From the IMG/VR virus record IMGVR_UViG_3300009285_002261, positions 1 through 47,362 of that record: a stretch of 47,362 bases of DNA; one strand, 5' to 3'. Below are positions 1-47,362 of the stretch, piece after piece (within the stretch, counting starts at the first letter, position 1; every line of letters begins with the position of its first letter). The notes under the pieces are model-generated. The model was not told where the DNA came from, ran no database searches, and saw only the letters and a list, made by a program, of their open reading frames with translations. Origin of the DNA: a virus. The translations under genes were made by a program, and so were the position numbers.

Positions 1-165
1 CACGCCGCCGCCGCCTTCGCCGCCGACGCCGCCGCGCGAAGCAAAGCGCGCCTCGAGCAAGCCGCGCTCGTGCGCTCGCGCATACCATGGTCGGTGGTCT
101 CGGCCGCGCTTGTAGCACAGGGGGCCAATCGCAAGCCGACGCGCGGCGCGGAGGCCACCACATGA
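1..165 (+). CDS. Ala-repeat conserved phage protein, C-terminal part (continues from 47000)
   Basis: Reads in frame 1 from the first base to a TGA at 163-165. It is the continuation of the gene that leaves the right edge in frame, so the joined protein is 175 aa. This part begins with Ala-rich His/Phe/Asp-punctuated repeats (like HAAAAFAADAAAR) and ends with a segment containing RSRIPWSVVSAAL. An Ala-repeat linker followed by an IPW motif is, from memory, typical of a common uncharacterised phage and bacterial family, sometimes labelled putative immunity protein. That label is not evidence of function here. The stop overlaps the next start as ATGA. Confidence 0.7.
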   Translation, partial: HAAAAFAADAAARSKARLEQAALVRSRIPWSVVSAALVAQGANRKPTRGAEATT

Positions 166-368
166 CCCCCGCCGACCGAGCCCGCGCCATGGCGGACCTG
201 CGAGCCATTCCGCGACTCACCCATGAGCGCGTGACGTTTTTGATGTCGTTCGCCGAGGTCCCGCTTACCAAGCGCCTCGCCGAGGCGGATCGGATCTATG
301 CCGAGGGTGAGGAGCGGATGGCGGCGCTGGCGCGAGCAATTGTCAGAGGAGAGACACATGCACACTAG
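162..368 (+). CDS. Small hypothetical protein
   Basis: 68 aa, starting at the ATG that overlaps the previous stop (ATGA at 162-165). The product is helical and charged, with residues such as MTPADRARAMADL near the start and a long amphipathic stretch later. No domain is recognised. The tight overlap with both neighbours (the next start at 358 lies inside its last codons) indicates a translated member of the rightward operon. Its position just before the recombination module is the only functional hint. Confidence 0.65.
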   Translation: MTPADRARAMADLRAIPRLTHERVTFLMSFAEVPLTKRLAEADRIYAEGEERMAALARAIVRGETHAH

Positions 369-1443
369 GCCCAGTTCGATGCCGCGCGCCTTTGAATGCC
401 CGAGCTCGATGCTCCCTGCCGCGGCCCCCGTCAATGCCCCGAACGACCAGAGCGACCTCGGCACGGCCGCGCACTTCGCGCTCGCGCGCCACGTCCAGGG
501 CGACGACGCCGACCTCGCCGAAATCGCCCGGGTGCACGGGGTGGATGCCGACGACCTCGCGCCGCTCGTCACATACGGGCGCAAGGCGTGGGCCGAGCTG
601 CGCCGGCTCTTCCCCTCCGTACTCGTCGAGGCTCCTCTCGAGAGCGACATCACGAGCGGCACGGCCGATCTTCTGCGCGCCGATGCCGAGGCGGTCGTGG
701 TCGCCGATTGGAAGAGTGGGCGCAACCGCCGCGCATATCGTCGCCAGGTCGAGGCCTATGCCTACGCGGCGCGCGCGAAGCACGGCATGCCTGCGAGCGG
801 CGTCGTCACTGCGATCATTGTCTGGCTGCGCTTCGCCGAGTTTGAAGTCATGCACTTTACAAGCGAGCAGCTCGACGCCTTCCGCGCCGGATACCTCGCG
901 CTCGAACGGAGCGTCGGAAAGCAGTTCGCTCCCGGCGAGCACTGCACGGGATGCCCGCGAGCGCTCGAGTGTGAGGCTCGCTCGGCCTACCTGCGCTCTG
1001 CCGGCTCGGCACTGGTCGCGGCAAAGGACGACGCGCTCACGCCAGCCAAGCTCGCCGAGCTCTACCCGCAGGCACAGCTGCTCGAGAAGGCGATCGAGGC
1101 GTATCGCGTGGCGCTCCGTCTGGCCCTCGCGGACGGACCGATCCCTATCGGCGACGGCAAACAGCTCGAGCTAGTCGAGGCCCGCCGCGCCGTCATCGAT
1201 GCACGACTCGCCTGGCCTGTACTCGAGGGTGCTGGGTTCAGCGAGGAGGACATCGCCCGCACAATCTCGATGTCCAAGGGCGAGGTTGAGGCGGTCGCCG
1301 GTGAGAAGGCGCCGCCGCGCGAGAAGGGCAAGCGCAAGGCATCAATCGTGCGCGCGCTCGAGGACGCAGGCGCGCTCACCCACGCGACGTTCACCAAGCT
1401 GCAACAAACCAAGCGCGCCACAAACGGCGCCGAGGAGGAATGA
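358..1443 (+). CDS. Cas4/AddB-like Fe-S PD-(D/E)XK exonuclease
   Basis: 361 aa, DUF2800/RecB-like nuclease, predicted to resect DNA ends for RecT-mediated annealing. The start at 358 has a good ribosome site (AGAGGAGAG). Visible motifs are Asp104 in SGTADLL, the DxK pair in VVADWKSG (Asp117, Lys119), and the following Q130-xxx-Y134. One N-terminal cysteine (Cys14) and a C-terminal C-x2-C-x5-C set (Cys196, 199, 205) match the 'iron staple' layout of Cas4 and AddB that holds a 4Fe-4S cluster. It is followed directly by RecT and an SbcC-like ATPase, a common phage recombination set. No CRISPR genes are near, so a CRISPR role is unlikely. Confidence 0.85.
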   Translation: MHTRPSSMPRAFECPSSMLPAAAPVNAPNDQSDLGTAAHFALARHVQGDDADLAEIARVHGVDADDLAPLVTYGRKAWAELRRLFPSVLVEAPLESDITSGTADLLRADAEAVVVADWKSGRNRRAYRRQVEAYAYAARAKHGMPASGVVTAIIVWLRFAEFEVMHFTSEQLDAFRAGYLALERSVGKQFAPGEHCTGCPRALECEARSAYLRSAGSALVAAKDDALTPAKLAELYPQAQLLEKAIEAYRVALRLALADGPIPIGDGKQLELVEARRAVIDARLAWPVLEGAGFSEEDIARTISMSKGEVEAVAGEKAPPREKGKRKASIVRALEDAGALTHATFTKLQQTKRATNGAEEE

Positions 1444-1445
1444 CC

Positions 1446-2366
1446 ATGGCAGACGCAACCGATAGCAAGCAACCCCGCCGCGACCTCGTGCCGGTGGCGA
1501 TGAAAGGAGGGGTGCTCACCCCGCAAAATCTGAGCGAGGCCATCGAGGTTGCCAAGCTCATCGCGCACAGCGGCATTGTGCCCAAGCAATTCGACGGGAA
1601 CCCGGGGGCCGTGCTCGTCGCGATCCAGATGGGATCCGAACTCGGACTGAGCCCCATGGCCGCGCTTCAGGGCGTCGCGGTAATCAACGGTCGCCCCACC
1701 GTATGGGGCGACGCAATGCTTGCGATCGTGACCTCGCACCCCGACTGCGTTGACGTGGTCGAGACCGAGGGCGACACCTGGGCGAAGTGCCTTGTGAGGC
1801 GGCGTGGGCGCACGCCAGTGGAGCGCGTGTTTACGGTCGATGACGCGAAGAAGGCCGGGCTGTGGGGCAAGCAAGGGCCCTGGCAGAACTATCCGCGGCG
1901 CATGCTGCAAATGCGCGCCCGGGGTTTCGCCCTGCGCGACGCCTTCCCGGATGCTCTTCGTGGCATCGTGAGCACCGAGGAGGCGCGCGACTACGACCTC
2001 ACTGCGGCGCCAGAGTTCACCGAGCCCACGGTGATCCCCGCGGGCACGCACAAGTTCGGGTTCGGGAAGAAGGCCGAGACGGCACCGGCCGCGGCGACGG
2101 ATCCGGCACCCGTGGCGCCGAGCGGGGCGGCGGCGGTGCTCGCTCAGATTGCCGCGGCGAAGAGCGAGGACGAGCTTCTGTCCGCCGCGGACGGAGCCAA
2201 GAAGCTGCCGGACGGTGAGCGCGCCGCCGTGCGCGCCGCGTACAAGTCGAAGCTCGCCGAGCTGCACGCCGAGCCATACGACGCAGTGACGGGAGAGGTC
2301 GAAGCCCGACCGCCGGCCCAGCGCAATGTGGCCGCTGCCCAGTCCAACACTGACGCCGGATTCTAG
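1446..2366 (+). CDS. recT: RecT-family single-strand annealing protein
   Basis: 306 aa. RecT proteins bind single-stranded DNA and anneal complementary strands during phage recombination and replication. The core is recognisable: an N-terminal segment with GLSPMAALQGVAVINGRP, then a Trp-rich stretch, then RMLQMRARGFALRDAFPDAL followed by GIVSTEEARDYD. The C-terminal 100 residues are Ala/Pro-rich and probably flexible. An ATG at 1440 overlaps the previous stop, but the AGGAGG at 1433-1438 is better spaced for 1446. The preceding nuclease is its expected partner. Confidence 0.9.
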   Translation: MADATDSKQPRRDLVPVAMKGGVLTPQNLSEAIEVAKLIAHSGIVPKQFDGNPGAVLVAIQMGSELGLSPMAALQGVAVINGRPTVWGDAMLAIVTSHPDCVDVVETEGDTWAKCLVRRRGRTPVERVFTVDDAKKAGLWGKQGPWQNYPRRMLQMRARGFALRDAFPDALRGIVSTEEARDYDLTAAPEFTEPTVIPAGTHKFGFGKKAETAPAAATDPAPVAPSGAAAVLAQIAAAKSEDELLSAADGAKKLPDGERAAVRAAYKSKLAELHAEPYDAVTGEVEARPPAQRNVAAAQSNTDAGF

Positions 2367-2375
2367 GGGACCATC

Positions 2376-2495
2376 ATGTCAAAGATCGTAGAGCTGCGTG
2401 CGGCGGGATGGAAATTGAAAGACCTCTCGGCGCGCTTTGGTGTCGCCGAGTCAGCTGTTTCTCGCATCTGTAACCACGTCAGGAGGGCCTCGTGA
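2376..2495 (+). CDS. Mini helix-turn-helix protein
   Basis: 39 aa. The sequence (MSKIVELRAAGWKLKDLSAR, then FGVAESAVSRICNHVRRAS) is almost entirely one homeodomain-like helix-turn-helix of the 'GxxxxDLxxxFGVxxSxVSxI' type seen in recombinases and small phage regulators. Its stop overlaps the GTG of the next gene (GTGA, 2492-2495). It may bind DNA as a dimer or help recruit the recombination proteins around it. The role is inferred only from the fold. Confidence 0.7.
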   Translation: MSKIVELRAAGWKLKDLSARFGVAESAVSRICNHVRRAS

Positions 2496-3817
2496 GCCAC
2501 ATTATCGAGTTGCGCGCGGAGAACTTCAAGAAGCTTGTCGCCATAGAGATAAGGCCGAACGGATCCCTTGTGACGGTTTCTGGCATGAACGGGGCCGGGA
2601 AGACGAGCACTCTCGACGCTATCGCCGCTGCCCTCGGCGGCAAGGACCTACTGCCCGCCGAGCCGCTCCGCCGCGGCGCCGGGAAAGGCTTTGCCGAGGT
2701 CACGCTCGACGACGGGCTCGTCATCAAGCGCACCTTCACGCCGGGCGGCGGGGGCTCGCTCTCCGTCGCATCGAAGGACGGCGCGAAGTACGGCTCACCA
2801 CAGAAGCTCCTCGATGGGCTGGTCGGCAAGCTGAGTTTCGACCCGCTGTCTTTCTCGCGCATGGACCCGAAGGCCCAGGCGGCGACGCTCCGCGATCTCG
2901 TGGGCGTCGACACAACGGAGTTGGATGCTCGCCGCAAGGGGGCCTTCGACGAGCGGACCGACGTCGGCCGCGAGGTCAAGCGATTGGAGGGCGCGCTCGC
3001 AAAGCTACCGGCTCTCGCGGCGGATGCACCCGTGGACGAGGTATCCGTTGACGAGCTCACGGCCGAGCTCGAGCGGCGCCGGGCGACGAACGACACGCGG
3101 CGAGCGGAGGTGGCCCACCTCGAGCAACTCCGCAAGGACGCGGTCGCACTCAAGCGTCGCATCGACGACCTGGAGACCCAGCTAACACAGGCGCGCGCGA
3201 GCCTCGAAGTGCTGCGTGGGCAGGGCACGGCCCAGGCGGCAAAGGTCGCGGCACTTGTCGAAGCCGACGAGAGCGAGGTCATCGAGCGGTTGCGCAGTGC
3301 GCAGGCGACCAATGCCGCCGCGCGAGCTGCGGCCGAACGGCGCAGGCTCGAGAGCGAGTTGGAGACGCAGCGAGCGAGGGTAGACGATCTCACCGCGGCC
3401 ATCGTCAAGGTCGATGACCAGAAGCGGGCGCTGCTCGAGTCGGCAAAGATGCCGATCGCCGGGCTCGCGTTCGACGATGCGGGCGTGACACTCAATGGCC
3501 TCCCCCTTGCCCAGGCCTCCAGTGCCGAGCAGTTGCGGGCGAGCGTGGCCATCGGACTGGCGATGCATCCGAAGCTTAAGGTGCTGCTCGTGCGCGACGG
3601 CAGCCTGCTCGATGAGAAGAGCCTGGCCATGGTCGCAGAGATGGCGACCGCGGCCGATGCACAGGTGTGGGTCGAGCGAGTCGGCAAGGGCGCGGAGTGC
3701 GCGGTCATCATCGAGGATGGCCATGTACTCAGCGCGCCAGCGCCGGTCGCGGAGTCGAGGCCCAACGGCCGCAAGCCACAGGCGCGAGCGGTGCGTGGGC
3801 CGGGCGAAGAGGGTTGA
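2492..3817 (+). CDS. SbcC/RecF-like AAA ATPase
   Basis: 441 aa. An N-terminal P-loop domain starts with an SMC/RecF-style strand (IIELRAENFKKL) and Walker A GMNGAGKTS (31-39). A central coiled coil rich in Ala, Arg, Glu and Leu follows (about 130-310). A C-terminal lobe contains QASSAEQLRASVAIGLAMHP and KVLLVRDGSLLDEKSL, which are signature and Walker B-like segments. Proteins of this type act in DNA end processing. Here it completes the nuclease-RecT-ATPase module. The start is GTG overlapping the previous stop. The C-terminal tail is Pro/Arg-rich. Confidence 0.85.
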   Translation: MSHIIELRAENFKKLVAIEIRPNGSLVTVSGMNGAGKTSTLDAIAAALGGKDLLPAEPLRRGAGKGFAEVTLDDGLVIKRTFTPGGGGSLSVASKDGAKYGSPQKLLDGLVGKLSFDPLSFSRMDPKAQAATLRDLVGVDTTELDARRKGAFDERTDVGREVKRLEGALAKLPALAADAPVDEVSVDELTAELERRRATNDTRRAEVAHLEQLRKDAVALKRRIDDLETQLTQARASLEVLRGQGTAQAAKVAALVEADESEVIERLRSAQATNAAARAAAERRRLESELETQRARVDDLTAAIVKVDDQKRALLESAKMPIAGLAFDDAGVTLNGLPLAQASSAEQLRASVAIGLAMHPKLKVLLVRDGSLLDEKSLAMVAEMATAADAQVWVERVGKGAECAVIIEDGHVLSAPAPVAESRPNGRKPQARAVRGPGEEG

Positions 3818-3824
3818 TCAGACT

Positions 3825-3912
3825 GCGGCCGTACCAACAGCCGGCCGCTAGCGTCCCCGGGGCCCGGGATAGGCCCGGCGTCGGGGGTGGCCCGACGAAG
3901 CCCCGGGGGCGC
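3825..3912 (+). ncRNA. Structured element: hairpin plus three-way junction
   Basis: This lies in the 139-bp gap after the ATPase gene. First comes a 7-bp hairpin: GCGGCCG (3825-3831) pairs with CGGCCGC (3842-3848). Next, GCGTCCCCGGGGC (3851-3863) pairs along all 13 positions, one of them G-U, with GCCCCGGGGGCGC (3900-3912). That outer stem encloses two perfect hairpins: CCGGG/CCCGG (3864-3868 and 3874-3878) and CGTCGGG/CCCGACG (3879-3885 and 3891-3897). Only AA (3898-3899) is unpaired at the junction. No U-tract follows, so a plain terminator is unlikely. It may be a small RNA, an mRNA stability element, or a DNA cruciform. Confidence 0.6.
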
Positions 3913-3956
3913 GAGATACGAAGGGGTGAGTTGATGAGTATCGGGAGGCACTAGGC

Positions 3957-4268
3957 ATGAGTGCCGCATTCACCGTCGAGGATTGGAAGCGCCACTGCGA
4001 CAACTGTACGCGCGAAGCCATTGCGCAGAACACCAGGCTACGCGAGGCGAACGCGAGGCTGCGTGCTGAACTAGTCGCTATCGGCAAGCTCGTGGTCGAG
4101 CGCACCGGCGCGGAGATCACAGCGTGCGGCGGCGACGCGGACGCCTGGCGCCCAATGGATATGCGCGGCCTCGTCGAGGACTGCCTGCACCTAGTCCGCT
4201 GCGAGTATCAACCCGATGGTCACGGCCAATGCAGGCTGCTGCATGGGCATCGTGGCGAGCACGTGTGA
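3957..4268 (+). CDS. Small protein with coiled coil and Cys/His C-terminus
   Basis: 103 aa, start preceded by GGGAGG at a spacing of 8. The N-terminus has HCDNCTREA, the middle a short coiled coil (NTRLREANARLRAELVAI), and the C-terminus VRCEYQPDGHGQCRLLHGH with further His. The last part resembles the 'CxxxxGHxGxH' zinc-binding tails of small phage proteins. It is probably a small metal-binding protein. Nothing in the context fixes its function. Confidence 0.6.
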   Translation: MSAAFTVEDWKRHCDNCTREAIAQNTRLREANARLRAELVAIGKLVVERTGAEITACGGDADAWRPMDMRGLVEDCLHLVRCEYQPDGHGQCRLLHGHRGEHV

Positions 4269-4308
4269 AGTGAAGACGCTCGCACGTCGCGAGCCGAGGA
4301 GATAGATC

Positions 4309-4614
4309 ATGACAACCAAAAGCAAGAGCAAGAGCAGCAAGACAGTAGCACAGAATCTCGTGGTTGAGGTTCCGCTGCCGGACGGATGTTTGAGCATGTA
4401 TATCGGCGAAGTCGTGCAGCGCGACGCCGATAGTATTACGCTGCGCCAGGCATCATGGGTGGCATGCACGGGAAGGCGGCACCTCTTCTTTGCCGGCACC
4501 CCGGACAGCAATACCGAGATCGAGCCGTACCCCGACGACACCGAAATCGTGCTCCCCCTGCCCGGCGCCATCCTGACATCATGGGCGCATCCTCTGCCGC
4601 GCCAGGTGCGCTGA
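4309..4614 (+). CDS. Conserved hypothetical protein
   Basis: 101 aa, start ATG preceded by GGAGATAG, the leader motif shared by several genes in this genome. The N-terminus is Lys/Ser-rich (TTKSKSKSSK). The rest looks like a compact beta protein (GEVVQRDADSITLRQASWV, then GTPDSNTEIEPYPDD). From memory it recalls small phage proteins of a DUF6948-like kind, but I am not certain. The stop overlaps the next possible start (TGATG). Confidence 0.6.
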   Translation: MTTKSKSKSSKTVAQNLVVEVPLPDGCLSMYIGEVVQRDADSITLRQASWVACTGRRHLFFAGTPDSNTEIEPYPDDTEIVLPLPGAILTSWAHPLPRQVR

Positions 4615-4862
4615 TGCCTGCCGGTGTAGCGCCCGCGACGTGGACGAGGACGAGGACGTGGACGTGGACGAGGACGAGGACGGGGACGTGGACGAGGACG
4701 AGGACGGGGACGAGGACGAGGACGGGGACGAGGACGTGGACGAGGACGGGGACGGGGACGTGGACGAGGACGAGGACGGGGACGAGGACGTGGACGGGGA
4801 CGTGGACGAGGACGAGGACGGGGACGAGGACGAGGACGAGGACGGGGACGAGGACGAGATAG
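4614..4862 (+). CDS. Possible Thr-Arg repeat protein (one of two overlapping candidates)
   Basis: 82 aa in the frame read ACG-NGG: after MPAGVAPATW it is a Thr-x dipeptide repeat where x is Arg, Trp or Gly. It has the better start, since ATG overlaps the previous stop and AGGTG lies 5 bases upstream. It would be extremely basic. It ends at a TAG (4860-4862), 15 bases before the next gene. The whole body lies in a hexamer repeat that is open in all three forward frames, so translation is uncertain and the acidic frame below is the alternative. Confidence 0.35.
   Translation: MPAGVAPATWTRTRTWTWTRTRTGTWTRTRTGTRTRTGTRTWTRTGTGTWTRTRTGTRTWTGTWTRTRTGTRTRTRTGTRTR
4637..4858 (+). repeat. 37 tandem GACGNG hexanucleotides
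   Basis: 37 uninterrupted 6-bp units in perfect phase. Only the fifth base varies: A in 20 units, G in 9, T in 8, never C. Because the unit length is divisible by three, copy-number change keeps every frame open. The variable base is codon position 2 in the GAC-GNG frame (Asp then Glu/Val/Gly) and position 1 in ACG-NGG (Thr then Arg/Trp/Gly). It is silent in CGN-GGA (Arg-Gly). Confidence 0.95.
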
Positions 4863-4885
4863 TCAGGAGTGACGCTGATGTGTGA
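4640..4885 (+). CDS. Possible acidic Asp-Glu/Val/Gly repeat protein (alternative frame)
   Basis: 81 aa from a GTG that is part of the first repeat unit. It is an almost pure Asp-x repeat (DEDEDVDVDEDEDGDV style) ending IVRSDADV. Its stop overlaps the next start by 8 nt (ATGTGTGA), the same overlap type seen at other gene joins here, which favours translation. Against it, no convincing ribosome site precedes 4640. A -1 slip from the 4614 frame would also reach this frame. If made, it would be a highly negative, disordered, possibly DNA-mimicking protein. Confidence 0.35.
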   Translation: MDEDEDVDVDEDEDGDVDEDEDGDEDEDGDEDVDEDGDGDVDEDEDGDEDVDGDVDEDEDGDEDEDEDGDEDEIVRSDADV

Positions 4886-5282
4886 GCGATGCTATAAGGT
4901 ATTGGGAGTCATACGCAAAACAGACGCTTTGCACGGATGGGCGGATGAACAAGATGGCGACAATCCATCTATCGCCATGATGATGAGAGAGGCTCTCGCC
5001 GCCCACGAGCGGGAGAGCGAGTGCGCTCTTTCTGAGTGCGTCGGATGTCCCGAGTACGAGCCCTGCGGCAAAAACGAGAAGCCGTGCGTGCTAATCGCAG
5101 AGAGCGAGCCCGCCGACGATGCAGTGATGCCGCTCAACAAGGTCAACACGATCGCGCTGCATGTCCGTGGCCGCGACGAGCCAGCCATCCGTGCCGAGGA
5201 GCGGGAGCGCTGCCCCGACTGCGGCGCAACGGGAGCGTACGGATACTACTGCGAGCACGATAGCGGCGAGGAGGGCAAGTAA
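4878..5282 (+). CDS. Cysteine-rich putative zinc protein
   Basis: 134 aa, ATG chosen because AGGAG lies 9 bases upstream. It contains CERC at residues 2-5, a central C-x4-C-x2-C-x4-C set (CALSECVGCPEYEPC) and a C-terminal zinc-ribbon half (CPDCG followed by YYCEHD). It probably binds several zinc ions. No enzyme motif is visible. It starts a run of small genes with tight overlaps that ends at the DUF5131 gene. Confidence 0.6.
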   Translation: MCERCYKVLGVIRKTDALHGWADEQDGDNPSIAMMMREALAAHERESECALSECVGCPEYEPCGKNEKPCVLIAESEPADDAVMPLNKVNTIALHVRGRDEPAIRAEERERCPDCGATGAYGYYCEHDSGEEGK

Positions 5283-5536
5283 TGGGAGCCGTCACCATGA
5301 CCCAGTGCGACCACTGCAAAAAGATGGTGGAGAAACCATACGCCGAGCGCGGATGGATCCAATTCAACGGGGGTGCCGCCGACTATGCCATAGCGATCTC
5401 TCGATCGCATGGTATCTATGGCCCGTCCAGCTACCGCACCGACTTTCTCGAGCGGATCTCTGACTTCTGCTCGATAGAATGTCTCGTCGCCGCTCTCGAT
5501 GCGAAGCGCGACGAGGCGCCAGGGAGCAAGCCATGA
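5282..5536 (+). CDS. Small zinc-finger-like protein
   Basis: 84 aa, start in TAATG overlap with the previous stop and with GAGGAGGG 6 bases before. CDHC near the N-terminus (about residues 9-12) and CSIEC near residue 64 form two Cys pairs about 55 residues apart. This fits a treble-clef or split zinc site. The middle is aromatic and Ser-rich (ISRSHGIYGPSSY). Function unknown. Confidence 0.6.
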   Translation: MGAVTMTQCDHCKKMVEKPYAERGWIQFNGGAADYAIAISRSHGIYGPSSYRTDFLERISDFCSIECLVAALDAKRDEAPGSKP

Positions 5537-5796
5537 CCGACGACACTCTGGGTAGCGCCGCACGGGAATACATCGACGCGCACGCGGCCAAGTTCCGCGA
5601 GATAATCGATGAGCTGCGCGCGGAGATATGCCGGCTCGAGATTGAGCGCATCGCACGCGAGGACCGGCAGCGGGCCAAGATCGATGGCAAGGAGCGGCAG
5701 CGGCTGCTCGACTACTTCGCTGGGCAGGCGCCAGTGGGGATGATGGCGACAGAGCAGGACGATCAGCCGTTCACACCGCGGCTGCTCGCGGAATGA
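5533..5796 (+). CDS. Small helical hypothetical protein
   Basis: 87 aa, ATG overlapping the previous stop (ATGA). Most of it is predicted helix, with a charged coiled-coil stretch (FREIIDELRAEICRLEIERI, then AREDRQR). It ends in a short polar tail. No known domain is seen. Confidence 0.6.
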   Translation: MTDDTLGSAAREYIDAHAAKFREIIDELRAEICRLEIERIAREDRQRAKIDGKERQRLLDYFAGQAPVGMMATEQDDQPFTPRLLAE

Positions 5797-5807
5797 GGAG
5801 ATGTGGG

Positions 5808-6863
5808 ATGAGCAAGAGCGACATCTCTTGGTGCACGGATAGTTGGTCGCCCGTCCGTGGCTGCACTCCGGCGAGCGAGGGGTGCACGAATTGCTGGGCC
5901 GTCCGCACGGTCTGGCGTCTGTCGTACAACCCTATCATGAACAACCGGTGCGTTGGTCTCGTCGAGGCCAACGACAGCGGCGAGGCAGAAGACAGCCGCC
6001 CGCGCTGGACTGGCCAGGTCCGCACGTATCCCGACGCCCTCGCCAAGCCGCTCCGATGGCGCAAGTCGCGCAAGGTGTTCGTGGTGCCGCAGGGTGATCT
6101 CTTTCACGAGGCGGTGCCCGACCACTTCATCGCGGCCGTGTTCGGCATCATGGCCGCGTGCCCGCAGCATATTTTCCAGGTGCTCACCAAGCGAGCGAGG
6201 CGGATGCGGGAGTGGTTCGCGTGGGCCAGCACGATCCATCTCGGCCATGCACCAGAGAGCGGACCCACGCCGGTGTTCCAGGGGTGGGCGCTCGAGCAGA
6301 TGTCAGGGACCAGGCCGATCGGCTCATCGCAACCCTGGCCGCTCCCGAACGTCTGGCTCGGCGTGACCTGTGAGAATCAGCAGCGCGCCGACGAGCGGAT
6401 CCTCGACCTGCTCGCGTGCCCGGCCGCGGTTCGCTGGGTGAGCATCGAGCCGATGCTGGGGCCCGTCGATCTCCGACGCTGGACGCTCAATGCTGGGCGG
6501 TGTAGCGGCCCGCTCGAGTACGATGTCTCCCCTACCGGCGCGCTCGACTGGATTGTTGTAGGCGGCGAGTCGGGATCGAAGGCGCGGCCGATGCACCCCG
6601 ACTGGGCGCGCTCGATCCGCGACCAGTGCAGCGCAGCAGGGGTGGCTTTCTTTTTCAAGCAGTGGGGGGAGTGGTCGCACAACTACATCGACCACAACGC
6701 GCAGTGCGCCTTTGTGACCCCGGACGGGAAGCACGGCCCGCAATATTGCGGCTACGGCAGAGACAACCCTGGCGCGCTCAGCGTCTGGAAAGTGGGAAGG
6801 CGTCGCGCCGGGGATCGGCTTGACGGTGATCAGATACAGCAGTGGCCGGAGCCGCGCCCATGA
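5808..6863 (+). CDS. Gp37/Gp68 family (DUF5131) protein
   Basis: 351 aa. The start at 5808 has GAGGAGAT upstream. The family signature lies at the N-terminus: WSPVRGCTPASEGCTNCWA with Cys19, Cys26 and Cys29, plus Cys9. Later segments (VFVVPQGDLFHE, QVLTKRARRM, WLGVTCENQ, WVSIEPMLGPV, WIVVGGESG, FFFKQWGEW) follow the known order for this phage family. It is related to radical-SAM-like TIM barrels and binds a metal cluster through the cysteines. Its reaction is unknown. Length is normal for the family. Confidence 0.9.
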   Translation: MSKSDISWCTDSWSPVRGCTPASEGCTNCWAVRTVWRLSYNPIMNNRCVGLVEANDSGEAEDSRPRWTGQVRTYPDALAKPLRWRKSRKVFVVPQGDLFHEAVPDHFIAAVFGIMAACPQHIFQVLTKRARRMREWFAWASTIHLGHAPESGPTPVFQGWALEQMSGTRPIGSSQPWPLPNVWLGVTCENQQRADERILDLLACPAAVRWVSIEPMLGPVDLRRWTLNAGRCSGPLEYDVSPTGALDWIVVGGESGSKARPMHPDWARSIRDQCSAAGVAFFFKQWGEWSHNYIDHNAQCAFVTPDGKHGPQYCGYGRDNPGALSVWKVGRRRAGDRLDGDQIQQWPEPRP

Positions 6864-6897
6864 AAACACCACGCGCACACCACCCGGAGGTAAGACC

Positions 6898-7074
6898 ATG
6901 AGCGACCGCATCGAATGGGACTGGTGCTCGCGCTGCCGGCGGGGAGCCCCTGCCCTGCCCTGCTTAGGCTTCCGGCCGCGGCCACGAAGACCCGCCGCGA
7001 GCGCGCCGTGGGACTGCCCGAGCTCGCGGTGCACATTGTGCGGCAGCGTGCCGAGCGCGGCGCCAGCAAGGTGA
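6898..7074 (+). CDS. Short ORF with strong ribosome site, probably the broken 5' end of the integrase-like gene
   Basis: 58 aa from an ATG with an excellent site (GGAGGTAAGACC). It begins MSDRIEWDWCSRCRRGAPAL, a zinc-ribbon-like start, then turns into low-quality Arg/Pro-rich sequence. The switch falls on three tandem CCCTG units (6948-6962). With one unit fewer, this start would be in frame with the recombinase remnant that follows. I therefore see it as the displaced start of that gene, or as a small zinc protein fused to it by deletion. Confidence 0.45.
   Translation: MSDRIEWDWCSRCRRGAPALPCLGFRPRPRRPAASAPWDCPSSRCTLCGSVPSAAPAR
6948..6962 (+). repeat. (CCCTG)x3 pentanucleotide repeat at a frame boundary
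   Basis: Three perfect CCCTG copies lie between the strong start at 6898 and the integrase frame. Loss of one 5-bp copy would join MSDRIEWDWC... directly to ...LLRLPAAATKTRRER. It is a candidate slippage site. Confidence 0.7.
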
Positions 7075-7398
7075 CTGGCGTGGTTTTCGCGCCAAGGAAT
7101 TTCAAGAAAGCTCTCGCCGCCGCGTGCGCCAAGGCCGGAGTGCCGCGCTTCACTCTGCGCGATCTGCGGCACACCTATGCCACGCTCGCGCTCGCCGGGA
7201 CGGCCGATGCCGTTGCGGTCCAGGCGGCGCTGGGGCGTACGGATCTGCGCACGACCCAGCTTTACCAGTCGACCACACTGAGCCGGACAGCAGCAGCCTC
7301 GGCCGCGGTGGCGCTGGCACTGGGCCTGCCGGGGGGGTCAAAGTCGGGTGGTCATAGCGATACAGGCAAGACGGAGATACCCCAGGATTTTCAAGCGC

Positions 7399-7439
7399 GC
7401 GCCCGTAGCTCATATGGACAGAGCACCGGCCTTCTAAGC
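7399..7439 (+). other. attP: Putative attP core: 5' half of tRNA-Arg(UCU)
   Basis: Bases 7399-7437 read as a tRNA from the acceptor arm to the anticodon loop: GCGCCCG (acceptor), TA, GCTC/GAGC D-arm (7408-7411, 7421-7424), CCGGC anticodon stem, loop CTTCTAA with anticodon TCT (7433-7435). Pairing on the 3' side fails after GC (7438-7439), and no T-arm (TTCGA) follows. It is a half-gene joined to unrelated DNA, as expected for an attachment site with crossover in the anticodon loop. It lies inside the integrase reading frame. Confidence 0.75.
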
Positions 7440-7448
7440 GCCCGATCC

Positions 7449-7514
7449 CTTGCAATATCATGTACTTGCTGTGCAGAGCGTTGCCGCCGCTTGCACGGCT
7501 TTTCGCATGCTTGC
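7449..7514 (+). repeat. Four CTTGC direct repeats beside attP
   Basis: CTTGC occurs at 7449-7453, 7465-7469, 7490-7494 and 7510-7514. In addition GGGGTCAAA occurs on both sides of the tRNA half (near 7324 and 7524). These could be arm-type integrase or excisionase sites. The words are short, so chance is possible. Confidence 0.3.
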
Positions 7515-7582
7515 GAGGGGGAGGGGTCAAATGCAGGGGGCATGGTCGATCTGGGTGACGAGCGCTCGAAGGGCGGCACCCG

Positions 7583-7777
7583 ATGAGCACCCCTCGTCCC
7601 CGCTACGACTACGTGGTCAAGCGCGGCCTCGACTGCTGGGCCGTGCGCGAGCTCAATCGGTGGGGTCATGTTCGCCGGCAGTGGGTCGGCTACCACACGC
7701 ACGCCGAGGCGCTGGCGGTGGCACTGGCCCTTGAGGAGCACGAGAGCCGCAGGACTGTGCAGCGGGGGTGCGCATGA
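7583..7777 (+). CDS. Small hypothetical protein
   Basis: 64 aa, ATG overlapping the integrase-frame stop (ATGA 7583-7586). Residues such as YDYVVKRGLDCWAVRELNRWG suggest a small beta-hairpin-helix fold with AALAVALALEE-like helix near the end (EALAVALALEEH). No known domain. The overlap indicates translation coupled to the upstream frame. Confidence 0.55.
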   Translation: MSTPRPRYDYVVKRGLDCWAVRELNRWGHVRRQWVGYHTHAEALAVALALEEHESRRTVQRGCA

Positions 7778-8082
7778 CCCGCCCCCTCCTCCCCTGGCGC
7801 CTCGGCTACGACTGCCAGGGCGGCACCTCGGTATCAGTCGGCAGCGAGTACGGCCTGGACTTCGACGAGCTGTGCCTTGCCGAATCGGTGCATCTCGAGC
7901 GCCTCGAGCCGCGGCACTTCTTCCTGAGCGTCGGCGACAGGGCGATCTGGTTCAGCGTCAGGCGCGACGGGACGGCCAGCATCACACACGAGGAGACACG
8001 CCAGCTCGTCAGCCCGAAGCAACGGAAGAAAAACCTGGTGGCACTGACACGCGCCCGTGGGCGCGGGAGGAGCAAGCAATGA
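7774..8082 (+). CDS. Hypothetical protein
   Basis: 102 aa, ATG at 7774 overlaps the previous stop. The body (LGYDCQGGTSVSVGSEYGLD, HFFLSVGDRAIWFSVRRDG) looks like a small beta-sheet protein. The C-terminus is basic (RARGRGRSKQ). No family recognised. Confidence 0.55.
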   Translation: MTRPLLPWRLGYDCQGGTSVSVGSEYGLDFDELCLAESVHLERLEPRHFFLSVGDRAIWFSVRRDGTASITHEETRQLVSPKQRKKNLVALTRARGRGRSKQ

Positions 8083-8393
8083 AGGTCGTGGTGTACGGAG
8101 CGAGCGACGACTTGATCGAGATCGAAGGAGACTTGTCCGAGGAATTCGGCGCGTACGACTCAGGTGAGCCGAAGACACGCTTCCTGGCGTTCTCGGATGG
8201 CACGCTGTTGAGCATCGTCTACGGCATCGACGGTGCCTACTGGCGCATCAACCGCATGGTCGCCGGGCAGGCGACCTACGAGAAACACGAGGCGACCTAC
8301 GATGATGGCGACTACAGCGACCGCGTCACGCTGACCGGCGACAACCTGCGCTGGGTGGTGCTCGGCGAACACTGCGAAAGGGCGAAGACGTGA
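8079..8393 (+). CDS. Conserved hypothetical protein (KVVVYGASDDLIEIEGD family)
   Basis: 104 aa, ATG overlapping the previous stop. It begins MKVVVYGASDDLIEIEGDLS, continues with RFLAFSDGTLLSIVYG, and contains YSDRVTLTGDNLRWVVLG. I recognise this as a recurrent small protein of phages and bacteria with no assigned role. It is acidic and predicted mostly beta. It precedes thyX with a GTGA overlap. Confidence 0.7.
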   Translation: MKVVVYGASDDLIEIEGDLSEEFGAYDSGEPKTRFLAFSDGTLLSIVYGIDGAYWRINRMVAGQATYEKHEATYDDGDYSDRVTLTGDNLRWVVLGEHCERAKT

Positions 8394-8992
8394 AGATCGT
8401 ACAGCCCTCAGTCACGCTCGAGGCCTGGATACCGGAGCCAGCCGCCATCATCGAGCGAGCCGGACGCACGTGCTATCGGAGCGAGCACAACATCTGCCCG
8501 GGCAGTGCGGCCCGCTTCGTGCGGATGCTGGTCGAGCGCGGCCACCTATCCGTGCTCGAGCACGTGAGCGCTACGCTGCGCATCGTCTCTGACCGCGGCG
8601 TCTCGCATGAGCTAGTGCGCCACAGGATCGCCAGCTTCGCGCAAGAAAGTACTCGGTATTGCCGCTACGACCACGGCATCGAGGTCATCGAGCCGCCAGG
8701 GCTATCCGATCACAATCGCGAGGCATGGATGTCCGCAGTCGCCAAGGCGGAGCGCGCCTATCTCAACATGCTAGATGCAGACACAGCGCCCCAGATCGCC
8801 CGCGCCGTACTGCCGACCTGTCTCAGGACCGAGATCGTTATGACCGCCAATGCTCGCGAGTGGCTGCATGTACTCGAACTGCGCGAGAGCAAGGCAGCAC
8901 ATCCACAGATGCGACAGGTGGCCAGCATGATGCGCGCCGAGCTTGCTGGCTGGTGTCCCGAACTCTTCGCCAAGGAGCTGAGCGATGTCTGA
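8390..8992 (+). CDS. thyX: FAD-dependent thymidylate synthase ThyX
   Basis: 200 aa, close to the normal family length. ThyX makes dTMP from dUMP using methylene-tetrahydrofolate, NADPH and FAD. The diagnostic motif RHRIASFAQESTRY is at residues 77-90. An N-terminal segment with SVLEHVSATLRI and the C-terminal RESKAAHPQMRQVASMM are also typical. GTG start overlaps the previous stop. With the pyrophosphohydrolase downstream it would raise dTTP for phage DNA synthesis. Confidence 0.95.
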   Translation: MKIVQPSVTLEAWIPEPAAIIERAGRTCYRSEHNICPGSAARFVRMLVERGHLSVLEHVSATLRIVSDRGVSHELVRHRIASFAQESTRYCRYDHGIEVIEPPGLSDHNREAWMSAVAKAERAYLNMLDADTAPQIARAVLPTCLRTEIVMTANAREWLHVLELRESKAAHPQMRQVASMMRAELAGWCPELFAKELSDV

Positions 8993-9194
8993 GACCGTGG
9001 ACCATCCACCGCACTACAACCACGGCGGCGTCGAGGCAATCGACGTCATCGAGGCGTGGGAGCTCGGCTTCTGCCTCGGCAACGTAGTCAAGTACATCTC
9101 GCGGGCAGAGCACAAGGGATCGACGCTCGAGGATCTGCGCAAGGCGGCTTGGTACCTCAATCGGGAGATCGAGCGGAGGGGCAAGAGCAAATGA
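8985..9194 (+). CDS. DUF3310 protein
   Basis: 69 aa. The family pattern is clear: DHPPHYNHGGVEAIDVIEAW, then CLGNVVKYISRAEHKGSTLE and DLRKAAWYLNREI. DUF3310 proteins are common in phage nucleotide-metabolism clusters and are sometimes called nucleotide kinase-like, but activity is not established. The start overlaps thyX by 8 nt (ATGTCTGA). Confidence 0.9.
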   Translation: MSETVDHPPHYNHGGVEAIDVIEAWELGFCLGNVVKYISRAEHKGSTLEDLRKAAWYLNREIERRGKSK

Positions 9195-9637
9195 ACACGG
9201 CCTACTGCGCCAACTGCGAGTCTGCGTTCCCAGCCGGCCAGCATGAATGCAATCCTGACTGGCAAGCCGAGGTCAACCGCTTCAACGACGCGATCGAAAC
9301 CCCGCGGCGCGAGTCGCCCGGCTGGCCCGACAACAACTCCGGCATCCCGCTCGCACTGAGGCTCATCGGCGAGGAGCACTGCGAGCTCGTCGAGGCCGTC
9401 CACCGCACGGACATCGTCGAGACCGCCGACGCGATCGGGGACTGCATCGTCGTCCTGCTCGGTCTCGCACGCCGGCTCGGCATCGACATGCACCCGGTCA
9501 TGGCGGAGATCCAGCGCAGCAATATGGCCAAGGCGGGTGGTCCTGTGCGCCCCGACGGCAAGCGACTCAAGCCGCCCGGGTGGACGCCTCCCAACATCGC
9601 GCGCGTGCTGCGGGCGCAGGGGTGGGATGGCCAATGA
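9191..9637 (+). CDS. MazG/PRA-PH-like NTP pyrophosphohydrolase
   Basis: 148 aa. The N-terminus has Cys pairs (YCANCESAF ... HEC) like a small zinc knuckle. The core has the all-alpha pyrophosphohydrolase motifs EExxE (GEEHCELVEA) and a downstream ExxD pair (VETADAIGDCIVVLLGLA). The ending MAKAGGPVRPDGKRLKPPGW then TPPNIARVL is typical of phage PRA-PH proteins. It likely hydrolyses a nucleoside triphosphate to the monophosphate, with Mg2+ held by the acidic motif. It pairs functionally with ThyX. Confidence 0.85.
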   Translation: MNTAYCANCESAFPAGQHECNPDWQAEVNRFNDAIETPRRESPGWPDNNSGIPLALRLIGEEHCELVEAVHRTDIVETADAIGDCIVVLLGLARRLGIDMHPVMAEIQRSNMAKAGGPVRPDGKRLKPPGWTPPNIARVLRAQGWDGQ

Positions 9638-9930
9638 TGACTCCGCTCGAATTGGCGCTTGCATGCAAGCGTGTCATCGAAAGCGAGCACGGACTCAGCA
9701 GGGTCTGTCTGGTTGTCCCTGGCCCACCGCCGCGAGGCGAGCGCATACGCCTCGATCGCTCGACGCGCAAACGGTGCCCAATGGGCGAGGTGGCGAACTG
9801 GCACGACAACCCGCCGCGCACCGTCGCCTACTTCGATGCGATCGATGTGCTCGCATGGCTGCACGCAAAGGGCCTTGTCAATGTGGATGCAACAGAGAGG
9901 AGACCGCATGTACCGCACCGCCAGCCGTAG
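9634..9930 (+). CDS. Conserved hypothetical protein
   Basis: 98 aa, ATG overlapping the previous stop (ATGA). The sequence LSRVCLVVPGPPPRGERIRL, then PMGEVANWHDN and AYFDAIDVLAWLHAKG, looks like a compact alpha/beta protein. It recalls small proteins of other phages, but no domain name can be given. Confidence 0.6.
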   Translation: MMTPLELALACKRVIESEHGLSRVCLVVPGPPPRGERIRLDRSTRKRCPMGEVANWHDNPPRTVAYFDAIDVLAWLHAKGLVNVDATERRPHVPHRQP

Positions 9931-10360
9931 CCGAGCCACACAATCGCAGTCGCGCCGCTCGAGTGATGCCGGCCCGAAGCACGCCCGCTTCCTCGTCGTC
10001 GCCTTCCGCCGCGGTCGTGACAACATGGGCCGCGAGCGCGTCTATCGCCGCGTGTGGGCCGAGAGCTTCTACGACCAGGCCGAGTCCCGCATGGAGGCGC
10101 TCGCCGAGTCGTACGAGTACCGGGCCGTGCTGCATGCGGACGGCACGACGGCCAAGAGCTACGGGACCGTATCTGTCGCCGAGGAGTGGGCCGCAACGAG
10201 GCGCGGTCACAACCGCGGCGCGGACTGGTGCACGGCGAGCACGCACGCGGACAGAGAGGGCGGGCACGATCGGTCGGCGGTGGAGCAGCGCAACGATTTT
10301 CTGGAAACGTGCGCGGCGCTGGGGCGGACCGGGAATCGGTCGAGGTGCAGAAGTGTCTGA
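9908..10360 (+). CDS. Hypothetical basic protein
   Basis: 150 aa, ATG preceded by AGGAG at spacing 6. It overlaps the previous gene by 23 bp. The N-terminal 25 residues are Ser/Arg-rich and likely disordered. The rest includes RRVWAESFYDQAESRMEALA and AVEQRNDFLETCAALG. No motif for function seen. Confidence 0.5.
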   Translation: MYRTASRSRATQSQSRRSSDAGPKHARFLVVAFRRGRDNMGRERVYRRVWAESFYDQAESRMEALAESYEYRAVLHADGTTAKSYGTVSVAEEWAATRRGHNRGADWCTASTHADREGGHDRSAVEQRNDFLETCAALGRTGNRSRCRSV

Positions 10361-10697
10361 GCGCTGGCCCCCCGCCGACCTGCTCCACTCCTCCGGCGTC
10401 TGGCTGGTGCGCGACGGCAAGAGGGTACGGGAGCTGGCGGCCCAGGGGCAGCTTGCCATCGAGGGTCCGCGCGCAGCCAAGCACGGGAGCAATGGGGTCC
10501 TCGAGCGATTGGTCGCAGCAGTCGAGAGCGCGAGGCGAGTCCTCGGCGGAGAGGTGATCGATGGGATCGCAGACAAGGAGCAGGCCCGCGCCGAGGCAGC
10601 GCACGACCACGAGATCGAGCGCCGGGAGCGACAGGGACGCGAGCAGCAGGAGCGCTACGCTGCCTCTGCCCGACGAGGGCGCCGCCGCACTGGCTGA
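10353..10697 (+). CDS. Hypothetical protein, coiled-coil C-terminus
   Basis: 114 aa from GTG with GAGG 8 bases upstream; 8-nt overlap with the previous stop. The N-terminal half (LLHSSGVWLVRDGKRVRELA) may be a small beta element. The C-terminal third is a charged helix (AEAAHDHEIERRERQGREQQ). No recognised family. Confidence 0.5.
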   Translation: MSERWPPADLLHSSGVWLVRDGKRVRELAAQGQLAIEGPRAAKHGSNGVLERLVAAVESARRVLGGEVIDGIADKEQARAEAAHDHEIERRERQGREQQERYAASARRGRRRTG

Positions 10698-10809
10698 GCT
10701 CGCGCGACTGTGGGATCTCGGACACCAGCACGGATGTGCGTGCAGGGCGTGTGTGAGGCTGCGATCGGTGGCGCGTGCGGCTGGGCTCTGGGCGAGCTTG
10801 CCGGCCTGA
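10561..10809 (+). CDS. Hypothetical protein, last gene of the rightward block
   Basis: 82 aa if the ATG at 10561 is used, which overlaps the previous gene by 137 bp. The convincing part is the C-terminal half (LPDEGAAALAELARLWDLGH, then CACRACVRLRSVARAAGLW) with a C-x-C-x2-C cluster. No better start exists in frame. It ends 2 bp before the last gene of the leftward block, so the two operons converge here. Confidence 0.4.
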   Translation: MGSQTRSRPAPRQRTTTRSSAGSDRDASSRSATLPLPDEGAAALAELARLWDLGHQHGCACRACVRLRSVARAAGLWASLPA

Positions 10810-10811
10810 CT

Positions 10812-11447
10812 CTAGCGCGCGACCACGATCCCCGCCGCCATCCCGAGCAGTAGCCCAGCCCCGCTCGCAGCGGCGACATGCCACCATTGCCAGGTCGGCG
10901 ACGGGTCCGGCACGACGACGGCCTCAGAGTACGGCGCCTCGAATGCACCGCGCGCCAGTAGCGCCGCCTCGGGTGGGCCCAGTCGCCAGGCCGAGATTGC
11001 ACCGACGAGCACCCGCGCTCCGGCGCGGCCCCCGATCACGACCTCATCCGCGCGCAGCTCGAGCCGGTCGCCAGGGCGCACCAGACACGGGACCTCTTCC
11101 GACTCATCTTCGGGTGGTGGCTCCTCGTCGGGTGGCTCTTCGACGACGATCGGCCCCGTGCTCGCGCGCACCACCGAGACGATACGCGAGCGAGGGAGTG
11201 CCTTGCGCGCCTTGTCGAGTGCGGCTTGAAGCTCCGGGACCTTGCCGGCCAGATCGTCGGCTCGCCGCTCGGCCTGCTCTCGGCTCACCCGCTCCTCGAC
11301 GATTTCACCGAGCGCACGCAGCTCCGACTCCTCGGCCGCGGTTCGAGCATCGGCCTCGGCGTCGAGTTGAGACTGGAGCCGATGCAAATACCAGCCCCCG
11401 CCGCCGACGAGGCCGACGACGAGAAGCCAGGGAAAGACGTTGCTCAC
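10812..11447 (-). CDS. Membrane protein of the lysis cassette
   Basis: 211 aa, GTG start in GTGA overlap with the holin-like gene. An N-terminal membrane segment (FPWLLVVGLVGGGGWYL) is followed by a coiled coil (about 25-85), an acidic Pro/Glu stretch (EEPPDEEPPPEDESEE), a globular part and a second membrane segment at the C-terminus (ASGAGLLLGMAAGIVVA). Position after the endolysin and the coiled coil suggest a spanin-like or lysis accessory role. The C-terminal second membrane segment is not standard for an i-spanin. Confidence 0.6.
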   Translation of the reverse strand: MSNVFPWLLVVGLVGGGGWYLHRLQSQLDAEADARTAAEESELRALGEIVEERVSREQAERRADDLAGKVPELQAALDKARKALPRSRIVSVVRASTGPIVVEEPPDEEPPPEDESEEVPCLVRPGDRLELRADEVVIGGRAGARVLVGAISAWRLGPPEAALLARGAFEAPYSEAVVVPDPSPTWQWWHVAAASGAGLLLGMAAGIVVAR

Positions 11448-11707
11448 AGCTGCGGCTCGGCCGGCTTGGCGTTGCGCTCCCCTGCCGTGATGGCGCCGGC
11501 GAGGAAGCCGCAGATGACCGCCGCGATCTTGATCGCTCGCACCACGCCGGGCTCTGGCGCACCATCCGGCGCGATCACGCTCGCGAGCTGGTCGGCGAAG
11601 GCCAGCCCACCCGCCGCGAAGGCTAGTGTCGCGCCACGGAGCCAGCGGACTGCCGCGAGCTCGTCAAAGAGAAAGGCCCGAAACACACGCTTGATGAGAG
11701 GGATCAC
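11444..11707 (-). CDS. Putative holin (two membrane segments)
   Basis: 87 aa, GTG start overlapping the endolysin stop. Two hydrophobic segments, LRGATLAFAAGGLAFADQL (about 24-42) and IKIAAVICGFLAGAITAG (about 61-78), are separated by a short loop. The N-terminus is basic and the tail is polar. Size, two-helix layout and position directly after the endolysin fit a holin that forms membrane lesions at lysis time. Sequence family not identified. Confidence 0.6.
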   Translation of the reverse strand: MIPLIKRVFRAFLFDELAAVRWLRGATLAFAAGGLAFADQLASVIAPDGAPEPGVVRAIKIAAVICGFLAGAITAGERNAKPAEPQL

Positions 11708-12324
11708 GCTACACCTCCAAGTGAAAGACCTTCGGCGCGCACGAGCGTTGCCACGTGGTCACGGTCCGTGCGCCACTGATCGATCGCTGCCAGCCGCGCG
11801 AGCACATCGCCCTCCAGCTTGCGCAGGTCGAGCGACTCATGCGGGCAGACCTTGCCCGGATCGCGGCTCGCTCCTGGTAGTGACGTGTGCCCGACGATGC
11901 GCGCCGGCTTGCCGCCGACTAGCACGCTCGCCAGCACAAGCGCGGTGCAGGTTCGCACGAGCGCACGGACCTGATGTGTGGTTGGCCGCTCGCCGACGTA
12001 GGCCACTGCCCACGACTTGCTATTGTGCTCTCGCGCATGGGCCCCGCGCACCGAGAGCGGTAGCATCTGTTCAACCACGCCGTCCGCGCGCACGAGCAGG
12101 TGGTAGGGACACAGCCCCGAGGTGCCGAGGCCATTGGGTGGCGAGGCCGACTGCGCCGCGAAGGTGCGGACCAAGCCCACGCCGTCGAGGTCCTCGTCGG
12201 AGATGGGGCTCGGATTGTCGGTGCCGCCCACTCGCAGACTGGTCTTGTGGATAACGATGAATTCCGGGCCGACGACTGGCCTCGAGTTGCGAGCATCGCA
12301 CTCGGCGATCCGATCGCGGATCAC
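11704..12324 (-). CDS. Endolysin, N-acetylmuramoyl-L-alanine amidase-like
   Basis: 206 aa, GTG start overlapping the upstream stop. Amidase_2/PGRP fold: EFIVIHKTS (His26), PYHLLVRADGVVEQMLPLSV, RGAHAREHNS, WAVAYVGERPT, and VGHTSLPGASRDPGKVCPHE. By analogy with T7 lysozyme, His26, His146 and Cys160 are likely zinc ligands. It would cut the amide bond between MurNAc and L-Ala. No signal peptide is seen, so release depends on a holin. Confidence 0.85.
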   Translation of the reverse strand: MIRDRIAECDARNSRPVVGPEFIVIHKTSLRVGGTDNPSPISDEDLDGVGLVRTFAAQSASPPNGLGTSGLCPYHLLVRADGVVEQMLPLSVRGAHAREHNSKSWAVAYVGERPTTHQVRALVRTCTALVLASVLVGGKPARIVGHTSLPGASRDPGKVCPHESLDLRKLEGDVLARLAAIDQWRTDRDHVATLVRAEGLSLGGVA

Positions 12325-12563
12325 GGCGCCACCGTGGCCCTGAGCAGATCCAGCAGCCCTGACCCGGCAGCCGATGCTACCGCCGCCGCAGCGAATACTT
12401 GCCAGCGTAGCGCCTTGAAGTCACCGAGCAGGGTCAGGTCCCGCTCCTCGAGCGTGCGCAGTCGCTGCTCGTGGTCGGCAAGTGCGCGATCGTGCTGCTC
12501 ACATCTCAGGCCGAGCATGCCGCTGCCGCCGCTGCTCTCGCCTGTCATCGCCTGCGGGGCCAT
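12321..12563 (-). CDS. Small XhlA-like coiled-coil membrane protein
   Basis: 80 aa from the ATG at 12563, chosen because GGAGATAG lies just upstream; an ATG at 12575 lacks a site. A short coiled coil (HDRALADHEQRLRTLEERDL) is followed by a C-terminal membrane segment (QVFAAAAVASAAGSGLLDLL). This layout matches XhlA/hemolysin-type phage proteins that act with holins. GTGA overlap with the endolysin supports a lysis role. Confidence 0.6.
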   Translation of the reverse strand: MAPQAMTGESSGGSGMLGLRCEQHDRALADHEQRLRTLEERDLTLLGDFKALRWQVFAAAAVASAAGSGLLDLLRATVAP

Positions 12564-12600
12564 ACCTATCTCCATGCGTCCCGTCGCCGGGCCGCTTTGC

Positions 12601-13032
12601 CTACGCCGCCGCGCCGGCCAGTAGCTCGCCGGTCACCGTGATCTTGTCGCTGGCATTGGGCGCGCCGCCGTGCGCGACAACGACCTGCAGAGCACGGGCG
12701 CCCCCGGTCTCGATGAGCACGGAGAATGACTTGTCGGCGCTGAGCGACTCCGTGATGTATGTCTCATTGAACGAGAGGGTTGCCGTGCTGCCCGACCAGC
12801 TCTTGCGAGTCAGGCTGCCAGTCGCGCTATCCGCAGCGGCGCCCTCCGTGACGACTGCCGAGATCGTGCCGTTGTTGGCATGCGTGAAGACGAAGTGCAG
12901 CGCGAGCCGGTCATACTGCTCGAGCTTCTTACCATTGGCGAGAGCTGGGCCGATGGTGAAGGTCCGCGTGGCCGCCACGGCATTGAGCGCCACGTCCGAC
13001 AGCAGGGTTCCAAGAGGAAGCACGTCAAGCAT
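12601..13032 (-). CDS. Hypothetical structural protein
   Basis: 143 aa, start preceded by AAGGAGATA. Predicted beta-rich (KLEQYDRLALHFVFTHANNG, TATLSFNETYITESLSADKS). It lies between the tail fibre and the lysis genes and resembles small fibre- or tail-associated beta proteins in style. No family recognised. Confidence 0.55.
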   Translation of the reverse strand: MLDVLPLGTLLSDVALNAVAATRTFTIGPALANGKKLEQYDRLALHFVFTHANNGTISAVVTEGAAADSATGSLTRKSWSGSTATLSFNETYITESLSADKSFSVLIETGGARALQVVVAHGGAPNASDKITVTGELLAGAAA

Positions 13033-13050
13033 GGGAGTATCTCCTTGGGG

Positions 13051-14367
13051 TTAGTCTGGCGTCCAGGTGGCGACATCTTGCGAGGCAGCGTCGGGCACCG
13101 TGTAGGTATCATTCAGCGAGGCATCGGGGGACTTCAGCACCCCGGTAGCGGTGCGCGGCGCATTGAATGAGAAGTAGCCGCTCGCGTCTGTGGTCGCGGT
13201 GATGGGCGTCCGCGTGAGCTGGTTGCCGTCCACCACTGCCGGGGTCGAGAGCGTGAAGGTCACCGTCTTGCTGGCATCCGCCGCGCCGTTGGACAGCGTC
13301 CCGTAGACCAGGCAGTTACTTGGCGAGTCGGCAGTACCACCGACTGCTGTTCCCGTGATCGTTGTCGTCGTATCTCCGCTGACCGTTACCGTCTGCGGCG
13401 TGGCGAAGGAGTACCCCGCGAGCAGAGCCCGCACCTTCAGCGTGCCATCGTCCTGTGCAAGGGTCGCATTGCCACTGGCGTCGCAAGTGACTCGTGTAAT
13501 GAGCACGGTATTTGTCGAGTTGTAGACCGAGAGGACCGCGCCAGGGATGGCTAGGCTGCCAGCTGTCCTCGCCTGTAGCGTGACAGTATTCGCCCCTGTT
13601 GCTGGCGCCGACCTCGAACTGATTGCCGCGTCGATGTATCCCGCCTTGGCGTCTGTCCATGTCGCATTGGTGAGTGCCGTCGCAGCCGCAGCCCGGCCAC
13701 TCACTGCTACATCGAGGTAGTCCAGCTTGGCAGCACGCGCGGAGCTGTAATCGGCAGTCGAGAGCGCCGTGGCCGCTGCCGCCCTACTACTCACCGCCGC
13801 GTCGAGCTGGTCAAGCTTGGTGGCACGGGCCGCGCTATAGTCAGCGGTCGAGAGGGCAGTCGCCGCCGCGGCACGAGTCGTCACCGCCGCGTCGAGGTTG
13901 TCGAGCTTCGCCGCCCGCGCCGTCGAATAGTCACCGACAGTCGGCGGTGTCACGCCAGCGCTGGCATAGGCGCCGACCTCACAGCCCACTCGCTGCGACG
14001 ACAACGCCAGCGGTGCAACGCCCAGCCATTCCGTGACGTCGACCGGTAAGTACCCGACGCTCTTGACGAGCGCGTCATAGACCGTGGCGTCGATCACGAG
14101 GAACGTCTCTTTGAATGGCAGCGTTCCCGCGATGCCCCAGCTCAGCTCCATCGGGCCGGCGGTGTCTGTGTGCGAATCACTCAGCCCGACAAGATAGCAG
14201 CCGCCGCCATCGTGCGCCCATGAGTCCGGCGTGAACGCGGCGCCGGCGCCGATCTTGACGATGCGCCCGTTCTGAGTACCAAGCCCGGTCTCGGCGCTGC
14301 CGTCGGTCGAGTCACAGATAGGGCCGACGAGGACAGTCGCCGCAGTGGATACCTTCAACAGTCTCAT
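13051..14367 (-). CDS. Tail fibre protein with 30-residue repeats
   Basis: 438 aa. Residues 146-235 are three near-identical 30-residue repeats of the form DYSxARAxKLDxLDAAVxxR followed by AAAATALSTA, with a partial fourth. Such heptad-like repeats build trimeric fibre shafts. The C-terminal part is made of Ig-like or carboxypeptidase-regulatory-like beta domains (GAVLSVYNSTNTVLITRVTC, ITATTDASGYFSFNAPRTAT). It probably projects from the tail tip to contact the host. Start overlaps the upstream stop (ATGA). Confidence 0.75.
   Translation of the reverse strand: MRLLKVSTAATVLVGPICDSTDGSAETGLGTQNGRIVKIGAGAAFTPDSWAHDGGGCYLVGLSDSHTDTAGPMELSWGIAGTLPFKETFLVIDATVYDALVKSVGYLPVDVTEWLGVAPLALSSQRVGCEVGAYASAGVTPPTVGDYSTARAAKLDNLDAAVTTRAAAATALSTADYSAARATKLDQLDAAVSSRAAAATALSTADYSSARAAKLDYLDVAVSGRAAAATALTNATWTDAKAGYIDAAISSRSAPATGANTVTLQARTAGSLAIPGAVLSVYNSTNTVLITRVTCDASGNATLAQDDGTLKVRALLAGYSFATPQTVTVSGDTTTTITGTAVGGTADSPSNCLVYGTLSNGAADASKTVTFTLSTPAVVDGNQLTRTPITATTDASGYFSFNAPRTATGVLKSPDASLNDTYTVPDAASQDVATWTPD
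13663..13932 (-). repeat. Three 90-bp repeats in the tail fibre gene
   Basis: DNA copies of the 30-residue shaft repeat, each 90 bp, with a partial fourth copy downstream. Differences between copies are few, so recombination could change the number of units and the fibre length. Confidence 0.8.
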
Positions 14368-15758
14368 CCGTCACCCCGACCACGGCGCGCGTGGTGATAG
14401 AGCACCCCGGCAGAGGGGCCGGTGGTGTAGTCGACTTCGAAGTATGGCTGGTTGGCACTATACTCGCTGCTCGCCGCGAGGAATGCCTTGCCGTTGCTTG
14501 CGCTCGGCTCCATGATGACCATGCCGTTGTTGACGCGGCTCGCGGCCTTCCATGCCTGCGCCCACGCGACATCGAGCGTGGTCGTAAATAGTACCGGGTC
14601 ACCCGTCGTGTAAGCAGCGAATGCCGTCGTTGGTGGGTCGGCATCAGCGTCGTAGTCGGTCCCTGACCCGCCGCAGCCCGCCGTGTTCCAGGCCAGCGTG
14701 TTGTACACGGCATGGCCCCAGCAGCAGGCGCCATTCTCCAACGCCGCAGTGGACGAGCCCTCCACCCACGCCGACGCATCGGTGCAAATGTACCAGTTGA
14801 TCTGTCCCGCCACGGTGCAGCCCGAGTACGAATAGCGAGTGAGGCACGACCGCAACGCCGTGAGGGTGCCGGCGGGGATTGCCGAGGCAGCGAGGCGCAG
14901 CAGCGTGCGGCGATTGCTGCCTGTGAGATTCTGCACGCCAACTTGCACGCCGTACTGGCTACTCTGCCCGCCATAGTTGAGAGTTGCTCCCGAGGCATTC
15001 ATCAGCGCGTCTTGGATGTCGGTGGTCCCGCTGATCGTCGTCGTCGGGTCCACTGTCACCGGGTAAGTCGCAGTCTCAAGGTCCGCCGCCAGCGGCACGA
15101 CGCGCACGGTCGGATAGGTCCGGCCGCCGACCGTGATCGATGCTGCCTCGACGAGTCCGACCCGCACCAGGTTGCCGTTGGCGTCCTCGCCCCAGGGCGG
15201 ACGTGTGCGCAGGACCTCGACGCCCTGCGAGTCGTAGATGCGCAGGACGTTGCTCGCGACCGCGTAGGTCAGCCCCGCGGCGAGACGGAGTGCGAAACGA
15301 AAGCTCGCCGGATGCCCGGGCGTCTTGAGCAAGATCCGCTTTTCGAGCTTGTGCCGGTGCGCGACGAAGGTCAGGTCAGCGTTGGTCCAGGCATCGACCC
15401 AGGTCACCGAGCGAGCCGCCACGTCGATGGTCTCGTTGACCGCGTTGACGCCAAGCGCCTTGATGTTGAGCCACACCCCGGGCCGGTCCGCGCGCCGCAC
15501 CCCGACGAGGCAGCGGTTGCTGGCGTCTGTCGTGTCGCCGAGGAAGCATTGCAGTGCACCGCGCAGGCTCGCGATGCGGAAGTCCCAGGTTCCCGACCAC
15601 TCGGCCGGCGCGCTGCCCTGCTCCTCGACGGCCGGGTCAGTCGGGACCCAAAGCTGCCGTGCCCGGCTCCAGTAGTGCAGAAAGTGGCCGATAGTCCGCC
15701 GCCGCTCTCGCTGCGAGAGGTGCTCGTCGCGCCAGTGTTGGGAGCGGACGGTGCTCAC
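14364..15758 (-). CDS. Minor tail protein with DNRLRE-like domain
   Basis: 464 aa from the GTG at 15758, just after the previous stop. The middle has a distinctive stretch, ATYPVTVDPTTTISGTTDIQ, then NYGGQSSQYGVQVG and RTLLRLAASAIPAGTLTAL, matching the DNRLRE (CBM96-like) domain that binds carbohydrate. The C-terminus has several Cys (CTVAGQINWYICTDASAWV, ENGACCWGHAVY). It is probably a tail adhesin. It lies between the C1q-like protein and the fibre. Confidence 0.7.
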   Translation of the reverse strand: MSTVRSQHWRDEHLSQRERRRTIGHFLHYWSRARQLWVPTDPAVEEQGSAPAEWSGTWDFRIASLRGALQCFLGDTTDASNRCLVGVRRADRPGVWLNIKALGVNAVNETIDVAARSVTWVDAWTNADLTFVAHRHKLEKRILLKTPGHPASFRFALRLAAGLTYAVASNVLRIYDSQGVEVLRTRPPWGEDANGNLVRVGLVEAASITVGGRTYPTVRVVPLAADLETATYPVTVDPTTTISGTTDIQDALMNASGATLNYGGQSSQYGVQVGVQNLTGSNRRTLLRLAASAIPAGTLTALRSCLTRYSYSGCTVAGQINWYICTDASAWVEGSSTAALENGACCWGHAVYNTLAWNTAGCGGSGTDYDADADPPTTAFAAYTTGDPVLFTTTLDVAWAQAWKAASRVNNGMVIMEPSASNGKAFLAASSEYSANQPYFEVDYTTGPSAGVLYHHARRGRGDG

Positions 15759-15760
15759 GA

Positions 15761-16612
15761 CTAGGCCACCTCTTTGCCGCGGAACCAGGTGTATTGCGAG
15801 GAGCTTTGTACCGTGATGTCGGCCGAGTGGTTGTGCCAGACATAGGCGCCAACAGTATCGCCGGACGCCAGCACCAGTGGGCCGGTGGAGCATTGACCAG
15901 TAGGGGCGTGCGCCGCACCAAGGACGTAATCGTTTTGCGCCTGGATCGAACCGTTCACGGCGATGCCGACAGAGTAGACCTTGGCATCTGCGATGGTGGT
16001 ACTGCACGATAACGAGGTCGCGAACTCAAACACACCCGCGTATGGTGCGACGAAGTTATAGGTGCCAGTGTTGAAGGCCGCGGCCGGGTCCGTGTCGGTG
16101 TCGCTGTTGAAGTAAATCTGTCGCCATCCGCTGGCCGCGAGCGCCCCTTGGTCCGCCGAGCGGAAGGCGTTGAACCAGAGGGGGACTTTCTCGAGAACGA
16201 ATTGCCCCACGTCCGCCGTGTACAAATTTGCCGTCTTGGCGAAGATGAGACTCACCCACACGGTGGGCTCGTCACAAAGGAAGTACGTGCTGTAGTGCTC
16301 CCACGTGTTGATGGTGCTAACGAGTCCCGCAAGTAGGTCGTAGTTTGTGCTGGACCCGGCTCGGTACCGCTGCGCGCGTACGAGCAGTGTGTTTCCTGCC
16401 GCGTTGGAGCTTGCCCGGACGCTTGCCCGTGCCCTGTATAGCCCCGGGTTGATGGTCGCGAGTTGGCGCTGCGCAACAGACGTGGCCACGGCAGTCGAGA
16501 GCAGCCGCAAGGCATACCCGCTCGACAGCCCGGGGTTGACACCGTCGGCATCATCTCCCCATGTGCCCGTGTTTATGGTCCAGCCATCCGGCGGATTGGC
16601 GAATGTCGGCAT
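15761..16612 (-). CDS. Tail adhesin with C-terminal C1q-like domain
   Basis: 283 aa. Residues about 1-150 look like a carbohydrate-binding jelly roll (GLYRARASVRASSNAAGNTL). The last 120 residues have the C1q/TNF-like pattern: AFNTGTYNFVAPYAGVFEFA, YSVGIAVNGSIQAQN, LASGDTVGAYVWHNHSADI and the terminal FRGKEVA. C1q domains form trimers and occur at the tips of phage tail proteins. It likely contributes to host recognition. Confidence 0.75.
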   Translation of the reverse strand: MPTFANPPDGWTINTGTWGDDADGVNPGLSSGYALRLLSTAVATSVAQRQLATINPGLYRARASVRASSNAAGNTLLVRAQRYRAGSSTNYDLLAGLVSTINTWEHYSTYFLCDEPTVWVSLIFAKTANLYTADVGQFVLEKVPLWFNAFRSADQGALAASGWRQIYFNSDTDTDPAAAFNTGTYNFVAPYAGVFEFATSLSCSTTIADAKVYSVGIAVNGSIQAQNDYVLGAAHAPTGQCSTGPLVLASGDTVGAYVWHNHSADITVQSSSQYTWFRGKEVA

Positions 16613-16615
16613 GTA

Positions 16616-19600
16616 TTACCCTCTCGTCCACGTGGCGAAGTTGTGGTTAAACGAGGCGCTGCTACCGCTGGCCTGATCGCTCAGGTGCACCGGCGCAATG
16701 GCGGTGTTGGCGAGCGCCGCCGCATTGACCGCCTGCGCCGCCAACCCACTCGAGTTGATGGTGCCAGTCGTGACACCCGCCGCCGCAATGCGCTTGTAAC
16801 TCGTGCCGTCCGAGATGTAGTCGAGCGTCTTGTTGAGGAACCCGGCAAGGTTGAAGTCGATCTTGTTGTCGGTGCCGACCGCTGCCGCCGCGACCCGCTT
16901 GTACGTGGCACTGTCGTCGATGTAGTCGATCGACGTCGTGGTCACGTTCTGCAGGGAGTCGAAGACACCGGACGCATCGAGGTGCGTGAACACACCCGCG
17001 CCTGGCGCCATCTTCGTTCCGCCTATCGCCGCGCCCGCGCCAATGTGCGCGTCAACAATGGCGCCCGACGCAACCAGGGCACTGGTCGCCACGGTCCGGC
17101 AGACCGCGTCGTCACCGTACCAGGTGCCAGCCAGAGCACCGACAACGAGCAGCTCGAGGCGCCCATACTTGGCCGTTGCCGGCGCCGTCCCCGTCACGCT
17201 CGACTTGGTGTAGCTCGTCTGCGCCGTGACGCTGGTGCCGTTTGTGGTCGATAGTTCTGCCTTGGCTGCATCGAGCCAGGAGATACGAACGGCCGCATCA
17301 CCCGACGCACCGGCCGTGCATTTGAACCAGGCCTCGGCGTAGACCTGATCGGCCTCCTCGACACGGAAAGTCTTCGCGTTGCGCATGGCCGCGGTGCCGC
17401 CCGCAACGGTCCGCGCGCAGTAGGAGCCGGTGCGTGCCTCGGCATCGGCGGCAATTTCCCAGGTCCCTTGCTTGGTCGGCCAGCCGCGGTCGCCCAGCTC
17501 GAAGTTCGTGTTGTCGCCCAGGTTGCCGTCATCGATCGTCTTGGTGCTCGTGACCGCATAGTTGGCAATGACCGACTCGACGACGATATCGTCAGCGAGC
17601 CGCGTCGTGTTGGTGTAGTTCGTGACGCTGGTTACAGCGGTGCCGTTCGACACGACCTTGCCGATGAGTATGTGGCCGGCGCGGATGGTGGGCGCACCGG
17701 CACCGAGCGTGGTCGCACGCACGGTAAGCGCACCATTCATCGTCGAGTAGTAGACGTAAGTATCCTTGCTCGCCAAAGCCGTGAAGGTCGTTGTTCCCCT
17801 CTTCGCCTTGGCATAGATGCCAGCCGTCACCCGCCCGACCGCGACGGTATAGCCAAGCGTGACATTGAGCGATACCGCGGCCACAGTGAGCCCTGATGCC
17901 GCAGTCTTGAACGTGTCAGCCGCAGCTATCGCCGAGCTGCGCACGTCATCGGCCCGCCGTATCGAACCGATGCCGGAGCCGCACGAGAAGACGGGCGACA
18001 GTGGGCTGGTCTGCGTCGCGTAGGCCAGGGTCAGCACCAGTGCTGGGTTGTCGCTGTCGAAGTCCGGCTCCTTGCCAATGATCTCCCACACTATGTCGTC
18101 GGCATTCGAGAAGCCTGTGGCGAAGAAGCGGTCCGTATCGACCTGGATTAGGTCGGTGACCTGTAGCCCGTACTGGTCGATACCCACGCGGACCTTGATG
18201 ATGGGGACGCCGTACGACCAGCGGTTGATGATGTTCGTCGCGACGGCAACGGGGATGGTGCAGTCGCGGGCAACGGTGATGACGGGCGGGATACTGCTAA
18301 CGTCGGATTCGTCGTGGTCGGCCGAGGTTGTGCCCAGCGCGCCGCGGTCCTGTACTCGGTACGTGACCTCGCCCGGGAAGGGGCCAGCGTCGACGAGCTG
18401 TGTCGCGTCGTACTCCCAAAGTCCGAGCGGGCTCTCGATCGTCGCCGTATCCGCCTCTGTCGTTGACGGGGTGCAGACGTCGCACGCGATGATCTCATCG
18501 TCGATCTGCACGTAGGCCAGGTGCGTGCCGTCAACGGCCGCCGATGCTGGCTGCGCTGTGCCCGGGTAGCTCGGCCACCGCGCGCCCACGAAGCCCCAGG
18601 GCGACCCCTGTGCCAGGTCAAACGTGGCACCGACCGCGGGGCTCTCGGGGCCAGGTGTGGCGCCGTCCATGTCTGCGCCAACGAGCAACGCGGCTGCGTT
18701 CACCCAAGGCAGGCGGATAGTCTTGGAATAGACCCCGTCGCTGACAGTGCTGAGCGCGAATGCCGTCTGGCTCCCGGTGTCGTCACGGCGCAGCAGGAAC
18801 GAGGAGCGCTTGCCGTACTCAATGACGACGCGGTTGATCGCGTTGCCGTCCGTCTCTTCGATCTCGATGTCGTCGTTATCCAGATCGTCGTCGGTCAGCG
18901 TGGCCTGCACCGCGGCGCCGGTGTCGAAGGGCACGTACTGGAAGATGCCGTCCTCGAGGACCACGAGCGCACCGGGGAGCATCTGCCCGATCTCGTCCAT
19001 TACCTGGAGACCATTGACCGGCTCACGTAGAACGCTGCGCTCGTCAAGGAGCTCCATGAACTCGAAGTCGATGTCACTCCGGCCGCAGTTCCAGTGCCCG
19101 ATCGCCGCGTTCGCTGCGTCGGTCGGGTCGAGGCTGGTCGCGTCGATGCACCCGCTTTGAACGCCGCACTTCTCCGCAATGTCCTTCGCGATGGCCAGCG
19201 GATGCTGCGCTACCCAGTAGCCGACGATTTGCTTGTCGCGCATGAGCCCGAACGCGTCGACGGCCTTGAGAGTGACGGCGCCATCCGGCTCGACCTGGAC
19301 GTCATCGATGATGCGCTGCACCGCATAGTTGGCGAAGTCGGCGAGGGCGATCCCGCGGAACCCGAGCTTGATGTCGATGCGCTTGCCGCGCAGCCGCTTG
19401 GCGATGACTAGCGCCTTGGCCCAGCCATCGGCGAGAAAGCGGATACTGACGCTGCCCACCGAATGCTTGCGCGTGAGCGGATCGATCGCGTACGAGACCG
19501 GGGTGACAGAGTCGATCGTGGCCGGGTATGCGGCGACGGCCGCCACCTCGCTGTAGCCCTTGCGGGCATAGTAGTGCGTCGAGCCATCGGTCTGGATGTC

Positions 19601-19669
19601 GATGTACCAGACAAGCTCCGGGTATGGCTTGCGCGCCGCCGCGAGCCAGTTTGCAGCGAGGGAGATCAT
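16616..19669 (-). CDS. Tail tip / baseplate hub protein
   Basis: 1017 aa, the largest protein here. The N-terminal 600 residues resemble siphovirus tail-tip hub proteins, with a phage tail-associated start (LVWYIDIQTDGSTHYYARKG). The later part has a carbohydrate-binding-like domain (FELGDRGWPTKQGTWEIAAD) and Gly/Ala/Thr-rich fibre-like repeats near the end (two DYISDGTSYKRIAAAGV-like units). It should plug the tail tube and anchor the adhesins that follow. Overlaps the upstream gene as ATGA. Confidence 0.75.
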   Translation of the reverse strand: MISLAANWLAAARKPYPELVWYIDIQTDGSTHYYARKGYSEVAAVAAYPATIDSVTPVSYAIDPLTRKHSVGSVSIRFLADGWAKALVIAKRLRGKRIDIKLGFRGIALADFANYAVQRIIDDVQVEPDGAVTLKAVDAFGLMRDKQIVGYWVAQHPLAIAKDIAEKCGVQSGCIDATSLDPTDAANAAIGHWNCGRSDIDFEFMELLDERSVLREPVNGLQVMDEIGQMLPGALVVLEDGIFQYVPFDTGAAVQATLTDDDLDNDDIEIEETDGNAINRVVIEYGKRSSFLLRRDDTGSQTAFALSTVSDGVYSKTIRLPWVNAAALLVGADMDGATPGPESPAVGATFDLAQGSPWGFVGARWPSYPGTAQPASAAVDGTHLAYVQIDDEIIACDVCTPSTTEADTATIESPLGLWEYDATQLVDAGPFPGEVTYRVQDRGALGTTSADHDESDVSSIPPVITVARDCTIPVAVATNIINRWSYGVPIIKVRVGIDQYGLQVTDLIQVDTDRFFATGFSNADDIVWEIIGKEPDFDSDNPALVLTLAYATQTSPLSPVFSCGSGIGSIRRADDVRSSAIAAADTFKTAASGLTVAAVSLNVTLGYTVAVGRVTAGIYAKAKRGTTTFTALASKDTYVYYSTMNGALTVRATTLGAGAPTIRAGHILIGKVVSNGTAVTSVTNYTNTTRLADDIVVESVIANYAVTSTKTIDDGNLGDNTNFELGDRGWPTKQGTWEIAADAEARTGSYCARTVAGGTAAMRNAKTFRVEEADQVYAEAWFKCTAGASGDAAVRISWLDAAKAELSTTNGTSVTAQTSYTKSSVTGTAPATAKYGRLELLVVGALAGTWYGDDAVCRTVATSALVASGAIVDAHIGAGAAIGGTKMAPGAGVFTHLDASGVFDSLQNVTTTSIDYIDDSATYKRVAAAAVGTDNKIDFNLAGFLNKTLDYISDGTSYKRIAAAGVTTGTINSSGLAAQAVNAAALANTAIAPVHLSDQASGSSASFNHNFATWTRG

Positions 19670-20568
19670 ACTTCTTGACTCACGAACAGATCACCCTGCT
19701 CGATGCCGATCAACTCGTTGCGTCGCTCAACCGGGCCTTGGTAGGGGAAGGCCAGGTCTTTCGAGAAGCGACAGAAGTAAGCCTTGGGCGCGGTCGATGG
19801 GTTCTCGACCCAGAAGCCGCGATAGCGTCCATACTGTAGGTCGGTCTTGTAGAAGGCGAGAAGGTCGGTGGCTTGCGCAGACGTGGACGTGGTTAGGCCC
19901 GCGCGCACGATGCGCCGGCCACGGTGGCGGATGTACTCGGTATCGATGCCGGTCGAGCCCTCGAAGATGTCAGCGCTCGTCGTGAATGCGTCCGGGTCCC
20001 ATGGCCGGTCCGGATTGTGCGAGAGCTGCCGGCGCGTGCCGATGAACACTTCCCCGGCACCTGGCGTGATCCCTCCGCTGTCTGTGATCGTGAAGCGGAG
20101 ATACTGCGCCGTGTACTGACGGACCGATGCGCCGACATGATCCATCTCGACAGCCACGAGCCGGGCCGTCGAGCCACTATCTACCGTCCACGTCTGGATG
20201 ACTTGCACGCCGGTGTACACGTTGTCATTGCCAACGGCCAAGTTGACTGAGCCGCCGCCAGAGCCGCCGAAGTTGTGGTCAACGACGAAGACCGAATCGA
20301 AGGTAAGCAGCGAGCCCATGTCGATATGGAGATACCACGGCGTCGTGCTCGAGGCGCCGGCGCTGCGCTTGTGGGTATAGTCGTCGTTGAGGTTGGTAAT
20401 CGGATAGCTGGCGTCGGTATTGTCGGCGCCGCCCCATGTCGCGGTCGTGCTCCAGCGGACACTTGACGAGGTCAGCCCGCGCAGCCGATTGACGCCGACG
20501 AGCAGGGGCTTGTCTGCATTGAACGGCGTGAGCGTGGCTGCGGGCAGCTCGGCACTGGACCAGGCCAC
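19666..20568 (-). CDS. Distal tail protein with discoidin-like domain
   Basis: 300 aa from a GTG start. The middle contains YLHIDMGSLLTFDSVFVVDH, then VQVIQTWTVDSGSTARLVAV and RYTAQYLRF-like strands, a pattern of galactose-binding (F5/8 type C) jelly rolls. The C-terminus has RGFWVENPSTAPKAYFCRF. Position directly between tape measure and tail-tip hub matches a distal tail protein. Exact family not identified. Confidence 0.65.
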   Translation of the reverse strand: MAWSSAELPAATLTPFNADKPLLVGVNRLRGLTSSSVRWSTTATWGGADNTDASYPITNLNDDYTHKRSAGASSTTPWYLHIDMGSLLTFDSVFVVDHNFGGSGGGSVNLAVGNDNVYTGVQVIQTWTVDSGSTARLVAVEMDHVGASVRQYTAQYLRFTITDSGGITPGAGEVFIGTRRQLSHNPDRPWDPDAFTTSADIFEGSTGIDTEYIRHRGRRIVRAGLTTSTSAQATDLLAFYKTDLQYGRYRGFWVENPSTAPKAYFCRFSKDLAFPYQGPVERRNELIGIEQGDLFVSQEV

Positions 20569-20570
20569 GG

Positions 20571-22184
20571 CTACACCGCCCCTTCCGGCTCGGGCCAGAG
20601 GCCGTCACGCAAGAGGTCTTGAATTGCGCGCTTATGCCGCAGCATGGTGCGGTTGATGTCGGACCGCCGACCGGGGAACGCCGACTCATTGCGGATAACG
20701 AGGGTGCCGCCACCTGAGCCGCCGCCGCCCGCACGCCCGGAGTCGTAGGCGCGCGTCTGTTGCACGCTTAGAACGCGCTCGCCAGGCATCGCGAGGATGG
20801 GTACGCTGTCGCGACCGGGGACGCCTCCGGTCACGAGGCCGCCGCGCGCGAAGGCAGGGAGTTGCGAGATGTACGCCTTGGTCATTCCGATAACGACCGC
20901 AGCCAGAGCAAGTCCCGCCGCAACACCGACGCCAGGTACAACGTTCTGCCACTGTTGTGATGCGAACGCCGCCGCCGCAGCCTGCGCTGCGTAGACCATG
21001 ATGATGTTGGAAGCCATATCCAATATCATCAGTGCGGCGGCCTTGGCTGTGGTCTTGAGTGATTTGCCAATGTCGTTGTTGGTTTCTATCATCGAGCTGG
21101 CGAATGTTTCCCCCGCCTGCTCCATGGCCGCGTACGCCGAGTGTATGTAGCTTTCGTACGCTCTTTGATCGTCTATCATCCTGTCGGTCGTGCGCTTGTT
21201 GGCCTCGGCGACGTCGTTGAATTGCTGCACCCTCTGCGCGACCTCGGCCTTAGATGCTGCGATTGCTGCGGCTGCTGCGGATGCAGAGGCTGCCGACGCG
21301 GTATCGGCCGCAGCCTTTGCGGCTATCGCCTGTTCCTCGATACTTTGGGTTGCGCCTTCGGTGGCCCGCTGGGCGTATTTCATGCCCGCGGTGACACCCT
21401 GATTGAGGGCTGCATGGGCCAGCGTCCGCACACTCTCAAGCCTTGTCTCGAGCGCATCCAGCCCGCCCGATGTCTCCTGCACGGCTTGCCACGCATCCGT
21501 CGCCGATGACGAGAACTCCGCGCCAAGCCCGCTGACGTAGCCCGTCGCCGACTGCAACGAGGTCGCCAGGCCGCCGGCGCCCACCATCTCGGACAGCTTC
21601 GCCATCGCGCCGAGAGCCGCCGACACGCCAGATAGCAAGACCGAGAAGTGCGCATTGACGTACGCCTTGGTCGTGTTGATGAGCATTGACCATCCGGCCC
21701 ATGCTCTTGCGACGAGCGAGACTCCCGAGGCCACGCCATCGATGAGCACGCCACCGAGCTTGCCCGCCCATTCGACTGCGCCCGCGCCGATGGCCTGGCG
21801 GTTCGCCTTGACCCAATCCATGACGGCGTCACCCGCCCCACCGAATGCCACCATGAGGCCGCGCACAGCCGGCAGCAGGGCATCCCCGAGCCGGGCCTTG
21901 AGTACGTTGCTTTGCCGCTCGAATTCTTTGAGTTGGTCGAGCACGGGGTCGTTGATGTCGCGGTACTCGAGCGAGGTCCGCAGCAGATCACCAACGCTGC
22001 GATCCACGAGGGCGAAGCCACGACGCGCCAGGCCGGCAACCTGGTTGAGGGTCGCCAGGCCGTGCATGATGTCGCGTGTTGCCTTGTCGCCAACCGCGCC
22101 GAGATCACGAACCGCCTTGCCGGTGTCGCGCAGGACCTTGCCGGCCATATCCTTGGCCGCGATGATGATGCCGATTCGCGCCAT
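20571..22184 (-). CDS. Tape measure protein
   Basis: 537 aa, start with GGAGATAG directly before ATG. Ala-rich helical protein with hydrophobic stretches typical of tape measures (ASNIIMVYAAQAAAAAFASQ and VAAGLALAAVVIGMTKAYI). The C-terminus has the common ending ARGGLVTGGVPGRDSVPILA followed by MPGERVLSVQQTRAYD. At about 0.15 nm per residue it predicts a tail near 80 nm, short for a siphovirus. It sits right after the chaperone frameshift pair, as usual. Confidence 0.9.
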   Translation of the reverse strand: MARIGIIIAAKDMAGKVLRDTGKAVRDLGAVGDKATRDIMHGLATLNQVAGLARRGFALVDRSVGDLLRTSLEYRDINDPVLDQLKEFERQSNVLKARLGDALLPAVRGLMVAFGGAGDAVMDWVKANRQAIGAGAVEWAGKLGGVLIDGVASGVSLVARAWAGWSMLINTTKAYVNAHFSVLLSGVSAALGAMAKLSEMVGAGGLATSLQSATGYVSGLGAEFSSSATDAWQAVQETSGGLDALETRLESVRTLAHAALNQGVTAGMKYAQRATEGATQSIEEQAIAAKAAADTASAASASAAAAAIAASKAEVAQRVQQFNDVAEANKRTTDRMIDDQRAYESYIHSAYAAMEQAGETFASSMIETNNDIGKSLKTTAKAAALMILDMASNIIMVYAAQAAAAAFASQQWQNVVPGVGVAAGLALAAVVIGMTKAYISQLPAFARGGLVTGGVPGRDSVPILAMPGERVLSVQQTRAYDSGRAGGGGSGGGTLVIRNESAFPGRRSDINRTMLRHKRAIQDLLRDGLWPEPEGAV

Positions 22185-22579
22185 CTATCTCCGCCGCCTC
22201 TCCGCCTCGCGCCGTGCCTTCTCCAGCTCAGCCTCCTGTCTTGCCTGCGCCTCGGCCTGGGCCTCGTGGAGTACCCGCTCGCAGAGCATGATTGCCTCGA
22301 GCACAGGGGCCGGCTGCTCCATGAGGTCAGTCCCTCCCCAGGGCAGGACGTGCAGCGAGCGCCAGTCCTGCCACCAGCGCACGCACTCCCACGCCGCGGG
22401 CCTGATCACGGAGATCGGACAGCGCTTCAGCTCTGGCGCCCAGGCGAAACCGACATGCGGATTCGACCGCTTGCACCCACGCTCGCTGTCCAGCTTCGCG
22501 CGCCTGCATGACTTGCAGTCCCTCCTGAGTGTCTCGCGGTCACCGCTCGTTACGAAGCGGGCCGCGAGCTCGAGTTTCC
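22185..22579 (-). CDS. Frameshift extension (T domain) of the tail assembly chaperone
   Basis: The -1 frame relative to the upstream chaperone gene is open from the slippery site to 22185 without a stop. It encodes a Cys-rich segment (DCKSCRRAKLDSERGCKRSN), then WAPELKRCPI, a Trp-rich part (WECVRWWQDW) and a charged helix ending in ERRRR. An internal GTG at 22409 gives 74 aa alone, but the upstream extension has domain-like Cys spacing. I therefore read it as the T part of a G-T fusion that guides tape measure folding. Confidence 0.7.
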
Positions 22580-22939
22580 CACCAAACCCTCGCCGAGCTG
22601 AGAAAGGTTCGTGAGCGCCGTCCAGATGTCGTCGCGGACTATCTGCTCGCCGTGCTGGTACAGGTCGGCGCCGGTGAGGATGGGCTTGCCGTTCACCGAA
22701 TAGTTGCGCACGTTGCGCACGCGCTCCGAGTAGATGCGCTCGGAGACCTTTTCGGCACGCGTCGCCAGGGCTCGCTTGCTCCCCGCCGTGACGACGCCGC
22801 GCTGATACGCGCGCAGCTCGTCGCCGCTCATCGGGTGCAGCTCGACAGTCAACGGCGTCTCGTCCTCGCGATTGCCGTCGACATCGGGCGCATAGGTAAC
22901 CCAGTCCTCGCCATTCGTGGTCCCGACATTCCTCGCCAT
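22550..22939 (-). CDS. Tail assembly chaperone (G protein)
   Basis: 129 aa. Position between the major tail protein and the tape measure is that of lambda gpG. The body is helical and includes HPMSGDELRAYQRGVVTAGS and RNYSVNGKPILTGADLYQHG. The last codons include GGT-TTG-GTG-GGA-AAC, holding the proposed slippery sites. The zero-frame product ends GNSSSRPAS. Confidence 0.8.
   Translation of the reverse strand: MARNVGTTNGEDWVTYAPDVDGNREDETPLTVELHPMSGDELRAYQRGVVTAGSKRALATRAEKVSERIYSERVRNVRNYSVNGKPILTGADLYQHGEQIVRDDIWTALTNLSQLGEGLVGNSSSRPAS
22574..22580 (-). promoter_or_regulatory. Programmed -1 frameshift slippery site GGGAAAC
   Basis: On the minus strand the zero frame reads G GGA AAC, a perfect X XXY YYZ heptamer like lambda GGGAAAG. 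A second heptamer, GGGTTTG (22583-22589), is also in the right phase. The -1 frame leads into the open T extension, and the offset (530 nt between the two frame references, 2 mod 3) equals a -1 shift. Confidence 0.7.
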
Positions 22940-22973
22940 GCCTCTCTCCTCTGACGCCGCGACGGCGCCATCA

Positions 22974-24164
22974 TCAGGTGAACACGATCGAGCAGTTGTC
23001 CGCGCCGCTCGAGCCGAGGCCCGTGAAGGGCAGGCTCAAGATCACCTCGTCGGACTCCGGCGCCTCGAACGCGGAGAAGTCCGTCTCGGCGTACGGCACA
23101 TTGATCGTGACGATGCTGCCGGCCACGCTGCCGATGACTGCCACGATGGCGTAGGTCGCGAACCCGTCGCGGTTGAGCATTCGGATCAGCTGGTCGGCGC
23201 GCGCCCGACAACTCAGCGTGCCACTCACCTCGACGTCGCCCATGATCAGGTCACTCGGCCACTGGTGCAGGGCCTCGTCGTCGTTGGGCTTGACGCCGCT
23301 CTTGATGCTCAGCTCGAAGCCGGTGATGGGCATGGCCGCGCCCGCGACGGTCACCGAGCCGGTCAGCCCCTGCTGTGGGTTGCCGGCAGTGGTCTCACTT
23401 GGCGCGAAGGGATAGACGGCTGCGCCGTTGTCGGCGCTCACCGAGGTCGGTCCCGAGCCGTCCGAGATGGTGAAGGTTGGTCGCGACGAGTCGGCGGTTA
23501 CCTGGTAGCCGGCGCCGCTGTTGTCGTCGGCGGCGATCTGAATGACCGAGTTCGTGCGCAGTGCGCGCGACGTCGCCGTTGCCGCGATGAGCTGGTCCGT
23601 GGTCACCATCGCACCGTTGAGCGATGTGACGCCGGTCTGAGCATAGCCCATCATTCCGCCCTCGAACTTGAATCGGGGCTCCTCGCCGCCCTTTGCCGAG
23701 ACGGTGAAGCTATCGGCCCAACAGCCCCAGCCCGCCTCCTGGAACAGCGCCGTGGTCGCCGCCGAACCGGAGCGGAACTGCTGCGTGAGCGACACGGTTG
23801 GGATGACGTTGGAGTCGCTGAGCGCGTAGGTGTCACTCGTTGCCGGGGAGTTGGTGTACGTCGAGAGGATCGCCTTGAGTAGCAGATGGATGTCAGGCGG
23901 AGTGCCCGCTGTGCCGCTCGGGATGACGCGCGACTCGAGAGACCAGGTGCCTTTCGCCGTGTCGGTGATGCGCTCGAGCAAGCTGCGGGTTGTGCGATGC
24001 TCGAGCCGCGGCTTGCGCGTGATCTCGGGGCTCATCTGCAGCGTGAGGATCTTCGCCGCGTCGGTGGCGCCAGGCTTGACGAACGTCCCGGCAGAGCCTG
24101 CGGGCTCGTCGCTGACGAAGAAGCGGCGCGAGCGGCCATATACTTGTGCGGAACCGAGTGCCAT
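22974..24164 (-). CDS. Major tail (tube) protein
   Basis: 396 aa, start preceded by GGAGATAG. Beta-rich with Ser/Thr/Gly-rich loops; segments like MPITGFELSIKSGVKPNDDE and SDLIMGDVEVSGTLSCRARA are typical of tail tube proteins that assemble as hexameric rings. A middle portion (DNSGAGYQVTADSSRPTFTI) may be a surface Ig-like insertion. Position after the connectors and before the chaperone supports the call. Confidence 0.8.
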   Translation of the reverse strand: MALGSAQVYGRSRRFFVSDEPAGSAGTFVKPGATDAAKILTLQMSPEITRKPRLEHRTTRSLLERITDTAKGTWSLESRVIPSGTAGTPPDIHLLLKAILSTYTNSPATSDTYALSDSNVIPTVSLTQQFRSGSAATTALFQEAGWGCWADSFTVSAKGGEEPRFKFEGGMMGYAQTGVTSLNGAMVTTDQLIAATATSRALRTNSVIQIAADDNSGAGYQVTADSSRPTFTISDGSGPTSVSADNGAAVYPFAPSETTAGNPQQGLTGSVTVAGAAMPITGFELSIKSGVKPNDDEALHQWPSDLIMGDVEVSGTLSCRARADQLIRMLNRDGFATYAIVAVIGSVAGSIVTINVPYAETDFSAFEAPESDEVILSLPFTGLGSSGADNCSIVFT

Positions 24165-24182
24165 GGTGACTATCTCCTCGGC

Positions 24183-24653
24183 CTACTCGGCCGTGACTGA
24201 CTCTTCAAACTTGATCGCGAGCTCGAGCACGATTGCTGCGACGCCCTCTTGCGCCGACTGCGGGTTTCCCTCTGAGCCCTGTCGTCGCTTGATGCGAACG
24301 CCGAGCACGCCCTCGACGTTGAGGGTCGGGTCCTCGTAGATGGCGCGCCGGATGTCGTTGGCGATTGAGGCGCAGCCCTCCGCGACACCGCGCGCGCTCT
24401 TCGTGCAGTCCACGAAGGCGAGCAGCTGCACCGTCCACTCCATGGTGGAGTTGCCACAGATGTCGGTATTGTCCTCGCCCTGCGGCACGATGCCGATCCA
24501 TGGCCTCGCCCCGGAGCGGGCCGCCTGGTCCGTGGGCTCGCGCGCTGTGAACTCGACCGTCGCGACCGTGTTGCGGTACCCATCCGGCACACGGATCGCT
24601 TCGAGTACCGCGGCCAGCGCGTCGAGGATCTGCAGGCGAAGAGGGTCACTCAC
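24183..24653 (-). CDS. Tail terminator / completion protein-like
   Basis: 156 aa from the GTG at 24653; 8-nt overlap (GTGAGTGA) with the upstream gene. N-terminal helix (LRLQILDALAAVLEAIRVPD) followed by strands (WIGIVPQGEDN, EWTVQLLAFVDC) and a C-terminal strand VAAIVLELAIKFEE. Size, layout and place next to the tube protein fit a tail terminator that caps the tube. Family not confirmed. Confidence 0.65.
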   Translation of the reverse strand: MSDPLRLQILDALAAVLEAIRVPDGYRNTVATVEFTAREPTDQAARSGARPWIGIVPQGEDNTDICGNSTMEWTVQLLAFVDCTKSARGVAEGCASIANDIRRAIYEDPTLNVEGVLGVRIKRRQGSEGNPQSAQEGVAAIVLELAIKFEESVTAE

Positions 24654-25227
24654 TGATGCCTCCTCCCTGCACCTGCGAGAGCGCCGCCTTGACGCTCTCA
24701 CCGAGTATCTTGTGCACCTGTGGCTCGGCCCTCTTGGCCGCAGCGTCCACGTAGTGACGTGGCGCGATGGTCACGCTCTGCTTGAGGACGTAGTGCAAAA
24801 TCGTGCGCGAGGCCTTGGCCTCGATGAGCAGCGGCGTACCGCGCTTGCTGACGATGAGCGTCAGGACCCCATCCGGCCAGTCGCGCGGCCAGCGCTTCTT
24901 CGCCTGTGGCGAGATCGGGATGGCGAGCGCCTTGGCTGTCTTCGGCTTGACGGTCCCGCCACGGTCGAGGATGTCGGCATAGACGAGATCCGATAGAGCA
25001 CCGGCGGCCAGTTCGTCGGAGGCATCGACAAACTTCGCCGGGAGGAAAGACCGGGCAAGCTCGCCGGTGCCCCTCGGAAACTCGTCGATGACTGTCCGCG
25101 CGATCTCGCCGCCAGCGTAATTCGCGGCCTTCAGCACCGCGCGCCCAAGCGCCGGCTGCAGCGTGAGCGCCATCTTGCCGAGGACGATGCCGACCGCCTG
25201 GCCGTTCTCCACGCGCAGCTCAAGCAT
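24646..25227 (-). CDS. HK97 gp10-like tail completion protein
   Basis: 193 aa from the ATG at 25227, which overlaps the upstream stop by 8 nt. The N-terminal half has helices and a GTGELARSFLPAK motif seen in head-tail joining proteins of the gp10 type, followed by DLVYADILDRGGTV. It would connect the capsid portal complex with the tail. Confidence 0.7.
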   Translation of the reverse strand: MLELRVENGQAVGIVLGKMALTLQPALGRAVLKAANYAGGEIARTVIDEFPRGTGELARSFLPAKFVDASDELAAGALSDLVYADILDRGGTVKPKTAKALAIPISPQAKKRWPRDWPDGVLTLIVSKRGTPLLIEAKASRTILHYVLKQSVTIAPRHYVDAAAKRAEPQVHKILGESVKAALSQVQGGGISE

Positions 25228-25657
25228 CGTCGTCGTCCCCTGTCGCGACGCCGGTGCCGGGATAGTCATCCTGCCCGACCGAGAATGACGGCTGCGGATA
25301 GTCGGTGTCCTGTTGGTTGGTCTGCCTGCGCGAATCGCTGATCCCGCCCGCGTAGACGGTCATACCGCCACGTGCGGCGCGGGCCTCGAGGCGAGCGAGT
25401 AGGGTCTCGAGCTGCGTCACCTTCTGTGACTGAGAGGCCGTGATGCCGCTGGCGCTCGAGTCGATCTTGTTGCGTAGCTTGCCGAGCAGGAATTCCGCGG
25501 CGCGCACGGCGGCGGCGGCGACGTCGGACGTCAGCTCGAGCGCGTAATCGACCTCGGCATCGGTGAGTGATTCGTCGTCGTCGGTCTTGTCGACGGTGTC
25601 GCCAATGGACAGCCGGACCTTGCCGCGGTTGGTCGAGATGTCGTAGGTAAACGCCAT
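25220..25657 (-). CDS. Head-tail connector (gp6-like adaptor)
   Basis: 145 aa. The N-terminal part (YDISTNRGKVRLSIGDTVDK, DDESLTDAEVDYALEL) and the following helices match gp6/gp15-type adaptors that bind below the portal ring. The C-terminal third is polar and Asp-rich (ATGDDDDA). Position before the completion proteins agrees. Confidence 0.75.
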   Translation of the reverse strand: MAFTYDISTNRGKVRLSIGDTVDKTDDDESLTDAEVDYALELTSDVAAAAVRAAEFLLGKLRNKIDSSASGITASQSQKVTQLETLLARLEARAARGGMTVYAGGISDSRRQTNQQDTDYPQPSFSVGQDDYPGTGVATGDDDDA

Positions 25658-25715
25658 CGGCTGCGCCTCTCGCGCCGCCGTTGCCTACTGCGCCACGGCG
25701 TACGCTACGGCCGCG

Positions 25716-26123
25716 CTACGACTTGCGCGGCTCATTGCCCCTCACCTTGGTGTGAGTCTTCTCGTGCGCCTCGAGCGCGCGGAGTGCCGAGGCAGCTTCC
25801 GCATCAGCCTTCACCAGACGCTCGCCGGCCGCCTTGGCCTGCGCATCGACAGCGGCCTTCTCGGCCTTGACCGCGTCGGCCCTGGTGGAGGCCTTGGCGA
25901 GCGCGTCAGAAAGTCGCTGGTGCTCGACCCGCACGCGCACCGCCCCAAGCTCGACAACCGAGCGCCTGGCCTCATCCTCGGAGGCGTAGCGAATTGCGCC
26001 CTTGTTGATGAGCGGCTGCAGTCTGTGCGCAGGGATGGCAGTGATGACAGCTTCGGGGATGACTTCCCCGCGCTCCCATCGCTTGCCGTGTAGGTCGAGG
26101 TTGCCCCAGGCGAGATGCGGCAT
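25716..26123 (-). CDS. Hypothetical head-region protein with coiled coil
   Basis: 135 aa. An N-terminal domain (KRWERGEVIPEAVITAIPAH, RLQPLINKGAIRYA) precedes an Ala-rich coiled coil (about 65-125) and a basic tail. It lies between the major capsid protein and the connectors. It could be a capsid accessory factor. No family recognised. Confidence 0.6.
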   Translation of the reverse strand: MPHLAWGNLDLHGKRWERGEVIPEAVITAIPAHRLQPLINKGAIRYASEDEARRSVVELGAVRVRVEHQRLSDALAKASTRADAVKAEKAAVDAQAKAAGERLVKADAEAASALRALEAHEKTHTKVRGNEPRKS

Positions 26124-26152
26124 CGTCGGTCCTCTCGACGTGCGATCGTGAC

Positions 26153-27136
26153 TTACGCCACGATGCCGTTGAAGTAGGCGCCCGCGTCGGCCGTGATGAG
26201 CTTCACGTCCACGTAGAGCTCGAACTCGTAGCGAGTGCTCTTGAGGTTTTCCATGCGGAACTCACGCACATAGATGCCGTTGCTGCCGCGACCATCGCGC
26301 TTCCACGCGAAGGTGCGAGCGCCGGTCATGACGTGCTTGCCGACCGTTGCATCGACGTAGGTCAGCAGCGCGCCCTTGGCCGCGAGCAGCTGCGTCAGCG
26401 TGGCGGTCTGGTTCTCGGCCGCCGAGTTATAGAACCCACCCGCCACATGGTACTGGTCGACGCCGAAGTATGCCGCCAGCTTCCCGGCCACCTCGCGCAC
26501 GCTCGTAAAGGTCGTGTACTTCAGAGAGTCGCGCACCTGCGGATTGACGATGATCTTGTGGTGCGTGGTCTGCCCGACGACGAGGCAGTTGGGGTCGCGC
26601 CCGATGCGGCCCTTGATGATACCCTTCCAATACTCGACGTCCTCTTGCGGGTCGGAGCTGGCGTCATTCCAATGCAACGCCGAAGTGCCCTCGACAGCGC
26701 TCGAACTCACGCCCGTAACGTCTGACGTCCACTTGCTGGTGCCGAAACAGTTGGTCGCGAAGATCGAATCCGCTTGCATGCGGATCTGGTTCTCACCCCA
26801 GGCCACCGCGTCACGCTCGGGATCGATGGCCGCGTCGGCGTTCGCCGCGTCGTCGTCATCGAAGTCCTTGTGCACGGCATAGTTGACGCACGAGTAGGTC
26901 GTGTTCGACAGCGTCCAGCCGCCGCCCGCCGAGTCCTCGCTCGTGCCACGTCGCCGCATCTCGAGGCGGTTAAATGCGCCGGTCGGATACGTGAAGTAAT
27001 AGTCGCTTTCCTTCTCGACCGGCAGCACCGGGGCCGCCTTGAAGCAGACGAAGGCATCATCGCTCTGCAGCGCGGCGACCGTGAAGTTGGCCATCGCTGC
27101 GTTGATGTGCATGTCACTGCGAGTCGGGGTGGGCAT
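26153..27136 (-). CDS. Major capsid protein
   Basis: 327 aa, start preceded by AGGAGAT. Features typical of HK97-fold coats: N-terminal FTVAALQSDDAFVCFKAAPV with LPVEKES, the strand YYFTYPTGAFNRLEMRRRG, an ADSIFATNCFGTSKW spine region and GLVVGQ-like peripheral strand (CLVVGQTTHHKIIVNPQVRD), then VREVAGKLAAYFGVDQYHVA. Position and length fit a major capsid subunit. No N-terminal propeptide is evident. Confidence 0.85.
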   Translation of the reverse strand: MPTPTRSDMHINAAMANFTVAALQSDDAFVCFKAAPVLPVEKESDYYFTYPTGAFNRLEMRRRGTSEDSAGGGWTLSNTTYSCVNYAVHKDFDDDDAANADAAIDPERDAVAWGENQIRMQADSIFATNCFGTSKWTSDVTGVSSSAVEGTSALHWNDASSDPQEDVEYWKGIIKGRIGRDPNCLVVGQTTHHKIIVNPQVRDSLKYTTFTSVREVAGKLAAYFGVDQYHVAGGFYNSAAENQTATLTQLLAAKGALLTYVDATVGKHVMTGARTFAWKRDGRGSNGIYVREFRMENLKSTRYEFELYVDVKLITADAGAYFNGIVA

Positions 27137-27175
27137 CGAAATCTCCTACTGTCCGAGATAGTCAGACAACCGCGG

Positions 27176-29293
27176 CTAGGCCTGGTAACCGACTTCCCAG
27201 CCCTTGATTACAACCGTGCCAGCCTGCGCCGCCGTGGCGTGCAGGAAACGAACGTACGGGATGAGTTGGTCGCCATCGTCGAAAGACATCGCCGCAGTTG
27301 CCGCCGGGGCAGCCAGTGTTCCTGGCGTCACGGCATCGTGCTGCAGCGTCGCCACTCCCGCGGCGCTGACCAGTATCTTCACCTGCAGGTCGGTCGCCGA
27401 GGCGATGGTGTTGGTAGTGTCGGTGTTGTCGGCGCCGCCGCCGTTTAGCTCATTGCGCACTTTGAGCGCACCCGGTGACGCAGCGGTGTTGAGGCCGAGG
27501 CCGAAGTACGTGTTGTAGGCCTCTGCATCGGAGTTGCCGAGCTCGGCCTTGCGGAACCCAATGAACAGGTCATCACAGCCGTTGATCAGCTGGATGTTGA
27601 GCTTGACCAGGAAGTAGAACGCTGCGTCGATGCCGACCGCAAGCGGCTTGCCGCTGGTGTGGATCCAGTGACTGAATACTTCCAGGCCATCGTTGTCGGC
27701 CTGGTCGCAGCCAATGTCGATACCATCCGTGGTGGCCACCGGGCCAGTGATGGTCTGACCAGCGCCAAGGACGAAGTAGCCGAGCTGCGTCGCGTCCGGC
27801 AGAACGCAGAGGTTGTAAGCCCCGGTAGTCCCGTCGGCCACGGTGAAGTCGGCTTGGATGTTCGTCGGGTCGTCGTTGGCACTCATCCCGGCGAGGGTCG
27901 CCTTGACGATCTTGCCGTTGTCCCAGACGGGGATGGTATCGGCCGCGCTGACCACAAGACGATGACCGGCCGTGCCGATGGCGCGGCGAGCGAGCGCAGT
28001 GGCCGAGCTCTTGTAGAGGACGTCGCCCTTTGCGTCGCTACCCACCGTGACGTCGGTCACAGTGAGCGCCCCACCGTCCGCGATAGTCGCGTCACCACTG
28101 ACGGCCGACCACTGAGGCGCCGTGTCACCAGCGTTGACCTGGAGGAGCTTGCCGGCGCCACCAGTAGCCAATCGCGCAAGCGCGGTGGCCGAGCTCTTGT
28201 AGAGCAGGTCGCCCGTAGCATCCGACCCGACCGTCACGTCCGTGACAGTGATGGCGCCACCGTCAGCGATGGTCGCATCGCCACTAAGCGCGGACCACTG
28301 CGGCGCCGTGTTGCCAGCATTCAGCTGGAGCAGTCGACCGGCGCCGCCGACACCGAGGCGGGCTAGTGCGGTCGCGCTCGACTTGTAGAGCAGGTCACCA
28401 GTGGCGTCGCTGCCCACCGTGACGTCGGTCACGGTGAAGGCGCCCGCATTGGACATCGTCGCGTCGCCGGACGGAGTCACAGCTGCGGCAAGGCCGCTGC
28501 CGTTGCCCGCCCAGATCTTGCCGTCCGCGAGCGCGGCACCGACCACCGAATTCATGCCGGCCGGCGCAACGAAGACTGATCCGGTCGCAGCTTCCACGAC
28601 AGTCGCGAGCGCCCAGGCGACCACCTGTGCGCTATTCGTCGCAGTGACGAGTTCCCCGTCCGCCTCGACCGCCAGTGCATCGCCGGCGGTAAAGCCGCCC
28701 GTGCCTGCCTTGGCCGTCGCCGGACCGAAGGTCACCACCTGCGCCTCGGCACTCAATGCCGGGGCGTTCTGGAGGATGCCCAAAGCCCGCTCCCCCGCGC
28801 TTGAGCACTTGACGATCTGACCGGCCGTGGTGTGCGCCTTGACTCCGCAGTATTGGCCGCTCGAGGCGTAGTTGGCCGAGCTCACGAAGGTCTGCTGACC
28901 GAGCAAGCCGGCCGCGGCACCGCCGCCACCGGGGCACAGGAAGACGGCCTTGATGTCGTTGGAGACGCCGCTCTGCAGTGCGAGCCCGATGATGTTGTCG
29001 TCTTCATCGGTCGCGCTGATGAGCTTCCCGCTCGAGTCGGTCGTGAGCGGATCCATCTCGGTGACAGTCCCGCCCAGTATCGCCTTAGAGATACCGAGCA
29101 AAGCGACGGTGCCGGTCTGCGCCGACGTCGGGTCATCTTGCAGAATGCCGACTGGGCGCTCGCCTCTGGTCGCGCAGATCGCGAGCTTGTTCGAGCCGTT
29201 CAATTTGACGGCGTAGTATTGGCTCGAGCTGAGATCGGAAGCGGCCTCGAAGGCATCACGGAGGCAGGTATTCTCGTAAGCGGCTGCGGTCAT
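27176..29293 (-). CDS. Head decoration / head fibre protein
   Basis: 705 aa directly upstream of the major capsid gene. Two DUF2190-like decoration domains lie at about 25-120 and 145-246 (GERPVGILQDD..., GERALGILQNAP...). Three 62-residue repeats follow (275-460; each with SGDATIADGGAITVTDVTVG and GDLLYKSSATALAR). The end is a jelly-roll-like domain (about 480-705). DUF2190 proteins sit on the capsid surface and the repeats resemble tail-fibre 'DATGDLLYRSGGA' units, so this looks like a head fibre anchored by decoration domains. Confidence 0.75.
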   Translation of the reverse strand: MTAAAYENTCLRDAFEAASDLSSSQYYAVKLNGSNKLAICATRGERPVGILQDDPTSAQTGTVALLGISKAILGGTVTEMDPLTTDSSGKLISATDEDDNIIGLALQSGVSNDIKAVFLCPGGGGAAAGLLGQQTFVSSANYASSGQYCGVKAHTTAGQIVKCSSAGERALGILQNAPALSAEAQVVTFGPATAKAGTGGFTAGDALAVEADGELVTATNSAQVVAWALATVVEAATGSVFVAPAGMNSVVGAALADGKIWAGNGSGLAAAVTPSGDATMSNAGAFTVTDVTVGSDATGDLLYKSSATALARLGVGGAGRLLQLNAGNTAPQWSALSGDATIADGGAITVTDVTVGSDATGDLLYKSSATALARLATGGAGKLLQVNAGDTAPQWSAVSGDATIADGGALTVTDVTVGSDAKGDVLYKSSATALARRAIGTAGHRLVVSAADTIPVWDNGKIVKATLAGMSANDDPTNIQADFTVADGTTGAYNLCVLPDATQLGYFVLGAGQTITGPVATTDGIDIGCDQADNDGLEVFSHWIHTSGKPLAVGIDAAFYFLVKLNIQLINGCDDLFIGFRKAELGNSDAEAYNTYFGLGLNTAASPGALKVRNELNGGGADNTDTTNTIASATDLQVKILVSAAGVATLQHDAVTPGTLAAPAATAAMSFDDGDQLIPYVRFLHATAAQAGTVVIKGWEVGYQA
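27914..28471 (-). repeat. Three 186-bp repeats in the head decoration gene
   Basis: DNA copies of the 62-residue fibre unit. Units 1 and 2 are closest; unit 3 diverges at its end. Such arrays change length by recombination. Confidence 0.8.
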
Positions 29294-29339
29294 GGCGTCT
29301 CACTCCCTCGTGGGTGTGGGTGTCGGTTCGCTGGGTCGG

Positions 29340-29924
29340 TTAGTTGGCCCGCTGCTCGTCGCGCATCTGGCGATAGAGTTCGGGGTTCTCCGAGCAGATC
29401 TTGGCGAAGGCTTGCTCGAACGAAAGGTGATCCTTGCCGCTCGCCTTCGAGACGAGGCCCTTGGCCAGCTCGTTGATCTTGGCTTCGGCGGAACCTTCGT
29501 CGGCCGCGCCCGTGGTGCCGCGCTCGCGCAGCGCCTTCTTCGCGAGAGCCTCGGACTGGCGATACTCTTCGACCGCCTCGCTGTAGGCTTCCTCGCCGAG
29601 CTTCTCGCGGATGCCGAATAGGCGTTCGGTGCGCTTGGCGATGTCACCGGGCACGTGCGCGAACTCACCCGCGACCTTGGCGATCTCGCTCTTGCGCTTC
29701 TCGATGCGCGCGACCTCGAGGGAGATGACCGAGGCCCAGCCGGTCACGAGACCTTGCTCGGCGTCGACCTTGCTTACCTGGAGGGAGAAGCCGAAAGGCT
29801 GCCCCGTCGCGGCACCGTCGCGCTTATAGAGCACGACGCGTGGACGGTTCGCTGCGTCACCCGAGGCGCCTTTATCAACGACGCTGATTTCGCGAATGAC
29901 TAGCTTGCGGAGGAGGTTCGGCAT
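29340..29924 (-). CDS. Prohead scaffold/protease-like protein
   Basis: 194 aa. The N-terminus (KLVIREISVVDKGASGDAAN) resembles the XkdF/prohead protease 'E-V-S-x-V-D-x-P-A' segment, but no catalytic Ser/His pair is obvious in this short version. The rest is a charged helical region with VDAEQGLVTGWASVISLEVA and a C-terminal FEQAFAKICSENPELYRQMR. It is probably a scaffold with a degenerate protease-like start, or a truncated protease. Confidence 0.65.
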   Translation of the reverse strand: MPNLLRKLVIREISVVDKGASGDAANRPRVVLYKRDGAATGQPFGFSLQVSKVDAEQGLVTGWASVISLEVARIEKRKSEIAKVAGEFAHVPGDIAKRTERLFGIREKLGEEAYSEAVEEYRQSEALAKKALRERGTTGAADEGSAEAKINELAKGLVSKASGKDHLSFEQAFAKICSENPELYRQMRDEQRAN

Positions 29925-29962
29925 CTCACGGGGAGATTGCCCGCAAGATGGACTATCGCCGA

Positions 29963-30016
29963 TACCTAATGTCTAGGTTGTCCGCAATGTCCGCAATGTG
30001 CAGAATGTCTAGGTTG
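29963..30016 (-). repeat. Six tandem 9-bp repeats in the gap before the scaffold gene
   Basis: Reading the minus strand, six 9-mers follow without gaps: CAACCTAGA, CATTCTGCA, CATTGCGGA, CATTGCGGA, CAACCTAGA, CATTAGGTA. All start CA and the outer pair CAACCTAGA is exact. The block is AT-richer than its surroundings and lies in the only sizeable gap (29925-30022) of the head operon, just after an excisionase-like HTH gene. It is a candidate protein-binding iteron array. Confidence 0.75.
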
Positions 30017-30022
30017 CGCCAG

Positions 30023-30229
30023 TTAGCCCTGGTGCGCTCTGCCCTGACGAGTGCTGACTATCTCGTCGCGTCGCAGCCAACGCCGGCCGACAAAGTCAAT
30101 GCGAACGGTGAAGTGGCAATGCCGTGTGTCGCCGGCCTCGAGCTCGTCCACCCAGCGACGTAGTGTGCGCTCGCAGACGCCTAGGAGCTTCGCGGCCTGG
30201 GGGATGCTCACCTCTCCGCGCTCCCTCAT
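30023..30229 (-). CDS. Excisionase/MerR-like HTH protein
   Basis: 68 aa. SIPQAAKLLGVCERTLRRWV is a clear winged-HTH of the excisionase (HTH_17) type, followed by the wing (VRIDFVGRRWLRRDEI). A start with GGAGACAGTAG lies upstream. It sits between a small portal-associated gene and the scaffold gene, an unusual place for a DNA-binding protein. The tandem 9-mers immediately downstream are its most obvious possible target. It could be a directionality factor, a structural gene regulator or a packaging factor. Confidence 0.75.
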   Translation of the reverse strand: MRERGEVSIPQAAKLLGVCERTLRRWVDELEAGDTRHCHFTVRIDFVGRRWLRRDEIVSTRQGRAHQG

Positions 30230-30230
30230 G

Positions 30231-30455
30231 CTACTGTCTCCCCGCCGCGCCCGACTCTGCCGGCAGCTCGAAGCCGCGCCCGATAGGACCCATGAGCCGC
30301 TCGGCCATGGGCTGATCGAGCTGGAACGCGACCATGATGAGTTGCACCGCCGAGTCGCGCGGTAGCTGTCCCGCCGCGGCGCTGATCAAGATATCCTTGA
30401 GTGCCGTCACCTGGGCGCCGTTGAGCGCGCTCTCCTGCACGTTCTCTGTGCTCAC
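30231..30455 (-). CDS. Small protein resembling a detached portal C-terminus
   Basis: 74 aa, GTG overlapping the portal stop (GTGA). The motif LNGAQVTALKDILISAAAGQ followed by LPRDSAVQLIMVAFQLD strongly recalls the segment found at the C-terminus of many phage portal proteins. Here it is a separate gene. It may bind the portal or the scaffold. Confidence 0.65.
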   Translation of the reverse strand: MSTENVQESALNGAQVTALKDILISAAAGQLPRDSAVQLIMVAFQLDQPMAERLMGPIGRGFELPAESGAAGRQ

Positions 30456-32032
30456 CGGCTGCCCCCCCCTATTTGCTCCGGCACCTGGACTGCGCCCGAG
30501 GGTGTCTGCTCATCGCCAGGGAGTGGCGCCGACATGCCGGCAGGCAGCGGGTCCACCCTATCGGCCGCGCGCTGAGAGGCAACGTACTGCTCGCCGGCAT
30601 CGGCCTCGCGGGCTCGAGCGATCGCGTCCTGTGTGCGCGCGCTGCCGAAGTCGATGGTCTCCTCCTCGGGGATGCCTAGTCGCGTTCGGATATACTCCTC
30701 GAGCTTGCGCCCGGTGACGAGTGCACCCGCGCTCGTGAGCTGGGCAATGGCCGAGGCGAACTCCGGCGACTCGTCGGTCTCGATGTCGCCGAATTCATGG
30801 TGCGGCGCAGCTCCGAGCGGCCACCCGTTCGCGCGCATGAGTCGCGGGATGGCGAAGCGGTTGAGCACGTCGTCGATGCTGTCCATAATCGCCTTGATGG
30901 CGAGCGAGAAAAGCAGCGTCTTGCCCGAGTGCAGCGCGAACGAGGCTCCGCTGCCGGCCGCGCCCTGCTGACCCAGCAAGAGCTGATCGCCGAGGAACAC
31001 CATCGCCAGCCGCGACTCGAGCCGCTTGATCACTGCGTCGCCGTCCATGTGAGTGCGTCCACCCGACTGCATGAGCGAGGCGGCAAAGCCGGTCTTCTCC
31101 CCGCGATAGTCTTCGGCCGGCACAACCATGCACTCGTACTCGCCGCGGCGTGCGCGCTCCCCGACCTTGCGCAAATTCTCGATGGTGGACTTCTGGGCCG
31201 TCGTCGCATTGTCGAGGAAGTACTCGGGCGGCGCCGTCATCTTCAGCACGCCCGTCATGTCTTTCTCAAAGCCGATCGAATGGATCTCTTCCCAGCGCTT
31301 CAGAAAGAACCACGTGCGCCAGGCGGGCCGGCACATCGAGTAGCCGGTCGGACTGCCGCGACTCTCGCGGACACGGAAGAGGAGCAATGACTCGATGGGA
31401 AGGAACGTGCGCCGGTAGTTCGGGGCCGCGCGCTGCCAGCAGCCGCTCACGCCGCCGTCGTTCTGGAACTGCCACTCGTCGATGGTGTCCTGCGAACGGA
31501 TCGGCAGCTTGCGCCATCCCACGAGCCCATCCGTGTGTTTGCTACGCAGCTCGGCCGGGGCATCGGGTCCGCGTCGCAGCTTGTAGACGAGCTCGTGGCA
31601 TGAGAACCCGCCCCACACCATCGAGACCAGCTCGCTGATGAACGATGCCCATGTGTGGCTCATGTCATCGAGGCAGCTCGTCACATGGTCGGCGTAGCGT
31701 TGCTCCTCGGGCTGGTCGCCGGCCGGCTTCACCGAGTGCGGTGCCTGGCGGATGAGCGCTTCTATCGCCCAGACCAAGGCACCGATGACGGCGCTCTGGT
31801 CCTTCATCTCGCGATAGGTGACGATGGCCTGCCGCCCCTGTAGCTTCTTGTGCCACTCGTCGTTGAGGTAGGTGCCGTAACGCTGCAGTCCGGTCGCGCC
31901 GATTGACTGGAAGTTGAGCGCTGGTGCGGATGCCTTCTCGACGGGCTCGGGACTCGCTGGCTCCTGCACGCACTCCGATTGCGGTAGGGTTGCGGGTGAG
32001 GGGTTGCCGTGGTGACGATGGCGCCTGCTCAT
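30452..32032 (-). CDS. Portal protein
   Basis: 526 aa. Portal proteins form the 12-fold ring at the capsid vertex through which DNA is packaged. Recognisable segments: MKDQSAVIGALVWAIEALIR, WASFISELVSMVWGGFSCHE, WRKLPIRSQDTIDEWQFQND, GSPTGYSMCRPAWRTWFFLK and SRLAMVFLGDQLLLGQQGAA. The order and spacing match the DUF935/gp29-like portal family. The usual C-terminal NGAQ segment is on the next gene. It follows terminase at the distance usual for head operons. Confidence 0.85.
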   Translation of the reverse strand: MSRRHRHHGNPSPATLPQSECVQEPASPEPVEKASAPALNFQSIGATGLQRYGTYLNDEWHKKLQGRQAIVTYREMKDQSAVIGALVWAIEALIRQAPHSVKPAGDQPEEQRYADHVTSCLDDMSHTWASFISELVSMVWGGFSCHELVYKLRRGPDAPAELRSKHTDGLVGWRKLPIRSQDTIDEWQFQNDGGVSGCWQRAAPNYRRTFLPIESLLLFRVRESRGSPTGYSMCRPAWRTWFFLKRWEEIHSIGFEKDMTGVLKMTAPPEYFLDNATTAQKSTIENLRKVGERARRGEYECMVVPAEDYRGEKTGFAASLMQSGGRTHMDGDAVIKRLESRLAMVFLGDQLLLGQQGAAGSGASFALHSGKTLLFSLAIKAIMDSIDDVLNRFAIPRLMRANGWPLGAAPHHEFGDIETDESPEFASAIAQLTSAGALVTGRKLEEYIRTRLGIPEEETIDFGSARTQDAIARAREADAGEQYVASQRAADRVDPLPAGMSAPLPGDEQTPSGAVQVPEQIGGGSR

Positions 32033-32047
32033 GTGATCGACTCCAAC

Positions 32048-33004
32048 TCAGGCTGGGGCTAGTCCGCAGCGGCAGCTTACTGCATCGCTCGCCGGTAGCC
32101 CTATCCATCCTGGGTATGGGCAACGGATGCCCGATGGTAACTCAAACCATTGCGAGCTGTCCTTACCATTCATTGCCGCAACCGTGATAGTCTCGCCGTT
32201 CATTCGCCAGTGCTCGCGGCGCCCGCTGCGGCCATCGTTGGGGAACGCGAGCCAGCCGACAACCTCGACGCCCGAGTCAGTATAGCCACGGGCGGCGCCG
32301 GCCACCTCGACCTGTTGCAGCTCGGTGCGGGCGATGACGTAGGAGCGCTCGAACGAGAACAGCGACTCGCGTGAGCCGCCCTCGATATCGCGCTGGGTGC
32401 GGCGCCAGTCGGCAGTGACACGCGCCTCCTCGGCCGTACCGCGCCCGGGGCTAATGTCGCTTGGTGGCCCGAACCAAGTTCGCGCAATGCGCCGCGCAAG
32501 CTCGGACGAGGACGGGCGCGGGCTCTCTCGCTCGGCCTCGACCACGAGCCGCTTGATTGCCTCGCGGACCTCCCACGTGGTCGACTCCATGATAAGAATG
32601 ACCTTGTTTTGCTTCTCCTCCGCGATGTCACCCATGAGCGAGGGAGGCAGGCGCCACGTGCCGCCAGTAGCGGCGGCCGCGCTGTCGGCTGCCTCCGAGA
32701 ACTGACGCACGCCGTAGCGCATGAGCAGCTCGAGCAGCTCGACCTCGAGCGGATCGGCGGCGTCGAAGTAGCGCGCGCTCTGCTCAGTCTCTCGCGACGA
32801 GGCCCCGCTCTCGCTGCCCTTCGCCAGGGCCACGGTGCCGCGCCGCACATGCAAAGTGCGCTCGAGCTCGCGGGCGCCCACGCGCATGAGCAGGCGTTGC
32901 ATCTGCGGAGCCATGGCCCGCGCTCGCGCATCGACGGCGGCGCGGGTGCGGTCGCGCCAGCGGGTGCGGGAGATGGCGGCCTTGGTGATGGCGACGAGGC
33001 ACAT
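32048..33004 (-). CDS. MuF-like minor head protein
   Basis: 318 aa from the ATG at 33004. The C-terminal 120 residues are the SPP1 gp7/MuF domain: YVIARTELQQVEVAGAARGY, then SGVEVVGWLAFPNDGRSGRR, EHWRMNGETI, and YPGWIGLPASDAVSCRCGL. The N-terminal half is helical. MuF proteins bind the portal and enter the capsid with it. No toxin domain is fused to it. Confidence 0.85.
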   Translation of the reverse strand: MCLVAITKAAISRTRWRDRTRAAVDARARAMAPQMQRLLMRVGARELERTLHVRRGTVALAKGSESGASSRETEQSARYFDAADPLEVELLELLMRYGVRQFSEAADSAAAATGGTWRLPPSLMGDIAEEKQNKVILIMESTTWEVREAIKRLVVEAERESPRPSSSELARRIARTWFGPPSDISPGRGTAEEARVTADWRRTQRDIEGGSRESLFSFERSYVIARTELQQVEVAGAARGYTDSGVEVVGWLAFPNDGRSGRREHWRMNGETITVAAMNGKDSSQWFELPSGIRCPYPGWIGLPASDAVSCRCGLAPA

Positions 33005-33006
33005 GG

Positions 33007-33213
33007 TCAGTCTGTTCCACCCAACCACCGCTGCGCATCCAGGACGCGGCACGTGTGCGGCCGGTCGCTACGGGTCCGATCGCAGGCCCGGCAGCGCACG
33101 TGTGCATGGAGCAGATCGCGGGCACCCATGAACCTGAGTACCACCCGGCACAATATCCCCAGCACAATGCCCAACAGGCCCAAGAGAACAAGGGCGAGGG
33201 TGCATGTGCTCAT
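33007..33213 (-). CDS. Small membrane protein with Cys pair
   Basis: 68 aa, ATG overlapping the upstream stop (ATGA). A strong membrane segment (TLALVLLGLLGIVLGILCRVV) near the N-terminus is followed by a cytoplasmic part with CRACDRTRSDRPHTC, a possible zinc site. Function unknown. It belongs to a group of three small genes between terminase and the MuF gene. Confidence 0.6.
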   Translation of the reverse strand: MSTCTLALVLLGLLGIVLGILCRVVLRFMGARDLLHAHVRCRACDRTRSDRPHTCRVLDAQRWLGGTD

Positions 33214-33506
33214 GGCTTCGCCTCCTCGCTCTTGATCCGCGGGCAATCCCAGTGTTGGCCGCACTTCGGGCACCGGACCGTTGCGACGGTTACGTTGTCG
33301 AGAAAATGATTATGGAACGTGTGCCCGCACGAGCACTCTGTCTCCCGCATCGGGGCATTGCTCCCGGGCATCTGCGTCGTCTGCTCGGGATAGGTGACCT
33401 GCTCACCCGCCGCCACTAACTGCGCGCCGGGGATAGTCGCGAGAAGTAGCGGCCGCTCGCCGGGGACCGCGTTGTGTCGCCAGCCATAGATACGGGTTTC
33501 GTCCAT
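33210..33506 (-). CDS. Small zinc-ribbon protein
   Basis: 98 aa from the ATG at 33506, where GGAGG and GAGG precede the start. The C-terminus has CSCGHTFHNHFLDNVTVATV then RCPKCGQHWDCP, a four-Cys zinc ribbon. The N-terminal part has PGERPLLLATIPGAQLVAAG. It may contact nucleic acid; no family recognised. Confidence 0.6.
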   Translation of the reverse strand: MDETRIYGWRHNAVPGERPLLLATIPGAQLVAAGEQVTYPEQTTQMPGSNAPMRETECSCGHTFHNHFLDNVTVATVRCPKCGQHWDCPRIKSEEAKP

Positions 33507-33538
33507 GTCCTCGTTTCCTCCGATAGCGCAGTCATGCA

Positions 33539-33697
33539 TCACCACCACACCCACGCATGGCCAACGACCGCCACGCCGAATCCGATTACCGACCCGAACA
33601 CCACCCACAGCAGGATAGTCAGCGACCTTCGCTCGGGCACGGTCCTGTAGCGCCCCGTCCTCACGTCGAGCACGAGCAGTGGCGGCCGCTCACGCAT
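33539..33697 (-). CDS. Small single-span membrane protein
   Basis: 52 aa, ATG overlapping the terminase stop by 8 nt (ATGCGTGA). N-terminal basic part (MRERPPLLVLDVRTGRYRTV) and a C-terminal membrane helix (LTILLWVVFGSVIGFGVAVV) ending in Trp-rich HAWVWW. The typical overlap for this genome supports it. Function unknown. Confidence 0.65.
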   Translation of the reverse strand: MRERPPLLVLDVRTGRYRTVPERRSLTILLWVVFGSVIGFGVAVVGHAWVWW

Positions 33698-35135
33698 CCC
33701 ACGCACTCCCCATGTGGCCCACGTCTGGGTCGATGCTTGGCGCCGCGCTTGATGCCCCGCCCGTGAGTCGCAGATATGCCAAGCTCGAGGCGTCGACCTG
33801 GTCCTTCAGCCGGCCGAGCGGAAACGAATGCAGCTCGCTCACGTAGGCCGGTGTCCACTCGCCGCGCAGGAGCAGCACGTTGCCGGCCTCGGCCTGCGCA
33901 CTGAGCGGCTTGGCGTACGCCTCCTTGTTCTCGCGAGCAGGGACGCCGTACGCCGCGAAGCCGGAGAGCACCTCGCGCACGTAGCGATCCGCGTCCGACT
34001 CGCCTGCCTGCCCGGGGTCCTGCCAAATCGCGACCTCGACGCCGCGGCCGTCGAGCTCGGCGGTCGCACGGATCCGCTGCTCGTTCTCGAGCGGCGTGCC
34101 CTGGAAGCGCTGCACATCCTCGACGACGACGCGCCGGTCGCGCAGCAGCGCCATTCGCACGCCGACCGTGAAGGCGCGCCCGGCCTTCGCGGCCTCGGTC
34201 TGCTTTGCCGAGCGGCCCTTGTCCGTCGCGCCCGCCTTGTCCCAGGCACGCACGCGGCTGGTCACGTCGGTCGGAGCGGAGTCGACGAAGCGAAACCACT
34301 CGGGGCGGAAGTAGTCACCAGCCGTCGCGCGCACGAGCCAGTTACCGTGGCGCAAGCGCTCGCGGTCAACACGGGTCAGGGCATTGAGTCTGGATTCGTA
34401 GCCCGGATCCTTGGCCATCAAGATCCGATTGTCCTCGAGCTTGCCGCCGATGAATGTCATCGAGAGCGGCTGCGTCTTGAGCATCGCCGCCACGCCCGAG
34501 AGCTCCTCGCGGCGGTCGGCCCAGATCAATTCATCCGACTCCTGGTCGCGCACGAACCAGCGCAGGACGCCACTGCGCCCGGGCAGCGGAAAGCCATCGG
34601 CACCGATCCACCACGAGATGAGAGAGGCGACGAAACTATCCGGGTCAGGGTTGCACGTGGCGCGGATGAGCGGGCGCACACCACACGTCGAGCGGCTGCG
34701 GCTGAGCAGGTACCAGAACTGCGTCGATGCGAAATGGCAAACCTCATCCCAGCCGATGTATGCATACTGTTTGCTCTGGTGGGCGAAGCGATCGTGCTCG
34801 AACTGCATGTGTCGGAACTCGACACGTGCGCCGCTGGGGAATCTCCACTCGAGCATCTGCTCACGAGGCACGCCGCCCAGGTGCGGATAGATCGCGTAGC
34901 TCTCATCCCAGATGCCGCCGCCGCCGCGTAACTCCGTCGTCTCGCGCCGGAAGATGATCGCGTCGTAGCCCGGCTTGTCGTAGTGCCTGCCCGCGTCGTG
35001 GCAGAGGAACCTGCTCTTACCCGAACCAGCTGCCCCGCCGAAAAACAGCACGTCAGCACGCGAGGCGCCGGCGCGCTCCTGTGGTCCCGACTGTAGCCGG
35101 ATATGAACCTCGCTGGCTGCAGCTACGCTGCTCAC
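33690..35135 (-). CDS. terL: Large terminase subunit
   Basis: 481 aa. ATPase domain: Walker A GGAAGSGKS (33-41), an adenine-contacting start (VLFFGGA), and Walker B-like YAYIGWDEVCHF. Nuclease domain (RNase H fold): WDKAGATDKG, then VEVAIWQDPGQAGESDADRY and the final acidic GRLKDQVDASSLAYL. It cuts concatemeric DNA and pumps it into the prohead. GTG start overlaps terS. Confidence 0.95.
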   Translation of the reverse strand: MSSVAAASEVHIRLQSGPQERAGASRADVLFFGGAAGSGKSRFLCHDAGRHYDKPGYDAIIFRRETTELRGGGGIWDESYAIYPHLGGVPREQMLEWRFPSGARVEFRHMQFEHDRFAHQSKQYAYIGWDEVCHFASTQFWYLLSRSRSTCGVRPLIRATCNPDPDSFVASLISWWIGADGFPLPGRSGVLRWFVRDQESDELIWADRREELSGVAAMLKTQPLSMTFIGGKLEDNRILMAKDPGYESRLNALTRVDRERLRHGNWLVRATAGDYFRPEWFRFVDSAPTDVTSRVRAWDKAGATDKGRSAKQTEAAKAGRAFTVGVRMALLRDRRVVVEDVQRFQGTPLENEQRIRATAELDGRGVEVAIWQDPGQAGESDADRYVREVLSGFAAYGVPARENKEAYAKPLSAQAEAGNVLLLRGEWTPAYVSELHSFPLGRLKDQVDASSLAYLRLTGGASSAAPSIDPDVGHMGSAWDA

Positions 35136-35635
35136 GCGTCACCCTCGGGCTTCGACGCGATGGCATCCGGCTCCGTGCCCGAGGGCCCGTCGCTGGCATT
35201 GTCCGGGATCTCGTAGACCACGCGCTGCACATTGCTGCTCTCGATGCTCTGGCGCTTTGGCGCATCGAGGCCGAGGAGCAACGACTTGCGATCCTCGAGC
35301 TTGCGCACCGCATCCACTGCGGCCACGTCGCCAGCCTCGACCTTGCTCCAGAGAGACTCCCGCATCGCATCGAGGATCGCCACCTGCTCACGGCGGTACT
35401 GCTGCGCCGCCTCGTTCGTCAGGTCGACGGTCCGCTCCAGAACGCGCCTGAGTATCTTGCTGACCGCCTGTCGCGTGACCGGGCGATCTGGCTGGCCCTC
35501 CTGGCCGGGGTGCGGCGGCAGCTCCTTGGCGATGGCCTCGTGTGTCTTGCCTCGGAGCCGCAGGGCAAACGCTAGGCGCTCACGCTCGCGTGCGAGCGTC
35601 GCATGCTTGCCCCTTGGCCCATGTCCCTGCGGCAT
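35132..35635 (-). CDS. terS: Small terminase subunit
   Basis: 167 aa. The N-terminus carries a helix-turn-helix (ERERLAFALRLRGKTHEAIA then VTRQAVSKILRRVLERT) for binding the packaging site, and the middle is a long helix (about 70-115) for ring assembly. The C-terminus is polar. Overlaps terL as expected. It is the first gene after the proposed late promoter. Confidence 0.8.
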   Translation of the reverse strand: MPQGHGPRGKHATLARERERLAFALRLRGKTHEAIAKELPPHPGQEGQPDRPVTRQAVSKILRRVLERTVDLTNEAAQQYRREQVAILDAMRESLWSKVEAGDVAAVDAVRKLEDRKSLLLGLDAPKRQSIESSNVQRVVYEIPDNASDGPSGTEPDAIASKPEGDA

Positions 35636-35746
35636 CGCTCAGCAACCCTCGATTTGCAACGGCACTACCGCGAAGCAGCAAGCAAGTGGGGCGCAGCACG
35701 CATCCCAATGGCCCTGCAACGCACGACGTTGCCCTACAACACGCGC

Positions 35747-35812
35747 ATTATACACGGCCCATGTACGGACATGCCCCATGCTTCGCGCGCGCGTCCTGGC
35801 GCATCCTGGCGC
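35747..35812 (-). promoter_or_regulatory. Putative late promoter upstream of terS
   Basis: In a 191-bp gap, the minus strand has a perfect TATAAT (35752-35747), rare in such GC-rich DNA. A perfect inverted repeat CATGT-CCGT-ACATG (35760-35773) covers the spacer and the -35 area; no consensus -35 exists. Further upstream are two direct TCCTGGCGC copies (35794-35802, 35804-35812; plus-strand reading) 10 bp apart, one helical turn. This suggests an activated promoter for packaging and structural genes. Confidence 0.5.
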
Positions 35813-35826
35813 GTTTGGATGTCGCC

Positions 35827-36165
35827 TCATCGCGGCATCACGATACGGGGTTTGCCTGCTACCTGCACCCGTCGCCTCTCGGGCAGCAACAAAGTCATCG
35901 GCATGCCGCACCGGCAATTGACGGCGCCGGCTACTCGCCCCGTCTGCGCCAGTGCGACGAGCAAGGGTCCGTCCGGGAACGTGACCCGCTTGTGACAGCG
36001 CTCGCACTCGTCGCGAGCGACACCGATCGCCGTCTGCACCGGGACGATGTCCATCACGACCTCCTGCACCCCGGGCACTGGCTCGGGCTCGGGCTCGAGC
36101 CTCTCGCTGGTCTCTGTCACCGGTTCTTGCTCATCCAAGGCGGCCTCCGTCTGTTGGTCTGACAT
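35827..36165 (-). CDS. Hypothetical protein with C-terminal Cys pairs
   Basis: 112 aa from the ATG at 36165 (GGGG upstream at spacing 6). The N-terminal 50 residues are acidic and Pro/Glu-rich (SERLEPEPEPVPGVQEVVMD). The C-terminal half has CERCHKRVTFPDG and NCRCGMPM, four Cys suitable for one zinc. It ends just before the late promoter region. Function unknown. Confidence 0.55.
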   Translation of the reverse strand: MSDQQTEAALDEQEPVTETSERLEPEPEPVPGVQEVVMDIVPVQTAIGVARDECERCHKRVTFPDGPLLVALAQTGRVAGAVNCRCGMPMTLLLPERRRVQVAGKPRIVMPR

Positions 36166-36204
36166 AGTCACCCCATCATAGCCCACCGCGGGCTTGCTGG
36201 CTTC

Positions 36205-36420
36205 TTACCACCCGAGGATCAGTTTGGCTGCCTCGGCGTCACTGGCTGCTTCTCGCCCGAGTCTAGCTGCAATCCGAGTATGTTTCATCGCCTCGTGCTC
36301 GTGTGCCTTCGACTCCCGGCGCTTGAATCTTGCGCTGCGCAGCATCCTCGAAGCCTGTCGCTTGCGGTCGGCCATGGTCATGGGTTTGGTGTTCACGTGA
36401 TGCTTCCCTTGTCTCGCCAT
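36205..36420 (-). CDS. Small basic helical protein
   Basis: 71 aa, rich in Arg, Lys, Ala and His (ADRKRQASRMLRSARFKRRE). Predicted to be all helix. It may bind nucleic acid because of charge, but no motif is seen. ATG start at 36420. Confidence 0.5.
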   Translation of the reverse strand: MARQGKHHVNTKPMTMADRKRQASRMLRSARFKRRESKAHEHEAMKHTRIAARLGREAASDAEAAKLILGW

Positions 36421-36453
36421 GCCCAGCCGAGCCTCGCCGAGCCGCGCTAGATT

Positions 36454-36675
36454 TCACCCTCGTCTCTCGCCTCGTCCCTCCTCTCGCCCGATCTGCTCCA
36501 GCCTCGCATCCAGCACCTCGACACAGTGCCTCGCCAGCGACGCGGTCTCGAGGTCGCCGGTCGCCTCGGCTGTGGTCACCATCTCGCGCCATTGCCCGAG
36601 GCGGTCGCGGATGGCCGGGGCTCCGCACATGAGCCACTTGGTGGCCAGCTCCTGGCCCAGGTCGGCGCTGGTCAT
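36454..36675 (-). CDS. Paralogue of the helicase-loader-like C-terminus
   Basis: 73 aa. The stretch IRDRLGQWREMVTTAEATGD followed by LETASLARHCVEVLDARLEQ aligns along its length with the C-terminus of the adjacent upstream protein (IRERLEHWRKMAIRATKDGD, then EHQLALARHCIDRLEQRLEA). It is a tandem duplication of one domain as a free-standing protein. It could compete with or assist the larger protein. Confidence 0.65.
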   Translation of the reverse strand: MTSADLGQELATKWLMCGAPAIRDRLGQWREMVTTAEATGDLETASLARHCVEVLDARLEQIGREEGRGERRG

Positions 36676-37559
36676 GGTGCGACTGCCTCCAGTCTCTGCT
36701 CGAGCCGATCAATGCAATGCCGAGCAAGTGCTAACTGGTGCTCGTCGCCATCCTTCGTGGCCCTGATGGCCATCTTGCGCCAGTGCTCTAGCCGCTCGCG
36801 AATGGCATCGAGATTCGGTCCCTGCTCGGAGCCAAGCGACTGACCAGCCGCGCACCTGACGGCCTCGACGTCAACATCCTCCGCGCAGGCCGGCTCGGCG
36901 CGCGGCCTGGCTGGCTCATGGTTGCCGGCCGCGTGCCCATCCGGTTCGACCCAATCAGCCGGCCATCCGCGCATGCTTTCGTTGGCAATCAGGGCCTCGA
37001 GCATGCCGATGGTTGGCGCTCGCCGGCAAAACTGCGGGGCGCGGCGAATGCCCCGGACAATGGCCTCGTATCCGTGCTTGCGTCGCTCGCAGCCGGACAC
37101 CACCCAATCCGGGAATCTGTCCTCGCCCTTGCGCTCGATGATGCCATGGTAGCGCAGGAGCATGACTACGAGGCCACGGACCACAGGCTTGTCGCCTGCT
37201 TCGATTGGCTTGTCGGATGCCGATCGCGCGGCTCTGTCACAGGCCGCGTAGAAATCATCGCGCCTGCGCTGCTGGTTTGGGTCGGGCGGAGGAAGCAACC
37301 GCTCCTCGCGCTGCTCGGCCTGGGCCTCGATGATGCGCGCGGCCTCGACCCTGGCTAGCTGCGCCACCTGTTCGGCGGACGGAGCAAACTGGGGCGAAAG
37401 GGTGCGCGCCTTGGCGAATGCCGCCCGCACGGCTGCGGTGGGCATGTTGCCGAGCTCGGCGCACCAGGCCGCAACCGTGGCGGCGCTCATCTGCGCCCCC
37501 GGGTACAGCTCAAAATGGCGCACGACCTCGCGCCGAAGTTCGTCACTTGCTGTCTGCAT
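36672..37559 (-). CDS. Putative replicative helicase loader
   Basis: 295 aa. The N-terminal 90 residues (YPGAQMSAATVAAWCAELGN, MPTAAVRAAFAKA, FAPSAEQVAQLARVEA) follow the pattern of SPP1 G39P-type helicase loaders. The middle is a helical domain (VVRGLVVMLLRYHGIIERKG) and the C-terminus is the domain duplicated in the next gene. It follows the replication initiator with a 17-bp overlap, as O is followed by P in lambda. Loader function is inferred. Confidence 0.6.
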   Translation of the reverse strand: MQTASDELRREVVRHFELYPGAQMSAATVAAWCAELGNMPTAAVRAAFAKARTLSPQFAPSAEQVAQLARVEAARIIEAQAEQREERLLPPPDPNQQRRRDDFYAACDRAARSASDKPIEAGDKPVVRGLVVMLLRYHGIIERKGEDRFPDWVVSGCERRKHGYEAIVRGIRRAPQFCRRAPTIGMLEALIANESMRGWPADWVEPDGHAAGNHEPARPRAEPACAEDVDVEAVRCAAGQSLGSEQGPNLDAIRERLEHWRKMAIRATKDGDEHQLALARHCIDRLEQRLEAVAP

Positions 37560-38409
37560 CGAAAACCCTCGGGGTGAACATGTCGTCCGGTGCCTCGAGC
37601 GCTGCTCTGAGTGTGTTCGTCTTCGCGTTCATGTGGGGCTGCGGTGGGGCGCGCGGCTCTGCACGGGCGCCGTTCTTGTCCTGTTCTCTGCCGAGCCAGC
37701 TGGTGATGTGAGCGCGGATGCCGCGAGGGGTCTTCCGGCATCTGGGGCGCGAGAGATTCCATTGCCGGAGCTTGCGCAACTCCTGCAGAACGTCCACGCC
37801 GGGATACGCGGTTGACCACTCCGAGACATCGGCCTCGGTGACCGGGTGCTCGGTGCCGTCTATGAGCGGAAGCGTGATGACCGTGGGCGACACGGGCACG
37901 AGTGCTGTCGTGCGCGGAGCCGACGCCGGCGGCGAGCTCGAAGAGCTCGGCGCAAGAGGAGGTCGAGGTCGAGGTCGGTGGTCGGGGTCGGTGGTCGGAG
38001 GTCGGAGGTCAAGCGGCGTTTCGCCGCAGTTCGCGGCGACTCGCGGCGAATCGTCGGAAGTTGGCGGATCGGAGCCCTCTGGTCCGGGGCAGTGGGGCTT
38101 TCCCGCGTTGCTGATCCGCTGGTGCCTGGTCCACGTCCTGATCGCGAGGTAGGCCTGAGCACGCACCGTATACGCGATGAGCAACCGAGCCCGAGTGAGC
38201 TCGTCGAGGTATGACTTCACCTTGGCGACGGTCTCACCGGGAACGCCCCAGAACGCCTGCGAGTGCAGCCATTGCGGACTGCCGCGCAGGTAGCCGTGAT
38301 CGTCAGCGAGAACGATGGCCGATGCGAACAGGCGCCATGCGCCATTCGACAGGGCCGCCGTCTTCTCATCCTCGAGGATCTCCGGCTTGATTGTCCTGAT
38401 CCGTGACAC
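37543..38409 (-). CDS. Replication initiator protein
   Basis: 288 aa from the GTG at 38409 (GGGGG upstream). The N-terminal winged-helix domain, SRIRTIKPEILEDEKTAALS, then RLFASAIVLADDHGYLRGSP and KVKSYLDELTRARLLIAYTV, is the type found in phage O-like initiators. A Pro/Arg/Asp-rich linker (about 130-185) joins it to a C-terminal DnaD-like helical domain (about 190-250). The DNA of the linker holds iteron-like repeats, as in lambda O where the origin lies inside the gene. Confidence 0.75.
   Translation of the reverse strand: MSRIRTIKPEILEDEKTAALSNGAWRLFASAIVLADDHGYLRGSPQWLHSQAFWGVPGETVAKVKSYLDELTRARLLIAYTVRAQAYLAIRTWTRHQRISNAGKPHCPGPEGSDPPTSDDSPRVAANCGETPLDLRPPTTDPDHRPRPRPPLAPSSSSSPPASAPRTTALVPVSPTVITLPLIDGTEHPVTEADVSEWSTAYPGVDVLQELRKLRQWNLSRPRCRKTPRGIRAHITSWLGREQDKNGARAEPRAPPQPHMNAKTNTLRAALEAPDDMFTPRVFDADSK
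37934..38050. other. Candidate replication origin inside the initiator gene
   Basis: Plus-strand features in order: a CGAGCTC-gaa-GAGCTCG hairpin (about 37934-37950); eight GGTC units in GGTCGR context starting at 37961, 37967, 37973, 37980, 37986, 37993, 38000 and 38007 (6-7 bp spacing); a GCGGCG/CGCCGC hairpin (about 38013-38026); and direct repeats TCGCGGCGA at 38031-38039 and 38041-38049. The block encodes the Pro/Asp/Arg linker, so codon bias is an alternative explanation. Confidence 0.4.
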
Positions 38410-38410
38410 G

Positions 38411-38920
38411 CTATTCCCCCTCGCCCATCTCGTCCCCCGCGCCGGGCACCCACACACCGCCGGGGGGAAGCGGCAGCGAGCGCACCGACGCGGGGGGCGA
38501 AGCTTCTATCCTGGTAAGTACGACTTCGACGCGGGGCCCTTCGTGGCGAGCGGCATAGCGCTTGCGCACCACGAGCTCGGACACCCGGGCATCGTCGCGC
38601 AGCACCCCGGCCGCCTGCATGGCGTCTAGGAGAGCTTTGGCTATGTTGTCGCCATCGGGCTTCCGGTCATGAGGCAATCGCTCGTCCGGGTCTCGGGCGC
38701 GCAGCAGTCGCTTCGGACGCGAGAACACGGCCACGACCTCGACCGAGCACACGTCATCGAGCGGCGGCCCATCCCAGGCACAACACAGGGCCTCGACCGC
38801 AAGCGACTTCCACGACGCCGACTTGGCCGGGGTGTATGTGCGCACGAACGAACCCACCCGCGCGAACTTGGGCCGACCCTGGGCGACTGGCTCGCCAAGT
38901 ATTGTCCAGCGCCAGGTCAT
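38411..38920 (-). CDS. rusA: RusA-family Holliday junction resolvase
   Basis: 169 aa. RusA cuts four-way junctions in recombination and before packaging. The N-terminal WTILGEPVAQGRPKFARVG and the active-site segment RKPDGDNIAKALLDAM (Asp89, Asp91, Asp99) are diagnostic. A Pro-rich tail follows. It lies upstream of the initiator in the replication cluster. Confidence 0.9.
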   Translation of the reverse strand: MTWRWTILGEPVAQGRPKFARVGSFVRTYTPAKSASWKSLAVEALCCAWDGPPLDDVCSVEVVAVFSRPKRLLRARDPDERLPHDRKPDGDNIAKALLDAMQAAGVLRDDARVSELVVRKRYAARHEGPRVEVVLTRIEASPPASVRSLPLPPGGVWVPGAGDEMGEGE

Positions 38921-38923
38921 GGC

Positions 38924-39409
38924 TTAGTCGACCTCGTCCCCGGCCGGGCCGTCGAAGTCCTCGGCCTTCACGTCGCCAGGCATCAGTGCGAGCTCGCCCT
39001 GCTCAGGCTTGACCTCGACCGCGATGCCGTCGCCGAAACTATCGACGAGCGCGAGCGTCAGCCGCTTGTCGTCGAGTACGAACGGCAGCTTGATCCACAC
39101 CCGCACATGTCCCGCCCCAGCCGGCTCAACCTTGTCGAAAACGGGGACAGACTGCACCGGCTTTGCGTTGGCGAAGGTTACCCGGTGCGCCTCGAACACT
39201 GCGCTTGGCTTCCACTGCGAGCAGGTGACTATCCGATTTTCCTTGGCAGCAAAGGCGATCCGCACGAAGTCGGCACCGAAGATGTCTCCCGATTCATCGG
39301 CATCGAGCAACGCAACCAGTGTAACCGTGACTATCTTCTCGTTCGTCTCGTCGTCGCGCTTGAACGCGAGTTTGGCGATATCTGCGGTGCATGACCAGTC
39401 AATACGCAT
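38924..39409 (-). CDS. Hypothetical beta protein, acidic C-terminus
   Basis: 161 aa, start with GGAGGATAG upstream. Strands such as IVTVTLVALLDADESGDIFG, HVRVWIKLPFVLDDKRLTLA and GIAVEVKPEQGELALMPGD suggest a beta sandwich or OB-like fold; the end is acidic (AEDFDGPAGDEVD). A beta domain with an acidic tail next to RusA could be a single-strand binding protein analogue, but no family match is recognised. Confidence 0.5.
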   Translation of the reverse strand: MRIDWSCTADIAKLAFKRDDETNEKIVTVTLVALLDADESGDIFGADFVRIAFAAKENRIVTCSQWKPSAVFEAHRVTFANAKPVQSVPVFDKVEPAGAGHVRVWIKLPFVLDDKRLTLALVDSFGDGIAVEVKPEQGELALMPGDVKAEDFDGPAGDEVD

Positions 39410-39442
39410 GGATACTATCCTCCGTGGTTGGTGTGTTGACGC

Positions 39443-39691
39443 TCATCGCGGCGCCCTCCGGTTCGGACGCGGCCCGCCCGCCTGGCTGGCGATGACTCCG
39501 AGATCGTGCAGCGCCGCCGAGTAAGCAGCGGAGGGGACGTTCTCCACGCGCACCGCCGCAATCGTTGCCTCGATGTCCAGGATCAGCGCCGATAGGTCAT
39601 TGGCAATGGCGTGCTCGCCGCGACACTTGGCGTGCACCGCAATGCGGAGAAGCCGCTCCCGCACCGCTGGCAAGTTGACTTCCGAGATCAT
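39443..39691 (-). CDS. Small helical hypothetical protein
   Basis: 82 aa from the ATG at 39691 (AAGGG upstream). It begins MISEVNLPAVRERLLRIAVH and contains HAIANDLSALILDIEATIAA; the C-terminus is basic (GGPRPNRRAPR). All-helical. No family recognised. Confidence 0.5.
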   Translation of the reverse strand: MISEVNLPAVRERLLRIAVHAKCRGEHAIANDLSALILDIEATIAAVRVENVPSAAYSAALHDLGVIASQAGGPRPNRRAPR

Positions 39692-39737
39692 CGCGTACCC
39701 TTGGCACCGACGCTCTCGAGCGCGAGCTGCGTCGGCA

Positions 39738-40673
39738 TCACGCCACATCCTCGCTGTCATCGAAGTCATCAGCGACAACTGCAGGCTGAGTCTCGGCCAG
39801 ACTGAACAGCGCGGCCTGCCGTGGGCGCTCGGCCTCGACAAGGTTGCGCGCGGCTTGCTCGTAGTAGCTGCGCTTGAGCTCGACGCCGATGAACCGTCGA
39901 CCCTCCTGCAGCGCCACATAGCCCTCGCTACCAATGCCGGCGAACGGCGAAAACACCACATCACCAGGGTTGCTCCAGAGCTTGAGCGCTCGCCTGGTGA
40001 TTTCAAGCTGCAGCGGGCAGACATGCCGCTCGTCAGCATCTTCGCGCGCACTGCGAAATTGCAGGGTGTCGCTCGGGTTGATATCCATCCACACCGGGGA
40101 GGCGTAGCGCTGCCAGAGCTGCACCGGGAAATCATCGTCCGTGTGCCTCACTGGTTCATCGTTGTCGCCGGGCTTGCGCATGGTGATGAGATAGTCAGGG
40201 ATGCCCTGGCGAGACATGCAGGAGTCTTTCTTGATTTGCTTGTGCAGGAGCCCCAGTGCCTTGGTCCGCTGCATCGCGGTTACCGGATCCTTCCAAATCA
40301 CAACCTCCGAATGATGCACCCATCCGGCGCGCGCGAATGCCCGGATGAGCTCACCGCGAAAGTCCGTAAGCCCGATGACGCCGTCCCGCACCTTCGACGT
40401 TGGCAGCAGCATGCAGTGAAACGACAGCAGCCGCCCCGGCTTGGTGATGCGGTAAAGCTCGGGGATCAGAAACGCCAAGTGGTTGGAGAACTGCTCGCGG
40501 TCGACGCTGTTGCCCATGTCGCGCGGCGATGCCGAGTAGGTGTAGAGAGACGCGAAGGGCGGGGAGAATATCGAATAGTGCACCGATGCATCGGGCAACC
40601 CCTTGATTGCCTCGCACGTGTCTGCCTGATAGATGGCGAACCGCTCGCCGTGCGACTGGTCCAAGACTTTCAT
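39738..40673 (-). CDS. Beta-class DNA methyltransferase
   Basis: 311 aa from the ATG at 40673 (ATGA overlap with the helicase). Catalytic motif IV SPPF (37-40) comes before the SAM-binding motif FAGIGSE (244-250), the beta-class order. SPP(Y/F) is usual for N4-cytosine methyltransferases, though N6-adenine activity cannot be excluded. No restriction enzyme gene is visible, so it is an orphan enzyme that may protect phage DNA or regulate its promoters. The end is acidic (DDFDDSEDVA). Confidence 0.85.
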   Translation of the reverse strand: MKVLDQSHGERFAIYQADTCEAIKGLPDASVHYSIFSPPFASLYTYSASPRDMGNSVDREQFSNHLAFLIPELYRITKPGRLLSFHCMLLPTSKVRDGVIGLTDFRGELIRAFARAGWVHHSEVVIWKDPVTAMQRTKALGLLHKQIKKDSCMSRQGIPDYLITMRKPGDNDEPVRHTDDDFPVQLWQRYASPVWMDINPSDTLQFRSAREDADERHVCPLQLEITRRALKLWSNPGDVVFSPFAGIGSEGYVALQEGRRFIGVELKRSYYEQAARNLVEAERPRQAALFSLAETQPAVVADDFDDSEDVA

Positions 40674-42055
40674 GCGGCCTCCATGGTAAGCCACGACGGG
40701 ACGGTCATCGGCGCCGTGGGTTGGTAATCGTTCCACTCACGATGTGCGGCTCCGACTGAGGTCCGGACAGCATCGAGCACATATGCCACAGTCTCATCAG
40801 CCATGCGGGCCGCGTCGGCTTCCTTGCGTCGATAGTTGGCCACGATGCCCGAGTCGGTTTCGGCGCGAATGATGAACACATCCACGGGCCGCTTCTGCCC
40901 AAAGCGCCAGCATCGTCTGATGGCTTGATAGGTCTGCTCGTAGGAATGCGACGCGCCAGCGAATACTTGGCGCGCGCAGTGCTGCCAATTCATCCCGAAC
41001 CCTGCGACGCTGGGCTTGGTCACGAGGACACGGTACCGGCCATCGGCGAAGCCGAGCATTCGGTCGGCCTTGTCGTCGCGCGAATCCGAGCCAGCCACCT
41101 GCACCGCGCCAGGGATAGCTGCCTCGATGGCGTTGCCCTCGTCGTTGAGTTCGCACCACACCAGCACGGGGTCATTCCCGGTTGCGAGTTCTGCCGCCGC
41201 CTGTACTCGCTGCTCAAGCGTCGCCCGACGTACGGCCCTCTGTTCGGCGAGGCTCATGGCCTCGGTGGCGAAGAGTGCTCCGCTCTTCCACGCGCTGGTG
41301 TGGTCGACGCGGATCACGTGTTCATGCATGCGCAACGGCGGCAGCACAAACCCGTCATCGGAGTATCCGAGGTCGCTTGGATGACGAACGACGGCACCCC
41401 AGGAACACACCCATCGCCAGAATGCGGCGACGGCGTGGCCCTTGAGTCGCCAGTCCTGTGTCGAGCCCCCGTCGTGAACGAAGTACTCGGACAGCATCTC
41501 GGTGCGCGACTTGATGCCAAGAAACTCGGAATGGTTTCCGAGCTCGGTATGGTCGTTGGGTGCAGGTGTCGCCGTGCAGGCCAAGCGGAATGGCGTTGTC
41601 TGGAATGCCTCGACGAGTGCCGAGCGCGTGGCGCCGTCGTAGCTCTTGAGTATCGAGCTCTCATCGAGCACGACGCCGGCGAAGCGCGAGGGGTCAAAGC
41701 GATCAAGGATGTCGTAGTTGGTGACGACAATCGGCACCGCCCCGTCATCGTTGCGGCAGTAGGCTGCCTCGATACCGAAGCGATGGGCCTCGCGCACTGT
41801 CTGTTGCGCAACGGCAAGCGGGGTCAGAATCAGCACCCGGCCGCGCCTTGCCACGTGTCGCGCCCAATCGAGCTGCATCGCCGTCTTCCCGGTGCCGGTG
41901 TCGGCAAAGATGGCGGCACTCCCGCGACGCAACGCCCAGCCCACCAGGTCGCGCTGGAACGGGAACAGGAAGTCAGCGGGTGAGATGTCCCGCGCATCGA
42001 GTCCCTGTGTCCGCGTCGGCTCGGTCTTCTCTTGTAGCCACTGCTCGTAACTCAT
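40670..42055 (-). CDS. SNF2-type DNA helicase
   Basis: 461 aa. Superfamily 2 motifs: Walker A DTGTGKT (52-58), DESS (131-134), TATP (161-164), and motif VI-like QAIRRCWRFGQKRPV. Short for SNF2 proteins, with few insertions, as in other phage versions. It probably remodels DNA during replication. Start ATG shares a base with the sigma factor stop (TGATG). Confidence 0.9.
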   Translation of the reverse strand: MSYEQWLQEKTEPTRTQGLDARDISPADFLFPFQRDLVGWALRRGSAAIFADTGTGKTAMQLDWARHVARRGRVLILTPLAVAQQTVREAHRFGIEAAYCRNDDGAVPIVVTNYDILDRFDPSRFAGVVLDESSILKSYDGATRSALVEAFQTTPFRLACTATPAPNDHTELGNHSEFLGIKSRTEMLSEYFVHDGGSTQDWRLKGHAVAAFWRWVCSWGAVVRHPSDLGYSDDGFVLPPLRMHEHVIRVDHTSAWKSGALFATEAMSLAEQRAVRRATLEQRVQAAAELATGNDPVLVWCELNDEGNAIEAAIPGAVQVAGSDSRDDKADRMLGFADGRYRVLVTKPSVAGFGMNWQHCARQVFAGASHSYEQTYQAIRRCWRFGQKRPVDVFIIRAETDSGIVANYRRKEADAARMADETVAYVLDAVRTSVGAAHREWNDYQPTAPMTVPSWLTMEAA

Positions 42056-42843
42056 CAAGCAACCCCCTTCGTGCTCGGGTCAGGATCCGCAAGCGCCGCA
42101 CGTACTCGCACCAGCACATCCGCCTCGATCTGGCGCATGCGCTCACGAGACAAATTCACCGAGTCGCCGAGCTCCTGGAGCGACACATCATCCCGGAAGA
42201 AACGATCCGCGAACCGCCTGGCGTGCTTCGCCGGGTCAGCATCGAGAGACGACAGTACGGTCCGGCCAAGCTCGAGCGTGCGCGCCTCGTCCTCGGGAGA
42301 CGGCCCATCCTCGCGCAAGGCATCCTCGGCGAAGAGCGTCTCCCCGATCTCGTGATAGGCCACGAGCGCAGCCACGCTCTCGCGACTCGCTCCAACCTCG
42401 GCCGCTGCCTGACCGATGGGGTCCTCGGCGCCGAGATGTCGCAGGTCGTTGACGCGAGTATTGAGCGTCCAGAATCGAGCGCGTGTAATCGATGTACCGC
42501 CGAATGGCATCGGGCCATTACTCCGCGCGATGAGACGGCGCATCCCCTGTTCGATCCAGAGCACGGCGCAGGTGCGGAACCGGACCCCGCGCGAGAGGTC
42601 GAAGCGGTCAATCGCCTTCGACATCCAGAGCGCGCCCTCCTGCACGAGGTCCTCGATAGGCACATGGGCCTGGCGCCAGCGCTGCGCGCGCTTCACGACG
42701 AACATGAGGTTAGACTCGATGAGCCGGTTTCGTGCCCGCACATCCCCGGACTGAGCGCGCCGGATGCACTCGTACTCATGCTCGCGAGATAGATGCGGCA
42801 CACCCCTGGCGCGCTTCGTGAGGTAGGCAACTCCAGCGCTCAT
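42055..42843 (-). CDS. Phage-encoded sigma-70 family factor
   Basis: 262 aa from the ATG at 42843 (ATGA overlap). Region 1.2/2: LSREHEYECIRRAQSGDVRA, RLIESNLMFVVKRAQRW, VPIEDLVQEGALWMSKAIDR (61-80) and VRFRTCAVLWIEQGMRR (87-103). Region 4: VSLQELGDSVNLSRERMRQI then EADVLVRV near the C-terminus. No region 1.1, so it resembles RpoH-like group 3/2 factors. It would direct host RNA polymerase to phage promoters, most likely for late genes. Confidence 0.85.
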   Translation of the reverse strand: MSAGVAYLTKRARGVPHLSREHEYECIRRAQSGDVRARNRLIESNLMFVVKRAQRWRQAHVPIEDLVQEGALWMSKAIDRFDLSRGVRFRTCAVLWIEQGMRRLIARSNGPMPFGGTSITRARFWTLNTRVNDLRHLGAEDPIGQAAAEVGASRESVAALVAYHEIGETLFAEDALREDGPSPEDEARTLELGRTVLSSLDADPAKHARRFADRFFRDDVSLQELGDSVNLSRERMRQIEADVLVRVRAALADPDPSTKGVA

Positions 42844-43118
42844 CGTGCCCGCCCCCGCGTTGGAGTAGGCGCCACGATCTTGGCAACGGTGGAGCTGCAC
42901 ATCTCCGCGCGCAGGATGGCCTGTTCGGCAAGTGACGTGAGCCGAGTCACGGTGCGCGCGTTGGTAAGCGATACTTCGTGACAGTGCGTGAGCTGGTCGG
43001 AGTAGTCCTCGAGTGGGATGGCGGACCAGCGCCCGAGCGCGAAGCCGCCTGCGATGGCAAGCGCGAGCGTAGTAACTATGGCAAGGCCCCGCGACAGAGG
43101 GGCCGGCGGCGCAAGCAT
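42840..43118 (-). CDS. Small membrane-anchored protein
   Basis: 92 aa, start with GGGGAGATAGT directly before ATG. One membrane helix (GLAIVTTLALAIAGGFALG) near the N-terminus, then a helical periplasmic or cytoplasmic part containing two Cys (HCHEVS, EMCSST). Spanin-like in layout, but it is far from the lysis genes. It overlaps the sigma factor gene, and a membrane anti-sigma role is conceivable but unproven. Confidence 0.55.
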   Translation of the reverse strand: MLAPPAPLSRGLAIVTTLALAIAGGFALGRWSAIPLEDYSDQLTHCHEVSLTNARTVTRLTSLAEQAILRAEMCSSTVAKIVAPTPTRGRAR

Positions 43119-43148
43119 ACTATCTCCCCGAGCTAAAACCGATCCTGT

Positions 43149-44027
43149 TCACGGCTGGCCCTCGAGGTCCTCTTCGATGCCGAGCAGCAGTTGGCCTCCG
43201 CATGGTGGGTTCACGCGATCGAACAACCGCGCGAACGATGGCCAGTCCTTGGCCACCGTCATCAGTGCGATGGCCTGCTGCACGAGCCGGTCAAGCAACA
43301 TGACGCCGTTGTCTCCCGTCAGGTGCTGGTGATGCCGGTGCTGGCGCGTGCCGTTGTGGTCGGCGGGGTTGCGCCGGCGCAGCTCGTCGAGCACGCCGGA
43401 CGGCATGCGATCGTACACGATGGCGTTGACCAGCTTCCCCGCGAACCGCGGCCCGTGGTGACCGGGCCGCCACTTCCACCCGCGCAGCCGAAACATCTGT
43501 CGGAAGAACTCGTCCGGGAAGCGTGCGGTCCACGGCATCAGAGACTCCGAGACGTACAACCGCAGGATGGTCTGCAGCTCCTCTCGGTCGCGCACCTCCT
43601 GATAGCCCGTGGCCTCATCGACCAGCGCCACGATGCCGATGCGGGCGTAGGCAGCCTGAAGCAGCGCGCAGCGCCGGGCCACCGCCTCGTGGGCCGGGGA
43701 CAAGCCACCGTCGAAGTGGGCGCCGATGACGAGCTGACAGAAGTCAGCTACGGCGACGGCGTTGAAACCGTGGGCGAGGCTGCCGGACGGCACCTTGAAG
43801 GCGATCGGCTGCCGGAACGACTGCGCGCAAAGGTTGCCCCCGTCGGTGTTTTTCCCAACGGCATCTGCGACACGCAGCAGCCCGTGGTCTTTGGACCCGA
43901 TATCGACCGCGCCCTCGAGTCCGCGACGCGACAGCAGCCGCGTGTGCTTCGCGTCGTCGAGCACGTAGCAGGGCACGGCGATGCCGTTGCCGAGGTCGAT
44001 CTTCCCGGTGTGTGTTGCCTTGAGCAT
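43149..44027 (-). CDS. P63C-domain protein
   Basis: 292 aa, start with GGGGAGATAGT. The C-terminal P63C domain is recognised by ARIGIVALVDEATGYQEVRD, LRLYVSESLMPWTARFPDEF, FRQMFRLRGW, then GKLVNAIVYDRMPSGVLDEL and RRRNPA with HRHHQHLTGD. The N-terminal part may bind DNA or protein. P63C proteins are frequent in temperate phages and are thought to be regulatory, though no mechanism is known. Position right after the CII-like gene supports a regulatory role. Confidence 0.85.
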   Translation of the reverse strand: MLKATHTGKIDLGNGIAVPCYVLDDAKHTRLLSRRGLEGAVDIGSKDHGLLRVADAVGKNTDGGNLCAQSFRQPIAFKVPSGSLAHGFNAVAVADFCQLVIGAHFDGGLSPAHEAVARRCALLQAAYARIGIVALVDEATGYQEVRDREELQTILRLYVSESLMPWTARFPDEFFRQMFRLRGWKWRPGHHGPRFAGKLVNAIVYDRMPSGVLDELRRRNPADHNGTRQHRHHQHLTGDNGVMLLDRLVQQAIALMTVAKDWPSFARLFDRVNPPCGGQLLLGIEEDLEGQP

Positions 44028-44037
44028 ACTATCTCCC

Positions 44038-44481
44038 CTAAGACTGTCCTCGTTTTGCAGCGGCGCGCAGGGTCTCTGCCTCGCGCTCGAGCTCGTCCAC
44101 GGTCCGGGCGATCGCGGCGCCCTCCTTCTCTGTGACCACGCCGTCCGCTGTCGCTGTCAAAACCACTGACTCGACTTGCCCGGCCCGAACGCCCACCCGC
44201 ATTGCGGCTCGGCTCACGGTCCCGGGCACGTCGGCGGCCGGAAGCGCGTGCAGCGAGAGCCCTAGGTCGGCAGCACCGATGCACTCAGCGAGCCGCTGAA
44301 TGTCAGGCAACGCGGTGTAGATGCGCGTCAGCACCCAGGCCGGGATCGGGATCTTGCCGGCCATGTAGTCGTACAGCATCGACCGGATGATGCCTGTCAG
44401 CCTCGAGACCCGGCGTAGGTTGTGGCCGTCGAGCCAGCGCTCGAGGGCCTCGGCCACGGGTGCGTTCTCGTCGTATTTCAC
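44038..44481 (-). CDS. CII-like phage regulator (CP76 type)
   Basis: 147 aa from the GTG at 44481, with GGGGGTG upstream. The N-terminal part has a helix-turn-helix (LRRVSRLTGIIRSMLYDYMA followed by GKIPIPAWVLTRIY). The C-terminus, TATADGVVTEKEGAAIARTV then DELEREAETLRA, matches the conserved ending of the CP76 CII family. Such proteins tune the lysis-lysogeny choice. A TCGGACA-N13-TGTCCGA inverted repeat spans its ribosome site. Confidence 0.75.
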   Translation of the reverse strand: MKYDENAPVAEALERWLDGHNLRRVSRLTGIIRSMLYDYMAGKIPIPAWVLTRIYTALPDIQRLAECIGAADLGLSLHALPAADVPGTVSRAAMRVGVRAGQVESVVLTATADGVVTEKEGAAIARTVDELEREAETLRAAAKRGQS

Positions 44482-44508
44482 TCGGACACCCCCGTCGCTT
44501 CTGTCCGA
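44482..44508 (-). promoter_or_regulatory. Inverted repeat over the CII-like gene start
   Basis: TCGGACA (44482-44488) and TGTCCGA (44502-44508) form a perfect 7-bp inverted repeat with a 13-nt loop holding the GGGGG ribosome site, ending one base before the GTG start. It may be an RNA hairpin controlling translation or an operator. Confidence 0.45.
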
Positions 44509-44618
44509 CCGGCCATCACGGCCGGGTCCGGTTGGTGTACGCTTGTGGCATGGACGAGCTTGCTTGCATCTCATTCCCCCTTCCGGCCGGGTGGGCCGAA
44601 AGCAATCAGCCCCTCGAG

Positions 44619-44855
44619 CTAGGTCGGCTTGCGGCGGACGCGACGGGCTGGCGCTGGACCGCGGAAGAACTCCCCGACATTTTCGCCGAGGGCAGCGGCG
44701 AGCTTGGAGACGGTCTCCGTGTCGCAGTTCGTGCGGGCGTTGATTTCAAGCGCGGCAATGGTCGGGCGGGAGACGCCGGCAAGCTCAGCCAGCCGCTCCT
44801 GTGTCAGCCCGTGCGCATCGCGCAATCGTCTGAGGTTCGCTCCGAGAGAGGCCAT
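44619..44855 (-). CDS. XRE-family repressor
   Basis: 78 aa: MASLGANLRRLRDAHGLTQE then RLAELAGVSRPTIAALEINA is a standard HTH_3 domain (HTH about 16-42), with a basic tail (PARRVRRKPT). No C-terminal protease-like domain, so it is not cleaved like lambda CI. The start was chosen because the promoter -10 ends 7 bases before this ATG, giving a nearly leaderless mRNA, as for cI from PRM. The 20-bp palindrome lies in its own promoter. Confidence 0.85.
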   Translation of the reverse strand: MASLGANLRRLRDAHGLTQERLAELAGVSRPTIAALEINARTNCDTETVSKLAAALGENVGEFFRGPAPARRVRRKPT

Positions 44856-44862
44856 GGCCTCA

Positions 44863-44918
44863 GTTGTATCGCATGCGCTACAACTGGTCAAGCATTCATT
44901 GTGTCGCACTGTGCGCAC
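44863..44918. promoter_or_regulatory. Repressor promoter with operator palindrome
   Basis: Minus strand: TTGACC (44891-44886), 17-bp spacer, TACAAC (44868-44863), then 7 bp to the repressor ATG. The spacer and -10 hold TTGTATCGCATGCGCTACAA (44864-44883), symmetric except for one base per half. A weaker relative, TTGTGTCGCACTGTGCGCAC (44899-44918), lies upstream. No clear promoter toward the rightward regulator was seen. Confidence 0.7.
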
Positions 44919-44941
44919 GACCAGAAACGGGGCACGGATCC

Positions 44942-45382
44942 ATGATCGCCTTCATGGGGAGACCAGCAGAAAAGCCCGCCCGGCCTGGCGTTGTCGGCGC
45001 GAACGTGCGCCGACTGCGGACCGAGGTGCTCGGGATCTCGCAGGACGAATTCGCGCGCCGAGCCGGCCCGTCCCGCTCGACGGTCGCGTCGGTGGAGCTC
45101 GGAAAGTACGGCTCGCTCGAGGGGGAGACGACAGAGCGTCTCGCCAAGGGAGCGAGGGTCACACCAGCGCAGTTGATGACGCCTGTCGCCCGGCATGCGC
45201 CACTGTCGCCGCTGCTCGAGCAGTTTCGGACTTCGCCGTGGTACTCGGCGCTGTCTCCGACCAAAGAAGAGATGGCCTGGCTATCGGCGCAGCCCGAGAT
45301 TATGTGGAGCGGCGTACGTGCGACGCCCGAGACAGTGGCCGAGATCCCCAGATGGCGTCGCAACAACCGCGAGCTTTCGTGA
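44942..45382 (+). CDS. Second XRE-type regulator
   Basis: 146 aa, divergent from the repressor. HTH: GANVRRLRTEVLGISQDEFA then RRAGPSRSTVASVELGKYG. The C-terminal 60 residues (SPTKEEMAWLSAQPEIMWSG) are helical, without a known domain. A second ATG (44954) is possible. It may be an antagonist of the repressor or a regulator of the rightward block. Confidence 0.8.
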   Translation: MIAFMGRPAEKPARPGVVGANVRRLRTEVLGISQDEFARRAGPSRSTVASVELGKYGSLEGETTERLAKGARVTPAQLMTPVARHAPLSPLLEQFRTSPWYSALSPTKEEMAWLSAQPEIMWSGVRATPETVAEIPRWRRNNRELS

Positions 45383-45391
45383 TGGGCTCAC

Positions 45392-45401
45392 GGGGGGGGG
45401 G
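45392..45401 (+). repeat. G10 homopolymer before the secreted-protein gene
   Basis: Ten consecutive G lie 2 bases before the ATG at 45404, serving as or next to the ribosome site. An upstream ATG (45382) overlaps the regulator stop and is one base out of frame. Loss of one G would fuse it to the secreted protein. Confidence 0.8.
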
Positions 45402-45403
45402 CG

Positions 45404-45877
45404 ATGCGACACAGCCTGATGGTCATAGCCGTTGCCTGCTGCCTGTCGTGCGGCGGCGCGCGGGCAGTCACCGCCAGCGCGGGCGATCTGCGAGGCAATG
45501 GTGGCGTGTGCACTTCGTACTTCTTCGGACTGTTCCGCCCGATCATCGTTGCCTGTGCCCAGGTCGGGTCGCCGGGGACGCTCAATGATGACGGCAAGAC
45601 CCCGATGCTTGTCGTCAAAACAATCGCCGACTCGTTCGAGCACGCGAACTCGGGCAACTGGCAGCTCACCGTCACCGACGCAAGCGGCAAGCAACTTCTC
45701 CGGCAGATGCTCGAACGCCGAATCCCCGACGTAGGAGCCTGCACGCAATACAACTGCATCAAGCAGTCAGTCGACGTTGTGCAAGTCCCGACGTGGGACG
45801 CCGGCGTCTACAATCTGCGCTTCGTCCGTGCCTTCGACACGTCGCTGGTCGCCGAAATGCAGTTGACGATCCTCTAG
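45404..45877 (+). CDS. Secreted protein, possible lysogenic conversion factor
   Basis: 157 aa. N-terminal signal peptide (MRHSLMVIAVACCLSCGGAR, then AVTASA); the cysteines near LSC could also serve as an imperfect lipobox. The mature part has few hydrophobic helices, several Cys (VCTSYFFG, ACTQYNC) and beta-like stretches (NWQLTVTDASGKQ, VYNLRFVRAFDTSLVAEMQL). It lies between lysogeny genes and apart from the lytic operons, the usual place for a gene expressed by the prophage. No family recognised. Confidence 0.7.
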   Translation: MRHSLMVIAVACCLSCGGARAVTASAGDLRGNGGVCTSYFFGLFRPIIVACAQVGSPGTLNDDGKTPMLVVKTIADSFEHANSGNWQLTVTDASGKQLLRQMLERRIPDVGACTQYNCIKQSVDVVQVPTWDAGVYNLRFVRAFDTSLVAEMQLTIL

Positions 45878-45923
45878 CCAGCAGCCCGAAGTCAGGCCGC
45901 GCTCCTGTGCGGCTGTTCGGTCG

Positions 45924-45957
45924 GACCCCCGTGGTACACTTGTGCGCCTCGGGGGTC
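45924..45957 (+). promoter_or_regulatory. Inverted repeat before the small gene at 45961
   Basis: GACCCCCG (45924-45931) and CGGGGGTC (45950-45957) are a perfect 8-bp stem with an 18-nt loop. The right arm includes the likely ribosome site of the next gene, so it could block its translation. A TACACT (45935-45940) in the loop might be a -10 element. Confidence 0.45.
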
Positions 45958-45960
45958 ATC

Positions 45961-46128
45961 ATGCATATCGACACCGCAGGCAGGCGCTTTCTCGTGGGTG
46001 CGGTTGACGATCTCGGCGGCCCGTTGTTCGTGCTACTGGGCGACCTCGTGATCGTGTTCGGCTCTGGCAATGCGACCGAGGACATCGAGCACGTCCGCGT
46101 GGTCTTGTCTGCACACATGATCGTCTAG
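45961..46128 (+). CDS. Small hypothetical protein in the immunity region
   Basis: 55 aa beginning MHIDTAGRRFLVGAVDDLGG, then PLFVLLGDLVIVFGSGNATE and a final helix. Alternating strands suggest a small beta barrel or sheet. The start follows the inverted repeat by 3 bases. It is one of two genes between the regulators and the rightward promoter. Function unknown. Confidence 0.6.
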   Translation: MHIDTAGRRFLVGAVDDLGGPLFVLLGDLVIVFGSGNATEDIEHVRVVLSAHMIV

Positions 46129-46140
46129 CCCGCCCGATCA

Positions 46141-46195
46141 TTGTGTTGCCCGCGATACGATTTCTCTTGCGCCGTTGTATCGCACGCGCTACAAT
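46141..46195 (+). promoter_or_regulatory. Main rightward promoter with two operators
   Basis: TTGCGC (46167-46172), 17-bp spacer, TACAAT (46190-46195). The spacer and -10 contain TTGTATCGCACGCGCTACAA (46175-46194), 19 of 20 bases identical to the palindrome at the repressor gene. A weaker copy, TTGTGTTGCCCGCGATACGA, is at 46141-46160. Binding would block the -10, so this is the likely repressed early promoter of the rightward block. Confidence 0.75.
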
Positions 46196-46222
46196 CCCCC
46201 CTGACGCTCACAGGAGGAACCA

Positions 46223-46498
46223 ATGCAGCACGCTCCGAACGCCACCCCGCGCCCAGCTCGCGCCCGAATCCCCGAGCTATTCGCTTGCCCCGACCACGAG
46301 AGCGGCGGCTGGCGGCTCGAGATGTCCGTGCGAGGACACGTGCACGTGGTCGCCCGGGACCTCGACGAAGCCGACGCACGGCAGCTCGCCGACCTGACGC
46401 AGTCGTTCGCCGGCTGCTCGGACGAGGATGTGACCGCGGCTAGCCAGTGGCTGGTTGAGGAGCAGTACCGTCGCGAGCACGAAGGGAGGTCGGCATGA
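46223..46498 (+). CDS. First gene of the rightward operon, hypothetical
   Basis: 91 aa, start with AGGAGG at good spacing. Sequence includes ACPDHESGGWRLEMSVRGHV then HVVARDLDEADARQLADLTQ and SDEDVTAASQWLVEEQYRRE. It looks like a small alpha/beta protein. As the first product after the repressed promoter it is a candidate early regulator, but no domain is recognised. Confidence 0.6.
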   Translation: MQHAPNATPRPARARIPELFACPDHESGGWRLEMSVRGHVHVVARDLDEADARQLADLTQSFAGCSDEDVTAASQWLVEEQYRREHEGRSA

Positions 46499-46662
46499 TT
46501 TCCCCACTGCCCGCTCTCCGCGAGCGACCGCTGGCGCAAGTGGTCCTGCTCCCGAGTCCGATGCTGCGCCGGGCCCTCGAGCGTAGGCAGGCGCGTCGGC
46601 GGTGGGTTGGGTACGTGATCGCGGTGCTCATCGCGAGCGCCATTGCGGCGGTGCTGCTGTGA
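46495..46662 (+). CDS. Small C-terminally anchored membrane protein
   Basis: 55 aa, ATG overlapping the previous stop (ATGA). Arg-rich middle (RRALERRQARRRW) followed by a C-terminal membrane helix (VGYVIAVLIASAIAAVLL). Overlaps on both sides support it. Possibly an early membrane factor such as superinfection exclusion, but this is a guess from layout. Confidence 0.6.
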   Translation: MISPLPALRERPLAQVVLLPSPMLRRALERRQARRRWVGYVIAVLIASAIAAVLL

Positions 46663-47003
46663 GCGGCGCGACGCATACGCCGGGGCCGTGGCGCTGGCTC
46701 AGCCATAGCGTCCTCGCCGGCGACCACGGCACCCGCCCCGTGGTGCTGGCGACACGCACGAACCGCGACGGGTCTACCGCCAACCTGGACCAGCGCAATG
46801 AGCGCGGGGTGCTGGTCGCGTTCGATCCAGCCTCGCCGGACGGCATGCTACTCGCCGCCGCGCCCGATCTCGCCAGCGCGTGTGATGCGATGCTCTCTGC
46901 GCTCACCGATACCGGGCAGGCGACACTGCACGAGGTCGGGCCGGTCGCCGAGGCCGTGGCCATGGCACGTGCCGCCCTCGCCAAAGCCGGGAGGCAGCCA
47001 TGA
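46659..47003 (+). CDS. Conserved phage protein of the 'THTPGPW' type
   Basis: 114 aa from GTG (GTGA overlap). MSGATHTPGPWRWLSHSVLA at the N-terminus and LLAAAPDLASACDAMLSAL in the middle are hallmarks of a small protein found in many phages and bacteria, with no known role. Stop overlaps the next start (ATGA). Confidence 0.75.
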   Translation: MSGATHTPGPWRWLSHSVLAGDHGTRPVVLATRTNRDGSTANLDQRNERGVLVAFDPASPDGMLLAAAPDLASACDAMLSALTDTGQATLHEVGPVAEAVAMARAALAKAGRQP

Positions 47004-47362
47004 CCCGAGCAGAACTCCTCGCCGCGATGGATCGTCACCGCGCCTGCGATGATGCACGCCGCTGGGTCGGTGACAATCCCGGACGCGGCGCCGCCTGGCT
47101 GTGGACGCACTGCCCGCGCGGGGATTGGATGCTGTGGCTCGCGGCGCGGGCGGGCGCGATTGATCGCTGGATCGCTGCCGATCTCGCATGCCGACACTTT
47201 GCGCCGCAGGCACTAGATGCTGCGGGCAGAAGCGACTGGGCAGCGCGACTGCTCGCGCTCGCGCCAGTGGTAGATGCAGCGACCGCTGAGGCTGCTCGCG
47301 CCCTGTGTCGCGCCGCCCACGACGCCGCCGCCGACGCCGCCTTCGCCGCCCACGCCGCCGCC
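47000..47362 (+). CDS. Ala-repeat conserved phage protein, N-terminal part (continues at 1)
   Basis: 121 codons, open to the last base of the window and in frame with base 1. The N-terminal part has Trp-rich segments (ARRWVGDNPGRGAAWLWTH, RGDWMLWLAARAGAIDRWIA) followed by ACRHFAPQALDAAG and the Ala-rich repeat (AAHDAAADAAFAAHAAA). The Trp pattern followed by Ala repeats and an IPW motif, found after the join, is that of a known uncharacterised family. The reconstituted gene is the main evidence for circularity. Confidence 0.75.
   Translation, partial: MTRAELLAAMDRHRACDDARRWVGDNPGRGAAWLWTHCPRGDWMLWLAARAGAIDRWIAADLACRHFAPQALDAAGRSDWAARLLALAPVVDAATAEAARALCRAAHDAAADAAFAAHAAA

Follow-up and report, generated by a model that had tools for sequence, protein, structure and literature searches.

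What function, if any, is served by a highly structured, GC-rich element located directly behind a recombination gene of a phage? The question is raised by the window analyzed here, which is the entire 47,362-base IMG/VR record IMGVR_UViG_3300009285_002261 (65.8% G+C). Its left arm (~0.2-10.7 kb) is oriented rightward and carries, in this order, genes for an exonuclease (PDDEXK/DUF2800), RecT and an SbcC/RecF-like ATPase (phrog_1499), followed by small genes; DUF5131, an integrase-like ORF, Thy1, DUF3310 and a PRA-PH/MazG-like gene also belong to this arm. The region from ~10.8 to 44.8 kb is oriented leftward and includes the terminase, portal protein and helicase genes. A first-pass annotation had singled out 88 nucleotides between the ATPase gene and a small gene as a near-perfect three-way junction, and had proposed that these could be a non-coding RNA, a protected 3' end or a cruciform recognized by the ATPase-nuclease module.

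A branched stem-loop in the gap behind the ATPase gene

The features of the locus, all on the + strand, are:

2492..3817, +, gene that precedes the element and encodes the SbcC/RecF-like P-loop ATPase (phrog_1499; Pfam AAA_23)
3818..3956, +, 139-nt gap between the ATPase gene and the next ORF, with no called gene
3825..3848, +, minor hairpin of 7 bp with a 10-nt loop, absent from the fold of the complete gap
3851..3863, +, closing stem (13 bp), 5' arm
3864..3878, +, hairpin 1, 5-bp stem with loop AUAGG
3879..3897, +, hairpin 2, 7-bp stem with loop GGUGG, followed by unpaired A3898-A3899
3900..3912, +, closing stem (13 bp), 3' arm, with no T-run behind it
3957..4268, +, small ORF of 103 aa, without Pfam or PHROG family

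Folding reproduces the three-way junction as it had been drawn: nucleotides 3851-3863 pair with 3900-3912 to form 13 bp, including one U-G, which enclose two perfect hairpins and leave two bases unpaired, and the minimum-energy structure of 3851-3912 is identical to its centroid structure. The element, whose G+C content is 85%, begins 34 nt past the ATPase stop codon within a co-directional gene run, and has the previously described position between an SbcC-like ATPase and a small gene. The reported lack of a U-tract is equally borne out, as the sequence from 3913 onward (gagatacgaagggg) contains no T-run.

As RNA, the 88 nt fold to −66.3 (z −4.8) when read from the + strand and to −61.3 (z −3.0) when read from the − strand, the single imperfect pair being U-G in the former and A/C in the latter. 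The + strand RNA, which corresponds to the direction of the operon, accordingly folds better; the preference is slight, and the strand argument is weak because it depends on one base and because both strands also fold well as single-stranded DNA (z −6.0 and −5.4), so that it is compatible with a DNA role as well.

Stability of the element relative to shuffled sequences

The first-pass annotation had suggested that the fold be judged against shuffled sequence. In such a comparison none of its dinucleotide shuffles folds as well as the element, yet the z-score of the latter is not exceptional for the record as a whole. The 88-nt fold (−66.3) compares with −49.3 +/− 3.5 in dinucleotide shuffles, none of 200 being as good, and the 62-nt junction alone has a z-score of −4.6, with 0 of 1000 dinucleotide shuffles reaching its stability. 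Folding of the complete 139-nt gap gives a z of only −2.7 and a minimum-energy structure that no longer contains the hairpin at 3825-3848, so that the robust part of the element is the three-way junction only; the extra hairpin that had been described ahead of it is present in the 88-nt fold and lost from that of the gap.

In absolute terms, the 62-nt element is the stablest sampled 62-nt stretch of the record, at −52.2 kcal/mol versus −35.9 for the runner-up real window and −42.4 for the best sampled window of one shuffled genome. Among sampled 62-nt + strand windows, z-scores below −3.5 were found for 21 real and 17 block-shuffled ones, shuffled values extending down to −6.1, and the distribution of z on the real + strand resembles that of the shuffled genome. 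Three-way junctions scoring as high as the element were encountered four times in 200 shuffled genomes, in one case with an outer stem of 13 bp or longer, and the genome-wide improbability of the element is moderate. What is unusual about it is its absolute stability, helped by the 85% G+C, combined with its clean geometry. High-GC sequence gives striking folds, and at this base composition little weight attaches to the earlier argument that pairing so extensive goes far beyond the needs of a terminator.

Search for relatives and copies

No family linkage of the element was found. Covariance models of Rfam 15 gave no credible match to it at either gathering or relaxed thresholds, and a tRNA/tmRNA scan was negative. 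It is present in a single copy in the record; exact stem patterns had no match in IMG/VR, and BLASTN yielded chance-level matches only against phages and none against plasmids. When a covariance model based on the element alone was run on 160 loci and 17 bacterial genomes, it recovered only the element itself, two chance-level matches and the element's own reverse strand, the last of these being explained by its quasi-palindromic shape. Close relatives of the phage were found in neither IMG/VR, GTDB genomes, nor phage or plasmid records, and those sought via the terminase, RecT, ATPase, exonuclease and small ORF were all distant (~60% amino acid identity or less, considering long matches) or absent. 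A REP/MITE-like repeat would be expected in more than one copy; one copy was found in the record and none in the 17 bacterial genomes sampled, which need not include the host.

These results bear on the possibility that the element has no function, being a GC-rich chance quasi-palindrome or the remnant of a host repeat that is tolerated in a noncoding gap. Such an origin would be compatible with the equally good branched structures of four in 200 shuffled genomes, with a region that is no outlier by z-score, and with the finding of neither a relative nor a repeat. Pure chance is nevertheless less likely considering that noncoding gaps are few and the element occupies one of them, immediately after a stop codon; moreover, it is far stabler than every other sampled stretch. 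We thus regard a functionless element as rather unlikely.

Its clean three-way geometry and its location 45-106 nt upstream of the start of the 3957 ORF would also suit a structured RNA with a role of its own, either a leader or attenuator for that ORF or a small RNA released from the early transcript by processing. This explanation is doubtful in view of the absence of matches in Rfam, even at the relaxed threshold, and of relatives detected by the covariance model. The Shine-Dalgarno-like GGGAGG that precedes the ORF, at ~3943-3948, lies outside the folded element; no promoter-like site is found on the + strand in 1-12000, and no alternative pairing of the switch type is seen. The more specific idea of a phage three-way-junction RNA that functions where the recombination module ends, as a processed small RNA or a protein-holding RNA, is decidedly improbable.

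The 3' end of homologous ATPase genes

Homologues of the ATPase were drawn from viral and bacterial contigs and annotated phages, and the 3' end could be read in 154 of them. In these homologues, the ATPase gene is mostly overlapped or abutted by the next ORF (median gap −3 nt, 75th percentile ~10 nt), and no gap is found behind the ATPase in any of the four that, like the window, have RecT upstream; the element accordingly does not belong to an ATPase system. Most homologues have neither a gap nor a hairpin at this position, and the co-occurrence of hairpin and ATPase that would characterize an SbcC/ATPase-linked DNA hairpin was not observed across them. The order of the two genes varies: where both were found, RecT (1440-2366 in the window) lies upstream of the ATPase in 4 cases and downstream in 10.

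The majority of homologues that do have a gap fold no better than shuffles in this region, with the exception of loci L103, L232 and L116. In L103, two neighboring strong hairpins that lack a T-run (3820-3886, z −4.4) follow the homologous ATPase of another phage, and are unrelated in sequence to the window element; in L003, L005 and L116, a strong hairpin plus T-run is found at the same place. The structures of these loci indicate that the end of the ATPase gene is a place that sometimes holds terminator-like structures, and the window element lies at the strong, U-less end of this range. The fetched loci, 1.9 Mb in total, contain seven other three-way junctions, and none of these immediately follows the ATPase stop codon.

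In Escherichia coli, SbcCD cleaves a 246-bp interrupted palindrome, and an 85-bp one is described as not being a target during replication (PMC3315005). The window element shares with the cleaved palindrome an inverted repeat that can fold on one DNA strand; however, its arms measure just 13-16 bp, separated by a 36-nt spacer. The idea of a hairpin or cruciform on single-stranded or supercoiled DNA that the ATPase and exonuclease of the phage recognize, or that serves in replication or recombination, is therefore very unlikely despite the strong folding of both DNA strands and the location within the recombination module, given these small arms, the lack of room behind most ATPase homologues with or without a neighboring RecT, the absence of a DnaA box near by, an ATPase of 441 aa with one cysteine and no CxxC zinc hook, and the failure to recognize any Mre11/SbcD-type nuclease among the early genes scanned.

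A candidate 3'-end stem-loop of the early transcript

Among the options raised by the first-pass annotation, a protected 3' end is the best supported, and the ATPase-recognized cruciform is left without support. On balance, the element is probably an intercistronic stem-loop without U-tract that acts as a terminator or as 3'-end protection of the upstream transcript. As expected of a U-less terminator or exonuclease block, it is a stable stem-loop that lacks a U-tract and follows a stop codon at short distance; it is the stablest sampled stretch, 34 nt past the stop in a 139-nt gap of a co-directional run; the pairing preference for the + strand and the strong hairpins found at the same place in some gapped homologues (L003, L005, L116 and L103) point in the same direction. 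Against this reading stand the missing U-tract, the mostly gapless homologues, the shuffle-level folding of most gapped ones and the moderate rarity of the element.

If the rightward early operon is read on the + strand, the exonuclease-RecT-ATPase genes would be transcribed first, and the GC-rich branched hairpin would then form in the RNA just past the ATPase stop codon. There it could act as a transcription roadblock and cause partial, U-less termination; alternatively or additionally, it could stop 3'-to-5' exonucleases and so generate a stable 3' end of the upstream message. By being transcribed and by terminating or protecting, the element would affect expression, with the result that the recombination genes and the downstream small genes would be expressed at different levels.

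Like a canonical intrinsic (Rho-independent) terminator, the element is a GC-rich stem-loop located behind a gene, but no U-tract directly follows the stem (3913-3930), and a terminator scan called no site at the element. A U-tract is needed by most well-studied intrinsic terminators, and the termination efficiency of U-less hairpins is debated. No Rho-site-like, C-rich and G-poor stretch is present just downstream, where 3909-3986 contains 14 C and 31 G. The canonical intrinsic terminators of L003, L005 and L116 resemble the window element in their position behind a homologous ATPase gene and in their GC-rich stem, and differ from it by the T-run that follows.

Closer parallels come from other systems. 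According to PMC8355165, about half of the best hairpin candidates that follow stop codons in many bacteria have no U stretch, and terminators without poly-U tails have been reported from the phiC31 early region (citing Ingham, Hunter and Smith 1995). The stem-loops of this actinophage are similar to the window element in being strong and U-less and in belonging to a GC-rich phage, where they lie in the early region; those of phiC31 are reported as terminators, whereas that of the window is a candidate and is branched, and no sequence relation was found. In E. coli, the 3' end of galE mRNA is set by an exoribonuclease-blocking hairpin (PMC11925234), which is likewise stable and placed just past a stop codon within an operon; the galE hairpin consists of a single 8-bp stem, in contrast to the 13-bp branched stem of the window, whose processing is putative.

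The element thus most likely merely marks or protects an mRNA end, and no link to the neighboring ATPase was found. If the 3'-end reading is true, the element would be a further case of GC-rich phages that may shape their early transcripts by strong stem-loops rather than by U-tract terminators; it would matter more only with the detection of a discrete RNA.

Other features of the record

The integrase-like ORF (phrog_1) at 6915-7586 matches its family only in the C-terminal catalytic part, and its apparent tail is the translation of a tRNA-like attP region. Directly behind the ORF, at 7399-7439, is the 5' half of a tRNA-Arg(UCU), extending through the anticodon loop, which is the probable attP core. 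A host search of sampled genomes gave no exact match to this tRNA half; the best matches, each with one mismatch, belong to a genome in the phylum of an Anaeromyxobacter MAG and to a genome in the class of a gammaproteobacterial MAG.

Two further regions are repetitive. The stretch at 4637-4885 holds 37 GACGAG-type hexamers, which encode a protein of 81 aa composed almost entirely of Asp, Glu, Gly and Val; this may be an acidic protein of the DNA-mimic-like type or result from the expansion of a simple repeat. At 27986-28444, a 186-bp repeat occurs in 2.5 copies within a 705-aa gene, the N-terminal part of which matches a head scaffolding family.
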